NCBI GenBank assembly: GCA_963377175.1
Contig: CAUJNA010003101.1
Span: 545,001-609,000 of the forward strand
DNA: 64,000 nt
Source: Effrenium voratum
Lineage: Eukaryota; Sar; Dinophyceae; Suessiales; Symbiodiniaceae
Reading direction: 5' to 3'
Position numbers and translations under genes: made by a program. Position 1 is the stretch's first letter; every line of letters starts with the position of its first letter. Below are positions 1 to 64,000 of the stretch, piece after piece. Under the pieces are notes generated by a model. It did not search any database and was not told the DNA's origin. It saw nothing but the letters and a program-made list of their open reading frames with translations.

Positions 1-639
1 TGGCTTGCTTCCCGGGATTTGCATCTTTGGTCAACTAGTGCAAAGGCGGACGGAAAGATCTACATATATCCTAAAGCAATGCTTTGGACAAATCACGCGG
101 TCACCTGAGAAACGTCACACACCAGGTACATTCAAAGGGCCCCCTTGAATCTCAAAGGCAGGCGCTGGGCTCTCGCCCCGCTCCTTGTTGCCCACCCGCA
201 GGCTGGCTCCGCCCAACTGAGTCCTGCGAAAGGAAGGGAGCAGTCAGAGTTCCCCTATCCGCATTCCTGGATATCAAATTGAACACTTGACTCATTTCCT
301 TCTCAAACATATATATATATATATTTGTCTCTAATCAATATACCATGATGATTCATAGTTGCAAGCACCAACATATCAACTTCCATTCTCCGGCGTTCTA
401 ACAACTTGGCTCAACAGAAAGTTTAACTCCGATTTCAGATGTCATTTTGGACGGGAACGTATGATCTCCAGAGGCGAAGCCTTTGGAAGATCCAAACCGG
501 CATGGCCATTCGGGCCACACTGGGTACAAGTGGTGAAACCAGATCGACAGAAGGGCCAGCAAACAAAAAGTGCCCTTCCTGCCGCCTGGCCTCTCAGTTT
601 GTCGTGCTGACCTTGGGTCGTGGGCCATGGGCCCTGCTC
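1..639. other. non-coding start of window
   Basis: I see no supported gene here. A short (TA)n run lies at 309-324. The reading frames that cross this stretch have no splice-signal or compositional support. Confidence 0.5.
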
Positions 640-924
640 TCAGGCAGAATACCCAGGGTCCTGACACGCCGTGCGCCGCTCACTGTCGCTCACAACACAC
701 TCACACATTCCAGAGCCCGAGGTGCCCTTGAACTCGTGCGGACCGTAGTTCGTGGTCTGGATGCCCTCGCCCTTGTCGCAAGCAGTGTCGCAGGAGGTCG
801 TGTCGGTGACTGCACCAGCTGTGCCTTTGCTGTAGCTGGAGCAGGCTGGATGGCTGACCTCCTCACAGCCCTGCAGGAAGGTCGCAATGCAAAGAGCTCC
901 ACAAAAGCTCACCACGCGCAGCAT
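640..924 (-). CDS. small secreted cysteine-rich protein
   Basis: This is an intronless reading frame of 94 codons on the minus strand. The frame stays open 31 codons upstream, but the Met at 924 is chosen because it directly precedes a signal-peptide-like stretch (MLRVVSFCGALCIATFLQGC). After the probable cleavage near residue 20, the mature chain is Thr/Ser/Gly-rich with cysteines at about residues 28, 45, 49, 74, 76 and 87, enough for three disulfides. This suggests a secreted or cell-surface small protein. I recognise no family. There is no polybasic or membrane segment after the signal, and no neighbouring gene suggests a role. Alternatives are the C-terminal exon of a larger secreted protein or a chance frame, but the signal peptide combined with patterned cysteines makes chance less likely. 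The function is unknown. Confidence 0.5.
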   Translation of the reverse strand: MLRVVSFCGALCIATFLQGCEEVSHPACSSYSKGTAGAVTDTTSCDTACDKGEGIQTTNYGPHEFKGTSGSGMCECVVSDSERRTACQDPGYSA

Positions 925-3900
925 GGCGTGAGAGGAATTGAAACGACAGAGCCTCGTGCCTTTGCACTTATACAAACCCTTGAGCCAGGTCAAAGTGCCA
1001 CAATGACCCGTGTCCACACTGTGTCAACCTGCCATTCACCACATATAGATCGTCGCGAACGACCACCAAAGTGCGGTGGCAAACTTCCTCGTTTGGTGGA
1101 TCTACAAGTGACAAAGCTTGGACTTAAGGCCCGGCAGCTCCTGCTCAGAAGCTTGCATAGCTGCCACTCGTCCTTGTTCTCCGCAGGATACCAAACGAAC
1201 TGCGGCCTAGGCGAGAGCAAAGGCTGACCACATGGCTCCACATTTGCGTAGCGGGAATGTTAAAACAAAGTGGACGTCCCAATGGGACGACATAACTATC
1301 TCGGTGTTTGTCAAACACCGCCAAAACCGGGACGGACCTATTCTTTATACATGGGCAAGTGTCTCGCAAACACTGCAAACAGAAATGGATATCCACTATC
1401 TTTCTAGGCATACCTCGCCCAAACATCGTGCGGCAATGTCCCTGGCAATTCCGGAGCCGTCCAACCAGGGGCTTGGCCCTTTCAGTGCCATATGTTTGAA
1501 TCGTTGCTCTTCGGTGGCTGAAATTGCCTGATTCCAATTTCAGGCAGGCGTCCGACCCTCCTCCATGATAAAGCGCGTTTACATGGCTGAGAGGAGGGCC
1601 GCAGGCCCTGTCCAAGGTATTCGTAAGCACCCACTGGGTTGCTTTCTAGCCAAGCAGTGGCGATAGTTTTTACAAACCTCCACATTTATGGCCTTGAGAC
1701 AGGCGCGCGACACAGGGGGAGTGGCGGGATGCAAGGACAGGTTCCGCAAAGGGCCCCTTCTGCCCCCTGGGTAAGAGCCAAGTCTGCGTGGACTGGAAGA
1801 GCCAAGTCCAGTGGGGGCCATGGACTCTGTGTGGCTCAGAAACTACGTCACTCAGGAACCCTCTCCCCAATGTCTTGCTTTGGGGGCGACATCACAGCCG
1901 CAGAGCTTCCAACTGCTTTTCGCACAGGCGCTTGCTCATGCCTCACGGGGAGGTGCTTCCGTTCAGACCAACCAGGCCTCTGTTTTCCAACACAACCAGT
2001 GACTTGGGCTTGCCAGGAAAGATCGGAAAGATCGGAAAGCACCCCTGCGGCTTGCAAATAAGATACAGTCATCTTGGTCATGCACACTGCTCCCACTTGC
2101 AAGGGCCACCGCACATTGTGCATCCGGCGGAATGCTAGCGGACAGCTTTGGCCAGCCAATAGCAGCATTCACAACCCTGGCATGCTCTGCTCGAAGGCTA
2201 CCGAAGGTACACCTTCAGTCTTCTCTGCGACTTGCAGCAGTGGAAAGGAGTTGCCACGGAAAAGTGGCGTCAACACGGAAAGATGTAGGCAGCCGAAGCA
2301 AAAGTCAGTTTTAAGTGTTTAACTGAACACACCCAGCCCCCGAGAAGGAGTCATAGAGCCTTCGTCGGGATTTGGGGGGGTACCAGGGGCTCGCCGCCTG
2401 CGCGAGACTCAGAGACAGGGCTCGCCTCATCGGGAGGCCTGCACGTGGTCATGGAGCTGACTCCGGCAAAAAGAGACGATCCACTCCCAGGCTTCAACAA
2501 ATCCGCGGGAAATCACAAATTGAGGGTGTGCATCCCAAGTTGGGCTCAACATAATTCCAAGTCGGAAATCAGGAATCCCATGAAATCCACCGAAGGACCA
2601 TGGGTGAGCTTGTTTACCCCCAAGCTCGTTGTAATTTGTGCAAACTGGTTGACATCCCAAACCAGCAGTCGCGTGCCAAAACAGAGGTCTTGCAGCAACA
2701 GGCCCCTGAAGATAGGGGAGCAATAGAACATGTCACAGAGTGTCCTTACAAGTAGCCGGGTCAAATCGGTATCCCTCAATGCATGCTCAATGAGATACGC
2801 TGCTGCCAAATTCCTCCAACAGCCCTGAACCCTCCGTTGCACCCCTTGCCGCGTCTTTTCTCTGCAGGTGTAGAGGCAAGGTCCAAAGGGCCCGTCCTGC
2901 GCAAGTTCCACCCCGAAAGGAACCTCCATGTCTCGTACAAAGTACATCCAGAAAGAAGGTGTGCATCAGTACATCAGCAATTTGACGTGTTCCTTTGCAC
3001 TTAGCCACATTGACCTGAATCCTTGCATGTGCCATGGCCAGTGTTGTTCTCCAACTTTGACTATTTCCGAGTGGGGTGCCACTCGTCAAGCACGCTGCTT
3101 GATACATTGATTTCAAACAAATACTACCCGGCTGTAAGTCGCCATCATTGCTGCGTGCGGGCGGTTTCAGCCACCACACAGCAGTCATCAAGCTAAAGCA
3201 CACTTCTGGTGCGGGCCCTACTGTGGATGGGGCAAAATCCTGAACCAGCTGGCAGGCGGTTTCTCCCAGTAATCATACGGTTTCATACACCCCAACTGGC
3301 ACAGGAGTTTCTTCCATCCACGCTAGTTCCTGATCCAGTGGCGCCTTGGCTTGCGGGGTCCTTGGCTTGCTGGCGACGTCTGAACTCCTATGGAAACCTA
3401 GCGCCAACTGCCGAGCTTCCAACATCAGCAAAATCAGCGTCACACAGCCCCTGTTGCTTTGTGTTTGTCATGCCCAGGTGTCCTTTTGGAAAAGTACAAC
3501 CAGTGCCATGTGTTTTGAGTCAAACCAAACAAGGACACCTATGAATGACCTCGATGACCTATGGGTTCATGCTGCTCCTCTGGATAGATCTGCTGCACAT
3601 GGACCTCGAAGTACTCCGTGAGATGCCTGTGCCTCGCCGGTGAATTGGAGACCTGGGCACATGGCAGATCGGAGGCACTGGGTTCGGTGTTGAGACTGGG
3701 AAGCAACAAACACGTTTCGCTTTGCGGCTTTGCTTGTCTCAGTAGGCCGCCTTCGGTTTGTCACACGGGGGGTTTGGTGAGCCCAGTCATCCCAGCCCTG
3801 ATGCCCGACGCCTACCCCGCTTGACCAGGGTTGTCTAGTTGTAGTTTTTTTGTCCAAGGCTCCAACCCCAACACCTGCTTTGGGGCACACAACAATTCAA

Positions 3901-3969
3901 ACCTGCTCAACTTGAGCAACCCCTTTTTGGGCCTGCCTTATCAGCCCATTTCACCGGGTCAAGTCTCAC
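925..3969. other. intergenic or intronic sequence without recognised genes
   Basis: About 3 kb of mixed-composition DNA. I find no exon with both a plausible acceptor and donor and protein-like content, and no notable repeat. Confidence 0.4.
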
Positions 3970-4056
3970 CCAACCCGACCAATTGGGACTCCCGGCAATG
4001 AGGCAGGCGCCACCTGGCCGCAGGCACTCTGCAAGGCCCGCGACGTACTGGGCGGC
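3970..4056 (-). CDS. exon of a class I SAM-dependent methyltransferase-like protein
   Basis: The minus strand reads a polypyrimidine tract ending in CAG, then an 87-bp open exon (29 codons, phase 0 to 0), then a GTGAGA donor. The peptide contains YVAGLAECLRPGGACLIAG. An alpha helix followed by LRPGG and a hydrophobic strand is the usual helix-D/strand-5 region of class I methyltransferases, the XLxPGGxLxI signature. The SAM-binding motif I exon would lie upstream on the minus strand (higher coordinates), but I could not locate it. Canonical GT-AG signals at both ends and a length divisible by three support a real exon. The substrate cannot be inferred. Confidence 0.5.
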
Positions 4057-7000
4057 CTGCGGATGGACAAGAAAACAGAAACGTGCTGCCTTTGTTTTCC
4101 GCCAGGTTGGGGAGTCATCAAGAAAGGCCATAAATTTTGGGTTTCTTTTTCTACTAGTGATTAGATTGTTCAGGTAAGGCACGGCCACTGCGAATATGAT
4201 TTGCCTCAACTAATGACAAAGAAAAAAGGGTACAATTTATGCATCCCATCATCCAAACATATTAGAACGCTGCATGTCCGACGATGCGTGGAGGGCGCTC
4301 CAACACGCAAGCCTTTGCGATCATACCTTCGAAGTAAAGTAGGCACTGCTTTTCTCTAAAGTCAAGTTTGGGCTCTGTGCCTGCGTAGCTCTGGTTCAGC
4401 GTGGGTGCTGTGTTGGCTAAACGCTGGTCGGTTGATCTGCTGGTCAGGGTTGGGTCAAGAGAGATCTGAGGGCGCTCTCCTGTACCTGAAACGAGCAGAG
4501 ACGTACTGGGGGGTTGATGCCAATATCAATACATGAAAAACGCTGCATCATACATTCGGACCACATGCACAAATAAGCGATGCATCTACATGTGCGTACC
4601 CATGCAGTACTTATTTATTCTGCTCGATGTGCAGCGTTGCCTTTGGGCAATTGTGCTGACTGAGCTGTGGTGCATCCGACGTGCGAGCCTCTGTCCCGCG
4701 CGCAGAGCCAAGGTTGAGAGAAGATACACATTTGAGCGTGACCGGCCTGAAAAAGGTTTCAACCAGCTCGGACCTTGACCAAATGATTTGCCCCTTGCAC
4801 GTTGCAAGGTTGCCAACTCAACTTCGAAAGAAAGCCGTCACGCCGAACTTCGAGCACCGGATCTATTTACAAGTTGCCTGGCGAACAAAAGCCATGGGAT
4901 CATCCATTCTTCCCCTTGGCAGTCTGTTTGTGTTGCCACCATGGGAAACCTCCTTCCGATGGTGTCAAAGGAAACAAAAAGGGAGACAGACTGGTTGAAA
5001 TCAAAAGGCTGTGTAATCAGAACCGTGAGAAAAAGGATGGCATGTCAGGGCTTCCTTTCTTGGATTGGCTCCATCTTCAGCCCGGGCTCAACCACTCTTT
5101 ACATCCCGATTATCAAGCCTTGATACCGTTCAACCCGTCGAGATTGGGAGCATATCCCATGGCATTGGAAGCTTCTTTGCGCTCCTTGTACAGGCAACAA
5201 AGGCACCGGGGCGCATGTCCGCTATGTTAAGCGGAGTGCCGGTGTCCATTGGCAACTTGGTCCGCGGCATCATTGACAGGGATCGCTACATTATACACCT
5301 GAACATTGCCTTGTAAATTGTGGTTTCCCTTTATTTTGGTGGAAAAAGCAATGTTTCAACTGGGCAAAATGTATCTTTTAAGGAGCCCTGATTGATAAAC
5401 AGCGTTTCGCGCAAACATAAAGCTGCCGAGTCCACTTGATGGCTGACGCAGCTATCAACCGGCCGGGCATGGCGAAACCATATAGCCGTTGCGTGCAGCG
5501 CTTGCTTCAAGGTCCAGCGACCGCAAGAGTTGCGCGCGCAAAACCACTTTCACACGGAGCAACTGGCCCATGCTTGGCACAAGGAGAAGGGCCTCGCCCA
5601 TTGAAGAAGAATTGGACTCCTGTGATGCTTGGCAGTGAGCATTGCAACTTTGAAAATCCAAAGGTATATCGGAAATTCACCAAAGGGCGGCATCGCTTCT
5701 CCCGCACCGAACAGGAATGGCCGGAAAACCCCGATGGCTAGCTCACAGTACAGCCAGTACAGCACTTCTTGCGCTCCTGTGCCTGCCAAGCACATTGTGG
5801 CTTGACATGTCGCGCAACACTGAATGCCCATCAAATCTAGGCACTCTTGAGGTCAGGAAATGCTGGAACCTTGCTGTTGGTAGACTTGCAAAGGAACCCC
5901 GACCGGTAAGAGGCACGGGAGTTTCTCACTATGAGCGGGCCAACGCTCACGAGTCCCCGCTCTGTAAGTTGGGTAAACCTGCTTATGTAAACCTTGCCTA
6001 ATTGAGCCATGCCAAATACTCTTGTGTAGAAAGCGGTCCTATAAACTTGCTTTCGCGGACCCTTTCGCGATGCTTTCGCGACCCGATGTTTTGCTTTCGC
6101 GGGCTTTGGTTTCTTTAGAATTGCTTTCGCGACGCTTTCGCGGCGGACCGTCACACAGCATGCAGGCCTTCGCGGGTCTTTCGCGGCGGGACCTTCTTTG
6201 GTTACTTTCGCGATAAGCTTTCGCAAGCTTTTTGCGGCCTGCGTTTTGGCTTTCGCAGGGATTCTATAGGACACCCCACACCCCCCTTTACTACTTTGTA
6301 TTGTCAGGGTTTCTGGCGCTGCTCAATTGAATAGTATGCCCGCGAAGTCCAATGCGTTCAGTGATGTTTGCTGCCGTTTCCAATGGGCTTACGCTTGATA
6401 CTACTTTAGTCGTCCTTGAAAAAAGTCGTACTCTTTGAATCCAACGGCTTTGATTTGCAACCATTTTGGGTTCCTTCGCATCTCCGTTTTTGCTGCAAGA
6501 GCCATTCTTCTGAAAGTTGGGCCTTCCAAGAGTCTGAGGCGAACTTGGGATTCCTTTCAACCCTTGTTACGTTGATGTTGACATGCTTCCCTCCAGCCTC
6601 AGTGGGATGCTTGCAGAGCATCCCAAATGAGTCGCAATCAAAACCCGGTATTAAAATAGTCTACCCAGAACCATGTAAAGAATTAAGAAGGCGGCCGCAG
6701 CTATTTATGGCTGGGACTGCCCCTTACTAATCTTCATCTACCCGGTTTTGATTGTGGCTCAAATTGGCTCGACACTTCGCTCTGCCCTCTCGCGCGCCTC
6801 TTTGGGCAAATCCTTGGGATCCACAGGTGGGACCTGCGACAAAAGAACAAGGACCCCCCTTGGCAGCGACCAAGCCATGAGAGTGTCAGAAAGGCCCACC
6901 CAAAGCTGTCGTTCACCGCAGGCGGACGCCCCAACATCTGATGAGGGGCTGTCCCAGAAAGGGTATGAACGCCACACTTTGAGCGGCCCTGCCTCGTGTT

Positions 7001-8350
7001 TCTTTGGCACGAGGAGTCGCCACCTCGGTCATTCCTAACAAAGGGCAACTGCAAAAACAACTAGAATCCTTTTGGCTGCCCTTTGAGCATCAACCAAAAG
7101 AACACCGCGCCCGGCTTTGCCATAGCCGACCTGTAACACCAAATCTGGATGCATGCAACAAGGTGATGTTCAGGCCTGCCGGAACTGCTTGCATGATCTT
7201 TATGCATACCGAGATGCCGCAAGAAAATCATACAAAGCATCTGCCCGCCATCTCCTGCACAGGCTACTGTTCCAGGCCAAGTGGCCTTCTGCAGCAATTG
7301 TGAGATGAGGCTTGTCACAGTCAACAGAACATTCCCTTGCAGCCTTGTTTGAGGAGCAACAGAAGCAACCAGTGTCCAGAAGAGCTGGCCTGTTCACTAG
7401 CCAGTAGAATCCATGATTGCTCGATCGGCGAGCCCTTCCAAGTTCCTGCAAGGAGCCGCAGCGAGATGCGCGTCATGATCTCTTCGCACCTTGGCGAGTG
7501 TGCACCCGCGCAGCTAGCTGAAATTTGGCCACCAATCAGGGCCCTTGCCCAAAGTCGCGAGTCGTAACACACCTGAATTTGATAATTTGGGACCCGGCCA
7601 GTATCCTTTCGGTTTCCTTTCGACAACCACCAAGAGGAAGATGAGGACGGTTCACATCGTTACTTGACACACCCAAGCCGTCCAAAAGCCCTCCCCACTT
7701 CGTCTCACTGCCTGGCGCTCGCTCTATCCGACACTGACAAGCATTGCCAACAACCCTTGGGCTGCGAAAAATGGCAAACCAACTTGCAAATGAGTGAACA
7801 TCCGCCAACACCGATGTTTGCCCATCCTCCTGTTCCCGCCCAAACAACTATCCCGAGGGCAAGATTGTCATTTCTGAATGACACATTTCCAGCCATTGTG
7901 GTATATGTGTGTATATCAATGACAACATCAATATATTGACACGATATCATATGAGCCTAGTCAAGCTTCTATGAATTCACCATTGTAGTTTACGTCAATC
8001 TGACATTGGAATCCGCGTGTATTGTAGTTGCTTCTACGTGGAGTCACGTTGCCTTACAGCTGACTGATATGTTGGAATTTCAAGCATGGTGTTTCCTGAC
8101 TACATCACAGCATCTAAAAAACACAAGCATGTGGATTCTGCTCCAACGTGATATACGTTTCAATTTATGAATCAAACAAATAATCAAGGCAACACCCCAA
8201 GCGGACCCCTGGTTTCCCAAAATACTATTGCAAGATAGACTGCCAACCATGTTGCGCCAAAAAGACACGCGCACACATTCTCGTAGTTTGGTTGCACAAC
8301 CTGGTAAAGCATGGGTCAACGTAACACAGAAGCCCAGGTCAACGCCCCAC
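4057..8350. other. long stretch without recognised genes
   Basis: Apart from the CTTTCGCG motif cluster at about 6048-6256, I see no supported gene. A minus-strand frame at 5480-5600 is weakly protein-like, but I could not define splice sites for it. Confidence 0.35.
6048..6256. repeat. cluster of CTTTCGCG-type short motifs
   Basis: Within about 210 bp the octamer CTTTCGCG, or one-base variants of it (CTTCGCGG, CTTTCGCA), occurs roughly a dozen times at irregular spacing of 9-40 bp. Read on the minus strand the motif is CGCGAAAG, which gives a Lys/Ala/Arg-rich open frame with no ATG at its start. The irregular spacing argues against a simple tandem array and is more like a degenerate repeat or an array of binding sites. 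No function is known to me. Confidence 0.6.
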
Positions 8351-8431
8351 GCCGCGGCGCCGGCAGAGCCGCTGCTCCGCGGCCCCGGACCAAAGCTGCA
8401 GCACCAGATGCCGCCACACCCCGAAGGCCGC
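8351..8431 (-). CDS. exon of an unidentified helical protein
   Basis: The minus strand has an AG|G acceptor at 8432-8433, then 81 bp (27 codons, phase 0) and a GT donor (GTGGGG). The peptide includes AAFGVWRHLVLQLWSGAAEQ, which is amphipathic and helix-like. It joins in phase with the exon at 8887-8925, whose end is also phase 0, so the two probably belong to one gene. I do not recognise the family. The Trp/Leu spacing resembles dinoflagellate coiled-coil or helical-repeat proteins, but one repeat is not enough for a call. Confidence 0.45.
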
Positions 8432-8886
8432 CTCTTGGAAGCTGGGAAACCCGTTGAACGGAACCAGACCAAAGGCTTAAAGCCACAGGTTGAGTGGGGG
8501 TTTCTTGAATTTTGGATCTGGGATTCTAGGAGTTTGGGAACAGCTGAGAGCATTCGGGTCGAGGGGCTTGAACAGTGCTTGTAAAATGAGTTTGTGAATC
8601 GGCTGTAAAACTTACAGGACCCAAAAACCAGGGGGACTGCTCCAATGGTTCATAAAATGGACTCGTCGATTTGGGTTCTGACTGTCAAGATTCAAAATTA
8701 TGGTTCAGGGAATGTCACGCCTCAAACAGCGTGGACCCTTTGAGGGAGGTCAGCGGATTCCTTTCGGCTTCCTGTTTTGAGCTAAGCCAACCTTGGATCG
8801 TCAGCCGAATGTTGGATGTTCGACCTCCAACTAGTCTTGGCCATGGCGTTGATGTATAGGCGTCTCATTTAAGAGGGGCTCGGCGC

Positions 8887-8925
8887 CTCCATCAGCTCCG
8901 CGTGCGTCCTGGTCTGCAGAAACGC
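8887..8925 (-). CDS. short exon upstream of the 8351-8431 exon
   Basis: A 39-bp minus-strand exon with a CAG|G acceptor and a GC donor (GAG|GCGCCG) encodes 13 residues, AFLQTRTHAELME, in phase 0. The frame runs on from this exon into the exon at 8431, giving a continuous helical segment. The family is not recognised. Confidence 0.4.
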
Positions 8926-10738
8926 CTGGGCGTTGAACATCCGGTTCGGCCCGCTTCGGCCAAGTTACGATCCAGGTCAAAGGTTCAGGGCAACCGAGTT
9001 CCGTGGTGACCCTGCGCACATGACTCGCACCTGAATTACGGTATGCCCAAGCAAGTGACCTTCATAAGTGAACTCGCTATAATTTGCCGACCTGAGCCCT
9101 GTGGTAGGTTGCTGGTGCTATGCGAACATCGGGGCTAATTCGGGCAAACTGGAAGACAAATCAACTCGAAATGCAGGGCCTCAAAGAAAGGAACCCGAGC
9201 TTTGTGAGGTCGCGAGCACTTTCACTGTGCACTTTTAAGGTTCGATGTTTCGCGGGTTCATTGCCGTACACTTTTACTAGCAAAAGTCAGACAGTTGTAA
9301 CTGTATTAAGTAGCTGTGTTTTGCGCGAAATGCGCTTCCGCAGCTCCGGCTGGAAAGTCGCAACTGTTCAGTATGGCGACCGAACCCGCGTGTTGGATAC
9401 CTTCAAGAATTCCTTAGCCCATCGGACTTGACTGAACACTCCTAACGCCGCCAAGCAGATCCCTAGAGGAACGTGGGCCCAAGCCAGGGATCCGCTTGGC
9501 TCCATGTTCCATTGCGTGTGTGTGCATATGTGAAGTGTACAAGCCAATGTGTCCCACCTTTTAATTGGCTCGACATTCGCATTGGCCTCATATTATGAAA
9601 CCTGCAGGAGGTTCGTCATGAGCACGGGAACCATTAACACTGGCCCCTATCCTATACACCAATGAGCATTCAGGCATTCGCCCTGCCAGCCCTCTTTTGT
9701 CTTGACTCAGCTTGGCAAAAACCACGCAACAGGTATTTGCTGCATGCCCTCTGCAACGACTACCCTCCCACACACCTTGAACCAAGGAACCCCCCGCAAC
9801 CCACCTTGCTACAAGCGGGCTACTTTAAAAACCTTTAAAATACCAAATCAAGACATGAGGATAGGCCACATCTTATCATCAACTAAAACTCTTTAGACCC
9901 CTGTAGATAAACCACACCCTCCAACCCAGGCCATAACACCCTCCCCCCCCCCCCCCCCCCCCCCCGCTGCACACCTTGAAGCGGTCAGCGCGGCGGCCGC
10001 TGAACAGCACTGCCTTCCAGCCCAGAACGGCGGCCTGCCGGAGGGGGGATGCAGCACGGCCATGTTTGGCGCAAACCCCGAGGTAGACCTAAACCCAGAG
10101 TTCAATGTTGACGCAAATTTAGATCTGTCTGAACGCTGGGGAAGAAATTCCATGGGGCTCTACCCAGTGTTGTTCAGCTGTGAGGCTGGGAACACAGCGC
10201 CAGCTGAAGGAAGGCATCGCCTCGTTGGACTTAGGACCTTTGGTGCATTGCCGCAAACTGTTGGATCTTGTCAGGTCAAGCCCCATTCTCTACCTGACTG
10301 GACATGGCAAAGCTGATCGGGGGGGGGCGTCTCTCCCAGTGGTCGGAATCATGTTTTTCACATATGTCGGCTAGCTCATCCCATGCCAGGCACTGGATGT
10401 GCGCATGTACTGTGCCCTCCTCAAACAAAACAAGGGTTCGAGGACCAAGCTGCAAAACTTGCAGTGGGAAAACTCTTAAACATGCCCAAGCTGATGCGTT
10501 GCTCTGCCGAATTGGGCTTCAGACTCTGACCAGTTGCTGAACGTGCTGCCCGCAAGTACTCGTACCTTTCGACTGGGTCCCGTTGCTTGATGCAACTGCT
10601 GTAGCAAAGACGCCGCCCAACATCCGTGCGCACATACCAAGTGCTACATCCCGGCGGGTTGATGCAGTTCGCAGGTGCTCCCGGGCGTTCATCCAACTGG
10701 TCGTTCTTTCAGCTTGGTTGCCTGGAGGCCGGCGATGG
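8926..10738. other. non-coding, with a poly(C) run
   Basis: A run of 23 cytosines lies at 9943-9965. No supported exon was found. The part nearest 10738 is probably the 3' untranslated and downstream region of the PPR gene. Confidence 0.4.
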
Positions 10739-12016
10739 TCAGCTTGCCAAACCCCTGTTCAGACCTATCGCCCGATTACACGAAGCCAAGGCTACACTAT
10801 AGCTAACGTCGTCTTGTGGTACGCCAGCAAGCGGCATGCTACCCAGCACGTGCATGGCATGTTGCCACTGACCAACCTTCGCACATGCATCTATCACGGC
10901 ATTGAAACTCACGCTGTTGCATTTGATGCTGTCTTGAAGTAATGCAACAAGCAATTGAACCCCCCGACCCCACCTGCTGCCACACGCACTGATCCTTGAA
11001 CTGAAGCTAAACACATCCTGCCGAAGGCGATGCGCCAAGCAAAATCTCTGCAAGGCCTGCCGCCATCTCTTGTCCCCAAATGTGGCAGTGACTGAACTCG
11101 TATGCAAAACATTTGCCTGAACACTGGCCCAAACCATTGTTGCCAAACATTGGACGCTTTGTTGCCAGCGATAAGCGTCGCACAAACCCAAAACCCACTG
11201 GTAGCTGACGGCACTTGGTTGGACATGTCTTGCAGGCATAAGCGCGAAGAAATGAAGCCCCGGCTGCCATTCGCCATCCAAACGCAAGGCTTCCAAAACG
11301 TTGCTGCAGCTGATGAGGCTCTGCTGAACCTGTGCCTGCCGCATGTCTGCAAAGTACTGCGTGGCCAAAGGCCATTTGGTCCTTCCACAGGAGCTGGCAG
11401 CATTGAAGCTAATCACCTCCCGCTGCACGCTGTACAGCTGCATGGCCGCTAAAAGCCGAGATGCTTGCTGCCAGTACAGGCTCCGGCATGATGTAATGGA
11501 GGTGTTAAAGCTGACGGCGCTAACTTCGAGCTGTGAATTGGAAAGCCCGCCGAAGAGACAAAGCGCCTGTTGCCACTGGCCATCCTTTCCGCACAGGCTC
11601 AACATTGCGTTGATACTCACTGCATCTCGCTCAGCCCATGCCGTTGCCGCATTCACGAGTTGCAGCGCCCTCTGCAGCGACCTCTCTTTGCAATGCTGGA
11701 GTGATCTGATGCAGGCAGTCAAGCTGACAATGTTCGGTTGTACAGTCACCTCAGACATCAGCAGCAATAGCAGCAAAGCATGCTGCCACTTTCCTGCTGT
11801 CGCATATGCGCTGATGGCAGCGCTGAAGTCTATGACATCGGCCTGAACCTTTGCTGTGTTCATCGCGCGAAACAAATGGATTGCCTGAACCCAGGCACGC
11901 TTCCGACAGGCGGCTAGCAATGCGACATTCAACCCAGAGCGACTTCGCTTGAAGCCGGCACGTGGACTGCGGCTTGTCACCCCTCTTGCACAAGGCAATT
12001 GCTGCGAAACTGACAT
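10739..12016 (-). CDS. pentatricopeptide repeat (PPR) protein, intronless
   Basis: A single uninterrupted minus-strand frame of 425 codons from an ATG at 12016; the frame stays open further upstream without another ATG. It consists of about ten degenerate 31-36-residue PPR units, recognisable by repeated phrases such as VSFNAVIDACAKVGQWQHAM and ending in LFxxMxxxxVQ-type helices (for example HLFRAMNTAKVQ near residue 60). PPR proteins are helical-repeat proteins that bind organellar RNA and act in its processing, editing or stability. Dinoflagellates encode very many. No E/DYW editing domain or SMR domain is visible, so this is a plain P-type array. Two middle repeats look shortened. No clear organellar targeting peptide can be confirmed. 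Being a long single exon among genes with many tiny exons, it may be a retroposed copy. Confidence 0.88.
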   Translation of the reverse strand: MSVSQQLPCARGVTSRSPRAGFKRSRSGLNVALLAACRKRAWVQAIHLFRAMNTAKVQADVIDFSAAISAYATAGKWQHALLLLLLMSEVTVQPNIVSLTACIRSLQHCKERSLQRALQLVNAATAWAERDAVSINAMLSLCGKDGQWQQALCLFGGLSNSQLEVSAVSFNTSITSCRSLYWQQASRLLAAMQLYSVQREVISFNAASSCGRTKWPLATQYFADMRQAQVQQSLISCSNVLEALRLDGEWQPGLHFFALMPARHVQPSAVSYQWVLGLCDAYRWQQSVQCLATMVWASVQANVLHTSSVTATFGDKRWRQALQRFCLAHRLRQDVFSFSSRISACGSRWGRGVQLLVALLQDSIKCNSVSFNAVIDACAKVGQWQHAMHVLGSMPLAGVPQDDVSYSVALASCNRAIGLNRGLAS

Positions 12017-12934
12017 CTGGTCCGACCTCTGCAAGCATACTGGCAGCCAAACAGGGCTGGGAAAATTCGAGCCCCGGGGCTGCGGCAACTAAAAGTGTTG
12101 CTCACCCTGGGCCCATTGTCTTCCTTTTCTCAACTTCACTCCCAAAAGGTACGTTCGCTAGCGAACGACCACTTTGACAATTGCTTAAAGCACCTAAACC
12201 TGGTAGGCCCGGTCAACCGCTGGCTTCCAACCTCACAAGCTGCGCGCACAGGCACAGGATAGGTAGAATAGCAAAAGGCTCCCGGTCCAGCGTTCCCATG
12301 TGCCTCCTGCCTTCCTTGATCAATTCTTGTGGTGCTAGTGGTTCACATGGCATGATGTGAAGGACCGACGGCATGAGAATGAATTCGCACCAAGTCGCTG
12401 CAGGGGTATTGTTGTACAAGCTTCGATTCATGATTTTCCAAGGAAGCCCCCCTGATTATAGACTGTGAGGGGTTTGATATGCCCCTTTCATTTTTGCTTA
12501 CCGCCTTTGAGGAAGAAACATGCCTTCCAGCCTCTCAAAAGGATTTCTACACCAAGTCACTATAGATCTCCAGGATTCCTGCAAATTTCTACACGAAGGA
12601 TTTCCGGTTCGCGATTTGTGTGTGGCAAAAAAGAGGCCTCCAACCGGTGGAAGAAAAAAAGAAGAAGCCTGCAGCAGCTTCCTCTGCACGTCCCAGTCCA
12701 GAAGCTTCTCCGCGATCCTTGGGCCGTCCCAACCACTCACTCCCAGAAGAACCACTTGAAGCCATTACCCCTCTCAAAACACTGCTGCTTCAGGGCCCTT
12801 TCTGGCCCTCCCCAGCCCCCTCCCATCAGCTGAGTGCTGTTTCTCCCGCCACATCTTGAAATGACCTCCACTTTAGCTTCTGGTTGCTTCGCAGACCCCC
12901 AAAAAAACAACGGTCCGGGGGTTGAACGCGCCGC
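12017..12934. other. upstream region of the PPR gene
   Basis: No exon is supported here. Some sequence just above 12016 may be the 5' untranslated region of the PPR gene. I found no intact dinoflagellate spliced-leader sequence in it. Confidence 0.4.
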
Positions 12935-13039
12935 ATGGCCCTCCCCTTTGCCGCGCGGCGCGGTGCCCCGGCTCTTCCCCCGCGCAAAGGCCAGCAACGC
13001 CTTGCGCCCGTCCAGGAGGCTGGCCTCGGGCTGTGAGTC
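12935..13039 (-). CDS. exon of an unidentified protein
   Basis: The minus strand has a CAG|G acceptor, then an open frame beginning DSQPEASLLDGRKALLAFAR and continuing into a basic Gly/Arg stretch. Two donors are possible: a GC donor after the first 13 codons (AAG|GCG) or one near 12935. The sequence is GC-rich relative to its flanks, as are the other exon islands. The family is unknown. Confidence 0.4.
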
Positions 13040-14459
13040 CTGGCGCGAAGCCAAGGGGTGGTGGGGTGGGGTGGGCCCCGACTCAATCGCCACGCACCGA
13101 GGCAGTCTGCAAGTCCCCATCCCAACCCCCCCCCCGCCCCTTTGGCGAATATTTGCACCCTTTGAATGGGACACACCTCCAAGCGACTGGAGTTCGCAAC
13201 GGGATTTCGTCCAGCCACAGGATTGAGGGCACCGAGCGAAGCTGCCCTCGGTATTCGGCCCTCACCCGACCCCCCCCCACCCACCCTTCTCTCACCTGAA
13301 GCACCTGCTTGACGCTCTCCCAGGCGCTGGCTCCGACCTGAAGCTCAGCAACCGAGAAAAAAGACTTTGTAGATGAATCAAAAGCCATGAGAAGCCAACA
13401 GGAGACCTGGAGAAGCCCCTCGTTGCTGGGAAAATGACAATAACATGTCAGGGAACACCAGGGACTGAGCCGGTGGGTCACATACACTTAGCATGCTCAA
13501 ACTGCAAGTACAGTCAACTAATTTTGCTGTTCGCAATGTTTGACGCAGGCGTTAGCCAACCGGCATCACTCCAAAGAGCGGGAGCTGCCAAAACGGCACT
13601 CGCTTCATCGAAGTTGGCACCATCGTATTGGAATAGCACATGGCGACATGTTCCCTTTTTGGATTGAATGAAAGAAAACATGAGCGAGCTGCGAGCTGTG
13701 TCCCGGGCGCTCCAAACGCTTCGTTTCATGTTGGTCTCCTTCCAAAAGCCACAAAGCGATTCTGCGTGTGAACAAGCAGCTAAGAGGCATCTAGCACTGC
13801 CGGCCTTGATTACTGCCTGGCAGCTAAGGAATCAGACCAGTGTTGCACCAAGTCAGTAGCTCCAGGGCAGCCGATCCGCAGATCTCTCGACTTTGCCCCG
13901 CTGGACCCAGCCGCACCTTCTGCGCCGCCGCAACTTCCACCCGCATCTCGCAGAGCTCCTGGGTCAGAGGCGCGGCAAGGATGGCCCCGCATGCCGTGGT
14001 TCATCGCATTTTCTGTTCAAGACTCGGAATACTCCGTGCATCTCATCTTGAAGTGAGCTCGTACAATATCTTCGCCGCAAAATATGCTTGCCACAACAGC
14101 TGGACAACACAGGATGTAACCTTTGATGACCAGTTCCATTCGCCTACACCCGTGCGACCACAAACACTCGGCCAAAACGCAAGGGTCCTCCCTGAACATT
14201 TCAACATTGGAAAAGCAGGGCACACCTCCCTCGCGTATGCAAACTATGATTCACACACTAGAAATCTGGAATCTCCAAGGCATCTTCATCATGGGTGAGC
14301 TTGCTTTACTCCCGGATGAGCTCCTGTGCCCGTTTTCCGGATACCCTTTTCATCTTGGTTTGCACGAAGACAAAAGGAAATCCCCCCCCAAGGGGTTTTA
14401 AACATAAATCAGGTTGCCCTCTGCTGCCCCCCCCCCGCCCCAAAATTCTGCCGGGTGGC

Positions 14460-14516
14460 CTCCTGGGCCTCTCGCAAGCGGTGGCGCAGCTCGCAGCGCA
14501 GCTCGGGGCCCGGGGA
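14460..14516 (-). CDS. coiled-coil exon
   Basis: The minus-strand frame of 19 codons contains ELRCELRHRLREAQE, a clear heptad-type coiled coil, after a CGAG acceptor. Its 3' end falls at an AG|GA or AG|GC donor; the two choices differ by 3 bp. The exon is much richer in GC than the adjacent DNA. It probably belongs to the same coiled-coil gene as the exons at 14973-15023 and 16488-16543, read in that order from high to low coordinates. Confidence 0.5.
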
Positions 14517-14972
14517 CTCGAGGCAGTGAGACCCCACCTGCGGCTCGTACGCGACGCGAGGCGACGTCGGCGCCGGAAACCGGCTGAAGAGGCGCCGAGG
14601 CTGTCCGCAACAACTTGAGGCCGTTCGTTGGACCCGTCTCCCTTACATGGAGATATAATTGGGGACCCAGCGGCTCACCCAAACCTTTGACCTCCATCTT
14701 TACTGCCTATCAAGGGCAACAAAAACAGGTTGGGGGTCGCAAAGACAGGGTCCCCTTTGCTGAAAAAAACGATGACCATGTGAGTCTGGGACACACTGAA
14801 TATTGACCGTCCGCCCGTTGAAAGCCAGGGCTCTGTATTCCTTACAGCATATTCAGCTGTTCAAACCAAGCACAAACAACGGAAACAGCTTCTCACACCA
14901 GCCAACCCTGTCCCACTCCCGACTCCCGACTGTTGCGTTCTGCCTCCCAAGGCTCCACCTTCCCCTCTCGGC

Positions 14973-15023
14973 CTCGCGGCTAAGCTCCTCCTCGGCACAG
15001 CCGGGGGCTGCCAGGCAGTTATC
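14973..15023 (-). CDS. coiled-coil exon
   Basis: A 51-bp minus-strand exon (17 codons, phase 0) with a CAG|GAT acceptor and a GAG|GC donor. It encodes DNCLAAPGCAEEELSRE, acidic and helical at its end. The alternative reading frames are rich in Pro/Arg and look non-coding. Likely part of the same gene as the neighbouring coiled-coil exons. Confidence 0.5.
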
Positions 15024-16487
15024 CTGGCGGAGTTTGTCTCGGTCCGGAGGGAGCAACCGGTCTGACCTGCAATATCTTGCAAGTGGAATGGTTGGTCCCC
15101 ATAATAAAAGAACCAAGCACATCCGAATTCTTCGCGGCCAGGCCGGAAAACTGCAGCTGTTGGAGATTTCACTGGGGGGGGGGGGGTTGGAGGGGTGATG
15201 TGCAGGCTTGGTTGTTTTGGCATGTTTCAAGTGTTGAATCCTGACTCCTCCAAACTAGTCTCAGACCACCACCAAAGTCCACTATGTTCAACCATGCTCG
15301 TAATTATGAAAAATATACCCGACTGCATTTGCTCGCCACCGACCGGTAGTGATTCTTTCATTCCAGGTAGAGCTTTGTACCTATAATTTGTCACAGAACG
15401 CAATGCAGCATTCAGCAGGTCTGCGAACTGCGAAACATCTGAAGCATGCCAGTGATTTCCTTCAGCCCGGTCCTGAGGCTCTTTTACAAGCGTCCAAGTC
15501 AAGTTCAACTTTGAAGCAACCGAATTCTCTTCTTCAAATAGACACAGTCTACTGTCTAATCTTTGTCTAAGTCGAAGGAACCTGGCGGCTTCGCGTGACC
15601 ACGAATGCAATCCGGCCCGGCCTGCGTCGGCCGAGTCCCCAGCTTTGAGAGCTCCGCGGCCTGAGATTGAATAGAGCATCGCTGTCACATGTGCTGAGGG
15701 TACATCTTAGGGAAGCATTCCGCGTTGCTATTTAATCCATGCCCTCACATGTGTTCAGGTATATGTAAGTCAGTATCAAAGGAATAAGCCCAACAGGCAT
15801 GCGAGGAATGGCAAGCGTGGTTGCCTCAATTTGGTTTGCTTGGCATCGCAGTCGATAAGGTGTAAGCAAGGCTGAGGAAAGTTGTTTTGTTGAAGCTGAG
15901 GCTATGCAGCGCAGTCTGCTAAGGAGTTGTCGCTTGTCAACATGTGTTGGTTGCAGTGTCTTGGAACTCGCCTGAATCTTGAGAGGCAGATTGAGAGATG
16001 AGGTGCAGGGATGGCCTCGTGTTCCGGTGTTTACGAATAATGCTCCCGCAGCACGTTGAAGATATGCTTTCACCCTGCCACCCATTTGCTGAGAGTGATT
16101 CGCAAATCGCCTGACATCAAGCCAAGTCCCTCTGCGCGTGCCTGCCTAGTCCCACCCCTCTCCCCGGCCTGGTCTGACATCTGCTGCCGGAGCACCAGCA
16201 CCTCCAATCGCATTGATTCAAAGTGCAAATGCAGCGGAAGCGAAACGGTTGAAACGAGCCCACCCCATGCGCTTCCCGCAAGTTTGACTTGGGGCAACTC
16301 AGGCTGTCTGGAGACAACCTGCAACGGAAATCACCAGACATGGGACGCCATCTGAAAATGCCATTCCCCAAGCTGGAAAGAAGGGGCGTCGCAGCAAAAA
16401 GCCTTCACGGGCTTGCTCGGTTTATCCCCTAGGTGAACCCGTGTCAATTCCACACACCGGGACCCTTCCGCGCAATTCACCAGGCGC

Positions 16488-16543
16488 CTCCCGCTCCATC
16501 TCGTCGATCAGCTGCGAGGCTGCGTCGCGGCGCCGCTGCATCT
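16488..16543 (-). CDS. coiled-coil exon
   Basis: A 56-bp minus-strand exon with an AAAG acceptor and a GAG|GC donor. After two split-codon bases it encodes MQRRRDAASQLIDEMERE, an amphipathic coiled-coil segment. The GC donor matches those used elsewhere in the window. The function is unknown. Confidence 0.55.
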
Positions 16544-17229
16544 CTTTTAGCCTCCAAAGGGATCTGACATGGAAAACTGAGGGCGTTTGGCCGAGTGGTA
16601 CCAAGTTTGGGCATCCTACACTTTCAGAAAGGTCTTAAAAGGACCACCCTGTTCTCAGTGTTCGTTCTGGCCCTTTTTCGCAGGACGCTTGTTCGGGGTT
16701 CATTCCAAACATAAACCCAGTAAAAATACACGTACTCACAATGTGTGGTGGGTGGGGGGGAGGGCTGTCAAAATCCAAACAATTAGATAAACAACTAGAT
16801 TGCAACAAGCGCACTTGCCAGGGAGTGGCACCATTGTAAATGTCAAAGGCGTGGCCTGGTCATGTCTGGATGCACATCCGAGTTTCACTACAGCAAACTT
16901 GACATCAATCCTTCTGAAGGGCCCTTAGTGAATGCAAACCCACATATAAGTTAGAATCAACGCCTTCTATGCAAGGTGTCTACCAAACAACATGCACATA
17001 CTTGAAGGGGGGGCGCGTGCCTGTTTATGTTTGGGACTCTCATGTTTTGATTCTGGATCAGAACAGAGTGTCAACCTAGACCTCGGCCAGGTGTGCTGTT
17101 GGATCAAGCCCTGCCAGCCCCCTTGGAGAGTATTCCGTTTTCGACTTTGGCCCGAAGAGAACATGAACTTAGAATCAGATTCCAGTCACCCCCTTTTTAA
17201 TTCCACTTCCCAGGGGCCCAGCTTTTGCA

Positions 17230-18120
17230 CCCCCTCTCCAGCATCCCCCGAATGAACCGAACGGTCGAGGTCGCCTGCGCTGCATGTGGCTCTGCACGCC
17301 GCCCTTGCGGCAATCCAGGCCAAGGCGCCGCATCATGCTGCGCAGGACCGAGGATTGGGCACCTGCGAGGCTGCCGCGGCTGCGGGCATTTCGATCGCAA
17401 AAGGCCATCGCCATGACTAGTTTGTCACCTTCACACAAGTCCCTGGGTACTGTTCTGCAGAGTGGCCCTAAGCACCTATGTATTTTCCACAAGCCACGAA
17501 ACTGCAATGGTCCTTCCAAAATGGAAAATCCCGTGCGCAACTTGGTCGATATCCCTGGCAACCATACCCATATATTGTTGCCCACACCAATCTGACAACA
17601 GGCCCACACTTCAAAGGGTTGTGATTCTGTTAGCACGCCTTGGCAATGTCCTGGCTTGAAGCCAGTGATTGATTTCACTTTAAGATACGCTGGCGCAGCA
17701 TATTGCCCCTTCCCTGGTTGTTCTAAAGGGGCGGAAGGAGGGTGGGTTCCAACTTGCAGTGGCAGAACGAGTTGGCAATAATGCCTTTATCTTCATTATC
17801 TTTGTAAAGTAGGTGCTCACCGTTACAACCCCCAAATCGAAAATTCGGCTAGATATGCCAAGCCCCAATAAAAGCAAGCCAACAAGTCGGGATTGGAATC
17901 TTACACACACACAAAGACACAGCTTTTAGGTTCCACGGACAATCGCCTTTTCTTGGGTCCATGTCGACTTGCTGCGGTCGTCGACTCACTTCACGTTCAG
18001 CGAGCGCGGCTTCGCCACTTCGCGCCTCCGCAGAGGAGCCCGTCGAACTCGTCGAACTCCACGGTCTCGAGCTCGTCTCCTGGGCGCAAGGCCAAGACAC
18101 CGAGTGTGTCCTGGAGATTT
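17230..18120 (-). other. two weakly supported exon-like islands
   Basis: GC-rich patches at about 17240-17400 and 17998-18120 are open in more than one minus-strand frame. In the second, one frame reads RPGDELETVEFDEFDGLLCG, which looks protein-like and runs to a stop at about 17990. I could not choose a frame with confidence in the first. They are recorded as probable coding islands of unknown identity. Confidence 0.25.
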
Positions 18121-19597
18121 GCCCAGGGCTCTCTGAAAATGTTTCAATAAAAGCAAACATTGGGTGTTATGAAAGCCCAATGGCTTTTCATTCAAATGAA
18201 CATGGCCATGGTTCCCTGAGATCCTCATGGCTGTGCTGGCCAAACCTGGCAATGACAGCCGAAAATGACAAGTGACATGTCCTTGCAACGGCCAATTCAA
18301 TGTGACCGTTGTTTGGGAGGCTATGACCATGCTGCCTGATGCTTATTCCACCAAATAATTTGACAATGGCGTGTGCCAGAAATCCGGCGAAGCAAACGAA
18401 GAGCAGACTCACCATCGAAGAGCGTGGATGCTTAGAGTCCTCGTTGCAGGCCTATAACTACCTTAAAGTCTTAAGACCCCTCCTACATACCTTGAAGGTG
18501 GTTGCTAAACAGACCCCAAGTTCGGGGGAACCAACTGATGTGCCCCTGCCCGTCGCTTCGAAGGTTGCTGTTGTGGATTGCAACTTGCCGTAGTCATCTG
18601 AAAGCACCTCTGTCGAAGGTTAAGCTCTGGAAGCACTATGCAATGCCATGTCTTCCCGAAACCATCAATGGAGCAACAAATCGTGTCAATTTCTCACACC
18701 TATTTGGCTTGTTACTGAGAAAACACAAAAAACCAACTTGCCGGCTGAAGAGTGGGGAGGCGATCGTCCAGGCCCCTGAGTCAGATCTGAGTCAATCCCT
18801 GTACAGCTCCGAGCTACGGCCAGGGCCGCCAGGACAGGCCAGCTCGAGCAGCTGCTTGAGCCGCACCAGCCGCGCCTACGAAGGCTGGCTGGCTGGCCAG
18901 GTTGGCTGGACCAATGAGCCCAGGACTGCTAGCATCTCTCTTATTTTCTCAAAAGGCTGCCAAGAAACAGCGAGAAGGGACACCAAGGACTGGACCCGTT
19001 TGGGGATGGCTGAAGGCCGCCAAAAAGCCAAACCGGACACTCTCCGGATTCAAAATTGCCAAATGTCAGCTTACTCAGTTCGCACAGGGATGGTCTTCGA
19101 GCAACCAGGGAGCAAACAACACCAATCCAGAGACACCTCTCCCACAACTCGACCACTCAAGCAAGGCGCAGAATGCGCAGAGTTTTGAGATACTCTCCCC
19201 AGTTCCTTTCAAGGAACCCACCCGAAACGGCTGATGTCGGTAACCATCGTTGGTCCGCTTGGCAGCTTAAATGGAGGCCACCGGAGGGTGCCGGTTTATA
19301 TCCCACGCAAGACGGGAGATGCGCAGAAACCATCCAGCTAAGGTTTTCCCTGCTAAGGCACGGCACAACAATGTATAAAACCCTATGCAGGACAACCTGA
19401 ACCGATACCCATCAACCTGCAAAATCGATACAATACCACCAAAAACGAGAAACTAATGCCCAGGCAATGGTGTCCGTTGCTGCATACATTGAAAGGTGCC
19501 TCTGCCAGACCACCGCGTCGGCAGGCACTCTTCTGCGGGTTGGCTTGCAGGCTCTGTCTTCTATATCATGCATAAGTGGAGGCTAGACAAACATATC

Positions 19598-19710
19598 ACA
19601 GAAACACACAAACACCAAACACACAGACACAGACACAAAGACACAAAGACACAAAGACACAAAGACACACAGACACAGACACGGACACGGAGACACACAC
19701 ACACACACAC
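19598..19710. repeat. CA-rich compound microsatellite
   Basis: A tract built of ACACAG, ACACAAAG and (CA)n units. It is low-complexity, and the reading frames through it are spurious. Confidence 0.9.
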
Positions 19711-19743
19711 CATTCTGACACGTCCAACCAACTTCAAATGCGC

Positions 19744-19825
19744 CTTCTGCACGGCTTGGTCCTCCATGACTCCCATCTGCGCTGCTGCAGGCAGGAACTG
19801 GTCCGCCGGTGCGTCGACGTTGGGC
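19744..19825 (-). CDS. exon of an unidentified protein
   Basis: An 82-bp minus-strand exon has a CAG|G acceptor and an AAG|GC donor. It reads 27 full codons including DQFLPAAAQMGVMEDQAVQK after one split-codon base. The competing frames are Gly/Ser/Arg-rich. The family is unknown. Confidence 0.4.
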
Positions 19826-19999
19826 CTGACCCGCACCAGGCAACCGTCCGCCCGTAAAGCATGCGCGACAAATCGAGCGCGCTGCGCAATCGAGCGGTAC
19901 TTTGAGGTTCCCTAAGCTCGTGTTTAACCACCCCCTTACACCCCCAAAAAAGGGTTGTCACGGACCACAAGCCATCCAAAAGGAGAGACTTCCTGCCGT

Positions 20000-22900
20000 G
20001 TGAGCAAAAAAGTACATCCATGCACCCCCACCTCCACAGCTCCCCCGCCACTCGCAGCTCCTCCTCTTCCTCCTCCTGGTTCTTCTCCTCGTGCCTGTGT
20101 AGGCCCTGGCAGAGTTTACCCGGAGGACTCTCAACTTGAGCTGGACCCCAGCTGGAGTCTTACATCAGCCTTTGAGTCTGAGAGAGACAAGCGTGAAGAT
20201 ATCAGATTGCGCGTCGCCGCCTTCCACACACTTTGATGAGCAAAGCTTCCCGACCGGAAAGGCACGGAACTGCAAGTTCCAGTGAACATACCACACATAG
20301 CCTTACAGCGAGTTGGGCCACGCCAGGACTCTGCACCTTGCCTAGAGACGGGACTCACTCTGAAAGTACAGACAGTCCCCTTTTTTGAGGCACATTCCTT
20401 CAGACTTGCAAGAGACCCTCCCACCCACTACGCACATTTTACCTTTTGCCTTCCATCCGCGTGAAAGATGGGCGGTGCTTGGATTCCTCCCCTTGCTGGC
20501 TCGTTGGTCAATCGGGGGATGGTCATTCTTTGCGCACTGGCACTTTCTCGTCCCTATTCGAATAAGGATCCTTCAACATACAACCAGGCCCCCCTCCAGT
20601 GCAAAACGTGCAACGGACACTTCCCCTCTCAGTGGTTCAGCCCAAAAAGAGGCCGCCCCGACTGTTCCGCCTTGCCTCGAGTTGAACTGGCGCCGGCACG
20701 GGCCGCGGAGCCATAGCTCTGGGAGCTCCCGGGGACCCGGTGTTGCAGGCTTGCAACAAGGCAGAAGTGGCGAGGCTTTTTGCCATGCTTGCAATACTCC
20801 TTCAGTTGGAAACCACAGACATGTTGGAACGTTTCCAGACCCACTTATTGCTTTCCCCTGGCAAACCTGACTAAACAAGGGAAAACGCTAAAAAAAACAG
20901 CAGGGAATGCCGGGATCGGGTTGCGGGTCATCGGGAAAAACCTGGCAAACTCAGGTGTTCTCGCTGACTATGACTGCCAACCTGAACGTCTCAACGCCTG
21001 ATTTCGCTGAAGCAAGTTCTCACCGGCACACCAGAAAGTACGTCAAAACCTTCCACTGCTAAAAATAACCCCCATCTTGACTGCATGGTGCCATTCATTG
21101 GCCGCTGGTCCAAAGCTGAAGCAAAAACGGCATCAGTCTGGAGTGGTGCAGCCAAAGCGTCGGCCAAATCGACAAGCAACATCGCACAACAGTGGGTTTG
21201 CTGCCATCTTCATCCTCTTCCAGTAGACTTTCCCACTTCTAGTCGGAGGTTCAAACATCAAAACAGGATCGCGTTTCACGCTTACTGCAATTCGGACATG
21301 TCGAGCTCTTGAGCCACGCCAGTCGAATGCCAGCCCCGAAAACCCGAAAACCGAGACCTCCTCGTCGCTGTGGCAGAGGAGAGCGTCCAAGCCTCGGCGG
21401 CGGCGCATCGGCATCGGCATATGACCCGTGCTTCGCTGGCTTCCGGGGCTGGGAAATAGGCAAAAGCAAACTTGTGTCAGGGGTAAAAAGGGGGCAGCTG
21501 AACGCTTACACGTGCTCAAACAGAAGGGACTGTACATGTCTGTACTTGCTGTGTACTTTGGTTGTGGCTCATGTCTCCTCTGTGGTTCAAAGAGCCAAGG
21601 TCAAAATATGCGGTTCTTATCATGGGGAAACCAGTGAGTCCATGCTCGTCCGCAATGTCCCTCTCAACATCTTCATGCGAACAGGTACTAACAGTACACT
21701 CGTATGACAAGTTTGGGGCTTCAAGTACTCCATGACACCCCCAAATCCAACTAGTTAGGCGTTCTCCAAGCCGCTGTCAGTCTCCAAGTCCCCTGCAGCC
21801 CTTCTCCACCACAGCGTCAAAAGAGCCCCATCCAGAAAGCGGCGGGCGAGCCACATCCGCCACCTGAAGCGATGGCTTCTGGCTGAGCCATGAGCCGAAT
21901 GGGGGACTTTCCTTTGGCTTCCGTTTGCACAACTCCAGAAGGTTGCCGGGGTTCTGCTTCGAAGGGAGGCCAAAATTGCCCGAGCCCTTGCGGCGGGCAA
22001 AACCAACTTGCGCCTGGTGATTTCCATCCCGAGTTCTGGCCCTCAAGTTCCGTGTTTCTCCCCGCCTGCCACAGGAGGCCGGGCGAGGGCTGGCCCTGCC
22101 GCATCAGGGACACGCAGCTGGGGCCTTGACGGCTGGCCATGCGTGGGCATGAATCTTCCGTGGGTGGAGATTAAATAAAAAAAATACATCAGCCATTGTT
22201 CAACCATTTTGAGGCTATTCCCCATCAAGGTTCGTAGCCACGTGAGTCCCTTGCTTCCCCGTAACATGGGGGAGCATGGAGGAGGTTTGTATCCCGAGTC
22301 CCTGAAACCAACCCTCACTGCACATCAAATGCTCATTGAGGATGTCGTGGAATCGGTCGCCTTCACAGCAAGCGATCTCAGAGTCCGTCTGCTGTCGAGG
22401 CTCAGGATCTCCAAGCCAGGCGCCTCAAGCGATGCAAAAAACACACACCCTTTTCGGACTCGTGGTTTTTGTTGTGGTTGCAGGGAACGCGATTTGATCA
22501 CAAACTACAAGTATCATGCAAATTGAGTGAAGTGTTTGCCTCTGACAACCTCCAGCCCTACAAACCCTTTGCAGATTGAGAATCGGCAGTCCTTGCCCAG
22601 GTTTCGTGACCAAGCCTTTATCCTAGATTCTGGATCAAGGAACGCGCTGGAGGTCTCAGGCAAGCCCTGGCTGAGTGAGGTCTCTCAGGCAAGTCTCGAA
22701 CCATAGTATTTCCACACATGCCCCTGATGTGTCTTAAAATAGTGTGTTCCTCCGCGTTCTGTTTGCATCTGGGCGACCGTGCACTTCCCCCGTGTAGCGT
22801 TCTTCGGAAACTTTCCTTCAAGTGGGGCCTTGAGGCCAAACTTGCTGTCGCTTCCACAAAATGGAACAACTGTTTAACAGAAAGGACCTTTAGTCTTCGT

Positions 22901-23900
22901 TTTCTCGGATCCATTTCTCTTGGAGGTTTCCTCCCTGCGATTGCTCTTGGGTCCTCCTGAGGCTGGCACCTCTCTGTGGACTAACTCCGGCAAGCGTGAC
23001 CTCACCCCGCCAGACCCACTGCCCACCCGCCAGCCCATCCGGTCAGCCAGCATGTTGGTTTGCAAGAGCTCATTGCCCCTTGCAAATAGAACGTCCAATT
23101 CTGCGAGTGTTGTTGGAAACTGCTCGAAACATGATATCAATGAGTCCAACAACGCCATTAGCTTACTCAGCCCCCAGCCCTCGCTCAGACATGCTCACTT
23201 GCATGCAAAATCGGCCGAGCCAGCTGAGCCGGGAACATTCCACAGCCCGGGTGAAGGATCCGCCCAGCCTGGCAGAGCATGCGGCGAATTGCCGCCCAGC
23301 AAGGCGCGAAAAGATCGGTCACTTAAATCCGATTGGCGAAATCCTTTTCGTCACAGGTGCCCTGAGATGAAGTGAAATACACTCATGCCCTGCCTCCGAC
23401 CTTACCCCATTGAGGATTCGGGATGAAGCATTGCTTCAGACCCACTGCGCAGCCAGGCGCATGTTGCAGCTCATTTACTGGACAACAGGAACCCCGGTTT
23501 AATTGAGCCCTGGGTGTCCCCTTTTTGCAGTTGCATTCCTCACTTTCAGGAGGGACACGCCTCTAGTACTAGGACAAGTTCTGCTCAGATCCGGGGTCAA
23601 CATTTATGCGAAAGGAAGGCCTATGCGGCCCGCTTGGAATCAGTTGCTTCCCAGGTCCGGGGCCGCCTTCGGCAGGTGCGGCATCAGCAGGGGAAGCAAC
23701 GTCTCCCAATCCCCGCCTGACGAAAGTGCAGTAGGCTTTGAACAAATCCCAGCCTTCCTTGAGAGCATGAGTATGTCTCAACATGTCTCAACTTGTCCCC
23801 ACAAGTAACAAACTTCCAAAATACGCGGCTTCCTTTTGGTTGCCCTTTCCACCACCCCCACAAAGCAGAAATCCACCAAGCTTCAAAAGGAACCAACGCC
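20000..23900. other. mostly non-coding with unresolved GC-rich islands
   Basis: GC-rich patches near 20030-20110, 20640-20740, 21340-21440 and 22000-22120 resemble the exon islands elsewhere. In none could I settle both frame and splice sites. The rest holds nothing I recognise. Confidence 0.3.
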
Positions 23901-23944
23901 GCTTCCCGCTTCCCCAAAGGCCGGGGCCCCGGGCAGAGCCACTC

Positions 23945-24001
23945 GAACTCCAGCGCCTCGGAGTCGTCCTGGGCGCCGCTGGGCGCCGAGGCAAAGTGCG
24001 C
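23945..24001 (-). CDS. exon of an unidentified protein (acidic)
   Basis: The minus strand reads a CAG acceptor then phase-0 codons including AHFASAPSGAQDDSEALEFE. The donor is uncertain: GAG|GC inside, or GA|GTGGCT at the end. It follows the exons at 25506-25554 and 25823-25882 in transcription order, and its phase agrees with the end of the 25506 exon, so it is placed in the same gene. Confidence 0.4.
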
Positions 24002-25505
24002 CTGGCGAGGGCGCGGGCCAGGGAACACGCGAGGGGCGGGAGGCTCCCCCGAAAAATGGTTGGCCAACAGAGGCGCCCAAACAGGCTGGGTGGCCAACAG
24101 GGTGGATCTGTGCCAACTTCCCTTTTTTGGCCGCCCCCATTTGAGGAGACAATAGGGTTAAGGAGCGTGTCCGGCAAAAGGCAACGCCCCTGTAACCCCT
24201 CAACCAAATGCAATGTTTCATTGAAGCCCTCCCCCCGCTCGGGAAGGCTGTGCCTCCCAGTACTGCTGACTACCATAATCTGGAGGCTCACCTCAACCGC
24301 GGCCAGGCGTGGGCAATGCAGGTAGCAACCCGGCTTCAGTGCGGTTGGCTGGGGCACAATCATTTCGGCAAGTCCCTGCAAAACTGCAGGGTGTCGAAGA
24401 GGTCAACTCCCTCCAGAAGTTCTCAAAATAACGGACCTGTGATTTGACATTTCATCAAGTTTCAATCTCACCTATCTTCCCAAAGGCTCCGTGTAAGAGT
24501 CCCCCCACACTCGCCTTCAATGACCGCTGAATTTCTCCCACCTGGTTTATCTCAAATTGGGGAACCCCCCCGAATCGATGGTCTTTCCTGTTGGTTTCCT
24601 TGAAACCATAGCAAAAAACGAGCCTCAAATACGGACACCCAAAACCATCCCCGGTTCAAGCTGAGCTGCACTCCTGAGCATCCCAGTCAGCCATGCCTGG
24701 CTCCGAAAGCCTGAAATAACATCCACTCCCGGCAATGGATGCGAAGGGATGGTCCCCCAACCCTTCTAGAAGACATGGTTTTACTAGGGGAGTGCTCGGA
24801 TTCATAGTATTAGGCCTCCGTTTTTTGGCCTCGGAAAACTAATTCGCCTAGATCAGGTTTGGGCGAATTAAATATCGCAGCCCGCCCGGATCCTAACAGG
24901 TCCAAGCAACCGAACTTCCCTGGGGCTTCCCTAAGGCGTGTAGAACCGTTCGGCCGAGCTCATTTTCGGAGAAAGACGAAACCCTGCGCCTCAGGAGGGC
25001 CGCAACCGCCAGAGACAAAGCCATGGCATCTCCCAATCCCACTCCACCCCTGCCAAAACCACGAGGTGCTGATCCCAAAATTGGCTGATTGCCCAGGAAT
25101 GGCTGTCCGTTCAGCCTGAAGAGTGCGGAATGTTCAAGGTAGCGGTCAGATCCAATATCTCATCTTTGGTACCAAGGATTTTGGTATCTGACGGAACAAC
25201 GGTGTCGAGAGCTTGCATGATGCTATTGGAACGAGCTTCAGCTCCTTAATGGAGGCTGCCTGGTTCCCTCCCATGCCCGTCTTGAGCACATCTGGCAGAG
25301 AGCTATGCGGCATCAGGCCTGCGAAAGCCCGCAATCAGCTGGACCCGGTGGATTCGAGGCCCAACTCATTGGGTGTCAGACTCCACACCTAGGACCATGT
25401 CCCAAAGTGAGACTTTCCCACTTTCAGATGTGAAGGCAAAAGGTAGACCCATCACAGCCCACAAGCCTAAATGTCGTAGCTGCGAGGTTTGTGGCCACTG
25501 GCCTC

Positions 25506-25554
25506 CTGGAGGCTCCGCTTGCGGCTGGGCACCATGAGCTCTTCCACCGCGCCA
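25506..25554 (-). CDS. exon of an unidentified protein
   Basis: A 49-bp minus-strand exon with a CCAG acceptor and a GA donor (CAG|GAGGCC). One base completes a split codon, then 16 codons read GAVEELMVPSRKRSLQ. The split codon fits the two bases left over from the upstream exon at 25823-25882, which supports both boundaries. The family is unknown. Confidence 0.5.
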
Positions 25555-25822
25555 CTGGGCTCGGTGCACCGAGCACACGACTCGGAACTGCCAGGGGATC
25601 CATGGGGAACACTTGGGGTCTATGTGGCTACCGGCTTTTAGGGGACTGCGCTTGGGTTTGAGTCTAAGGGATCCCTACCTTTTAAGCTTAAATAACTAAA
25701 CAGAACTCTAAGGAAAGCGCGCGTCTTGTCAATAGAACCTCAAACGGAATGTGCAACGATGAACAAACGACAAGGCCTTCACAACCGGGAGGCTTCCACC
25801 GCTTGAGCAACGCCGAACCCAC

Positions 25823-25882
25823 CTCATCCGCCGCAGGTGTGCCGCCAGCTCCGCGGGTTGGGCGTCCCGCGGCAGGAAAAGC
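25823..25882 (-). CDS. exon of an unidentified protein
   Basis: A 60-bp minus-strand exon with a CGAG|G acceptor and an AG|GTGGGT donor. The frame reads LFLPRDAQPAELAAHLRRM. The phase continues correctly into the exon at 25554. The pattern of helix-favouring residues looks protein-like, but I recognise no domain. Confidence 0.5.
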
Positions 25883-26798
25883 CTCGCGCCCGAACAGAAT
25901 TGAAGATGCTTCCCACGAACTTGTGGTTAACCCGTCCTGAGACTCGGGCAACCAGAAATGGATCCTCTCTGGAATGGTTGCTTCCATTTGTTGAGGATTA
26001 ACATAGATTCCGGTTAAAACCAACAAGGGAGAAAAAAAAGAGCAAAATATCCAGTTCGGCAAATGGAAAGTTGGGACGTTTTGATCCAATTCCCATTTCC
26101 GTGACCCACCGTAGCATTCCGAGGATGCGGCAAGCGGAGGTCCTCCTCGCTGGCACCGCCTCGGGTTGTGTTGGGTCACTCAGGGCACACCGGGCAAGGC
26201 GGAAGGCAGAAGGTCCTGCAGGGGGGATATTCAATGGCTCTTGGAAAAAACGCGCTAAAATTATCACTAGTACATTAAAATGCCATTTGGTAACTCTTCA
26301 CGTGGCGTGTCAACAAATCGGACCTTGGTTTCAAAGGGCAGGGCCTCAAATAAGGGTCATCAACCTTATATTAATTGCAATGCAGCTCCAAAAAAGGTTG
26401 TCGCATTTTGTCCCCATCTTTGACGCCCCACCCTCTTGAAGAGCAGCCCTCCTGGTCCCTCAGGCCTGGCTTTGCCAAGCACCGAATGAAGCGCCGCCTG
26501 GCTCGCGCCCGCCCTCTGAGGTGAGAGCTTACGTTCTCAAACAAATCATAAACCCTTTGTTGGCCAGGGGAGTTGCCTGGAAGAAACGAATCTGGGACAG
26601 ACAGTTGATGTTGGCAGGCAAGACTTGTGCACCTTCCACGGTCTGGTGCAATGTGTGGCTTACTGGGCCCACCAACTGGCGGCCACGGGCCCCGCCTGTG
26701 GTCCCAGTAGTCCGGCAGGCTCCGCAGCGGTCGCTTGAGCGCTGAACCTGGGAGAGCCGGATAAAAGTTTTGGAGGAATTGGAGGCCCGTGAGGGAAT

Positions 26799-26833
26799 CC
26801 TGACACTTACCTGACACTTACCTGACACTTACC
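26799..26833 (-). promoter_or_regulatory. triplicated consensus 5' splice site
   Basis: On the minus strand an 11-bp unit, AGGTAAGTGTC, is repeated three times head to tail. Each copy is a near-perfect 5' splice-site consensus (CAG|GTAAGT). A further copy of the same string with one flanking difference occurs at about 59361-59373 on the same strand. The upstream exon would be the GC-rich frame at about 26835-26870. Most exons in this window use GC or GA donors, so this cluster stands out. Confidence 0.5.
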
Positions 26834-26973
26834 TGAGGTGCCAACACGACGACTCCCCTTCTGTCCGCAGAGATTGTTTCTCTGAGATGCGAGCCAGCTG
26901 AAGACAGGTGCCTGATGCGCTTGACGATCAGGCCTTGGAGGCAAATGGCAACTGACAGAAGACTTTGGTGTGG

Positions 26974-26976
<3 letters not shown>

Positions 26977-27028
<52 letters not shown>

Positions 27029-27066
27029 CGCGCGCGCGCGCGGGTGTGTGTGTGTGTGTGTGTGTG
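26977..27066. repeat. (TG)n(CG)n(TG)n microsatellite, left target flank of the retroelement
   Basis: About 22 TG units, 11 CG units, then about 11 TG units run directly into the left direct repeat of the retroelement. A shorter TG run follows the right copy, so the element sits inside a TG microsatellite. Confidence 0.9.
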
Positions 27067-27315
27067 GCCCCCCTGTTCCTAAGGGGTTCTTCGGTCGCGT
27101 TTTCCTCTTTATTGGAGTCGGCCGCCACCGCCTTGGACGATCTAGCATGGAGTAACTAACGCACTGCTGGCGGTCCGGAAGAGGAGAGTGCGTTAGCGAA
27201 AGTGTCTAGACTTCCTCGGTGCCGAAACTCCATTGCCCTGCCGGAGACCTTCAAACAGCCTGTACCTGCATGGTGGTGCACATTGTCAGCTTTTGCCGTC
27301 TCATATCAAGTGTGT
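27066..27315 (+). repeat. left direct terminal repeat (pseudo-LTR)
   Basis: This 250-bp sequence recurs at 34989-35239 with one substitution and one single-base indel. Both copies begin at the end of a TG run and end in CAAGTGTGT. They lack the TG...CA termini and integrase context of a retroviral-type LTR. An internal 10-bp inverted repeat is listed separately. Confidence 0.9.
27156..27196 (+). other. stem-loop in the left direct repeat
   Basis: CTAACGCACT (27156-27165) and AGTGCGTTAG (27187-27196) are perfectly complementary, with a 21-nt loop that is GC-rich. The downstream bases read CGAAAG. Pseudo-LTRs of Penelope elements can carry hammerhead ribozymes, but the CUGANGA core is absent here, so this is only a structured-RNA candidate. 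Confidence 0.6.
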
Positions 27316-27617
27316 TTAGGCACTGCGTCCGGGCTTCGGTCAGTGTCTTGATCCCTGTTGTGGGCATCTGTTCCGACTCATGCACAGACATTTTCTACAG
27401 ACTGTTACCGGACCTTGTCGCTCGTGACGCTTGACTGTTCCAGCTGATCTTATCAATACAGGCTTGGACTTCTCCCAGACCTTCCGGCACCCCAGACTGT
27501 TTCCGTGAACCGTTTCTGTCAGACCAACTGTTTGACAACCAATCCGACTACCCGACACATCAGGTGGAAAATCACGACGCCGTCAGCTTGCTCTTGGCTC
27601 GCAATTGTTGGCAATAG

Positions 27618-29158
27618 ATGTCTCGCCCCCACGCAGGTCCGATGTCGAACTCGGCAGGCCCCATGGCCAAGGCATCCAGGAACACTGCCGGCCCTACGCC
27701 GCCCAGGTCTCCGGTGCACCGGTCAGCATCACCAAGCAGGAGTACGCTTGTGACACCAGCTTCTAGCATATCTTGCGAGGTGTCCAACGCCTCAAGGGCT
27801 GCCAAAGCAGCGGTCCCGGCTCCTGCTCCCGGAGACGCCTCGGCATCGATCCCTACCTTGGAGGTTTGGCCTGCATCTGTAGCTGGCCCACTGCCACAAA
27901 TCCTGGTGAAAGCACGCCCGGCCACACCGATGACACCAATGACTCCGATGACGCCAACTACCCCGACAGTTTCAACTACAGCATGCCCACCTATGCCCAC
28001 AGCACCGACCCCTATCGCACCGATCCCTACGGCAACTCCATCAGGTCAGATGCTTCCACCGCCCAACCCACCATCCAGGTCACGCCACACGACGGAAGGA
28101 GACCGGTCACGTTCCCACAACGCTTCCCCCTACTCCAAGTCAGTGCCCCCACAGCGGCGACGAGCTCGCTCCCGGACGCCACCTCCGATCTCCCGAAGGA
28201 ATCAACATCGGACAACACCATGACGGCAGCATCGAATGCTACCGCGCCGGCGCCCACAGCAGCCAAGTCCTCATCCCGGGCACCTACGGCAACTAAAGCT
28301 TCATCCCGACGACCGAGAAGCAATCGATCTCCCCTTCCGCGTAGCAGAAGCAGTGCCCCTTCAGCTCCAGCCTCCAAGGCCGCAGGAGCTCACCCGGATG
28401 CGGGGTCGTCCTTGAGGAGCATGCAACTACGCCCCAATCCGCAGGCACATCCACCGCTGGTCTTGCTTCCCAACCCGGAGTCTGATCCCTGGAGGAACGA
28501 ACTTCAGGTGCTGGCCGCACCATATCTTCGTGATGGGATCCCAGTCAATCAGGAGCAGATGAGCTATGTGGCCGCGACCTTGAATGCAGCAGGCATACCG
28601 TCTCAGCACTCCACCCTGAACTATGCGAAGGTCAACCCGGATCATCATTTTTATAAGATCACCCCGCACTGGTTCATGCTGACCGTCCCTTATCTTGGGG
28701 CCACAGTCCGGCTCAAAGAACCGACGAAGACGCGACCCATGCTGCTCTGGACTCACGCTTCCAGTGTTGGAGGTACTCGCGGCATCCTGCGGAGCCGACA
28801 GATCCATCCTTCCCGGCAGCACTCCTCGGAGTGCCCAGCCTTTTATGCCCAGGGCTGGAAGATCACTGGACACGCCGACTACGACGCTGAAGAAATCGCT
28901 CGCACGATGAGCCAGAACTGGAGCATGTCTTTTAACATGGCTCAATTGCTGTTGTTCGGACGCGCTGTTGGCACCTGTCAGCCGATTCGATCGGGAGGAG
29001 AGCAAGCTTGCATTGAGGCCCTGGACTCCAGTGAACGTCCTGATGTCATCCACTATGTGTCGGGCAAGTGTTGGATGGTGATCCCGGAGGCAAGCCAGAT
29101 CGTTGGACTCGCATGGCCCACCGATGCAAAACCACCCACTGGTGTCCTCCGCTCGTGA
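27618..29158 (+). CDS. retroelement ORF1, basic Pro/Ser/Thr-rich protein
   Basis: Starts at ATG 27618. The first 200 codons are Pro/Ala/Thr-rich with a PMTPMTPMTPTTPT run and an RS/basic end (PPQRRRARSRTPPP); that frame stops at 28223. A second frame (open 27773-29158, no ATG at its start) overlaps it and carries the more globular C-terminal part from about 28200, including HHFYKITPHWFMLTVPYLGA and a Trp-ending segment. The most economical reading is one ORF1 with a one-base frame change near 28.1-28.2 kb. The basic, low-complexity N-terminus suggests nucleic-acid binding, as expected of an ORF1 (inference). No zinc knuckle or RRM motif is visible. Alternatively two overlapping proteins are encoded. 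Confidence 0.55.
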
Positions 29159-29488
29159 ACCTGCACCAGGAGCTGTTGTAGCCATTGACAATTAATGATG
29201 TTTCATTGCGAATAAGAGCATACTTCGCCACACTGCCGTCTTCGACTACCGACGATATTTTGCGACAAAAAGCATGCACGCCAGAGCCTCATCCAAGCAT
29301 GCGCTCACCTTACTGCAGGGTTCCTTTTTTGAAGCTTTGTGTAGCTAACGCGGTTTTTGGTCTCTTACTGTCCCGGGCCCGGTCGGAATTCGGGTGTCGT
29401 TTTGGCAATGGTTGTTGTCTCGGAAACGTGTGGCGTACCCCTAGCGTTTAACCCATTAGCAGTGTGGCCGGCAACCTCCTATCTCGTG

Positions 29489-30643
29489 ATGGCTTCTCAG
29501 TGGAGCTATTCATGGCCGGCGGCATCGGCACCTTCTTCCTCTTCGCATCCGGGACCCTCGTATCTTCCGTCATGGTCAGTTCCGCAGCCCCAGCAGGAGG
29601 CATATCTCAGCTCCAATCGGACGGAACCATTGCAACATCAACTTCGCGAAGAAGCACCGTCCCGCGTCAATCCCCCTCGGCCCCCACAGATGGCTCATCA
29701 GTTCCCTCCTCAACCACCCGGTCAATTTTACAACTATCACGGTGGTGGAACAAGCCACATGCAGACAGGTCCTCGTCCTCCACCACCCGCACCGCCAGTT
29801 CAACCTCCAGTTCGGGCACCTCTAGGCCAGGGTGATGCAACGCAATACACTCAGCCTCGATATTCGCAGCTACTTCCCAGCACCTTCCAATCTGACGACA
29901 TCTTCCTAGACAAGACGGAGGTCCGTGGTCTGCAGCTATACCGTCACGTTCAGCCCACTCAGTGGTCCAGAAGAGTCGGGCTCGCAGGAACAGCTATCCT
30001 GGATCTTCCACTCACGCGACTTCTTCGAGGAGGAGCAGAAGATCACGCATTACGAGCACTGTCAAATGGCCGCTACAGCACACCAGTCATGGCTCAGACG
30101 ATAGCCGAGGCAGTCTTATTGACATCCATTCTCAAAGCATTGAGAGGCAGGGAGGTCGACATCGACAGGACAGCTCGCTCTCTCCACGTGGACAATGCGC
30201 CGGACAAACGCAATGAGGCCATGCAGTTTATGGAGCCACTTGCAATCAAAATCGTGGATCTCATGGAGTCCTTGCAGCCCGCCAAGCAGGAGAACCTCAC
30301 TCGCCACAAAATTGCCGAATTGGAGCAACAGCTGGAGCGCTACAAGAGCAAGGGCATCACTCTTACACCGGATAAGAAGCTGCCATCCTCGTCCCCTTCC
30401 AATGCCGCGTCCTGGACCCCCACGCCCGGCCGCTCCGACCAGTCCCTCTACATCAATGCGGCCAATTCAGATCAGCCAGGACCTCCCCTACCAGTTCCAT
30501 CTCCAGAGGCTGATCCAGCCCCTAAGCGACGACCAGCAAAGAGAAAGACCCCGGCGGCTCCCCCGGATGTCACTCTAGACTCGGACCTTCTACGTCAAGG
30601 GAACCCCAAAGGTCAACAGCACTCCTGCAGTTCATCACGGTGA
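29489..30643 (+). CDS. retroelement ORF2, Pro/Gln-rich protein with C-terminal coiled coil
   Basis: 384 codons from ATG 29489; the frame is open from 29357 but without an earlier ATG. The N-terminal third is Ser/Pro/Gln-rich and probably disordered. A middle segment (about residues 150-300) is more globular, with helix-rich text such as VMAQTIAEAVLLTSILKAL. It is followed by a short coiled coil (HKIAELEQQLERYKSKG) and a basic Pro-rich tail. I recognise no domain. It lies between ORF1 and the nuclease-RT frame on the same strand, with 265 bp to the next ATG. A coiled coil suggests multimerisation, perhaps a nucleocapsid-like role (inference). The frame is intact, unlike the downstream RT. Confidence 0.6.
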   Translation: MASQWSYSWPAASAPSSSSHPGPSYLPSWSVPQPQQEAYLSSNRTEPLQHQLREEAPSRVNPPRPPQMAHQFPPQPPGQFYNYHGGGTSHMQTGPRPPPPAPPVQPPVRAPLGQGDATQYTQPRYSQLLPSTFQSDDIFLDKTEVRGLQLYRHVQPTQWSRRVGLAGTAILDLPLTRLLRGGAEDHALRALSNGRYSTPVMAQTIAEAVLLTSILKALRGREVDIDRTARSLHVDNAPDKRNEAMQFMEPLAIKIVDLMESLQPAKQENLTRHKIAELEQQLERYKSKGITLTPDKKLPSSSPSNAASWTPTPGRSDQSLYINAANSDQPGPPLPVPSPEADPAPKRRPAKRKTPAAPPDVTLDSDLLRQGNPKGQQHSCSSSR

Positions 30644-30908
30644 TGTACATGTGTGGCAAGTGAGGGGAGTGACGGTAGCGCTCACGAGGAAGGAAGTTAG
30701 CACCATCGATACGACTGGTATGAAAAGCCCGCTGCTCCTCACGCCTGCACCTTGCCCTGAGACCATCAGCGGCCTTTTACCCTTTTCGTGTTCCTGTAGG
30801 TTCTCGGGGACGTGGGTTGTTTTTTTCCGGGGTTTTTTCCGTTTTTCCGTTTTTCCTGTTGACCCAATCAACCGTTCAGTGCTCGAGCGTTGGATGCATG
30901 GCTAAGCC

Positions 30909-31740
30909 ATGCCGGTCATTCAATCTCCAGAAACGGTTTTTCTTTTGCAACTATACAGCAAGTATGCCCGGTCGGAGCTTTACAGTGCAGCCAGACACTA
31001 TGGTATTCCTGAGCCGTCTTGGCCAGTGAGCCTGCAGCATGGCACCGATTATTTCCTTCCTTACATCGTTGCGCTTATTGCAATCAGACTCGGGGACTCC
31101 CTCGATGTGCATGCAGCCCACCAGTATTATCAGGTCCTCTATCTGATCATCGTCACGAGTCGCCAAATCCTCAACATGCCGATGGTCAACAAGCAACTGT
31201 CTATGTGGTCCGAGTCGATGTCCACGCTGCTGATGGTTCATCACTACGGTCGTCCCACGCACGCACTCACGGAGCTCAGGCGCCGACTCCGGCGTTTACG
31301 CATTCACCCGAACATGTACACCTTCACCCACTTCTTGCAGCCCAACGCAGTGTACTGGAAGCAGCGAGTCGAACTCCGCCCGGACCTTCCACGCTCCGTC
31401 AACCCGCAGTCGGACGTATACATTGGAAGCACCAGCATCACTTATCCCAGTCGAGAACACAATCGTAGGGCCAAGTTACTGGGTATTCAGCACGGACAGT
31501 TTATTAACGCGGAGCCGGCCCTCAGATGGTGGCATCATTTTGGCAACTATGACGAGTTTGCTACATGGGTTATCTTCACAGACTCCGACCATACCGTCAC
31601 CTGGACCCAGGAACACGCCTTGATCAGTATCTATCAGCCGTCCCTCAATTGGCCCTACATCTATCGGAGGTACAAGCGCATTTCCACCGGCTACACGGCT
31701 ACCAGGTTTCTCGCTGAACAGCCCTGTTTGGCAAACGCCT
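30909..31740 (+). CDS. GIY-YIG-type endonuclease region of the retroelement (5' part of the EN-RT frame)
   Basis: From ATG 30909 the frame encodes about 160 residues of unknown helical sequence, then DVYIGSTSITYPSREHNRRA (YIG at residues 171-173) and about 60 residues later QEHALISIYQPSLN (Glu235 to Asn247). The second half of the GIY-YIG signature, the conserved Arg/His after it, and the catalytic Glu followed by LIxxxxPxLN fit the GIY-YIG nuclease family. The GIY strand itself is not recognisable. In Penelope elements this nuclease nicks target DNA to prime reverse transcription. Its position in front of the RT is the permuted order. Shortly after Asn247 the frame is lost (around 31.70 kb) and continues in other frames, so this copy is probably not translatable as one protein. 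Confidence 0.68.
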
Positions 31741-33752
31741 TTTCCTCCGCTTGCGCAGGAGGAGTTGTACAGTCTATGGCAGGAACTTCCATCGGGTGGC
31801 GCTCAAGCACACCCAAGCCTGGTCCATCATTGCTCGCCTCACCTCGGAGCACATTGAATCCTGGGAGGAGGAAAAACGACTTCGTAGTGGACGGCGCTCA
31901 GACTTGGATATATATGCTATATACAGGCTGTCAGGCAATGTGGAACAGCCCCATCGGCATCGAGTTCGGAATATTTTGCGAAGAGTTCTTGATTTCCGGC
32001 AACTCCAACAACCCAAGATCAACTTGCTGTTGCGGTTACCGTGGCTTTCTCATCCCCATTATCAGGGGTCCACCAGGGAAGTCCTTCGTCGGCTTGTTCT
32101 CGACCATCGCAACTGGGCTCTTCCATTCCATTTACCCAGCACGAAGTTGGCGGAGACCCCTCATCCTCGAGTTCATACAGTCATGTGGAACTTTTCGTCG
32201 TTTCAGGACTGCTACCTCCTTACATCCGCAGGACCATCATCGTGTCAGTGCGCAGCCTGGCTAAAACGGCAGCCCTGGCTATCTCATGTTCAAGCCATGT
32301 GGCCGCGGGATTGGATGAGTTCCGGTTTCCCGGAACTCCACAGCACGTCCATTACACCTCAGCCTTGGCGTCATATTATGTGGACCTGTCAGTCTACGAA
32401 GTGCAGGTTCATGAACGCCTACGAAAATGGTGCCTGCACCATGGCCTGCCCCTGGACCAGCTTCACGCACCCCTCATGCAGCACCTACGCAGTGAATTTC
32501 TGAAACACCGGCAACACGCATCCACCCATCAACTTCTCACCAAGCACCAGCTGAACATCCTGCATCGACACCTCGGCCAGGACTTTGTGCGCCATAACGA
32601 GGACCATGACAACCACCACCTCATGTTCTTCTGCCCCCAACTCTACTTCAAAGGCCTCCACAACACTTGGCTTCAGTCCGGCACATTTGCCGCCACTCCG
32701 CTGAAGCCCGACCAGGCCGAGGCTCTTATTGTTGAAGCTATCCCCCGGCACCTGCAGAAGAGGTACAAATGGGCGTACAGGAAGAAGGCCACCGCGATCC
32801 CGGTCGGCAAGGTCTTTCTCAAACGTAAGAAGCAATGGAAATCGGGGCGAACTATTATAGCCTACCATAAGGTGGTGCACCGGCAGCTCTTCAAAGCGGT
32901 TGCGATCCTTCTCGGCAAGATCGCCGCGATCACATGGAAGTGTTCGTGGGGGGTACACCCCACGCCGAGGATATGGCAGAACGTCAAACAATACTTTGAC
33001 AACACAGACGACACAGTCCCTCTCGCATTTCACAACGATGACTTGGTCGGCTTCTTCAACAGTGTCCCTCAGGATCAGGTGTGCGCAGCAGTTGAGCAGC
33101 TATTAGCAGAGCACCGGCGAGAGCATGCTGGTCTCATCTATTCGGTGGAAACTCAGGCGGCGGTCCACTACAACCGGGTCTTTGCGGGTAAGCAATCCTA
33201 CGGACGCACGCCCACTACGCGGGTCATTTATGTGGAAGACATCCTGGATATAGTCAAATCCAGCTTCCAATGCATGTACGTCCAGGTGGGAACTCTCATC
33301 CTTCGCCAAGTCCACGGAACAGCGATTGGCTCTCAGCTGAGCCACATTTGCGTCGCGCGGCACGAAGTCCTCTGGCAGCGTATTTACGGACAATGGTTCG
33401 CCAGCCACAACATCTTCTTGGAGCGATATGTCGACAACAGATTCTTCCCGTCTCCGGCTTCCGGTCACCCAGCAGCCCCATTGGAGGCTTTGCTTCACGC
33501 TGACTTTTATGGTGCACCCATCGTGTTGGAACAGGTAGAAGTCTTTCCACCCTTCTCTCCGGGGCTAGATCACGGTCAGCTCTCGCCACCAAGTATGCGC
33601 GCCCAGCACGGGCAGTACAGATGGCGTTGGATCAGCTTCGCAGTATCTATTTGTCCGCCGGCTACAAGTCAGCGGATCTGCAGCACCTGTTTCATCTTCC
33701 GGCCATCCCGACCGGAAAGAATGTTTATGTACTGATTGTCGTTGTTTCTTGA
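31700..33752 (+). pseudogene. Penelope-type reverse transcriptase, frame-broken
   Basis: The main open block is 32041-33735 (no ATG at its start). It contains GRTIIAY; motif A as HNDDLVGFFNSVP (Asp at 33037-33042); motif B as QVHGTAIGSQLS (near 33307); and motif C as ERYVDNRFF (33421-33447). A D-L-V-x-F-F/Y-x-x-V/I-P motif A and a Q-x-x-G-x-x-x-G-S-x-x-S motif B are characteristic of Penelope and telomerase-like RTs. Motif C has Asn where the second Asp of YxDD is usual. The connector from the nuclease (about 31.70-32.15 kb) lies in two other frames. The thumb-like end (AVQMALDQLRSIYLSAGYKS) is in a third frame from about 33.56 kb to a stop at 33752. At least three, probably four, frame changes are therefore needed. 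Confidence 0.8.
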
Positions 33753-33942
33753 GGTTCGGCTGCGTGGCCCTTGCTGGTTCTGTTCGGTTCGGTCCTTTTC
33801 CAAACGGGGTCGGGCTCGGTTGGGCTGTTGGGCTTGGTTTTTCTGTTTGAGTTCCGGGGCCCCTTGACTCGTGGGTTCATCACGGAGCTTATCTGGCGGT
33901 TCAAGACGTGGGCCTTTTCGCCGACATCGGAACGCGGTCGTC

Positions 33943-34842
33943 ATGCTCGGACGCATGATTGCACTCCACCACCGGATGACCCAGAACGCTGCGGACATGA
34001 TGCAGCTCATCCAGGAGACCTTGAATCAGGCTGACGAGGCACACAGTCGCAGGATTCATGGCGGGCACGATGGCGTGCGGCATCATCATGTCCGAGGTCT
34101 ATCGCTGGCAGAATCATTGCGACCGAGAGCACATGACCATGCCCGACTCGATGAGGTAGAACCACCTGGCCCCGGGATTCGGCATTCGGTCAACTCGGAG
34201 GATCTGGCTGACCCTCCACCGCTAGCCGGCTTTCAGTCACTCCAGCTACACGTGGACCACCAGCACAACGCAGTGGTTAACCCCAAGTCGCTGTCCTACG
34301 GCGTCGTCACGGGGGACGCCAACGAGGCTATAGACCCACGCCCGAAGAGCTCCATGGCGCACACCCATGTCGGTCAGCCGAGCATCAAGAAGGCCAATGT
34401 TCCCAGCTCCATCATGGACAAGGGTGGGACCGATCGGCGCAGAACGAAGCGGAAGCGATGCCGTGCTACATCCTCCGAGAGGACGCACTCCCCGGAGCCT
34501 CCAGCACGTCCAGTACCTCGCACTCCAGCGCCAGCTCCAGTATCTCCTTGCGTGGGCCCATTCTCCTCTCCTGAATCCCTTCCTGAAGCCCCTGCCCGTG
34601 CTCACTCCGATGCTGGCAATCCAGGAACTCCCCCGGAGGTACCTCGCGCCTGGACAGAGGAAGATGACCAGCAGCTTTGCAGCCTGAAAGCGGACAACCG
34701 GTCCAAGTACTTGTACAAATCGCTGGCCAAGAAGCTCAACAGGTCCATTGCGGATGTCACGCAGCGCTGGAGGAGCCTGGAACGTCTCAGAAAGTTGAAG
34801 GAGCAGCACCAGAAAGCGACCATCTCGAACCAATGCACCTGA
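33943..34842 (+). CDS. retroelement ORF with C-terminal Myb/SANT-like domain
   Basis: 299 codons from ATG 33943; the frame is open from 33871 with GTG. The N-terminus is helical and Met/His-rich. The middle is basic (RRRTKRKRCRATSS) and Pro/Ser-rich. The last 66 residues contain AWTEEDDQQLCSLKADNRS, then SLAKKLNRSIADVTQRWRSL. The pattern W-x-x-E-E-D-x-x-L, a second helix, then I-x-x-V-x-x-R-W-x-x-L is that of a Myb/SANT DNA-binding fold. Myb-like domains occur in some mobile-element proteins and in telomere-repeat binders; here it could help choose the TG-microsatellite target (speculative). It is 190 bp downstream of the RT and 146 bp upstream of the right repeat. Confidence 0.62.
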   Translation: MLGRMIALHHRMTQNAADMMQLIQETLNQADEAHSRRIHGGHDGVRHHHVRGLSLAESLRPRAHDHARLDEVEPPGPGIRHSVNSEDLADPPPLAGFQSLQLHVDHQHNAVVNPKSLSYGVVTGDANEAIDPRPKSSMAHTHVGQPSIKKANVPSSIMDKGGTDRRRTKRKRCRATSSERTHSPEPPARPVPRTPAPAPVSPCVGPFSSPESLPEAPARAHSDAGNPGTPPEVPRAWTEEDDQQLCSLKADNRSKYLYKSLAKKLNRSIADVTQRWRSLERLRKLKEQHQKATISNQCT

Positions 34843-34988
34843 GCTCGGACGGCGATGCTACATGGTAAAATGATCGTGAGCAGTTAGGCAGGAGTTCTGC
34901 CAACAGTCTAAACTACCCATCGACAATCATGATGGAGGCGGCTTTTAGGCGTTTCGGTTTTTCTTCCCCCTGCGGGGGGTGTGTGTGT

Positions 34989-35239
34989 GGCCCCCCTGTT
35001 CCTAAGGGGTTCTTCGGTCGCGTTTTTCTCTTTATTGGAGTCGGCCGCCACCGCCTTGGACGATCTAGCATGGAGTAACTAACGCACTGCTGGCGGTCCG
35101 GAAGAGGAGAGTGCGTTAGCGAAAGATGTCTAGACTTCCTCGGTGCCGAAACTCCATTGCCCTGCCGGAGACCTTCAAACAGCCTGTACCTGCATGGTGG
35201 TGCACATTGTCAGCTTTTGCCGTCTCATATCAAGTGTGT
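34989..35239 (+). repeat. right direct terminal repeat (pseudo-LTR)
   Basis: Second copy of the 250-bp repeat, one base longer than the left copy (GAAAGATG against GAAAGTG) and with one C/T difference. It is followed by nine or so TG units of the split target microsatellite and then by unique DNA. Confidence 0.9.
35079..35119 (+). other. stem-loop in the right direct repeat
   Basis: The same 10-bp perfect stem as in the left copy: CTAACGCACT at 35079-35088 pairing with AGTGCGTTAG at 35110-35119. Confidence 0.6.
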
Positions 35240-36024
35240 GTGTGTGTGTGTCATGCGTGCTTGCGCGTGAATGTGCTCGTGAGCAAGCGCCTAGTTGTGC
35301 AAGTGGTTGCATGGTTGCATGGGTGGGTCCGTGCAGTTGGGCGTGCAGGATCACCCGATGGCCAGGCACTCTTCGCCAAGATCTGCATCGGGCCGTCAAA
35401 CATGTTGCCCACCGCGCATCGCCCCCGGCAAAAATGCTCTCAGCGAGTGCACCCGGGTGCTCCACGGAGGAAACGCGACAACGACCAAACCAGTCACATC
35501 GTGCCGAAACGTCAATGTCTAAGTTTCGGACTCCAGTCCTGCTCCTCGATGGCCAAGTCCTGGACAGTTTCACGATTTCGTGGGATTAGCACGCCGCCTG
35601 TGTGACCACCGTGCGGCAAGGCTGGGAATTCTTCAGTGCCTGTGGACCTCAGCATCTCTTGATCCCCAGGTGACATGATGCCCACTGGCCACCCAAAAGT
35701 CCCAAACGGCCTGCATGGCCTCCGACGCGTTCACCTGTGCGATGAGTTCGCAGGCTCTGACAGCTTTAGATACGTTGAGATTCCAAGACCTGAAAGAAGA
35801 ACCTTCCATGAAAGGATCGGAAGTAAAACAGGACACTGCAAGGAGCTCGCCTGAACTGCCAAATCTGACACGCCCCTGACAGCCATCAAAATGGACTTGC
35901 CCGCGTTCAATTCATGGATTCCCAGGATTTGCAAACCTGTGAACGATTTAGAAGGGGTATCCGTCGGTGGGGTTTCTTCATTTTTGTTGGTGTCCGTTGG
36001 GGTTTCTTCACTTTGGTAGGCTAC

Positions 36025-36089
36025 CTGTGCCCGTCTTCCGCGCCTCCTCCCACCTCCGGGACAGCTGTTCAGACAGCTGCATGCTGCAC
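36025..36089 (-). CDS. exon of an unidentified helical protein
   Basis: A 65-bp minus-strand exon with a CCAG|G acceptor and a CAG|GTAGCC donor. It contains CSMQLSEQLSRRWEEARKTG, a clear amphipathic helix. It is the first supported exon on the right side of the retroelement, on the opposite strand to it. The family is unknown. Confidence 0.5.
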
Positions 36090-36099
36090 CTGGACAAAC

Positions 36100-37595
36100 A
36101 CATAGGCATGTTCTGCCGGGAAGGAAGTGGTGCAAAAATCATCAGAAATCTGCGAACCCCCGATTTTGGTTGGTATTCAGAGGGTGGCCAAACGGAAACA
36201 ACACAGTTTTAAAATTGTTTGGGGACTGCTATTTTCCGAACAATCCAGAGGACATCTGTTTTAAGAATCCATGGCCAATCCCTACATCATGACCTTCCCA
36301 TCCGGGAAGGCCTCCTGCGCCCAAGCACCGGGCCAAAGTGTGCAGGTGGCAGCCCCAAAGGAGAGCCGCAAACGACCTGGGCACGTCCCAAGGCCTTTCC
36401 TTCCGAGAGAGCGACACAAGCAATGCATACCAAAAAAAAATGCACAATATGTCGTTTATATATGTCTTGTTTTCTGTATATTCTCCTGCTGAGCGCCACA
36501 AAATAGTTTGCAGATACGGCAATCAAAAAGAGGGAGTCTGATTCAAGATTGCACTCGACCTTGTTTGATCGCATGTGCTGCTGCTTGACCACATCCCGAA
36601 GCGTGGGCCACTCATTGGCTGTTGGGTATCCTCCAGCTGGCCAATGCGTTGCGGTGTCCTGAAACAGTAGTGATTTGTTGCTGCTCGTGTGCTGTCCGGT
36701 GAACACTCCCAAAACTGCGAATCCATGAGGTGCTTCCCTTGCTTGAATTGACACCCCAACCTGCTTGCAAGAGGTCGTGACTGCTCTCTTGCTTTAGCGC
36801 GGCAACCAAGCGGCAAGCCACCCGAGTTGGCCGCGCGCGCCACCGCCTGCCCCACCGCTAAAATGCATGTCTTGCGTATTTTTGGCAAAGCACAGTGGAC
36901 AAAGGCAAGCACATAGTTTACAGTCTCATAATAAACACGTATTCAAAGCTGGATGGCGTGGTGTCTTGCAGCGGATTTGACTCGCATCACATCATGTCTT
37001 CATGAATCGTCCCAGAAGCCCTCTGGCAAGGGGATTGTCTGGGCGCGGGCGTGAAACCTCCGCCCTCCGAAAATTCCTCAAGTCGGTGAAGCTTTGTTCC
37101 CATATCACGGGGAAAACCAAACAACGAACTCCTTTACCTTCGGAAACAGTGGGGGTTTTGAATCGCACCTGTGATAGGCCCGCCAGCTGCTCCAGCATCT
37201 GCCCGGCTTTGGGAGCCTGGCATAAAAATTGTTGACCAATTTGGTGAAGGTTATTGACATGGGGATTTGTGTCCGCCGACTTTTGGGCGTTCCCCTTCAC
37301 AGGTGCGCGGTAAGCGCGGGCGAGAAGGTGGATCTCCAAGTCGGAATGGTGTGCAAGGGCCCCTTCGAAAGGCCTGCCACAGCTTGGGGGAATGAGATTG
37401 CCTGAGCAGCGTTGTGACTCGAGGTGTGTCTCACGATCAAGGACATCTCGGCTGGGTTGACCTTTGAATACCGTCCAGAAGAGGGCTCCTCGTTTCGCAG
37501 CGCAAACATTGGGCATCCTTGAAAAGATCAAGTAAAGTTGGCGCAAAAGATGATACTCAAGCCATCAAAACTTAGCAAAAGGTAGTTTTACAAGG
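36100..37595. other. no supported genes
   Basis: Several weak minus-strand frames occur (for example around 36800-36850), but none has convincing splice sites and composition. Confidence 0.3.
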
Positions 37596-37706
37596 ACCCC
37601 TCCTTTGACAGCTCAGCATCTGCTGCCTTGGCATCCACCAGGCATTGGAAGGCCAGTAGTGCCTCATATGCCCAAGGCGCTGGCACCCAAAGAAGCGAGA
37701 CCTCTG
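37596..37706 (-). CDS. exon-like island, boundaries uncertain
   Basis: The minus-strand frame reads LLWVPAPWAYEALLAFQCLV and continues into an Ala/Asp/Lys-rich helix before a stop. An inner ATGAG|G acceptor and AAG|GC donor could trim it to a shorter exon. It looks protein-like but I do not recognise it. It may be the C-terminal exon of the gene that includes the exons at 39113-39667. Confidence 0.35.
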
Positions 37707-38140
37707 GATCAAAAAAGGACCCCCACCCCTCGGTAAGGAGCTTCATAGCTGGGCTCATCGTAATCCTGAGGGAGTTTGTTGCTTGTCCAAATCGATTGCC
37801 ACAATGTGCCGTTTTCCTCGCGCCTGGCATGGAAAGACACCCATCTCCACGAAACAACGCGCACATTGCCAGCGATCCCGGAAGCGGACCCATGGGCTTG
37901 GAGCCTGCCCTCTCCGAGCGAGCCCATGGGCCCATGGGTCCCAGCTCTGGGGCACCCTGGCCGTCACCAATGCATCGGCGCCTGGACGGGCGCTTTGCCA
38001 GGCGCGAGCAACTCGACTGGAAGAGTTGAGCCCTGGCCTGAAAAGATCGGAGCTTCGAACTACACCGCCATTCGTCACAGACAGAATGGCTGGACATGTG
38101 AAATCTGAAAACCTGCCATTCACCATGGGCCTGAGTCAGA

Positions 38141-38224
38141 CACAAACAAACAAACAAACAAGCAAGCAAGCAAGCAAGCAAGCAAACAAACAAACAAACA
38201 AAACACACACACACACACACACAC
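38141..38224. repeat. (CAAA)n(CAAG)n(CAAA)n(CA)n compound microsatellite
   Basis: Tetranucleotide CAAA and CAAG blocks are followed by a CA run. Simple sequence only. Confidence 0.9.
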
Positions 38225-39112
38225 GTCACACGGATCAATTTGCGAGCTTCTGCTACGCTTTAAATTTAGGACAAAACTTGCGAGAAGGGCAGAGCTATTG
38301 GATTGAGTTGCGACCCTGGGTTTTGTGAAATGCTGTTAGCCAAGCAGAACTCGCGGGCCACGCTGGCAGGAAGCAGTTGGCCGAGGTCATTCCATTGCTG
38401 GGCTATCAAGGCAGATTTTGAGTGGCGGGAGAACCCTTCAATGTACAGGGGGAAGGGATGTAGTGACTTGTTAAAAGGAGGGATCGTTGGCCGTGCACAA
38501 GTCTGGCCATGAGCTGTGGTTTGGAAAAGCAAACGTCTCCGAACAACTGCAGCACAACTACTCGGCTGGAAGGCCCAGTCGCATTGCCCGACACCGCTTC
38601 CTTTCCCAACCCTTCCGAGCCTGCACCCTTGCCAGCCAAGAAGGCTTGGCAGGCATTGAAGAAGGCCGCCTAAAAACAAAAATGTGTCGACTTTCTTCCT
38701 TTGCCTTGCCCCCAAAAAAAGACAAGCACATTGAGATGGCGATGGGCAACATCAGGATATCCCAAGACGAAGGCGAGTATCCCTAGAGACCCCACACGCT
38801 ATATGAGATAAGAATTACAAATTATCTACTAGCGTGGTCCATACCCCCAGAACAGTGCACAGGTGCCCTTCCAACAAGACAGGAGTCTGCCAAGACCGGC
38901 GACAAATCCATGGAGCTTCTAAGCAACAAACCAGTCCGGGCCCAAAAGCAACATTTGCAAAATATGTAGATCTCTTATACACTGAAACAAGAGGCATGTT
39001 GAACGTCGCCATACTATGATACCTAGCACAAAACACAGAAGGCGGGCGTGTCTTTGCAATGATTTGGCAGCTGCTGCGTCGCGCAACTCCTGACATTGAT
39101 GACGATATGAAC

Positions 39113-39192
39113 CGGGCCAGCGCCGATTGGAAGCGGCCGAAGCAAAGCTCCCGCTCTGCCTCCGGCTTGCCCCGCATGGCAGCCATTGCTGC
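39113..39192 (-). CDS. exon of an unidentified protein
   Basis: An 80-bp minus-strand exon with a GCAG|GC acceptor and a GT donor (CCCG|GTTCAT). It reads AAMAAMRGKPEAERELCFGR and continues FQSALAR. Its start phase matches the end of the exon at 39388-39477, so both are assigned to one gene. The protein is helical and basic. No domain is recognised. Confidence 0.5.
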
Positions 39193-39387
39193 CTGCGCGG
39201 CGTGCGCTTGCCAGCTGCACTCCAAGCCATGTTTCACTGGGCCAATGCCAATGGGCTGCAAGACAGAGAGGCTCGCTCTCGGTACTAGTCGGCATTTTTA
39301 TAGCTCAGCATGGTAAAAAGCCAGTGCTGACCTCAATTCTTCGGCACTGGTCTTGTTGATCTTCCCTTGTGCTTGTCTGGGATATAC

Positions 39388-39477
39388 CATGCTCCTGTCC
39401 AGAAGCGTGGCAGCTCCAATCCTTGCCCAAGCCTCGTCCTGCGCACAAAGCTCCGGTGTTGCCCGCACGAACTCGTC
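39388..39477 (-). CDS. exon of an unidentified protein
   Basis: A 90-bp minus-strand exon (30 codons, phase 0 both ends) lies between a CACCAG|GAC acceptor and an ATG|GTATAT donor. It includes DEFVRATPELCAQDEAWARI and then GAATLLDRSM. Signals and length are good evidence for a real exon. The family is not recognised. Confidence 0.6.
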
Positions 39478-39591
39478 CTGGTGAGGCAAAAACACAAATT
39501 TGGGGCTCCGGGAGAGGCGAGAGAGCTCAGAGCCGATGGTGGGGCGAGTTTTCGATAGCACCCCTAAACCAGAGACCAAATCCAATCCCTG

Positions 39592-39667
39592 TATTTTCGG
39601 GGTTGTGCTCGGCTGCAAGTCGAGCCTGTGCTGCCAAGAAGAGGACGTGCGGCGGCAGAACCGTGAA
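39592..39667 (-). CDS. exon of an unidentified protein
   Basis: After a GGCAG acceptor the minus strand reads FTVLPPHVLFLAAQARLAAE, continuing HNPEN, phase 0. The donor is uncertain: a GA donor near 39592 or a GT donor about 10 bp further. It precedes the 39388-39477 exon in transcription order. Confidence 0.5.
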
Positions 39668-39766
39668 CTGCCCTGCTGAGAGCCTAGCATCACAAGGAGG
39701 ACCCCAAATGCTCCAAGTTTGGCTCGCCCGCACAAATTGAGTTTACACTTCGCCAACGGAAAATAG

Positions 39767-40406
<640 letters not shown>

Positions 40407-40665
40407 TATGTGTTGCGCGCGCATGATGCCAATGAGGACTTAAAAGTGGCTTCCGAATCTGAGGGCAACCAAAAAACCATGCAGCTACTCTCTGCCTAGG
40501 CTTCATGTGCGATGTGGTACTTCCTCCTTCTCCGAAGCAATCTTTGCACCTGTTTCTTCTGGGGCGTGGATTCGGAAGCCGTGATCAAACACCGTCCAAG
40601 ACAGCAAGCGACTGGTGATTGTGGGATTGGTAATCAGGCGTGAGTTTGGCTGGAGGGGTCATCTA

Positions 40666-40741
40666 GAGCGAGAGAGAGAAAGATAGAAAGAAAGGAAGGA
40701 AGGAAGGAAGAAAGAAAGAAAGAAACAAAGAAAGAAAAAGA
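40666..40741. repeat. GA-rich (GAAA/GGAA)n tract
   Basis: Purine-only simple repeat of GAGA, GAAA and GGAA units on the plus strand, thus a pyrimidine tract on the minus (host-gene) strand. Confidence 0.85.
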
Positions 40742-41780
40742 GTGACCGACCGCGATTGTCTGTTGAAATGAGACACTCTCCCAGCGAGCTGGCTCCCATG
40801 TCGTCTGCGACCCCCAAAAAGCGCATCATCTGCGACGCTAAAAATGGTAGAGTACTCCCCCAGTACCGATTCATCTGCAGCCCCCCTGACTATGTTCCAA
40901 AGTGTGCGAAAGGCCCGGTACCATATGATTTTGTCCCTATGGATTCTCAGGGTCACGAACGACAAGAAACGTTTTAGGCTATAAGGCGTGTGCCCAGCGT
41001 GATGCCTGACACATACAAGAAAGCCTCCCAGGTACACGCTGGGGAACTCCAACAAGCAGGCAAACGCTGACCAGGGACGGTTACCACCCTGAAGTTTACG
41101 ATCTGTCAGATGTCTGCATCGCAAACGGATCAGAGTTGAAGTTTCCTTGCCAGCAGAGTCAGTGACACGATCCATGAGTAAAGACACCTATGCTTCAGCT
41201 CAAGTGTAAGCGACATACAACAAAGTCCACGCGCAGCTAGTAAAAATATCCAGGAAGTGTGGCAACAAACTTCACATGAGTCATTATAAAACCGTCCTGA
41301 CTTGAATGTATTTGTGGTTGGGACTTCTCTCCTAGTAGCTCAAACGATACATTCAGAGTCCGCTCCAAGGTTCAGCTGGGAGCCCGGCGCTCGCCGGCTT
41401 TGCGCCAAGTCCAAGGTGGTTTGCCTCACCTCGCGGCCAAACATGGCAGGGCTCAGCACATCCATGGGCATTCATTGAGGACAACTCAGTTGCATTGGGT
41501 ACAGCTTTTCTACCTCCAAAAGGACACACCTTTCTGAGTTCAAAGGTATTGCTGTGCATCATGGGGCCTGGTGGGGCCTGGTGGAAGATAGGATCAGCAA
41601 GCAGCCATTGTTGAATTACTGATGCAAATGCGGCCAACTGTACTTCCCCCATTCAAAGGATGCGTTTTTCACGTGGCCGAATGCCCTGGGCACCTCAGTT
41701 GCTCAACAGGATGGGAGAAAAGAACTCGGAATGATCGGATCAACCTTATCTGGAACGCTACTCTCAGGTGGAGCTATGGC

Positions 41781-44700
41781 CTCTTCCTCAAAGCGCAGCC
41801 GCTCAGCGGCGAGCTTCTCCTGGTCATCCTGCAAAGAACGGCCATGTTCCAAACCTGAGTGGCCCCTCTGTATGAATCAAACAGAGCAGGCGCCAAAAAC
41901 AAGGACTCAATGGGCCAAGCAGACTGTCCACTCTGCATGTGTACGATCTGTTTTGCATTGTCCCACACGCATCACAAACGCAGATTGTGCACACATCAGG
42001 TGATGGCAGAGCAAGCTTCCCTCCCCCCTCCTTTTCATTCCCTGTCTTTCTTGCACAAGTGCGGCATCCCATCGGATTTTGGCACGGCCAGTATCCGCAC
42101 TTCCTGGGAGCCTTTTGGATGGTATTTGTAGGTGAACCAAGAGAACGCCGACCAATTTGAGGGTCCCTATTTCAGAAACACCAACTTCACGCGCAGCCTG
42201 TACAAAAAAAGCACTGTCGCAATATGCGCGAGTCAGCAAGCTGACCTCTTGTTTTGACAGATGGTGCGGGTTGGCCCGGCATTTTGGCTGCGGTGTCTTC
42301 GATATGAATGTGTCACAGTGCAATCAAGCAAGCAATATTTCACAATCTCAACCCTGGCCAATCACCCAACCATTCAGATTGCCGGCAACAACTTTCTCTC
42401 GCACCAACTCAGAGAAGAGGAGCCCAACGTAGTTGATGTTCAAGCGCCCGTGTCAAAGGGTTGGGTTATGGGAGAATCTCTGGTTCGTCTCTCCGGCTTC
42501 TCTCTCAGCGAAGATCTGACTTAGGTAGAAGCACTGGCAATTACTTTGTCGCCAACAGCCGACCTAACTCATCTTGCCTCTGCCAACCGCTCCGCCCGGG
42601 CCCCCGCCACCCGGACGCCCGCCGGGTCCAGCAGCTTCAAACGCTCGCGCTGCAGCTGCGCCTGCTCCTTGTCCACCGCCTCCAGGCCTGCGAGCGCGCA
42701 GCCACAACCCGGGCCCGGCTTCGAAACGGGGGGCGATCTCAGGGAACCTGGGAGCTCAGATCATGGGTTGGTTGCATGTGCAAGGGGACTTGCTGCTGGC
42801 GCATGCAAACTCCAGCTCGCGAGCTAGCAAGGGTTCACAAGTAAAGCAAGCATAAACACAGGACCAACGCCCATTCAAAGGAATCAAAGACTTAGCCACA
42901 TGGCAAACGAGGACACAGCCACCGGGGCAACCGGCTCTTGCTCAGCCGCCGCTGCTGCTTCTCAAGCTCCAGCTTATCCTGATCAAAAGGTATAGTCTCT
43001 GGGCAAATTGGGACTGTAAGGAAAGATGTGGTTTGGATCCCAAGTACCAACAAGAAGTTCTGGGCAAGTCACTAGGAATCCCCAGGGGTGGGCTCATCTC
43101 ACTGGGAAGCTCGCGACATTTCTCCCAATCAGTCACTCCCCTGATTCCGAAGCCCAACCTGCACATCTCTGAAGCGTGACAAGTCAATGCGACTCACATG
43201 CGACAATCGAAGCTAAAGTCCAATGTTTGGCACACAAATCTTCCAAACACCCTGAGTGAACTACATGCTCTTCATCCGAATCTGCAACTTCCATCATGCA
43301 GACCCTCAAGAACGTCCTCGTTGTAGCGAGTGAGCTTCTCCTGGAAAGAGAGAGAGAGAGAGAGAAAAGAAAAGACGAAAAAAAAACAAGAAAAAAAACA
43401 CGGTTGAGCACCCTTGGTGCTTGCCTTTACGTAGGAACGCCTGGCCGCTCGCCCCATGGAAAAGAACCAGCAATCCAGGAGCCGTTCGGCTGCCTGGCCA
43501 CAGGAACATTGGCCATATCTGTGCGCTTCAGCTCCGACCAAAGGACTCGACTGGAAAGCAAATGGTGGCTCGCACAAATGGATGTGTATTGTTGAAGAAA
43601 TGCGTGTGTATTTTGAAGGGGAGCCTCTGTTGGTTGGTCATGTTGTGAGCCCAAATCACGAATGGCTAGGAAGTTCAATAGGCACCCTCAACATGATTGG
43701 ACATGCAACTGATGTCCACCAAACAAAGGGGCCCAATCAATGATTCATACCTACACGAACACCGGACAAAAATACTCGTTGTCCCAAGAAGACACGCTCA
43801 TGTCCTCCCCAAACAAACAGTAGACTAAAAAGAATATCCGCTGCTCTACGAAAATCGCGCCCGCCGGCCTCAAGCTTCTCGGTCACGCTGCGCAGGCGCC
43901 GCATGCCAGAGCTGACCTTCTTCAACCTGCCGCGATTTGTTTAGGCGGGTCCGAAGGCGGGCCAAAAGAAAGAGAGAGAGAGAGAGAACCATAACAAGGT
44001 GCCCTGTTCGACGCATGCATTCCACTGCACATGGCAAAATAATGATGTATGTTCAACCAAACCTGACCTAAGAATGGCCAAAACGCAAATGCGATCAAGT
44101 GCTCACCCCCACCCCCCTCCTCGGGAAGGCTGTCGCCCAATCAGCAAATCACCCAATCACCCGGCCTCCGCGACACCGTGCGCGCCTGGCACTGCTCGAA
44201 GCCACGATCCTGGCGGGCGTCCGAAGATCAAACACCCCCTGGCCTAGGTGTCCTCTTGAAAAATACATGAACGCACCCCTGGGGTTTTTGAATCCATCTT
44301 GCGGGCAATAAACTGTTGGGAAATGATTGATGCCACTAGTGGAACATGATTAGAACCAAGCTGCAACCAGTGGGATCCATCTTTGCTCAACTCAACTGAC
44401 CAACGACATCCCCCCTTGCTGCTCAAAGAAAACCCACATGGAAGCCAACTGCCTAAATGCGGCACGAAGCTGGTGGGCCACGCTTTGAAGATGCCGAAAC
44501 CGGGGAGGCACGGCATGATTGCCTTTCATTAGCACAGGTTGGTGCGTAGTTTGGCTGGCAAAAGATGCTGGGCGACACATGATCTGCCTTCTGAATGGAT
44601 GGAATCGGTTTCCTGCCTCATCCTCGTCGGGATCGTCTCCAGCTTCCTTGCGTGTCGTCTCGCAGCTGGCCACATGAAATCAAACTAAGGCAAGCAAATG

Positions 44701-44820
44701 TGAAAGCCGCCTTCTTAATTTGTCATAGTACATATTTGTACACTCCCTGTCAATAACAACCAACACAGCAGTCTTAATGCGCATCAGTTGAAGCCGCGCC
44801 TTCCCGCTCATCTCGAGCAC
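41781..44820 (-). CDS. coiled-coil protein gene, eight chained exons
   Basis: In transcription order I place exons at 44783-44820, 44617-44665, 44166-44209, 43869-43926, about 43303-43340, 42942-42978, 42578-42687 and 41781-41828. At six of the seven junctions the codon phase closes; the junction after 43303-43340 is unresolved. Seven donors are GC. The peptides are charged and helical: LQLMR; TTRKEAGDDPDEDE; DRGFEQCQARTVSR; MRRLRSVTEKLE; EKLTRYNEDVLE; DKLELEKQQRRL; LEAVDKEQAQLQRERLKLLD; DDQEKLAAERLRFEEE. This is an extended coiled-coil protein, perhaps cytoskeletal or ciliary. Whether it is a separate gene or the 3' continuation of the CCDC40-type gene is not settled. The family is not recognised, and further exons are likely on both sides. 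Confidence 0.62.
42578..42687 (-). CDS. exon with strong coiled coil (part of the 41781-44820 gene)
   Basis: The longest and clearest exon of this gene: 110 bp, GCAG|GC acceptor, GAG|GCAAG donor. It reads 36 codons after two split-codon bases, including VDKEQAQLQRERLKLLD. Confidence 0.65.
43349..43400. repeat. purine tract beside an exon acceptor
   Basis: (GA)n followed by A-rich sequence on the plus strand. On the minus strand it is a long polypyrimidine tract ending in TTTCCAG directly before the exon at 43340, so it doubles as a strong 3' splice-site tract. Confidence 0.6.
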
Positions 44821-45697
44821 CTGTGCGTCTTCCCATCGAAGACAAGATGCCGCCCAAAAGTGGGGTGCCAAACATACACAGCCGTGGAGGATAAAGTTGC
44901 TACACTGACCAAAATCAACGTGCAAGGGCACACCCGCTCAGCTGACAGTGAACCAACTGGGATGAATGAAGCCCTATGAATATTGGGATAAACCACCCTG
45001 TGCGGCACCTTGTCATCCAAGCGCCAAATGACGCCGTCGAAGCCTGCCAGTGGAAAGCAGTCAAGCACCCCAAATAACCCCGAACCCTTGTTCATGTCAT
45101 GTACAAAAATGAAATGATGCAGTTCCTGCAATGGGTCGTGATAATTCCTTTCCAGGCGTATGGCAAGGGTCGAGCAGTTGTGGGTGGCGTAGAACTCTTC
45201 CGCAGGATGGGACAGGAAAGCGTGAAATGGCCAGGCCCAAACCTTCCAATTTGTCTGGCGTTAAACATGCGACCAACCCGCTTTCGGCGGACATGCCTGC
45301 TGGTGGCAGGCCATCTGAACGTGGTGCCCTGACACATTGCACCATTGTTGACAGCGTCTGCTACAACCTGTCCTTCGCTCATCTTCCAACTGCCACTGCA
45401 ACAAGACTTGTCCTGGCGAAACCGTAATTCCAACAGGTTTTCTGAGCTGGCAGGAGCTTCTGGCATGCTTCCCATTGAATTCGGAGGCTTCCAAGAAACT
45501 CTGCCGCGAATTACGACGACATGTGACCAACCCGCAACAAGACATTGGAACCCGAAGAAAGGAACGAAGCCTCATCGTTGCCGAGTTTGTCCCCCCTTTC
45601 TTGCTGGTGAATCTGGCTCTCTGCAAGAGTCACAAGGGCCGTTCCGGGCGTTGGGGATGGTTCGGCTTGGGCTCGTTCCCTCTAACATGGCCGCGGC

Positions 45698-45738
45698 CTC
45701 AGCTCGAGGCGCCGCGCCGGCGACAGGGACGTGATGAC
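45698..45738 (-). CDS. short exon, unidentified
   Basis: A 41-bp minus-strand exon with a TTGAG|G acceptor and a GAG|GC donor, reading VITSLSPARRLEL. Its end phase does not match the next supported exon (44820), so an intervening exon is missing or the call is wrong. Confidence 0.35.
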
Positions 45739-47281
45739 CTCAAAGGGGGGCCGTTTTGGAGCAAGCAACAGCGCGAGTCTGTGAAAATACTCAGCCAGTC
45801 CTTCCAGTGACGCTTTCTGCTGCGGCCGCCATGACCGGCCGCATGGTCCTCCGACTCTTCAAACAACAAGTTGTAAAGGCTCAGCACATTCTTCATCCGC
45901 AATGACAGCCCTCCACGCAGCTTGTGAAACACGCAGTTGCAGCCAATAGCGAGCGCCAGTCAAAGGCTTTCAGCAGAGCTGTGCACCACAGCCACCCCTT
46001 GTGCATTCCCCAAGGAAGCTTGAGCTGGAAAGTTAAACTACAACAACCCCTCTCTTTGGCCGTGTGGTTGGGCTGCGTCTTCGCACCAGCTCGGAAGATC
46101 AAGGCTCCAGCCCATGCTCCGCCATCCCGGTGCACGAAGATGTCCAGAGCCTGCGGCAACTGCTGGGATGCTCAGCTTTTCAATTGTTCCCTATACATCC
46201 CTATATGGCCTATATGTCCATCCCCTCAAAAAGCTCCCCGAGCCCTCCTTTCGTCTTTTCAATAGGGCTCCGCAAAAAATATCACCCCGAGGAAACACGG
46301 AGACGCATTGTGAAATGGCCCAAAGGTGATGCTTGAATCACACAAGGGGAAACTTAAGGACCCGTGTCTAGCGAGGGCTGCTGCGAGATCCATGGTTGCG
46401 AAGGGTGAGCCTGACCAATAACCAAACCTGACTGCGAAACTGAGATCATTTTGTCGCGCAATCATGAGCAACGCTCCCGTGAATTTACATCGGTCTCAGG
46501 TTGTCACACGTCGCATGCGAAAAAGCCGTCACCCTTGCTTTGAAGGAGCCGTAGATGGGAGTGGTTTGGAAACATCTCACAAAAGCCTTTCTTGGGTCTT
46601 TAGTATGGCCACCAAATTTCGGTCGGAACGAATGCACCATGTACCTGTTTTTGTCTAGGAATCACAAGGGTGGCCGCTTCCATTTGCGAATCTCCCCCCA
46701 CCTTCAAGTTCCCTTGGTTTGGAGTTTGGCTACGAGCTCAAATAGTGGCAGCTCACCTCGTCGGCTGCTACAAGAGTGGCTTCTGCGCCTCAGCAAACTC
46801 AGCTGAGGCTGAGAAACCAAAGAGACACAGGAAAGCACGAGGCATGCATCTATCTTCAAATTCTGAAGTAAGGAATCCCCAAAGAGAAGGACCTACATTT
46901 TGTTGAGGATCTATGGATCTGAGTCAGTGGTAGCCTCTTTGACAGGCGGCACAAAAGAAGGCGCCATCCTTAAAAAGCCCTCCCTCGTTTTGACAACCAC
47001 AAAAACAAGCGAAGCACCTCTGCTTTGACAACCCAAGCCCCCTAACACAAGACGAAAAACACCATCAGCTGGGTCAACGCTTCCCCACTCTGCGCTCCAC
47101 CTGCCTGCGGGCACCCCTCGTGCAGCCTGCGCCTGGCGTGCTGACAGACAGGGCGAGGATCCGTGATCCGATCTCCAAGTGGGGCTTATGAGCGGTCGAA
47201 CGAAAGCATGCCGCCGAGAGTGTCAGCTTCCATGTTGGGAGCTCTTACCTAGCACACCCACGGCAACAAAGAGACATGGGC

Positions 47282-47335
47282 CTGCGCCTCAATCGGGGCC
47301 AACTCCGCCGCCCCCTTGCTCCTCCTCCTGCGGAG
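47282..47335 (-). CDS. short exon, unidentified
   Basis: A 54-bp minus-strand exon (18 codons, phase 0) with a CCAAG acceptor and a CAG|GC donor, reading LRRRRSKGAAELAPIEAQ. Helical and basic; assignment to a gene is uncertain. Confidence 0.38.
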
Positions 47336-50300
47336 CTTGGATGCGCCCACCTCTGGAACTGCCTTCGAACTGCCTCGCTCAGCTGCTCAAGACAGCTTCT
47401 GTTCACCATGTGCACGGCTGAACACGGTCTAGATAAATAAGGTCTATATTTGGATCAAACCCTCAACTTGCAAACAGGAAAGCCAGCGACGGCAACAATT
47501 ACGAGCGGTTTCAAAGACAAGAGGATCCCCTCAAAAGAACTCTGAACCCACGCGGAAAAAGAGTCTCAACATGGGAACAATTGCAAGGAGGATCTCTTAA
47601 AGAACCTTCAGCAACAGTGAAGAGTGCAAGTCGAAGTGCAAGTTAAAGGCCCTCGACTTGCATAAAGGTACAAGCAGCAAGCCAAGGGCCAGAAATCTTG
47701 TCAACCCCTTTCCAAACTTCATCGCGCGAAGAATTGGATTGAAAAAGTGCAGCTCCAAACCAACATGGAAACATAACGTACAAACACAATCAATTGTGGG
47801 CCAGCTGACTTTTGTTTCGATGCCCCATCTAAATGTTCTGAGCAGTCTCTCACAGCTCCTTCTGAGCACAGGCGTGCCATTGTTCATTGGCTGCACAACG
47901 CAGTGGCAAGCTTGCTTTCGACTAGCTATGCTTCATGCCCCATACACTGCATGTAGCCAAACAAAATGTGGGATAAACCTCTATTGGGAAAATGTTGCCA
48001 GTTCTGAACAGACAGGAACTCCAAGCTAGGCTCCCAAGAAGAACGATTCGTGAGCATAAGCAATAAGGAAGCATGTTTTGTTTATGTGCTCGGCCTGAAC
48101 CTACGAGCCGCTCAATCTCTTTTCTCCACATGGTCCCATATCATGGAGACCCACCGTTGTCCTAGAGCCTCCTCTGACCGTGTGCTGCAGCCAAGGTGCA
48201 CACGATGCGGTGGACTTGCGTGACTCCCGTGACTCTGCAACCAAACGCATGCAATAATCTAGCTGACATCTGCACCTTCCCACACAAATTCTGCCACGCG
48301 GGCCGTGCCACGTCGAGAGTCCCTCGACGCATTCAGATCACGAGCACAATGACATTGAGCTGTTCACTTGCGCAATTCACTGCAACGTGGTTTGGATTTG
48401 CGGCTTGGGGATTTGAAGTAGAGGGTAAATGAGAAACCGAATCACCAATCCGCTTGATTCGAATCACTAGAGGCCGGGAGTGCCAAAGAGTTCCGATCGA
48501 GTCTACTTCCACTTGAGCACCCGAAACCAATTGACTTTTGGTTTTTCCAACATGCCCATTTTAGGTTATACATCTCGTGAAACCAGGTAGCAGAACCACG
48601 TACTAAAATGGCCAATGGGGGCGTTGGGCATTGCTCACTCGAGGGCAGCCGTTTGTCCTGCCAAAATGTTACACACTCATTGAGTGATATAAAAGGAAAG
48701 ACGAAACACGTGACAACAGGCGCGAAAGTAGACCGCAGCTGAAGCATTTTGTTCATGCTCGAGTGAGACGCTTGTTGCGCATTCTTCCCCAAGTACTGGC
48801 GCGGTGAAACACTTGTTTCTTGATGTGAGACAGGTGTTGCAGTCAACATCTGTCATGATGGCACTGGTTCATCCACGGCCACTTACTTTGCATCACAGAC
48901 CGGCACAGCCTTTGCGTGTCCGGCTTGACTGCTACTATTTTCTGACTGATCTTTCTCGCTAAATTGGCTCAGCTCTGACAGTCGTCCGCCATCAATCCAC
49001 CTCAATTCCTGCCTAGGAATAACTCAAACACAACAAAGGGGGGTGGCTCGCAAAATGATTGGTTTCCTGTGGATTCCCTGTGAAAAATAACCAAAGGGGG
49101 CCCCCTCCAAAAAAAAGGGCACACCCATGTGTGAGAATTCATAGCGCCGGACCGCCAAAGCGAGCGAGCACGGCAGCCGAGGCAGCTGTACACACCCGAG
49201 GATCTGCCGAAGACGTAGTTGGCTCTCCTGGCTGCTCCAAACATCCAGCAAGGGAATGTTGGTCCCTTGCACCGGGAAACTAAAGGGAACCAACCCAATG
49301 AATGTCCTGACCCCCTTCTTCCAGTCTTTGTACCAGGGTGGCTAAAAAGAATACAAATTGAAAACCAACCTAGTTGGAGGCGAGTGGAGTACTCCCAGGT
49401 GCCCACAACGAGGACATAAGTGAGGAATCAGCTGGATTATATGGATCAAGAGTGGCAATGAAGAGTTGAACAAGGGATCTGGTGCGCGCCAAGGCAGCCT
49501 GCCATCACCGGATTTGCCCCTGAAGCCAGAACAGGTCTGCAGGCCTGCTTTCTTGTCCAAGACTGTCGTTGCATGGGGCATGCTGCACCCCAAAACCGCA
49601 TGCCTGCCTGCCAATCTGCGCATGTTCACCAAATGCCACAAGCGGCTCAATGGTAGATATGCTGGAGCAAGCCATCTTTGCTGACCCCAAGCATATTCAA
49701 TGGCTGCGAACAAAGCAACATGGTGTGCTCACATCGTCCCGGAGCCGCCTCAGCTGGGAACCTCCATCCAGTTGAAGAAGGCCGTCCAAAGGCTCTCCAG
49801 CTGTGGGTAGGCTTCGGAGAGAACCCTGCGCACGAGAGACATATTAATATGCACGTCTGGTAGTGAAGAACTGTGTAAGCACAAGGCTGATGACCAACCC
49901 TTGGCAGCCCAACACTACTTGCAGCCTCCCCTTAGGCAAAATAGAACAAACACAAAACACCTGCCTCACAATCTCCTCCGTCTTGGCTCTCAGCCTTGGC
50001 AAATTTGGACCCATGAGCTGCCCAGAGGTCTCTGTTGCTGCTAGGATTGCTTGATGGACCTCACAAACGACCTATTGAGCAATTAAGGCCTCGACACAGG
50101 TCAAAAAGGCAAAGCATCTTGCACGGCATGTCAAAAAGCAAACTCTCTGTTGGACCGCAATACGAGTGCCATTGCTTCTCCCTTGAAAGCGCCAAATCTG
50201 GAACACTGCCTACCCCACCCGATCCCACCCCACCAGTGCATGTTCACAAGGGGGCGGACAACAACAGCTCTTGCGCTAGCTGAAACATGGTTGAACCACT

Positions 50301-50599
50301 GCAGTCTAAACGACCTCCTGTCGAGTTCCCATCAAAGGGGACCAGCGGTTTGTTTCAACAAATGTTGCAACCACCCCTGTTGCATAGTGCCCAAACCCGA
50401 AAACAACCCCGAACCGTAACCAACAATTACATGTCTCTTTCAAAGCGAAATTGGAGGTTGGCTGTTTCAACTCTAAAAAATGTCTTGAAACAACCCAGCC
50501 CGTTTTGTCCCAACCCACACCTATTCTTCCCCGTTCTCTTCCCTGAACCCATACCTAGGCCCTTCCGCTACCCCTCCGTCCGAGCCGCTGGGACTGCTC

Positions 50600-50676
50600 C
50601 TCCTGCTGCTGCCGGATGTTCCCCGGCGGCGGCGGCCCGGTGCCCATGGACAGCTCGTCCATGCCTCGAAACAGCG
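50600..50676 (-). CDS. exon, Gln-rich, possibly a first coding exon or the C-terminal part of the CCDC40-type gene
   Basis: After a CGAG|G acceptor the minus strand reads an ATG and then DELSMGTGPPPPGNIRQQQ followed by a Glu/Gln/Arg helix. The phase (two bases before the ATG) does not match the end of the exon at 51393-51443. It could therefore begin the next gene in the array, or a small exon may be missing between them. The donor lies near 50600. Confidence 0.45.
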
Positions 50677-51392
50677 GGCGTCTACCAGTACAACACCGGG
50701 CAAAAAAAAACAACAACAGCAAGCAAGACGGCCAACACAAGCAAATCCTCTTAACGGCACCATGCTACTGTTTAACAAAATCCTGAGGTCCAGCAAAGGG
50801 AAAGTTTCAGGAAGCCTGGCAAAAAGCCCATCCACGGCCAGTGAAGCCCAAGTCACCAGGTCTGGGCAGACTAGGTGCCGAAGCGTGTCAAATGAAGGGG
50901 CCCTTGGGACACTCAAATGGGGCCACAAAAGCGGGCTGTTGCCTCACAGAAACTCAATCAATGTCCTCCCCCCACCATAGTATTCAGAACGCTACCACCA
51001 TAGGTTCCAAAAAATGTCTTTGGGTTGCGGGAGGGAGGTTTTTCCCGCTCAGGTGCTCAAGTATCTAGCAACTCAACTGAGTAGGCGGCGCTTTGCTGCG
51101 CGCTGCAGCTTCAGGATGGTGGCGAGGTTCTGCTGCTTCTGAATATGGCCAACCTCGAAAGAGCCATGCGGCCAAAGGGAAACAGCCAGCGCTTACCCTA
51201 CTCTTTGGCAACACCCACGTTTCTTTCGATCGTAAACATGATTCTGGCCAGCAATGTGTCTGTTCCGAAAAATTAACGATCCTACACACGACAACGAATT
51301 CAAAAGGAGCATGCTGCAGCAGGCTCAAACCTGGATGGGCTTCTTGGCGTCAATCCATAAAAATGCAAAGAAGTGCGTGGCCGTCACCGGGC

Positions 51393-54300
51393 CTGCACCT
51401 CGCCCCGCAGGCCCTCGTTTGCCCGCTCCAGGGCGCCATACTCCTAGGCGCTAGATCTTTGCGCGGGTTGGCAATGGGACGGGGTGCCGCGTCTGGACGC
51501 AGGTCAACGCTTGTTGTGGTCTTCGAATCTGATAGTGTCAATCTGGCGATTGTACCCACGTCATTCCCTTGACTACAGTTAGATGAAGGTGAATATTGAC
51601 CGTTGCTCATCTATCTTCCCTGGCAAGAATCAACCCACCAAAAGACGCTCACTTTGAATTGGCAACCACCCAGAACTACGGGGACGCTGATGGCGGAATG
51701 CCTTTGGTTTTAGATACGCTGGGAGGGTAGTTCATTGGTTCAACTCATGGCCACAAGGCACACCTTTTGTGGGTCAAAAGGGAGTCAAAGGGACATCAAC
51801 CTTTTTTTTGGGGTGGGGTGGGGGAATAAATCAAAGGAAAAGCTACCCCGGGAATGGAGTAGGCAAATGGGCAATCAAAACCCATTTTTGGGTTCCCCCC
51901 CCCATATTAAAAGCCCAAAAAAAACATGGCATTCCGACCCCGCCTGGGCCGTCTGCTCGATGGTCTGCTGCAGCTCCTGCAGATCTCGCTGCCTCTCCAC
52001 GATCTTCTGCTCCGCGTCGCCGTTGGCCTGGGTGCCTCAGGCAGTCAGGGGTGATGATTCCGGGCCATGCTTGGCCAAACGGTTTTGGGGTTGATCACCA
52101 TCCCCACAAGTCAAGAAGTCCTCTGCGGATTGGCTGTCGTTCTTTAAAACGAAAGATCCCGAAATCCGATGCGAAGATACACCATGGCATTTGGTGCAAG
52201 CGATTTGACTATGCTTTTTAGAACCCGTCTAGGGTCCCCTGATCAAGGCTGCAAAAACTCCCCGATTAAGAACCATCCCTACCCCAGGCATCTTCTGCCT
52301 GGTTGAGATTCTCTTACGAGAAGGGTTCCACGGAATGGGGGGAGGGGACTCTTGAAAGTCGAAGGATTTATGGTCCCATGATGTCCCATGCAGGTTTAGC
52401 TTTCTTCCCAAAAGCGCAGGTGGAAACGCAACTCATGAAAGGGCACCGCCCAAACCCCCTCTGCCTCAGGATTTGACCCGAGCTCGAACCCCCCGGCACC
52501 TTCCAAATAAGCGGTGGGTCTGACTTTCTACTTTGTCTATTGGAGCAAATGTAAATTGTAGGCACCCTGCAACCCCGCGCTGGGTTATTCCGCAGAGCTG
52601 CAGAGCTTCAGGTTATTCCGGAGCGACTGCAGTTGCCGCTTCACGTTCGCCGTGTTCGCGGCCTGCTTGGTTTTCTTGGCCTGCACAGCACGCCGATTCA
52701 ATTGGGTCCAGCCCTGAAACAGCAATGTTGCTGAATGGCTCTCGCCGACCAAGGAAAGCTGACAAAATGTGCCCGCTGAGTTGACTGTTTCAACTCAAAA
52801 CTCGTGCCAAAAAGAAGCAGAAGGAAGAAACCCAACTGAGCAGCCCAAAACCCATCGAGTTCGGGTTCTACTACAAGGCCTTGCCACAACCTGCTAACAT
52901 GGCAAATGGAGGGGTGCTGAAATGCTTACCTGACAAAAATATCGGTGCGAGTTGGCAGCATTTCAACGCCTACGGAGTCCAGGGGCGACATGTGCACATT
53001 GTTCCCCTGCTTCTCCCAGCTGGTCAGGCTGACGATGCATGCTTCCCCCGCGCTCTTCAACAGTTTTTGTGCTGCAATGGCTGTTCAACAATTGAAACAA
53101 GAAAAGGAGGGACTTCGCTGGGCCTGAAGGGACGAATCAGGCTCGGCAGCCTTGGGGGGGGCCTGTAAGAACTCATGGATTTGGGTCTGCTTGCTTTCTG
53201 CGAAACCAGTCATCATGGCTAGCCTTTTTGTATGGCCCTGAGAATCAATGCACAACCACAGGGATATACGGTGCACTGTGAGAACACAAAAACAATCGAA
53301 CCACCCAAAATCGCAGGTTCATCCATGCAAAATTCTGGCATTGTCCATCCCAGAACCGACGCAACAAAAAGCGGCATTCAAACATGGCAGGAAGAGACTG
53401 AAAAAACAAAGCATCCAATCCCAGCAAACCTTCAACCCCCAAAACACCAAACCGCATGAAATCCAATCCCCCGAAGCTCCCAGACACCGCCTTGGGCTCC
53501 AGCTTCAGCGCGATGGCATCGCGCTTGAGGATGGCCCGCTCCATCTCCACGATCATCTGCTCCTGCCGTTGCTCTCACTCCCTTGCTTGCAGAACCAGTT
53601 TGAACTTAACAAGTTCGAAGTTTGTTGCTTCCCGCTTGGACCAGAAAGTGGGCAAGTGTGGAGATCGACTGGATCACAATCGACCAAATTCGACCAGGAC
53701 AGGTGCGAACCTCAACTCTCAAGTGGAACCCAAAACACCCCGGCACGCAAAAGGAAGTGTGTATACGTTTGGGTGTCCAAGATCATTGCTTGGCTGGCCA
53801 ACTCTTGAGTTGGTAAAAATTTGTCCAGGCAATTGCCTTTCGTGCATCAGGTTACCATGATTACCCTCAACATGCGGGTTGATCAATATTCCTGGCATGG
53901 GTAACTTTTCCAGTTTAAGTAGGCATCTCTTTAGTGGTCTTCCCAATGGTCATCCTTTGTAAAGCACCTTTCGATCAACCCCCAAATCTCTGAAACAAAA
54001 CCATAGACCATAGACCAATCTTGAGATCTCCCAACACCTTAGACCAAGTTGATCTCTTCCATTTGGTTAAGACCCCTGAAAAACAAAAAAAAACATGTCC
54101 AGTAGCCAGTAGTGATAGGTTCCCTTTAAAACCAACAGGGGAAAATAAAACATATTCTTAAGCAAATTGAAGTCATGGTACCATGGTTACCTTCAAGATC
54201 TCTCAAAACCAAACCAAACGAGTCGACCCAAAGAAGTCCCCGCTCACGCCGGGTCGAGCGATCGAATCGAGAGCTCCTGGCGGCGCTTCAGCTGCTCCAG

Positions 54301-57300
54301 CCGCAACTCCATGCGGTGGATCTCCTTCTTCATGGCCGAGGCGTCGGCCTGGAGAAAGAGACAAAGACGGCGGGGGGCACAACGAAGACGGGGGGGGAGG
54401 GGGCACGTCTCCCACATTTCCCAAAGAAACAAGGGGAGACCACCAAATAGTGGGACCCACAAAAACTCCTATGATCCGCAAAACCAAAAATGTCCTGCCT
54501 GACCCACGTTGGGATCCAAAGCCGCTTGCCTGTCGACGCGCAGGACGAGTTACTTGAGAGAGCTTGGAACTTCAGGTATGCTGATTGGAAGCGAGCCAGT
54601 CTACCGCCTCAAAAGGACCAAAGGTTGTAGCCCGGGACACCCCATGCCCTAGGGCATTGCCGTTCTCAATCAAGATCTGCCGGTCTGCCAGCCTACTTGG
54701 ACATATGACTTATCTAACCGTTGGTCATCGAACGTTGCACCGACACCTACAGCAACTGGCCGTTGCAAAACGCTCAGCTGCATATGATGTCTGTTGATGT
54801 CTGTTGTTTGCTTGCTGTCGGCCAAGTTGGTTCAACTTGGTGCAACAGGACGACGTCGACATCCTGAGTCGCTGGCATCTCCTTCTCGAGGGTGATCTTT
54901 CGCTCCCAAAGGAGAACCTTGCAATGGGCTTTCTGGAAAATAGCAGTGGCGGCTAAGAATCGCATCTCTGGGCAAGGACAGCCAGGCAGCCCTGTCACTG
55001 TCTCTCAAGCTGATGGAACGTTGCAGTTACATCTTTCATCAGCCTTGATGCGTTTCACCTTGTTCAAAGCTAATATGTGTTGCCACCAAGGCAACATCCC
55101 ACGGGACCCCACTGCAGGGCATCGGTACATTGGGAGAAGAAAATGGCGTCCATTGGACTGGCCTGGCGCTCAGACTCCAGGATGTCCTGGTTCATCTGGT
55201 CCTTGTCCATCCTCACCCTGTCTACATCCCGCTCCTCAGATGCGCGCACAGGTGCTGAAATGCAGTTCGGCACGTTGATGCGCCTGAAAAGCAGCGGCAA
55301 AGTCTGAAAAAGGGCTCATAATCCGCATCTACCTGTTCATTCCAAAGTCTATCCTGTCGTGAACAGTATTAAGAATATGTTCCTGGGTCACGTCAGAAAC
55401 TTATACTTGTCAAAGAAAACTTAAAGCAAACCACCAGGATATCACAGGATGTTTGCCTGCAGCTCCATGCGTTGGCCAGGTGCGCCTGTGAAAGAACAAC
55501 CAAACCGCGCAATGATCACCGTGTAGAGTGCCAGCATGCCACGCGCAGTCATGGTTTGCTTTCATTACACATAGCTCTCAGCATAAAACCCACTTGTGGT
55601 TCAAACCCATTCTCTCAAACTGCAGTCCCCTATATGCATTCCCGAGCAAAAACCAAAAGATGCGGCCATGTCGCCATGTCCAAGCACCTGGCCGGTGAGG
55701 CATCGATCCCCTCCCTTCAGACTCAAGCTCAAGTGCCACTCGGAACGTACCTGATGGGTTTGTGACCTAGCTGGCGGCTTGGAACACACAAGCCTTGAGG
55801 AAACTGATGCTCATCTGCAACCAATGGTTGGTCACCATGTGCCCAACAGGTGCAATAACTGCATGCAATTGCGTATAGGTAATCATCGCACCCTTGAGAG
55901 CTTCTTGGCTTAGGTAAAGGCGAATGGACATGCTGAAAAGAATGCAGACTTCCACGCAAGTGTCCGCATCACCGCCGATCATCCCGGCTAATCTCACCTT
56001 CCACTTTTGATGAATTGCAAAAGCGTGCGCCCCTTCCGCACGGTTGGCTCCCTCTGGTGTTCCACACATCAAAGACCTTTTCTTGACAGCCCTCCTTTTC
56101 AGCATCTTGCCCAACCTTTGTTCCCCCAAACAGAGGTCGTCCCACCAAGCGCCATCCATTTCTCCATTGGGCGTCCCCGCTTTGTCTCGATCTCCTTGAG
56201 CTTCTGGACGAACTCCGTCTCCATCATGGCGTTGGAGTTGGAGATCTCGTCCGACCGTGCCTCGTGCTTCACCACGGCGCCGTTCATGCGGTCCATGTCG
56301 AAGCCTCGGCGCCCGAAGGGACGATGAGCGAGCGAGTCCGTTCGCCAACGGCCGCAGAGGGAAACGATACAGCAAGGCTTTTAGGGCCGCTATCTATCTG
56401 GATTTCAAACACGTTCAACGCACTATCAGGTCCAGAAACTTTGGATCGTTGAGCTTGCGATGGGGTGTTCCCGCCAAAACTGCCAGAGAATGCTTTTCAC
56501 GCAAGCCCACCGGGAGATTGCCTCGAGCATGGTTGTCTTTAAGGAACCCTGAGCCACCCTGAAGTCGTTCCTTCCAACATGGCCAAGTACAGGGTCATCT
56601 GCTTCAACATCCATGTGGGCAGCCCCTACAAATTTCAAACAGAGTTGAGTTGAGCGTACCGCGTTTTCCATCGTTTTCCTCAAGGGGCGGAGGTGCTTCA
56701 TGTTATTCTCCAGCTCCCGGATCTCCTTCTCATGGCCCGTCAGCTGGCCCTCGATCCGGAGCTTCTTCCTGGCCGGACATCCCCATGCGTATGCGTGCGT
56801 GTTCCATTGAAACCCAGCGCAAGCAGTGCTGAACTCAAAACTGGAATAAAAATGGAATGACTCCCGAAATAGGGTTCAAACAAAGTCATGGATTGACTCA
56901 CCCCCGAAACCGCCGGTTCATCCAGGATTAAAGCCTCGCACATGCCTCGCTCGACTCACATGGACCCCCATATCACGACATGTGCTGAGTCTACCAGAGT
57001 TCTTCAATACCCTCTCACAAACATGACGTGCACAGGCTTTGCAGGGCTTCCACAAAAACGGAGGGAGACACCCTTGCGATGTAACCTTCAAAGACAGCTC
57101 TGATAAAAAGGGGTTCTAAACCAAGCATAATCGTCCAAAAAAAAAACTTAGTGGCTGATCGTTTTGCTTCAGGACTAAATAGGTGAACCCTTCGCACTCA
57201 GCTTGCCGCGCTAGCAAGCTATCTCAAAAAATCGCGTCGGCGAGGCTGCTCCAAGACCATCTTCTTATTCTTGTTCTCGTTGAGCATCCCCTGCCGGGCA

Positions 57301-57874
57301 ACTTCTGCGCGTTTGTTTCCCGCCCCTTTTTCACACGGCAAAAGAAGAGCCTCCTTCTGTCAGCAATGAGTGCCGTCCTGTTGTGTGCAGGTGCGGTGCT
57401 AAAAAGGGCGATGCACAACGTGAACCACACAAGGAACCCGCTTTTCCACTCTGTGCACAATCTGATTCTACTGGACATGATGGAAACGCTCTTGGTGGTC
57501 ACATTGCCGAGTTGAGGTCTGACCCCAATCAACACAATGTTCAATGAGACGGACACCTGATCAGACCGGGATTTGGCCTCAGTTGCCCAGTGACCCTTGC
57601 AGCTCAGGGAAAGCTTTTTGGGGCTGACATGGGGGCGCCACCAAACTCTTGCACGCCTTCAGCTTGTCCGTGTCACTAGACACGGACAAAAGCTGCGTCT
57701 GCTTCTGGATCCAGTCCTGGCCGAGGTACTCTGGCAACATGCGTTCTTCCTACCTGAGCAAATCGTACTAAAAGGTACCGGACTGGTACCGACGTGATTA
57801 CAAAAAACGCGCGGGTCATTACCAGTCCGGCGCGTAAAGGGGGTTCACGGACATTCCGATGCTTGACGCTCCGG

Positions 57875-57943
<69 letters not shown>

Positions 57944-59654
57944 GCCAAGAGGCTCAAGGGCCTCAAGGGCTCCATGGGCCTTCCATCCTGGCACTGCCAT
58001 CCGGGCTCGGTCCTTTTGCATGTCGGAGCACTCCTTCGTCAGCTCCGCAATGGCCTTCCGCCTCGGAAGGCATGCGGAAAGCGCACGTGCGACGGCCCCT
58101 TGTGCGGCCAACTCGAAAAGCACGTGCTTGTTTGGAAACACGGCTACAACATGCTATTCCTCACGCAATCCTGCAGCATATTGTCCTCGACACAAATTCG
58201 ATTTCATCGCTGGGCTTGCCAGGTAGTCATGGTGTAACCAAGGACATCCTTGCTCGTGAGCGAGCCAACCGCAAAAAGGGATACATGGCACATTATAGCT
58301 CTACCGCGCACCTGAATTTTTGAACAGTTCACCGCCTTGTTTTTGGTTTGGGGTTTGAGATGTCGGGTTTGGGGCTTAGGGTCAGCCCAGTCGCCCAGTG
58401 CGTCCCCGACCCACTGCACCCATTGCAGTCTTCGAGGCCGCGGCATGTGCTTCAGCTTGGCCTCCTGGGAACTCTGAGGATCACACTTGCGTGGGGCAAG
58501 CCGCCAAAACTATTCACAGTTCTACATGTTTCATAGATGGCCATGAAAAGCCCGTACCTCCAGTGAACATCCCAATAGCCACTAAAATAGACTAGAATGG
58601 GTGGTGCACCTACCCCAAAATGGTACCAATGATTTTGACCCACTGCCAGATAGACACGCTAGACCATGATTCATCAAAAAATGTGGATCCGAGGGAAGCA
58701 CCTTCCTGGCACTGGAAGCAGGGAGCACTGATTTTGAGAAGTCCAAAACAAGCTTTCAAAAAGCCGATATATGGTCATCTAAAAAACTCGCGAGCCCTTG
58801 ACCACTGAGCAAGCAAGCCATTAAAGGTCAACCATGCAGTCCAGGTTGCCCTGATAAGGAGCATCAGGTATACTTTCAAGTATAGTTGTAGGCAAAAACA
58901 CGATCTCCCAATAGTGAAAATGCAAGGATACCCGTTCTGCGTGGGAACCAAAGCATTTTTACGGGGGATTCGGCCGCGTTGAAATCGGAAGTTCGAATTA
59001 TCACGCCCCCATGGAACCTAGAGTAACCCTTCAAGGCTTTGATGAAACCAGGTCCCTTCCCACCGGTCAGCTGCAGGTCCCTTCCCACCGGGAAGCCTCC
59101 ACTTTGGTTTCCAGCGGACTGAGGCTCCGGCCTGCGGCCCGGCCACGTCCTCGTCGTTGCCGATCTCCGCCTCCAGCTTCGTCCTGCCGCTTTGGGCGTT
59201 GGATGCGGCGAGTGGAACCAAACCGGGGATGGCGTTACAACCAGTCGCCCTCCGAATTGGTTTCAACGGCTGGTGTAAACATTAAAAAAAAATAAAAAAT
59301 GACTGGCTGGTATTTGTTTGTCTGCTTTTAGGATAAGCCAAAAAGGGATCCAACTCGTTTGACACTTACCTGGCTGTTGCTGAATCCAGCCCTCCGAATC
59401 AATCGCGGCTCACTCGAAGGTCCGTCCCTCCACGTTCCTGATATCCCAAACAGCAAACAAGTGGCCCACCGACCAACAAAAACTTAAAATAAGGCTGTGC
59501 TGCTGCACCTTTGGACTAACATCTGTGAAGAATCCCCCCTGGTCTACAACAAGCCTTGCTCGCCAAAGAATCAGCTTCTGCAAACGCTAATTAAGAGAAA
59601 TAAGCTCAAGGAGAGATTGATAATGCATATTTAGACCCAGGAATCAACATGAAG

Positions 59655-59695
<41 letters not shown>

Positions 59696-62600
59696 CTAAT
59701 GCGAGCATGGGCAAGCCGAATTGAAGTCATAATTGTCATGATCAAGGCTGAAGGAATACACACCAACTAGCGAGAGAGCAACCTAGGAAATGCGTAAACA
59801 GCTGCTGCTCTTGCAGTCTCCCCACCCGCTGCCTCTTCTCATCGTACTCTCTGTTCAGGCGGTCGACAAAGAGCTGCTTCTTCTCAATTTGGTGGTGTCT
59901 CTTCCGAATCTCTTGTTCCTTACTTCTCGCGCTTCACGCTGAAGTGACAGCCAGTCCGCGACTCAGTCCCAAGACGATTTGAGTCTCTCAAAGATCAGGG
60001 CTCCTGCAATTGGTCGCAATCTTTAGGAAGCCGTCAAAAGCTCAAAGAGGCCAGGCCAGGCCAATCACAAGAAGCCAAAGCTGGCCACAAGCACAAGCTG
60101 ACATCTCCACCAGCACAGTTCTAAAGAGGCGATATGCGAAGATGCTGTAAAGAACGTCAGGTTGGGAGCAAAGGGTTCTTCAGAAAAAGCGCATTTGTTT
60201 CACACATGACTACAACCCGGCTTTGCTCTCACAAAGCAGGTGCACCAAATGCAGCTGTCGCCCTTTCATGCAGACACGGCACGTACTGCTCGATGAGCTT
60301 CTCGCGCTCCGCCAGCTCATCGCCTAGAGAGGTTCGTGCTGAAATATCAACCAATCATAAGGGCCCTACTCTAAATACATGGTCGTGTGAAGGGGGCTTT
60401 GCTCAACAAATCGCTGGTGGGGCGCAAGTGACCAGGACATCCAATCATGTCTCCCTCATACATATATACATGTATATATACATCATATATTGTATATATT
60501 ATATAATTATATATACTAATATATTATTGATAATATATATATATATATATCAACCCCAGACCCTTCTCGCCGCATGCCCTACGAGGCCGCGGCTGAGCTG
60601 CTTGTGGCGATCCTTGAGCATCTGATTGTGCGCCTTGGTGTTGAGGCTGTCCACCGTGACACGGGCGATCTCGTTGAGAAGGTTCTGCGTCTCCACCTGG
60701 CAGAAGTGCCCGCTCGCACTTAGTTAGTATCATATTCCAGTGATGAGTAGGAACTGCAGCAGTTGACCATTGGCCGAGTCACATGTGATGCTTGTTGCTT
60801 TAGGCATGAGGTGCAAACTACTTTGTTGTTCAGCCTTCTTCTGTTGCTTGATCTTCATCACTACTTATTTTCACACGTTTTGGCTCCGTAGCGAAGTCGC
60901 GCATTGCTGGCACTCGTTTGAGGGTTTGGCTTCTATTTCAGTTCAGGGCATTCTCAAGGTCACCGTAAAATCTAGAAAGCGAAACGTCAGAGCTGCTCAC
61001 ACGCCTTCGGTCCCCTGCAGCATGTGGCCAACTCGAGTACGGAGGGGGGGCTCGAGGCAAACAACTTCAGGTGCTGATTTCCGGAGGGCAGCACTCGGGT
61101 CCGTTTTGCTGAAACAAACTAGCAGGGCTGCGGACGGAAGCAGGGATTAAGCAAAGCCCCGGCGCGGGGCAACTTGAAAAGCTACTGCAACAAAACCTGC
61201 TAATCCCTGCTAGTTGGTTAATCTGATTAGCCCCTTTTGGCCTTTGACATGATCTGACTTGAGAAGATGCACCGTGACACTTAAATGTTTTGATGCATGT
61301 GTACACGGCTCCCCCCCTTTTGGCCTTTGACATGGTCTGATTTGAGAAGATGCACCGTGACCCTTGACAGTGCGCGTTCATGCATATGTACACGGCTCCC
61401 CCCCTTTGGCCCTTGGACATGATCTGATTTGAGAAGATGCACCGTGACCCTTGACAGTTCGTTTACATGCATATGTACACGGCTCCCCCCCCTTTTGGCC
61501 TTTGACATGATCTGATTTGAGAAGATGCACCGTGACCCTTGACAGTTCGTTTTCATGCATATGTACACGGCTCCCCCTCTTTTGGCCTTTGACATGATCT
61601 GATTTGAGAAGATGCACCGTGACCCTTGACAGTTCGTTTTCATGCATATGTACACGGCTCCCCCCCTTTTGGCCTTTGACATGATCTGATTTGAGAAGAT
61701 GCACCTTGACAGTTCGTTTTCATGCATATGTACACAGCTCCCCCCCCTTTTGGCCTTTGACATGATCTGATTTGAGAAGATGCACCGTGACCCTTGACAG
61801 TGCGTTTTCATGCATATGTACACGGCTCCCCCCCTTTTGGCCTTTGACATGATCTGATTTGAGAAGATGCACCGTGACCCTTGACAGTTCGTTTTCATGC
61901 ATATGTACACGGCTCCCCCCCTTTTGCCCTTTGACATGATCTGATTTGAGAAGATGCACCGTGACCCTTGACAGTTCGTTTTCATGCATATGTACACGGC
62001 TCCCCCCCTTTTGGCCTTTGACATGATCTGATTTGAGAAGATGCACCTTGACAGTTCGTTTTCATGCATATGTACACAGCTCCCCCCCCTTTTGGCCTTT
62101 GACATGATCTGATTTGAGAAGATGCACCGTGACCCTTGACAGTGCGTTTTCATGCATATGTACACGGCTCCCCCCCTTTTGGCCTTTGACATGATCTGAT
62201 TTGAGAAGATGCACCGTGACCCTTGACAGTGCGTTTTCATGCATATGTACACGGCTCCCCCCGTTTTGCCCTTTGACATGATCTGATTTGAGAAGATGCA
62301 CTGTGACACTTGAATGATCCTGTTCAAAGCACAGCTATCGGCAATTGCCTTGGCTTCTTTGGCCGCCATCCCCAGCCATCGCCCGCCTCCTTTGCCGCGA
62401 TCTCTTCCCGAATCTTTTTCATTCGTTTTCGGCCTAGGCTGCGTCGGCAAGTGGAGCATGACACAACCTGCGGGCATCAGTGCCCAAGTAAACAACATGA
62501 AAACTAAGAGTGGCCTTCTTCGAACCAAGGCGGTTTGTAGATCCCCCTCCTGCCCAAGTTTGACTCTCACGAACTTAGGCCAGGCAGCCAGGGCTTATCC

Positions 62601-63599
62601 TAGACCCGACCATGGGACTTCACGTGTCCTTCGCCTTCCGCATCTCTCAGGGCAGGACTATTGGCAGCCACCCGGTCGCACGTCGTCTGCTCGCTCATCT
62701 CCTGCCAAGTGGGGCAAAAGCTAGCGATGCTCGAGTAAGAAGCCCTCGACCAACTAATCGGGGGCTTCCACAAGGAATCTCCGCAAAAACGCCCATGAAT
62801 CAGGAGCCAGCATCGCCTTGCAGGTTGTTTTGGGGCCCTTGTTGTGAAGGGAGCAGGAACTCGTCATTTGCCCTCAGTCAAATCTCGAGATGTCATGTCC
62901 GCTGGGTTCACAACAAGGTCATTGTTTCTCGGGCACAAAACTCATACAAAAACTCGACATCGACCCCATTCTCCCCCGGCCACCAACCCACCCAGCCGCC
63001 ACACCCCTCACCCTCTCACAGCGGCCGCCGCGCCTCCTCGATCTTGCCCACGATCACTGTGATGTCCCGAGAGACCTGCTGCATGTTCCGCTCCAGGACC
63101 TCCATCTGCCGGGTCTGATCGGTGATGGCGCCCTTCAGGCGCTGCGTCTCTGCGGAGTGCTCGTCCATGCCTTGGGGGAGAGCAACAAATCAGAGTCTGG
63201 AAGAAAGATTAGGCAAACATCAAAGCGTGGTGGAGGTGGTCACCTCCTTGACCATCATGTCACACTTCCCCAAAGAAACTGTTTAACTGTAGAACACACC
63301 AATGAAAACAAGGTCCTATCTAAATATATTATATATCTACCTACTGAACCATGGTTGACAAACATACTCGCCACCAAAGTGTTCTGCCCAAATATTTCGA
63401 TGAACCTGCAAGGCATTGGGCGGAATCCAAACAAATTTCACGACCACCATCTCAGCTTTGACCCGTGGACTACACCGAGAACTTGCAAAGCCCAGGAGCT
63501 CTTGTTGAGCGTAGTGTACTGGGCCATGAGTTTCTCTCGCTCCTGCTTCAGATTCGTCATCTGCGTCTGCAGAGTCTGCATCTCCTTCTCGTTGCGGTC
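51393..63599 (-). CDS. CCDC40: CCDC40/FAP172-type axonemal ruler protein, multi-exon, N-terminus outside the window
   Basis: Exons in transcription order: about 63508-63599, 63020-63170, 62387-62433, 60583-60696, 60283-60323, 59826-59931, about 59110-59183, 58420-58464, 57995-58061, 57657-57728, about 57240-57289, 56660-56764, about 56181-56304, 55163-55234, 54864-54917, 54277-54348, 53491-53562, 52591-52680, 51944-52027 and 51393-51443. Nearly all encode coiled coil. Consecutive exons give LESERQ, VLLWERKITLEKEM, AMKKEIHRMELRLEQLKRRQ and EQMIVEMERAILKRD, the order seen in the C-terminal half of vertebrate CCDC40 (known: it pairs with CCDC39 as the 96-nm ruler that positions inner dynein arms and the dynein regulatory complex on ciliary doublets). 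An upstream exon has MMETEFVQKLKEIE, also CCDC40-like. Donors are largely GC or GA. Several exon phases are unresolved, so small exons are missing. The N-terminal exons must lie beyond 63.6 kb. Confidence 0.8.
53491..53562 (-). CDS. CCDC40: CCDC40-type exon (EQMIVEMERAILKRD)
   Basis: 72 bp, 24 codons, phase 0 to 0, GGCAG|GAG acceptor and AAG|GC donor. It continues exactly from the exon at 54277-54348. This is one of the most diagnostic segments for the family. Confidence 0.8.
54277..54348 (-). CDS. CCDC40: CCDC40-type exon (MKKEIHRMELRLEQLKRRQ)
   Basis: 72 bp, 24 codons, phase 0 to 0. The acceptor is TTTCTCCAG|G and the donor is GA (CAG|GAGCTC). The GA donor is required for the join to the next exon to reproduce the family sequence. 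Confidence 0.8.
54864..54917 (-). CDS. CCDC40: CCDC40-type exon (VLLWERKITLEKEM)
   Basis: 54 bp, 18 codons, phase 0. Acceptor GCAAG|GTT, donor GA (CAG|GATGTC). It follows the ERQ end of the exon at 55163, matching the conserved ERQxxLWEKK-type stretch. The family usually has about eight more residues before the next exon, so a micro-exon may be missing here. Confidence 0.78.
55163..55234 (-). CDS. CCDC40: CCDC40-type exon (MDKDQMNQDILESERQ)
   Basis: 72 bp with a CAG|GC donor. The start is either after CTGAG at 55235 (phase 0) or further upstream after TTTCAG near 55256. Acidic coiled coil. Confidence 0.72.
56181..56304 (-). CDS. CCDC40: CCDC40-type exon (MMETEFVQKLKEIE)
   Basis: About 124 bp after a CCGAG|GC acceptor, encoding FDMDRMNGAVVKHEARSDEI and on to the conserved ETEFVQKLKE stretch. 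The donor is uncertain (near 56181). The start phase does not fit the end of the exon at 56660, an unresolved point. Confidence 0.72.
56660..56764 (-). CDS. CCDC40: CCDC40-type exon (KLRIEGQL...RELENNMKHLR)
   Basis: 105 bp, 35 codons, phase 0 to 0, with a GGAAG acceptor and a GT donor (GCG|GTACGC). It reads KLRIEGQLTGHEKEIRELEN, coiled coil, corresponding to the family segment after the EQKKLR phrase. The exon at 57240-57289, ending in MVLEQ, precedes it. Confidence 0.7.
57778..57830. other. 11-bp perfect inverted repeat next to a poly(A) tract
   Basis: CCGGACTGGTA (57778-57788) is the reverse complement of TACCAGTCCGG (57820-57830), with a 31-nt loop. The left arm overlaps a GGTACC-5N-GGTACC pattern. 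A 68-A run begins 44 bp further on the plus strand. Confidence 0.6.
57875..57942 (+). repeat. 68-nt poly(A) tract
   Basis: An uninterrupted run of 68 adenines on the plus strand. It lies close to the 3' end of a minus-strand CCDC40-type exon (57995-58061). It could be the tail of a retroposed RNA inserted in the plus orientation, or simple slippage. Confidence 0.85.
59660..59692. repeat. (AG)n microsatellite
   Basis: Sixteen AG units in an intron of the CCDC40-type gene. Confidence 0.9.
60459..60550. repeat. AT-rich (TA)n tract
   Basis: About 90 bp of imperfect TATA repeats within an intron, directly downstream (minus strand) of the exon at 60583-60696. Confidence 0.85.
60583..60696 (-). 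CDS. CCDC40: CCDC40-type gene exon
   Basis: 114 bp, 38 codons, phase 0 to 0, GCCAG|GTG acceptor and GT donor (CTC|GTAGGG). It reads VETQNLLNEIARVTVDSLNT, then a basic helix ending DRHKQLSRGL. It is clearly coding: the other minus-strand frames are Arg/Ser-rich. Confidence 0.72.
61228..62316 (-). repeat. 87-bp minisatellite, 13 tandem copies
   Basis: A unit of about 84-89 bp (modal 87) containing TGACATGATCTGATTTGAGA and CATGCATATGTACACGGCTC repeats 13 times. Copies are 90% or more alike. Differences are mainly the C-run length and a 7-bp deletion (GTGACCC) in two copies about 340 bp apart, at roughly 61704 and 62042. Those two copies share neighbours, indicating a higher-order duplication of about four units. 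The modal length is a multiple of three, so a minus-strand frame stays open through the array. It lies between CCDC40-type exons at 60583-60696 and 62387-62433, so it is probably intronic. Confidence 0.9.
63020..63170 (-). CDS. CCDC40: CCDC40-type gene exon
   Basis: About 151 bp with a CCAAG|GC acceptor and a GT donor (GCT|GTGAGA), or an alternative GAG|GC donor slightly upstream. It encodes DEHSAETQRLKGAITDQTRQ and MEVLERNMQQVSRDITVI, strong coiled coil. The phase at its 3' end does not yet match the exon at 62387-62433. Confidence 0.65.
63508..63599 (-). CDS. CCDC40: most upstream visible exon of the CCDC40-type gene
   Basis: After a CTAG|G acceptor the minus strand reads RNEKEMQTLQTQMTNLKQER and EKLMAQYTTLN, classic coiled coil. 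The donor near 63508 is not certain. Upstream exons must lie beyond it; the last 400 bp of the window show no further clear exon. Confidence 0.62.
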
Positions 63600-64000
63600 C
63601 TAGTCGCTTTTTGTTGCTGCCCGCGTCGTCCATATCCGGCTGTCACAAAAGGGATCCTGGAAATGCCACTATTTTTTGGCTTCCTATCAAAATCATCCAA
63701 TGGGCTCGCCATATCTCCCCTTCACGCAGCAAGAAACCTGAAAACTCCGCTGAACCGACTCTTGATTCTACGATCCATGCAAAAGGGTAAGGCCGGCACC
63801 CTCAGGGCGCACAGCTGCTCATGCCGCTCCTGGCGAAATGGCCGTTGTCTTTGGAAACATCGACACCACACGGAAATCAGTGCCATCTGTTTTTAGCCTG
63901 CGGGCGAGCCTTTGAAATAGGGCGAGCCAAGAGCTTCACGAGAGCGTTCAAGAGGGGGGTGACTTGGAGTCTCCAATATGGGGCTGATGCTTTAGAGAAG

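Follow-up and report, generated by a model that had tools for sequence, protein, structure and literature searches.

A multigene candidate Penelope-like retrotransposon with a nuclease-like block ahead of its reverse transcriptase

The element in the window and its copies

The window, the whole 64,000-nucleotide stretch of DNA that we analysed, contains a retroelement copy of 7.9 kb in which four reading regions lie in a row between terminal direct repeats; in the family to which it belongs, the unit measures about 8.2 kb. The features are listed below (nuclease, EN; reverse transcriptase, RT).

26977..27066, no strand: left flank, a TG/CG microsatellite (Tandem Repeats Finder, 45 TG copies), target DNA adjoining the left repeat
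27056..27315, + strand: left pseudo-LTR, beginning (TG)5GGCCCC and terminating in ATCAAGTGTGT adjoining TTAGGCACTGCG, with the same junctions in 11/11 one-piece copies
27618..29158, + strand: ORF1, with an Arg/Ser/Pro-rich N terminus and a conserved C-terminal domain (dN/dS 0.11-0.16 between subfamilies)
29489..30643, + strand: ORF2, in the gag position (sister-lineage homologues of 35-46% identity; dN/dS 0.07-0.09)
30909..33752, + strand: EN-RT reading region, in three frames in the window copy
31353..31655, + strand: GIY-YIG-like nuclease block (VY, YIG, R, E, N), with invariant residues and an hhalign score above shuffles
32243..32251, + strand: CxC motif (CQC) in the linker between EN and RT
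33034..33441, + strand: RT motifs A (NDDLVGFFNSVP, 33034-33066), B (GTAIGSQLS, 33316-33339) and C (RYVDNR, 33424-33441)
33943..34842, + strand: Myb-like ORF, Myb domain at about 34651-34782 (dN/dS 0.25-0.35)
34966..34989, + strand: CCCCCTGCGGGGG followed by an internal (TG)5 tract, the left edge of the repeated stretch
34979..35239, + strand: right pseudo-LTR, from the repeat alignment
35234..35251, no strand: right flank, a TG run continuing for 12 letters past the element end

An earlier note on this DNA had correctly described direct repeats flanking the element and an ORF1, an ORF2 and a Myb-like ORF between them, but its repeat length of 250 bp falls short of the 260 bp that we measured. 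Full-length alignment of the left and right repeats gave 259 matches, one mismatch and one gap column; 27056-27202 matches 34979-35125 at 99%, and 27203-27315 matches 35127-35239 at 100%. The window copy is broken. ORF1 is split across two frames near 28200, ORF2 terminates earlier than in other copies, and EN-RT shifts frame near 31725 and 32296 and, relative to its relatives, is missing short segments around motifs B and C and close to 33540. Intact EN-RT frames were found in other copies. We considered and dropped a programmed -1 shift joining EN to RT in the window copy, because copies with EN-RT in one frame exist in the same genome.

Further copies were fetched from the host genome at loci selected for paired repeats, leaving aside 12 single repeat matches and one distant pair. 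ORF1, ORF2, EN-RT and the Myb ORF followed in that order at all 12 fetched loci, and end-to-end repeat alignment bore out the pseudo-LTRs of the earlier note in each of the 11 one-piece copies of this sample, which was picked for the pairing. Copies lacking the flanking repeats and accessory ORFs were not seen among the fetched loci, themselves chosen for paired repeats. When RT matches were searched instead, the Myb ORF lay directly downstream of 28 of the 29 in the window lineage (C3146 had no Myb match beside its RT), and the accessory ORFs do travel with EN-RT, as the earlier note had supposed. Two Myb matches on C678 are spaced 8225 bp apart, the length of one unit.

These observations confirm that the window element is real and a member of a multi-copy family. 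It is more than chance because ORF1, the RT and the Myb ORF have database relatives, because all five segments recur in further copies and because between-subfamily dN/dS of the element genes is well below 1 (0.05-0.35, purifying selection). That ORF1, ORF2 and the Myb ORF are host genes or chance frames beside an RT would fit the Pfam search, which found no domain in ORF1 or ORF2, and the Myb ORF, which was absent near 18/18 RT matches of other lineages. This explanation is nevertheless already contradicted in this genome by the constant order in 12/12 copies, by purifying selection on the ORFs and by ORF2 homologues in four other lineages, and we give it almost no weight. The Myb ORF is a marker of one lineage only; its domain matched PF13921 at E 5.5e-4 with 20.5 bits, short of the 22.9 that Pfam sets as its cut-off. 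Among relatives in deeper lineages, ORF2 is clear and ORF1 weaker.

The inner repeat junctions are identical and the repeat edges fixed in 11/11 one-piece copies; the right repeat end varies in two of the 11 (L015 and L019). At least six further TG letters stand on one side or both of every one-piece copy, and insertion in TG repeats was also seen in lineages B and C, whose repeats measure 450 and 540 bp. L019 has a target duplication of 28 bp; a word search found none in 9/10 copies, except for a 14-letter TG-type word in L016. An LTR retrotransposon, with these fixed repeats of 260-540 bp as true LTRs, would explain edges free of variable truncation in 11/11 copies, the longer repeats of lineages B and C, and the order of ORF2 then EN-RT, which resembles gag-pol. 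We consider it very improbable, however, given that Pfam scans (E <= 1) returned no integrase, RNase H, protease or gag family, that a nuclease-like block stands ahead of the RT, that the repeats lack a terminal CA, that the single clear target duplication is 28 bp and that insertion is into TG repeats.

The nuclease-like block and the reverse transcriptase

The permuted order proposed in the earlier note holds: the nuclease block (31353-31655) precedes the RT motifs (33034-33441). YIG at 31419-31427 and the Glu codon at 31611 are where that note had put them, whereas 31638, given there as the Asn of a PxLN end, falls on the Pro of PSLN, whose Asn codon occupies 31647-31649. The residues Y, Y, R, E and N are invariant in 10/10 aligned rows, and a broader EN profile of 13 rows, leaving out L043, which lacks the end pattern, scored 20.8, compared with a maximum of 18.2 among 200 shuffles. 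Pfam GIY-YIG never matched, and PDB profile searches returned no nuclease, RT or GIY-YIG match. Homology of the block to GIY-YIG nucleases appears weak but above controls. Relatives also carry EN before RT with CxC between; the motif occurs in P0014, P0015, P0016, P0021, P0022, P0026, P0028, P0033 and others, and is missing in some gene models from which that part is absent, for example, P0017-P0020.

Homology of the element to RTs is clear. In motif C, Asn replaces the second Asp to give YxDN, not YxDD; searched as an open pattern, YxDN occurs in 35/35 readable proteins, the count also obtained when Arg was required next to it, and the other 15 of the 50 lack that part. The RT profile scored 47.6 against human TERT, 41.1 against a group II/DGR set and 12.8 against Candida TERT alone; after the addition of 15 more diverse rows, group II/DGR (43.9) scored above TERT (38.3). 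L030, L034 and L043, in which motif A reads IGFF instead of VGFF, were left out of this comparison. The match to human TERT is co-linear from motif A to motif C. With similar scores for the two reference sets compared, TERT and group II/DGR, the Penelope group is a candidate placement for this RT.

A separate retroelement class outside the Penelope group, having arrived at the EN-CxC-RT plan by convergence, would be in keeping with YxDN in 35/35 readable proteins, with profile scores about as high for group II/DGR as for TERT, with fixed repeats and several ORFs, and with the precomputed Pfam label, which is absent on 50/50 homologues (in clusters of up to 244 members). The co-linear TERT match speaks against it, as does the combination of EN, CxC linker and RT in that order with pseudo-LTRs and TG insertion, which matches Chlamys and Naiad as we know them; we regard this class as unlikely.

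The ORF2/EN-RT junction in sister lineages

In the window lineage, ORF2 and EN-RT occupy separate frames. In four sister lineages (A-D; 42-57% protein identity), EN-RT is preceded in the same frame by an ORF2 homologue, with a single UGA between the two in a UGA-CU readthrough context (L045 stood in for the window ORF2 row when ORF2 identities were compared). TGA-CT was found at this junction in 15/15 loci of lineages A-D, and TGA in 27/27 rows spanning it. Because the two genes share one frame that only this UGA interrupts, and its context favours readthrough, the sister lineages most likely produce EN-RT in small amounts as a gag-pol-like fusion.

The UGA might instead be an ordinary stop after which EN-RT starts separately. 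UGA does end other ORFs of these elements (4/5 EN-RT frames checked, plus ORF1 and the Myb ORF in the window), the window lineage manages with separate frames, and RNA folds downstream of the junction show no consistent stability (z +1.18, -2.62, -0.62 and -1.73). Against an ordinary stop speak the constant frame, the single stop and TGA-CT across four lineages, and CTA directly after the TGA in 13/15 loci although CTA makes up 33/395 Leu codons. P0035, moreover, runs on across the junction with Trp at the UGA position, and 44/48 window-lineage rows spanning the site are without a stop. We therefore think separate initiation rather improbable and prefer the readthrough fusion.

Proposed insertion and relation to known elements

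Besides a GIY-YIG-like EN-CxC-RT with YxDN, the window element carries three genes: ORF1, ORF2 in the gag position and one for a Myb-like protein. It is probably a damaged, fairly young copy of an N-terminal-EN Penelope-like retrotransposon, a reading that includes the fusion in sister lineages and the following insertion into TG repeats. EN would nick a (TG)n/(CA)n tract, and the 3' end of the RNA, ...CAAGUGUGU (written as DNA), would pair with the CA strand; RT would then prime at the nicked TG tract and copy the element RNA. A second template would be copied in tandem until synthesis halts at a GC-rich hairpin; the (CA)5 end left there could pair with the target TG and set the left repeat edge, which is itself observed to be fixed in 11/11 copies. 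The Myb protein may direct the particle to chromatin. The hairpin inside the repeat did not fold more stably than shuffled sequences (z -0.61 and -0.98).

N-terminal-EN Penelope-like elements (PLEs), namely Chlamys and Naiad, reportedly described by Craig et al. in 2021, have EN before RT, a CxC linker, pseudo-LTRs, a bias towards insertion into microsatellites and an insertion-in-fingers domain in the RT; we know of no canonical hammerhead ribozyme in them. The window element resembles them in a nuclease-like block before the RT, CxC, pseudo-LTRs, microsatellite insertion and the lack of a hammerhead match: an Rfam scan found no hammerhead or other ribozyme family in it or in L013, L020, L048 and L049 (mir-297-type matches in L013 were rejected, as they lie in TG repeats). 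Chlamys is not known to have a Cys-His cluster between VY and YIG, and none was seen here. The gag-position ORF2, ORF1, the Myb ORF, fixed repeat edges and YxDN set the element apart from Chlamys and Naiad as we know them, as does the UGA readthrough junction for the sister lineages. Somewhat short of an even chance is a broader proposal, a Penelope/telomerase-related class of gag-pol-like design with a UGA-CUA readthrough fusion and a YxDN RT, one lineage of which gained a Myb protein and has its ORF1-like gene at the opposite side of the RT. Telomerase RT shares co-linear motifs A to C (human TERT) with the element, but has no nuclease, is not mobile and carries xDD where the element has YxDN.

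Penelope/Poseidon elements share with ours the pLTR-ORF-pLTR plan, tandem copies and a nuclease (GIY-YIG there, GIY-YIG-like here) with an RT in one protein, but have the nuclease after the RT, one ORF and a hammerhead ribozyme (PMC11167929); here the nuclease-like block comes first, there are several ORFs and no hammerhead matched. Variable 5' truncation has been described for PLEs, in contrast to the fixed repeat edges of this element (PMC8969392). A 2025 paper states that no PLEs had been recorded in TSAR until Ectocarpus, whose PLE/Chlamys families are Chlamys-group PLEs in a TSAR alga (PMC12477816), as we propose for the window element. The host is probably a dinoflagellate alga; if so, Penelope-type elements would be placed in alveolates, part of TSAR, and the lineage may, as the earlier note suggested, be dinoflagellate-specific. 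If our reading is true, a gag-position gene, a readthrough switch and a DNA-binding protein can all be part of such elements, and the choice of TG repeats, RT function with YxDN and the evolution of readthrough for pol dosage become open to testing.

A viral contig search gave no confirmed relative of the element, and a PHROGs search gave weak scattered matches only. The family has probably been missed in annotations because its gene models lack a precomputed Pfam label; the named database relatives are Symbiodinium and 'Skav' proteins.

A multi-gene element between direct repeats

The element occupies positions 27056–35239 of the window, with these landmarks:
27056–27315, left terminal direct repeat
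31647, Asn codon of the GIY-YIG-like nuclease (EN)
33868–34839, Myb ORF
34979–35239, right terminal direct repeat

The flanking direct repeats described in the earlier note are present and align with 259 matches, one mismatch and one gap column. The YIG, Glu and reverse transcriptase (RT) motifs were also found in the window sequence; the Asn codon had been placed at 31638 and lies at 31647. Compared with relatives, the EN–RT of the window copy is split across three frames and is missing small segments around motifs B and C, and this copy is therefore very probably non-functional. The 99.6% likeness of its repeats suggests that the insertion is fairly young despite the damage.

We searched the genome holding the window (1.156 Gb, 3699 contigs) with the left repeat. 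Among the 40 scored of 206 candidates, 28 matches were paired on 14 contigs, including the window's own, and 12 were single. Of the 13 other paired loci, 12 were read; the C791 pair, whose members lie 30 kb from each other, was left aside, as were all single matches. Ten loci are in one piece; those on contigs C651 and C3211 contain insertions and were read as two stretches each. ORF1, ORF2, EN, RT and Myb occur in this order in all 12 loci, which were picked for their paired repeats; in these the accessory ORFs travel with the RT, the point that the earlier note wished to see checked.

In the window and the ten one-piece loci, the left repeat ends CAAGTGTGT, adjoining TTAGGCACTGCG, and the right repeat starts at an internal (TG)5 after CCCCCTGCGGGG, except in locus L019, where CCCCCTGAGGGG precedes the (TG)5. 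The right repeat end deviates in L015 and L019, and identity within pairs is 97.65 to 100%. A TG run of at least 6 letters lies past the element on one side or more in 11 of 11 copies, and on both sides in four (L013, L017, L021 and the window). A search for repeated words in the ten one-piece loci other than the window revealed a 28-bp target duplication in L019 and a 14-letter TG-type word at the flanks of L016; in the other eight it found no duplication of at least 12 letters outside T/G-only words. On contig C678, two Myb-ORF matches (29550–30518 and 37775–38743) are spaced by 8225 bp, the unit length, and thus probably represent head-to-tail tandem copies. Penelope-like elements (PLEs) form tandem copies and pseudo-LTRs, according to two reports (PMC11167929, PMC8969392).

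Elsewhere, the window holds a CA repeat of 640 bp (39767–40406), which lies downstream of the element at a distance of about 4.5 kb, a run of 68 A (57875–57942), possibly the tail of another retrocopy, and a tandem array of about 12 copies of an 87-bp unit (61231–62313).

Selection and linkage of the five segments

Nei–Gojobori dN/dS was calculated for seven of the ten one-piece loci, comparing one subfamily (L014, L020, L022) with another (L015, L016, L018, L019).

dN/dS between subfamilies
ORF1: 0.11–0.16
ORF2: 0.07–0.09
EN: 0.07–0.10
RT: 0.05–0.07 without L015; 0.20–0.23 with L015
Myb: 0.25–0.35

On these values, each of the five segments behaves like a gene belonging to the element. Comparisons inside subfamilies, with few changes between copies, gave values from 0 up to 0.65, reached by the RT of the pair L016 and L015.

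As an independent check of Myb linkage, the database protein P0015 was used as query, giving 47 scored matches of 1840 candidates. Rank and 34–35% identity to P0015 placed 29 in the window's lineage, of which only L045 and L046 were read. A Myb match lies at most 1.5 kb downstream of the RT in 28 of these 29 (the exception is on contig C3146) and near the RT in none of the 18 matches of other lineages; as 123 of 3864 candidates were scored in the Myb search, a missing match is no proof of absence. Several genome copies have unbroken EN–RT frames of 980–1060 codons.

The RT query had 50 homologues among 8000 scored protein candidates, none with a precomputed Pfam label. One of them, P0001 (56 members), shares 94% identity with the query across 72% of its length; Symbiodinium (NCBI) and 'Skav' (EukProt) are the sources of the named relatives, and in full-length relatives of about 850–975 amino acids the EN block precedes the RT. 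ORF1 retrieved ten proteins and Myb 29. Some gene models fuse pieces of two ORFs: ORF1 and RT in P0010 (the ORF1 part only 44% identical), ORF2 and RT in P0013, and RT and Myb in P0005 and P0009. For five RT proteins the longest contig matches exactly that of an ORF1 or Myb protein (1052268, 303645, 269753, 491567 and 74431 bases), which we take as a sign that the partners share a contig.

Nuclease, RT and Myb domains

The EN residues Y, Y, R, E and N are invariant in ten of ten rows. In hhalign, EN matched the GIY-YIG domains of T4 and UvrC with P 0.0042 (eight shuffles, 0.14 or worse; reversed profile, 0.23); a more diverse 13-row profile scored 20.8, compared with no more than 18.2 in 200 shuffles and 7.6–13.7 for ten slices taken from other parts of the family. 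The alignment is short (30–31 columns), with the catalytic Glu in register. Pfam GIY-YIG matched in no scan. With E ≤ 1 as the limit, RVT_1 matched 18 of the 29 members, the strongest match having E 8.1e-6. In hhalign, the RT profile scored 40.7 against two TERTs (100 shuffles, at most 20.4; human alone 47.6, Candida alone 12.8) and 41.1 against a group II/DGR set; a broader 15-row RT set gave 38.3 and 43.9, respectively. These scores make its identity as an RT clear and leave its clade ambiguous. Nuclease-first PLEs reportedly form a Chlamys/Naiad clade, the subject of Craig et al. 2021.

In all 35 proteins with RYxD, motif C is RYVDNR or RYADNR (this stretch is missing from the other 15 of the 50), and DN is present in 19 of the 20 genome loci L027–L046, all except L032. 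Among 17 Myb ORF members scanned, PF13921 matched ten and Rap1_C 12, all weakly; in the window copy Rap1_C falls under the curated cut-off.

Sister lineages and the ORF2/EN–RT junction

The genome also holds four sister lineages, whose EN–RT proteins are 42–57% identical to one another in the whole-frame comparisons made and 31–34% identical to that of the window's lineage E (L045).

Loci of the sister lineages
A: L027, L028
B: L029–L032, L039
C: L033–L038, L040, L042
D: L043, L044

In A–D, an ORF2 homologue (35–46% identical to the E copy) lies directly upstream of EN–RT in the same frame, with one TGA between. CT follows this TGA in all 15 loci with both sides readable (TGACTAG in 12, TGACTAC in one, TGACTCG in two), a count that leaves out the unreadable L027, L041 and L042 and lineage E (L045, L046); CTA accounts for 33 of 395 Leu codons. 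UGA CU(A)(G) is described as a core readthrough motif in PMC4207609. A junction search found at least one TGA, its place not given, in 27 of 27 A–D rows spanning the site; 44 of the 48 lineage E rows that span it have no stop, because the matching domain there lies inside the EN–RT frame. The database protein P0035 continues through the junction, with Trp at the stop in three of four alignments and adjacent to it in the fourth. We infer that programmed readthrough would produce an ORF2–EN–RT fusion in A–D. RNA folding downstream of the junction gave no consistent support for readthrough, and UGA is also an ordinary stop in these elements.

According to one report (PMC12477816), no PLE had previously been described in TSAR; it lists PLEs of the Chlamys group in Ectocarpus. 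Among the titles listed in our search of part of the literature, which covered Penelope and GIY-YIG–RT elements in dinoflagellates, Chlamys PLEs, alveolates and Penelope readthrough, none described an element of this kind.

Terminal repeats at one lineage B locus are 450 bp long, 99.1% alike and 8228 bp apart, with a TG repeat adjoining the left outer end; at one lineage C locus they are 540 bp, 99.8% alike and 8261 bp apart, with TG at both outer ends. In place of Myb, A–D carry an Arg/Ser-rich ORF downstream of EN–RT. In B, C and D the C-terminal portion of this ORF is similar to window ORF1: hhalign gave P 0.0014 across 176 columns, with ten shuffles no better than 0.2 and the reversed profile at 0.068, and blastp gave only 0.067. 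The similarity suggests that ORF1 has changed sides relative to EN–RT between lineages. At C3336:388001-403500 (L049+L034+L050), the ORF downstream of EN–RT ends TGACTA, a readthrough-type context that possibly arose by chance.
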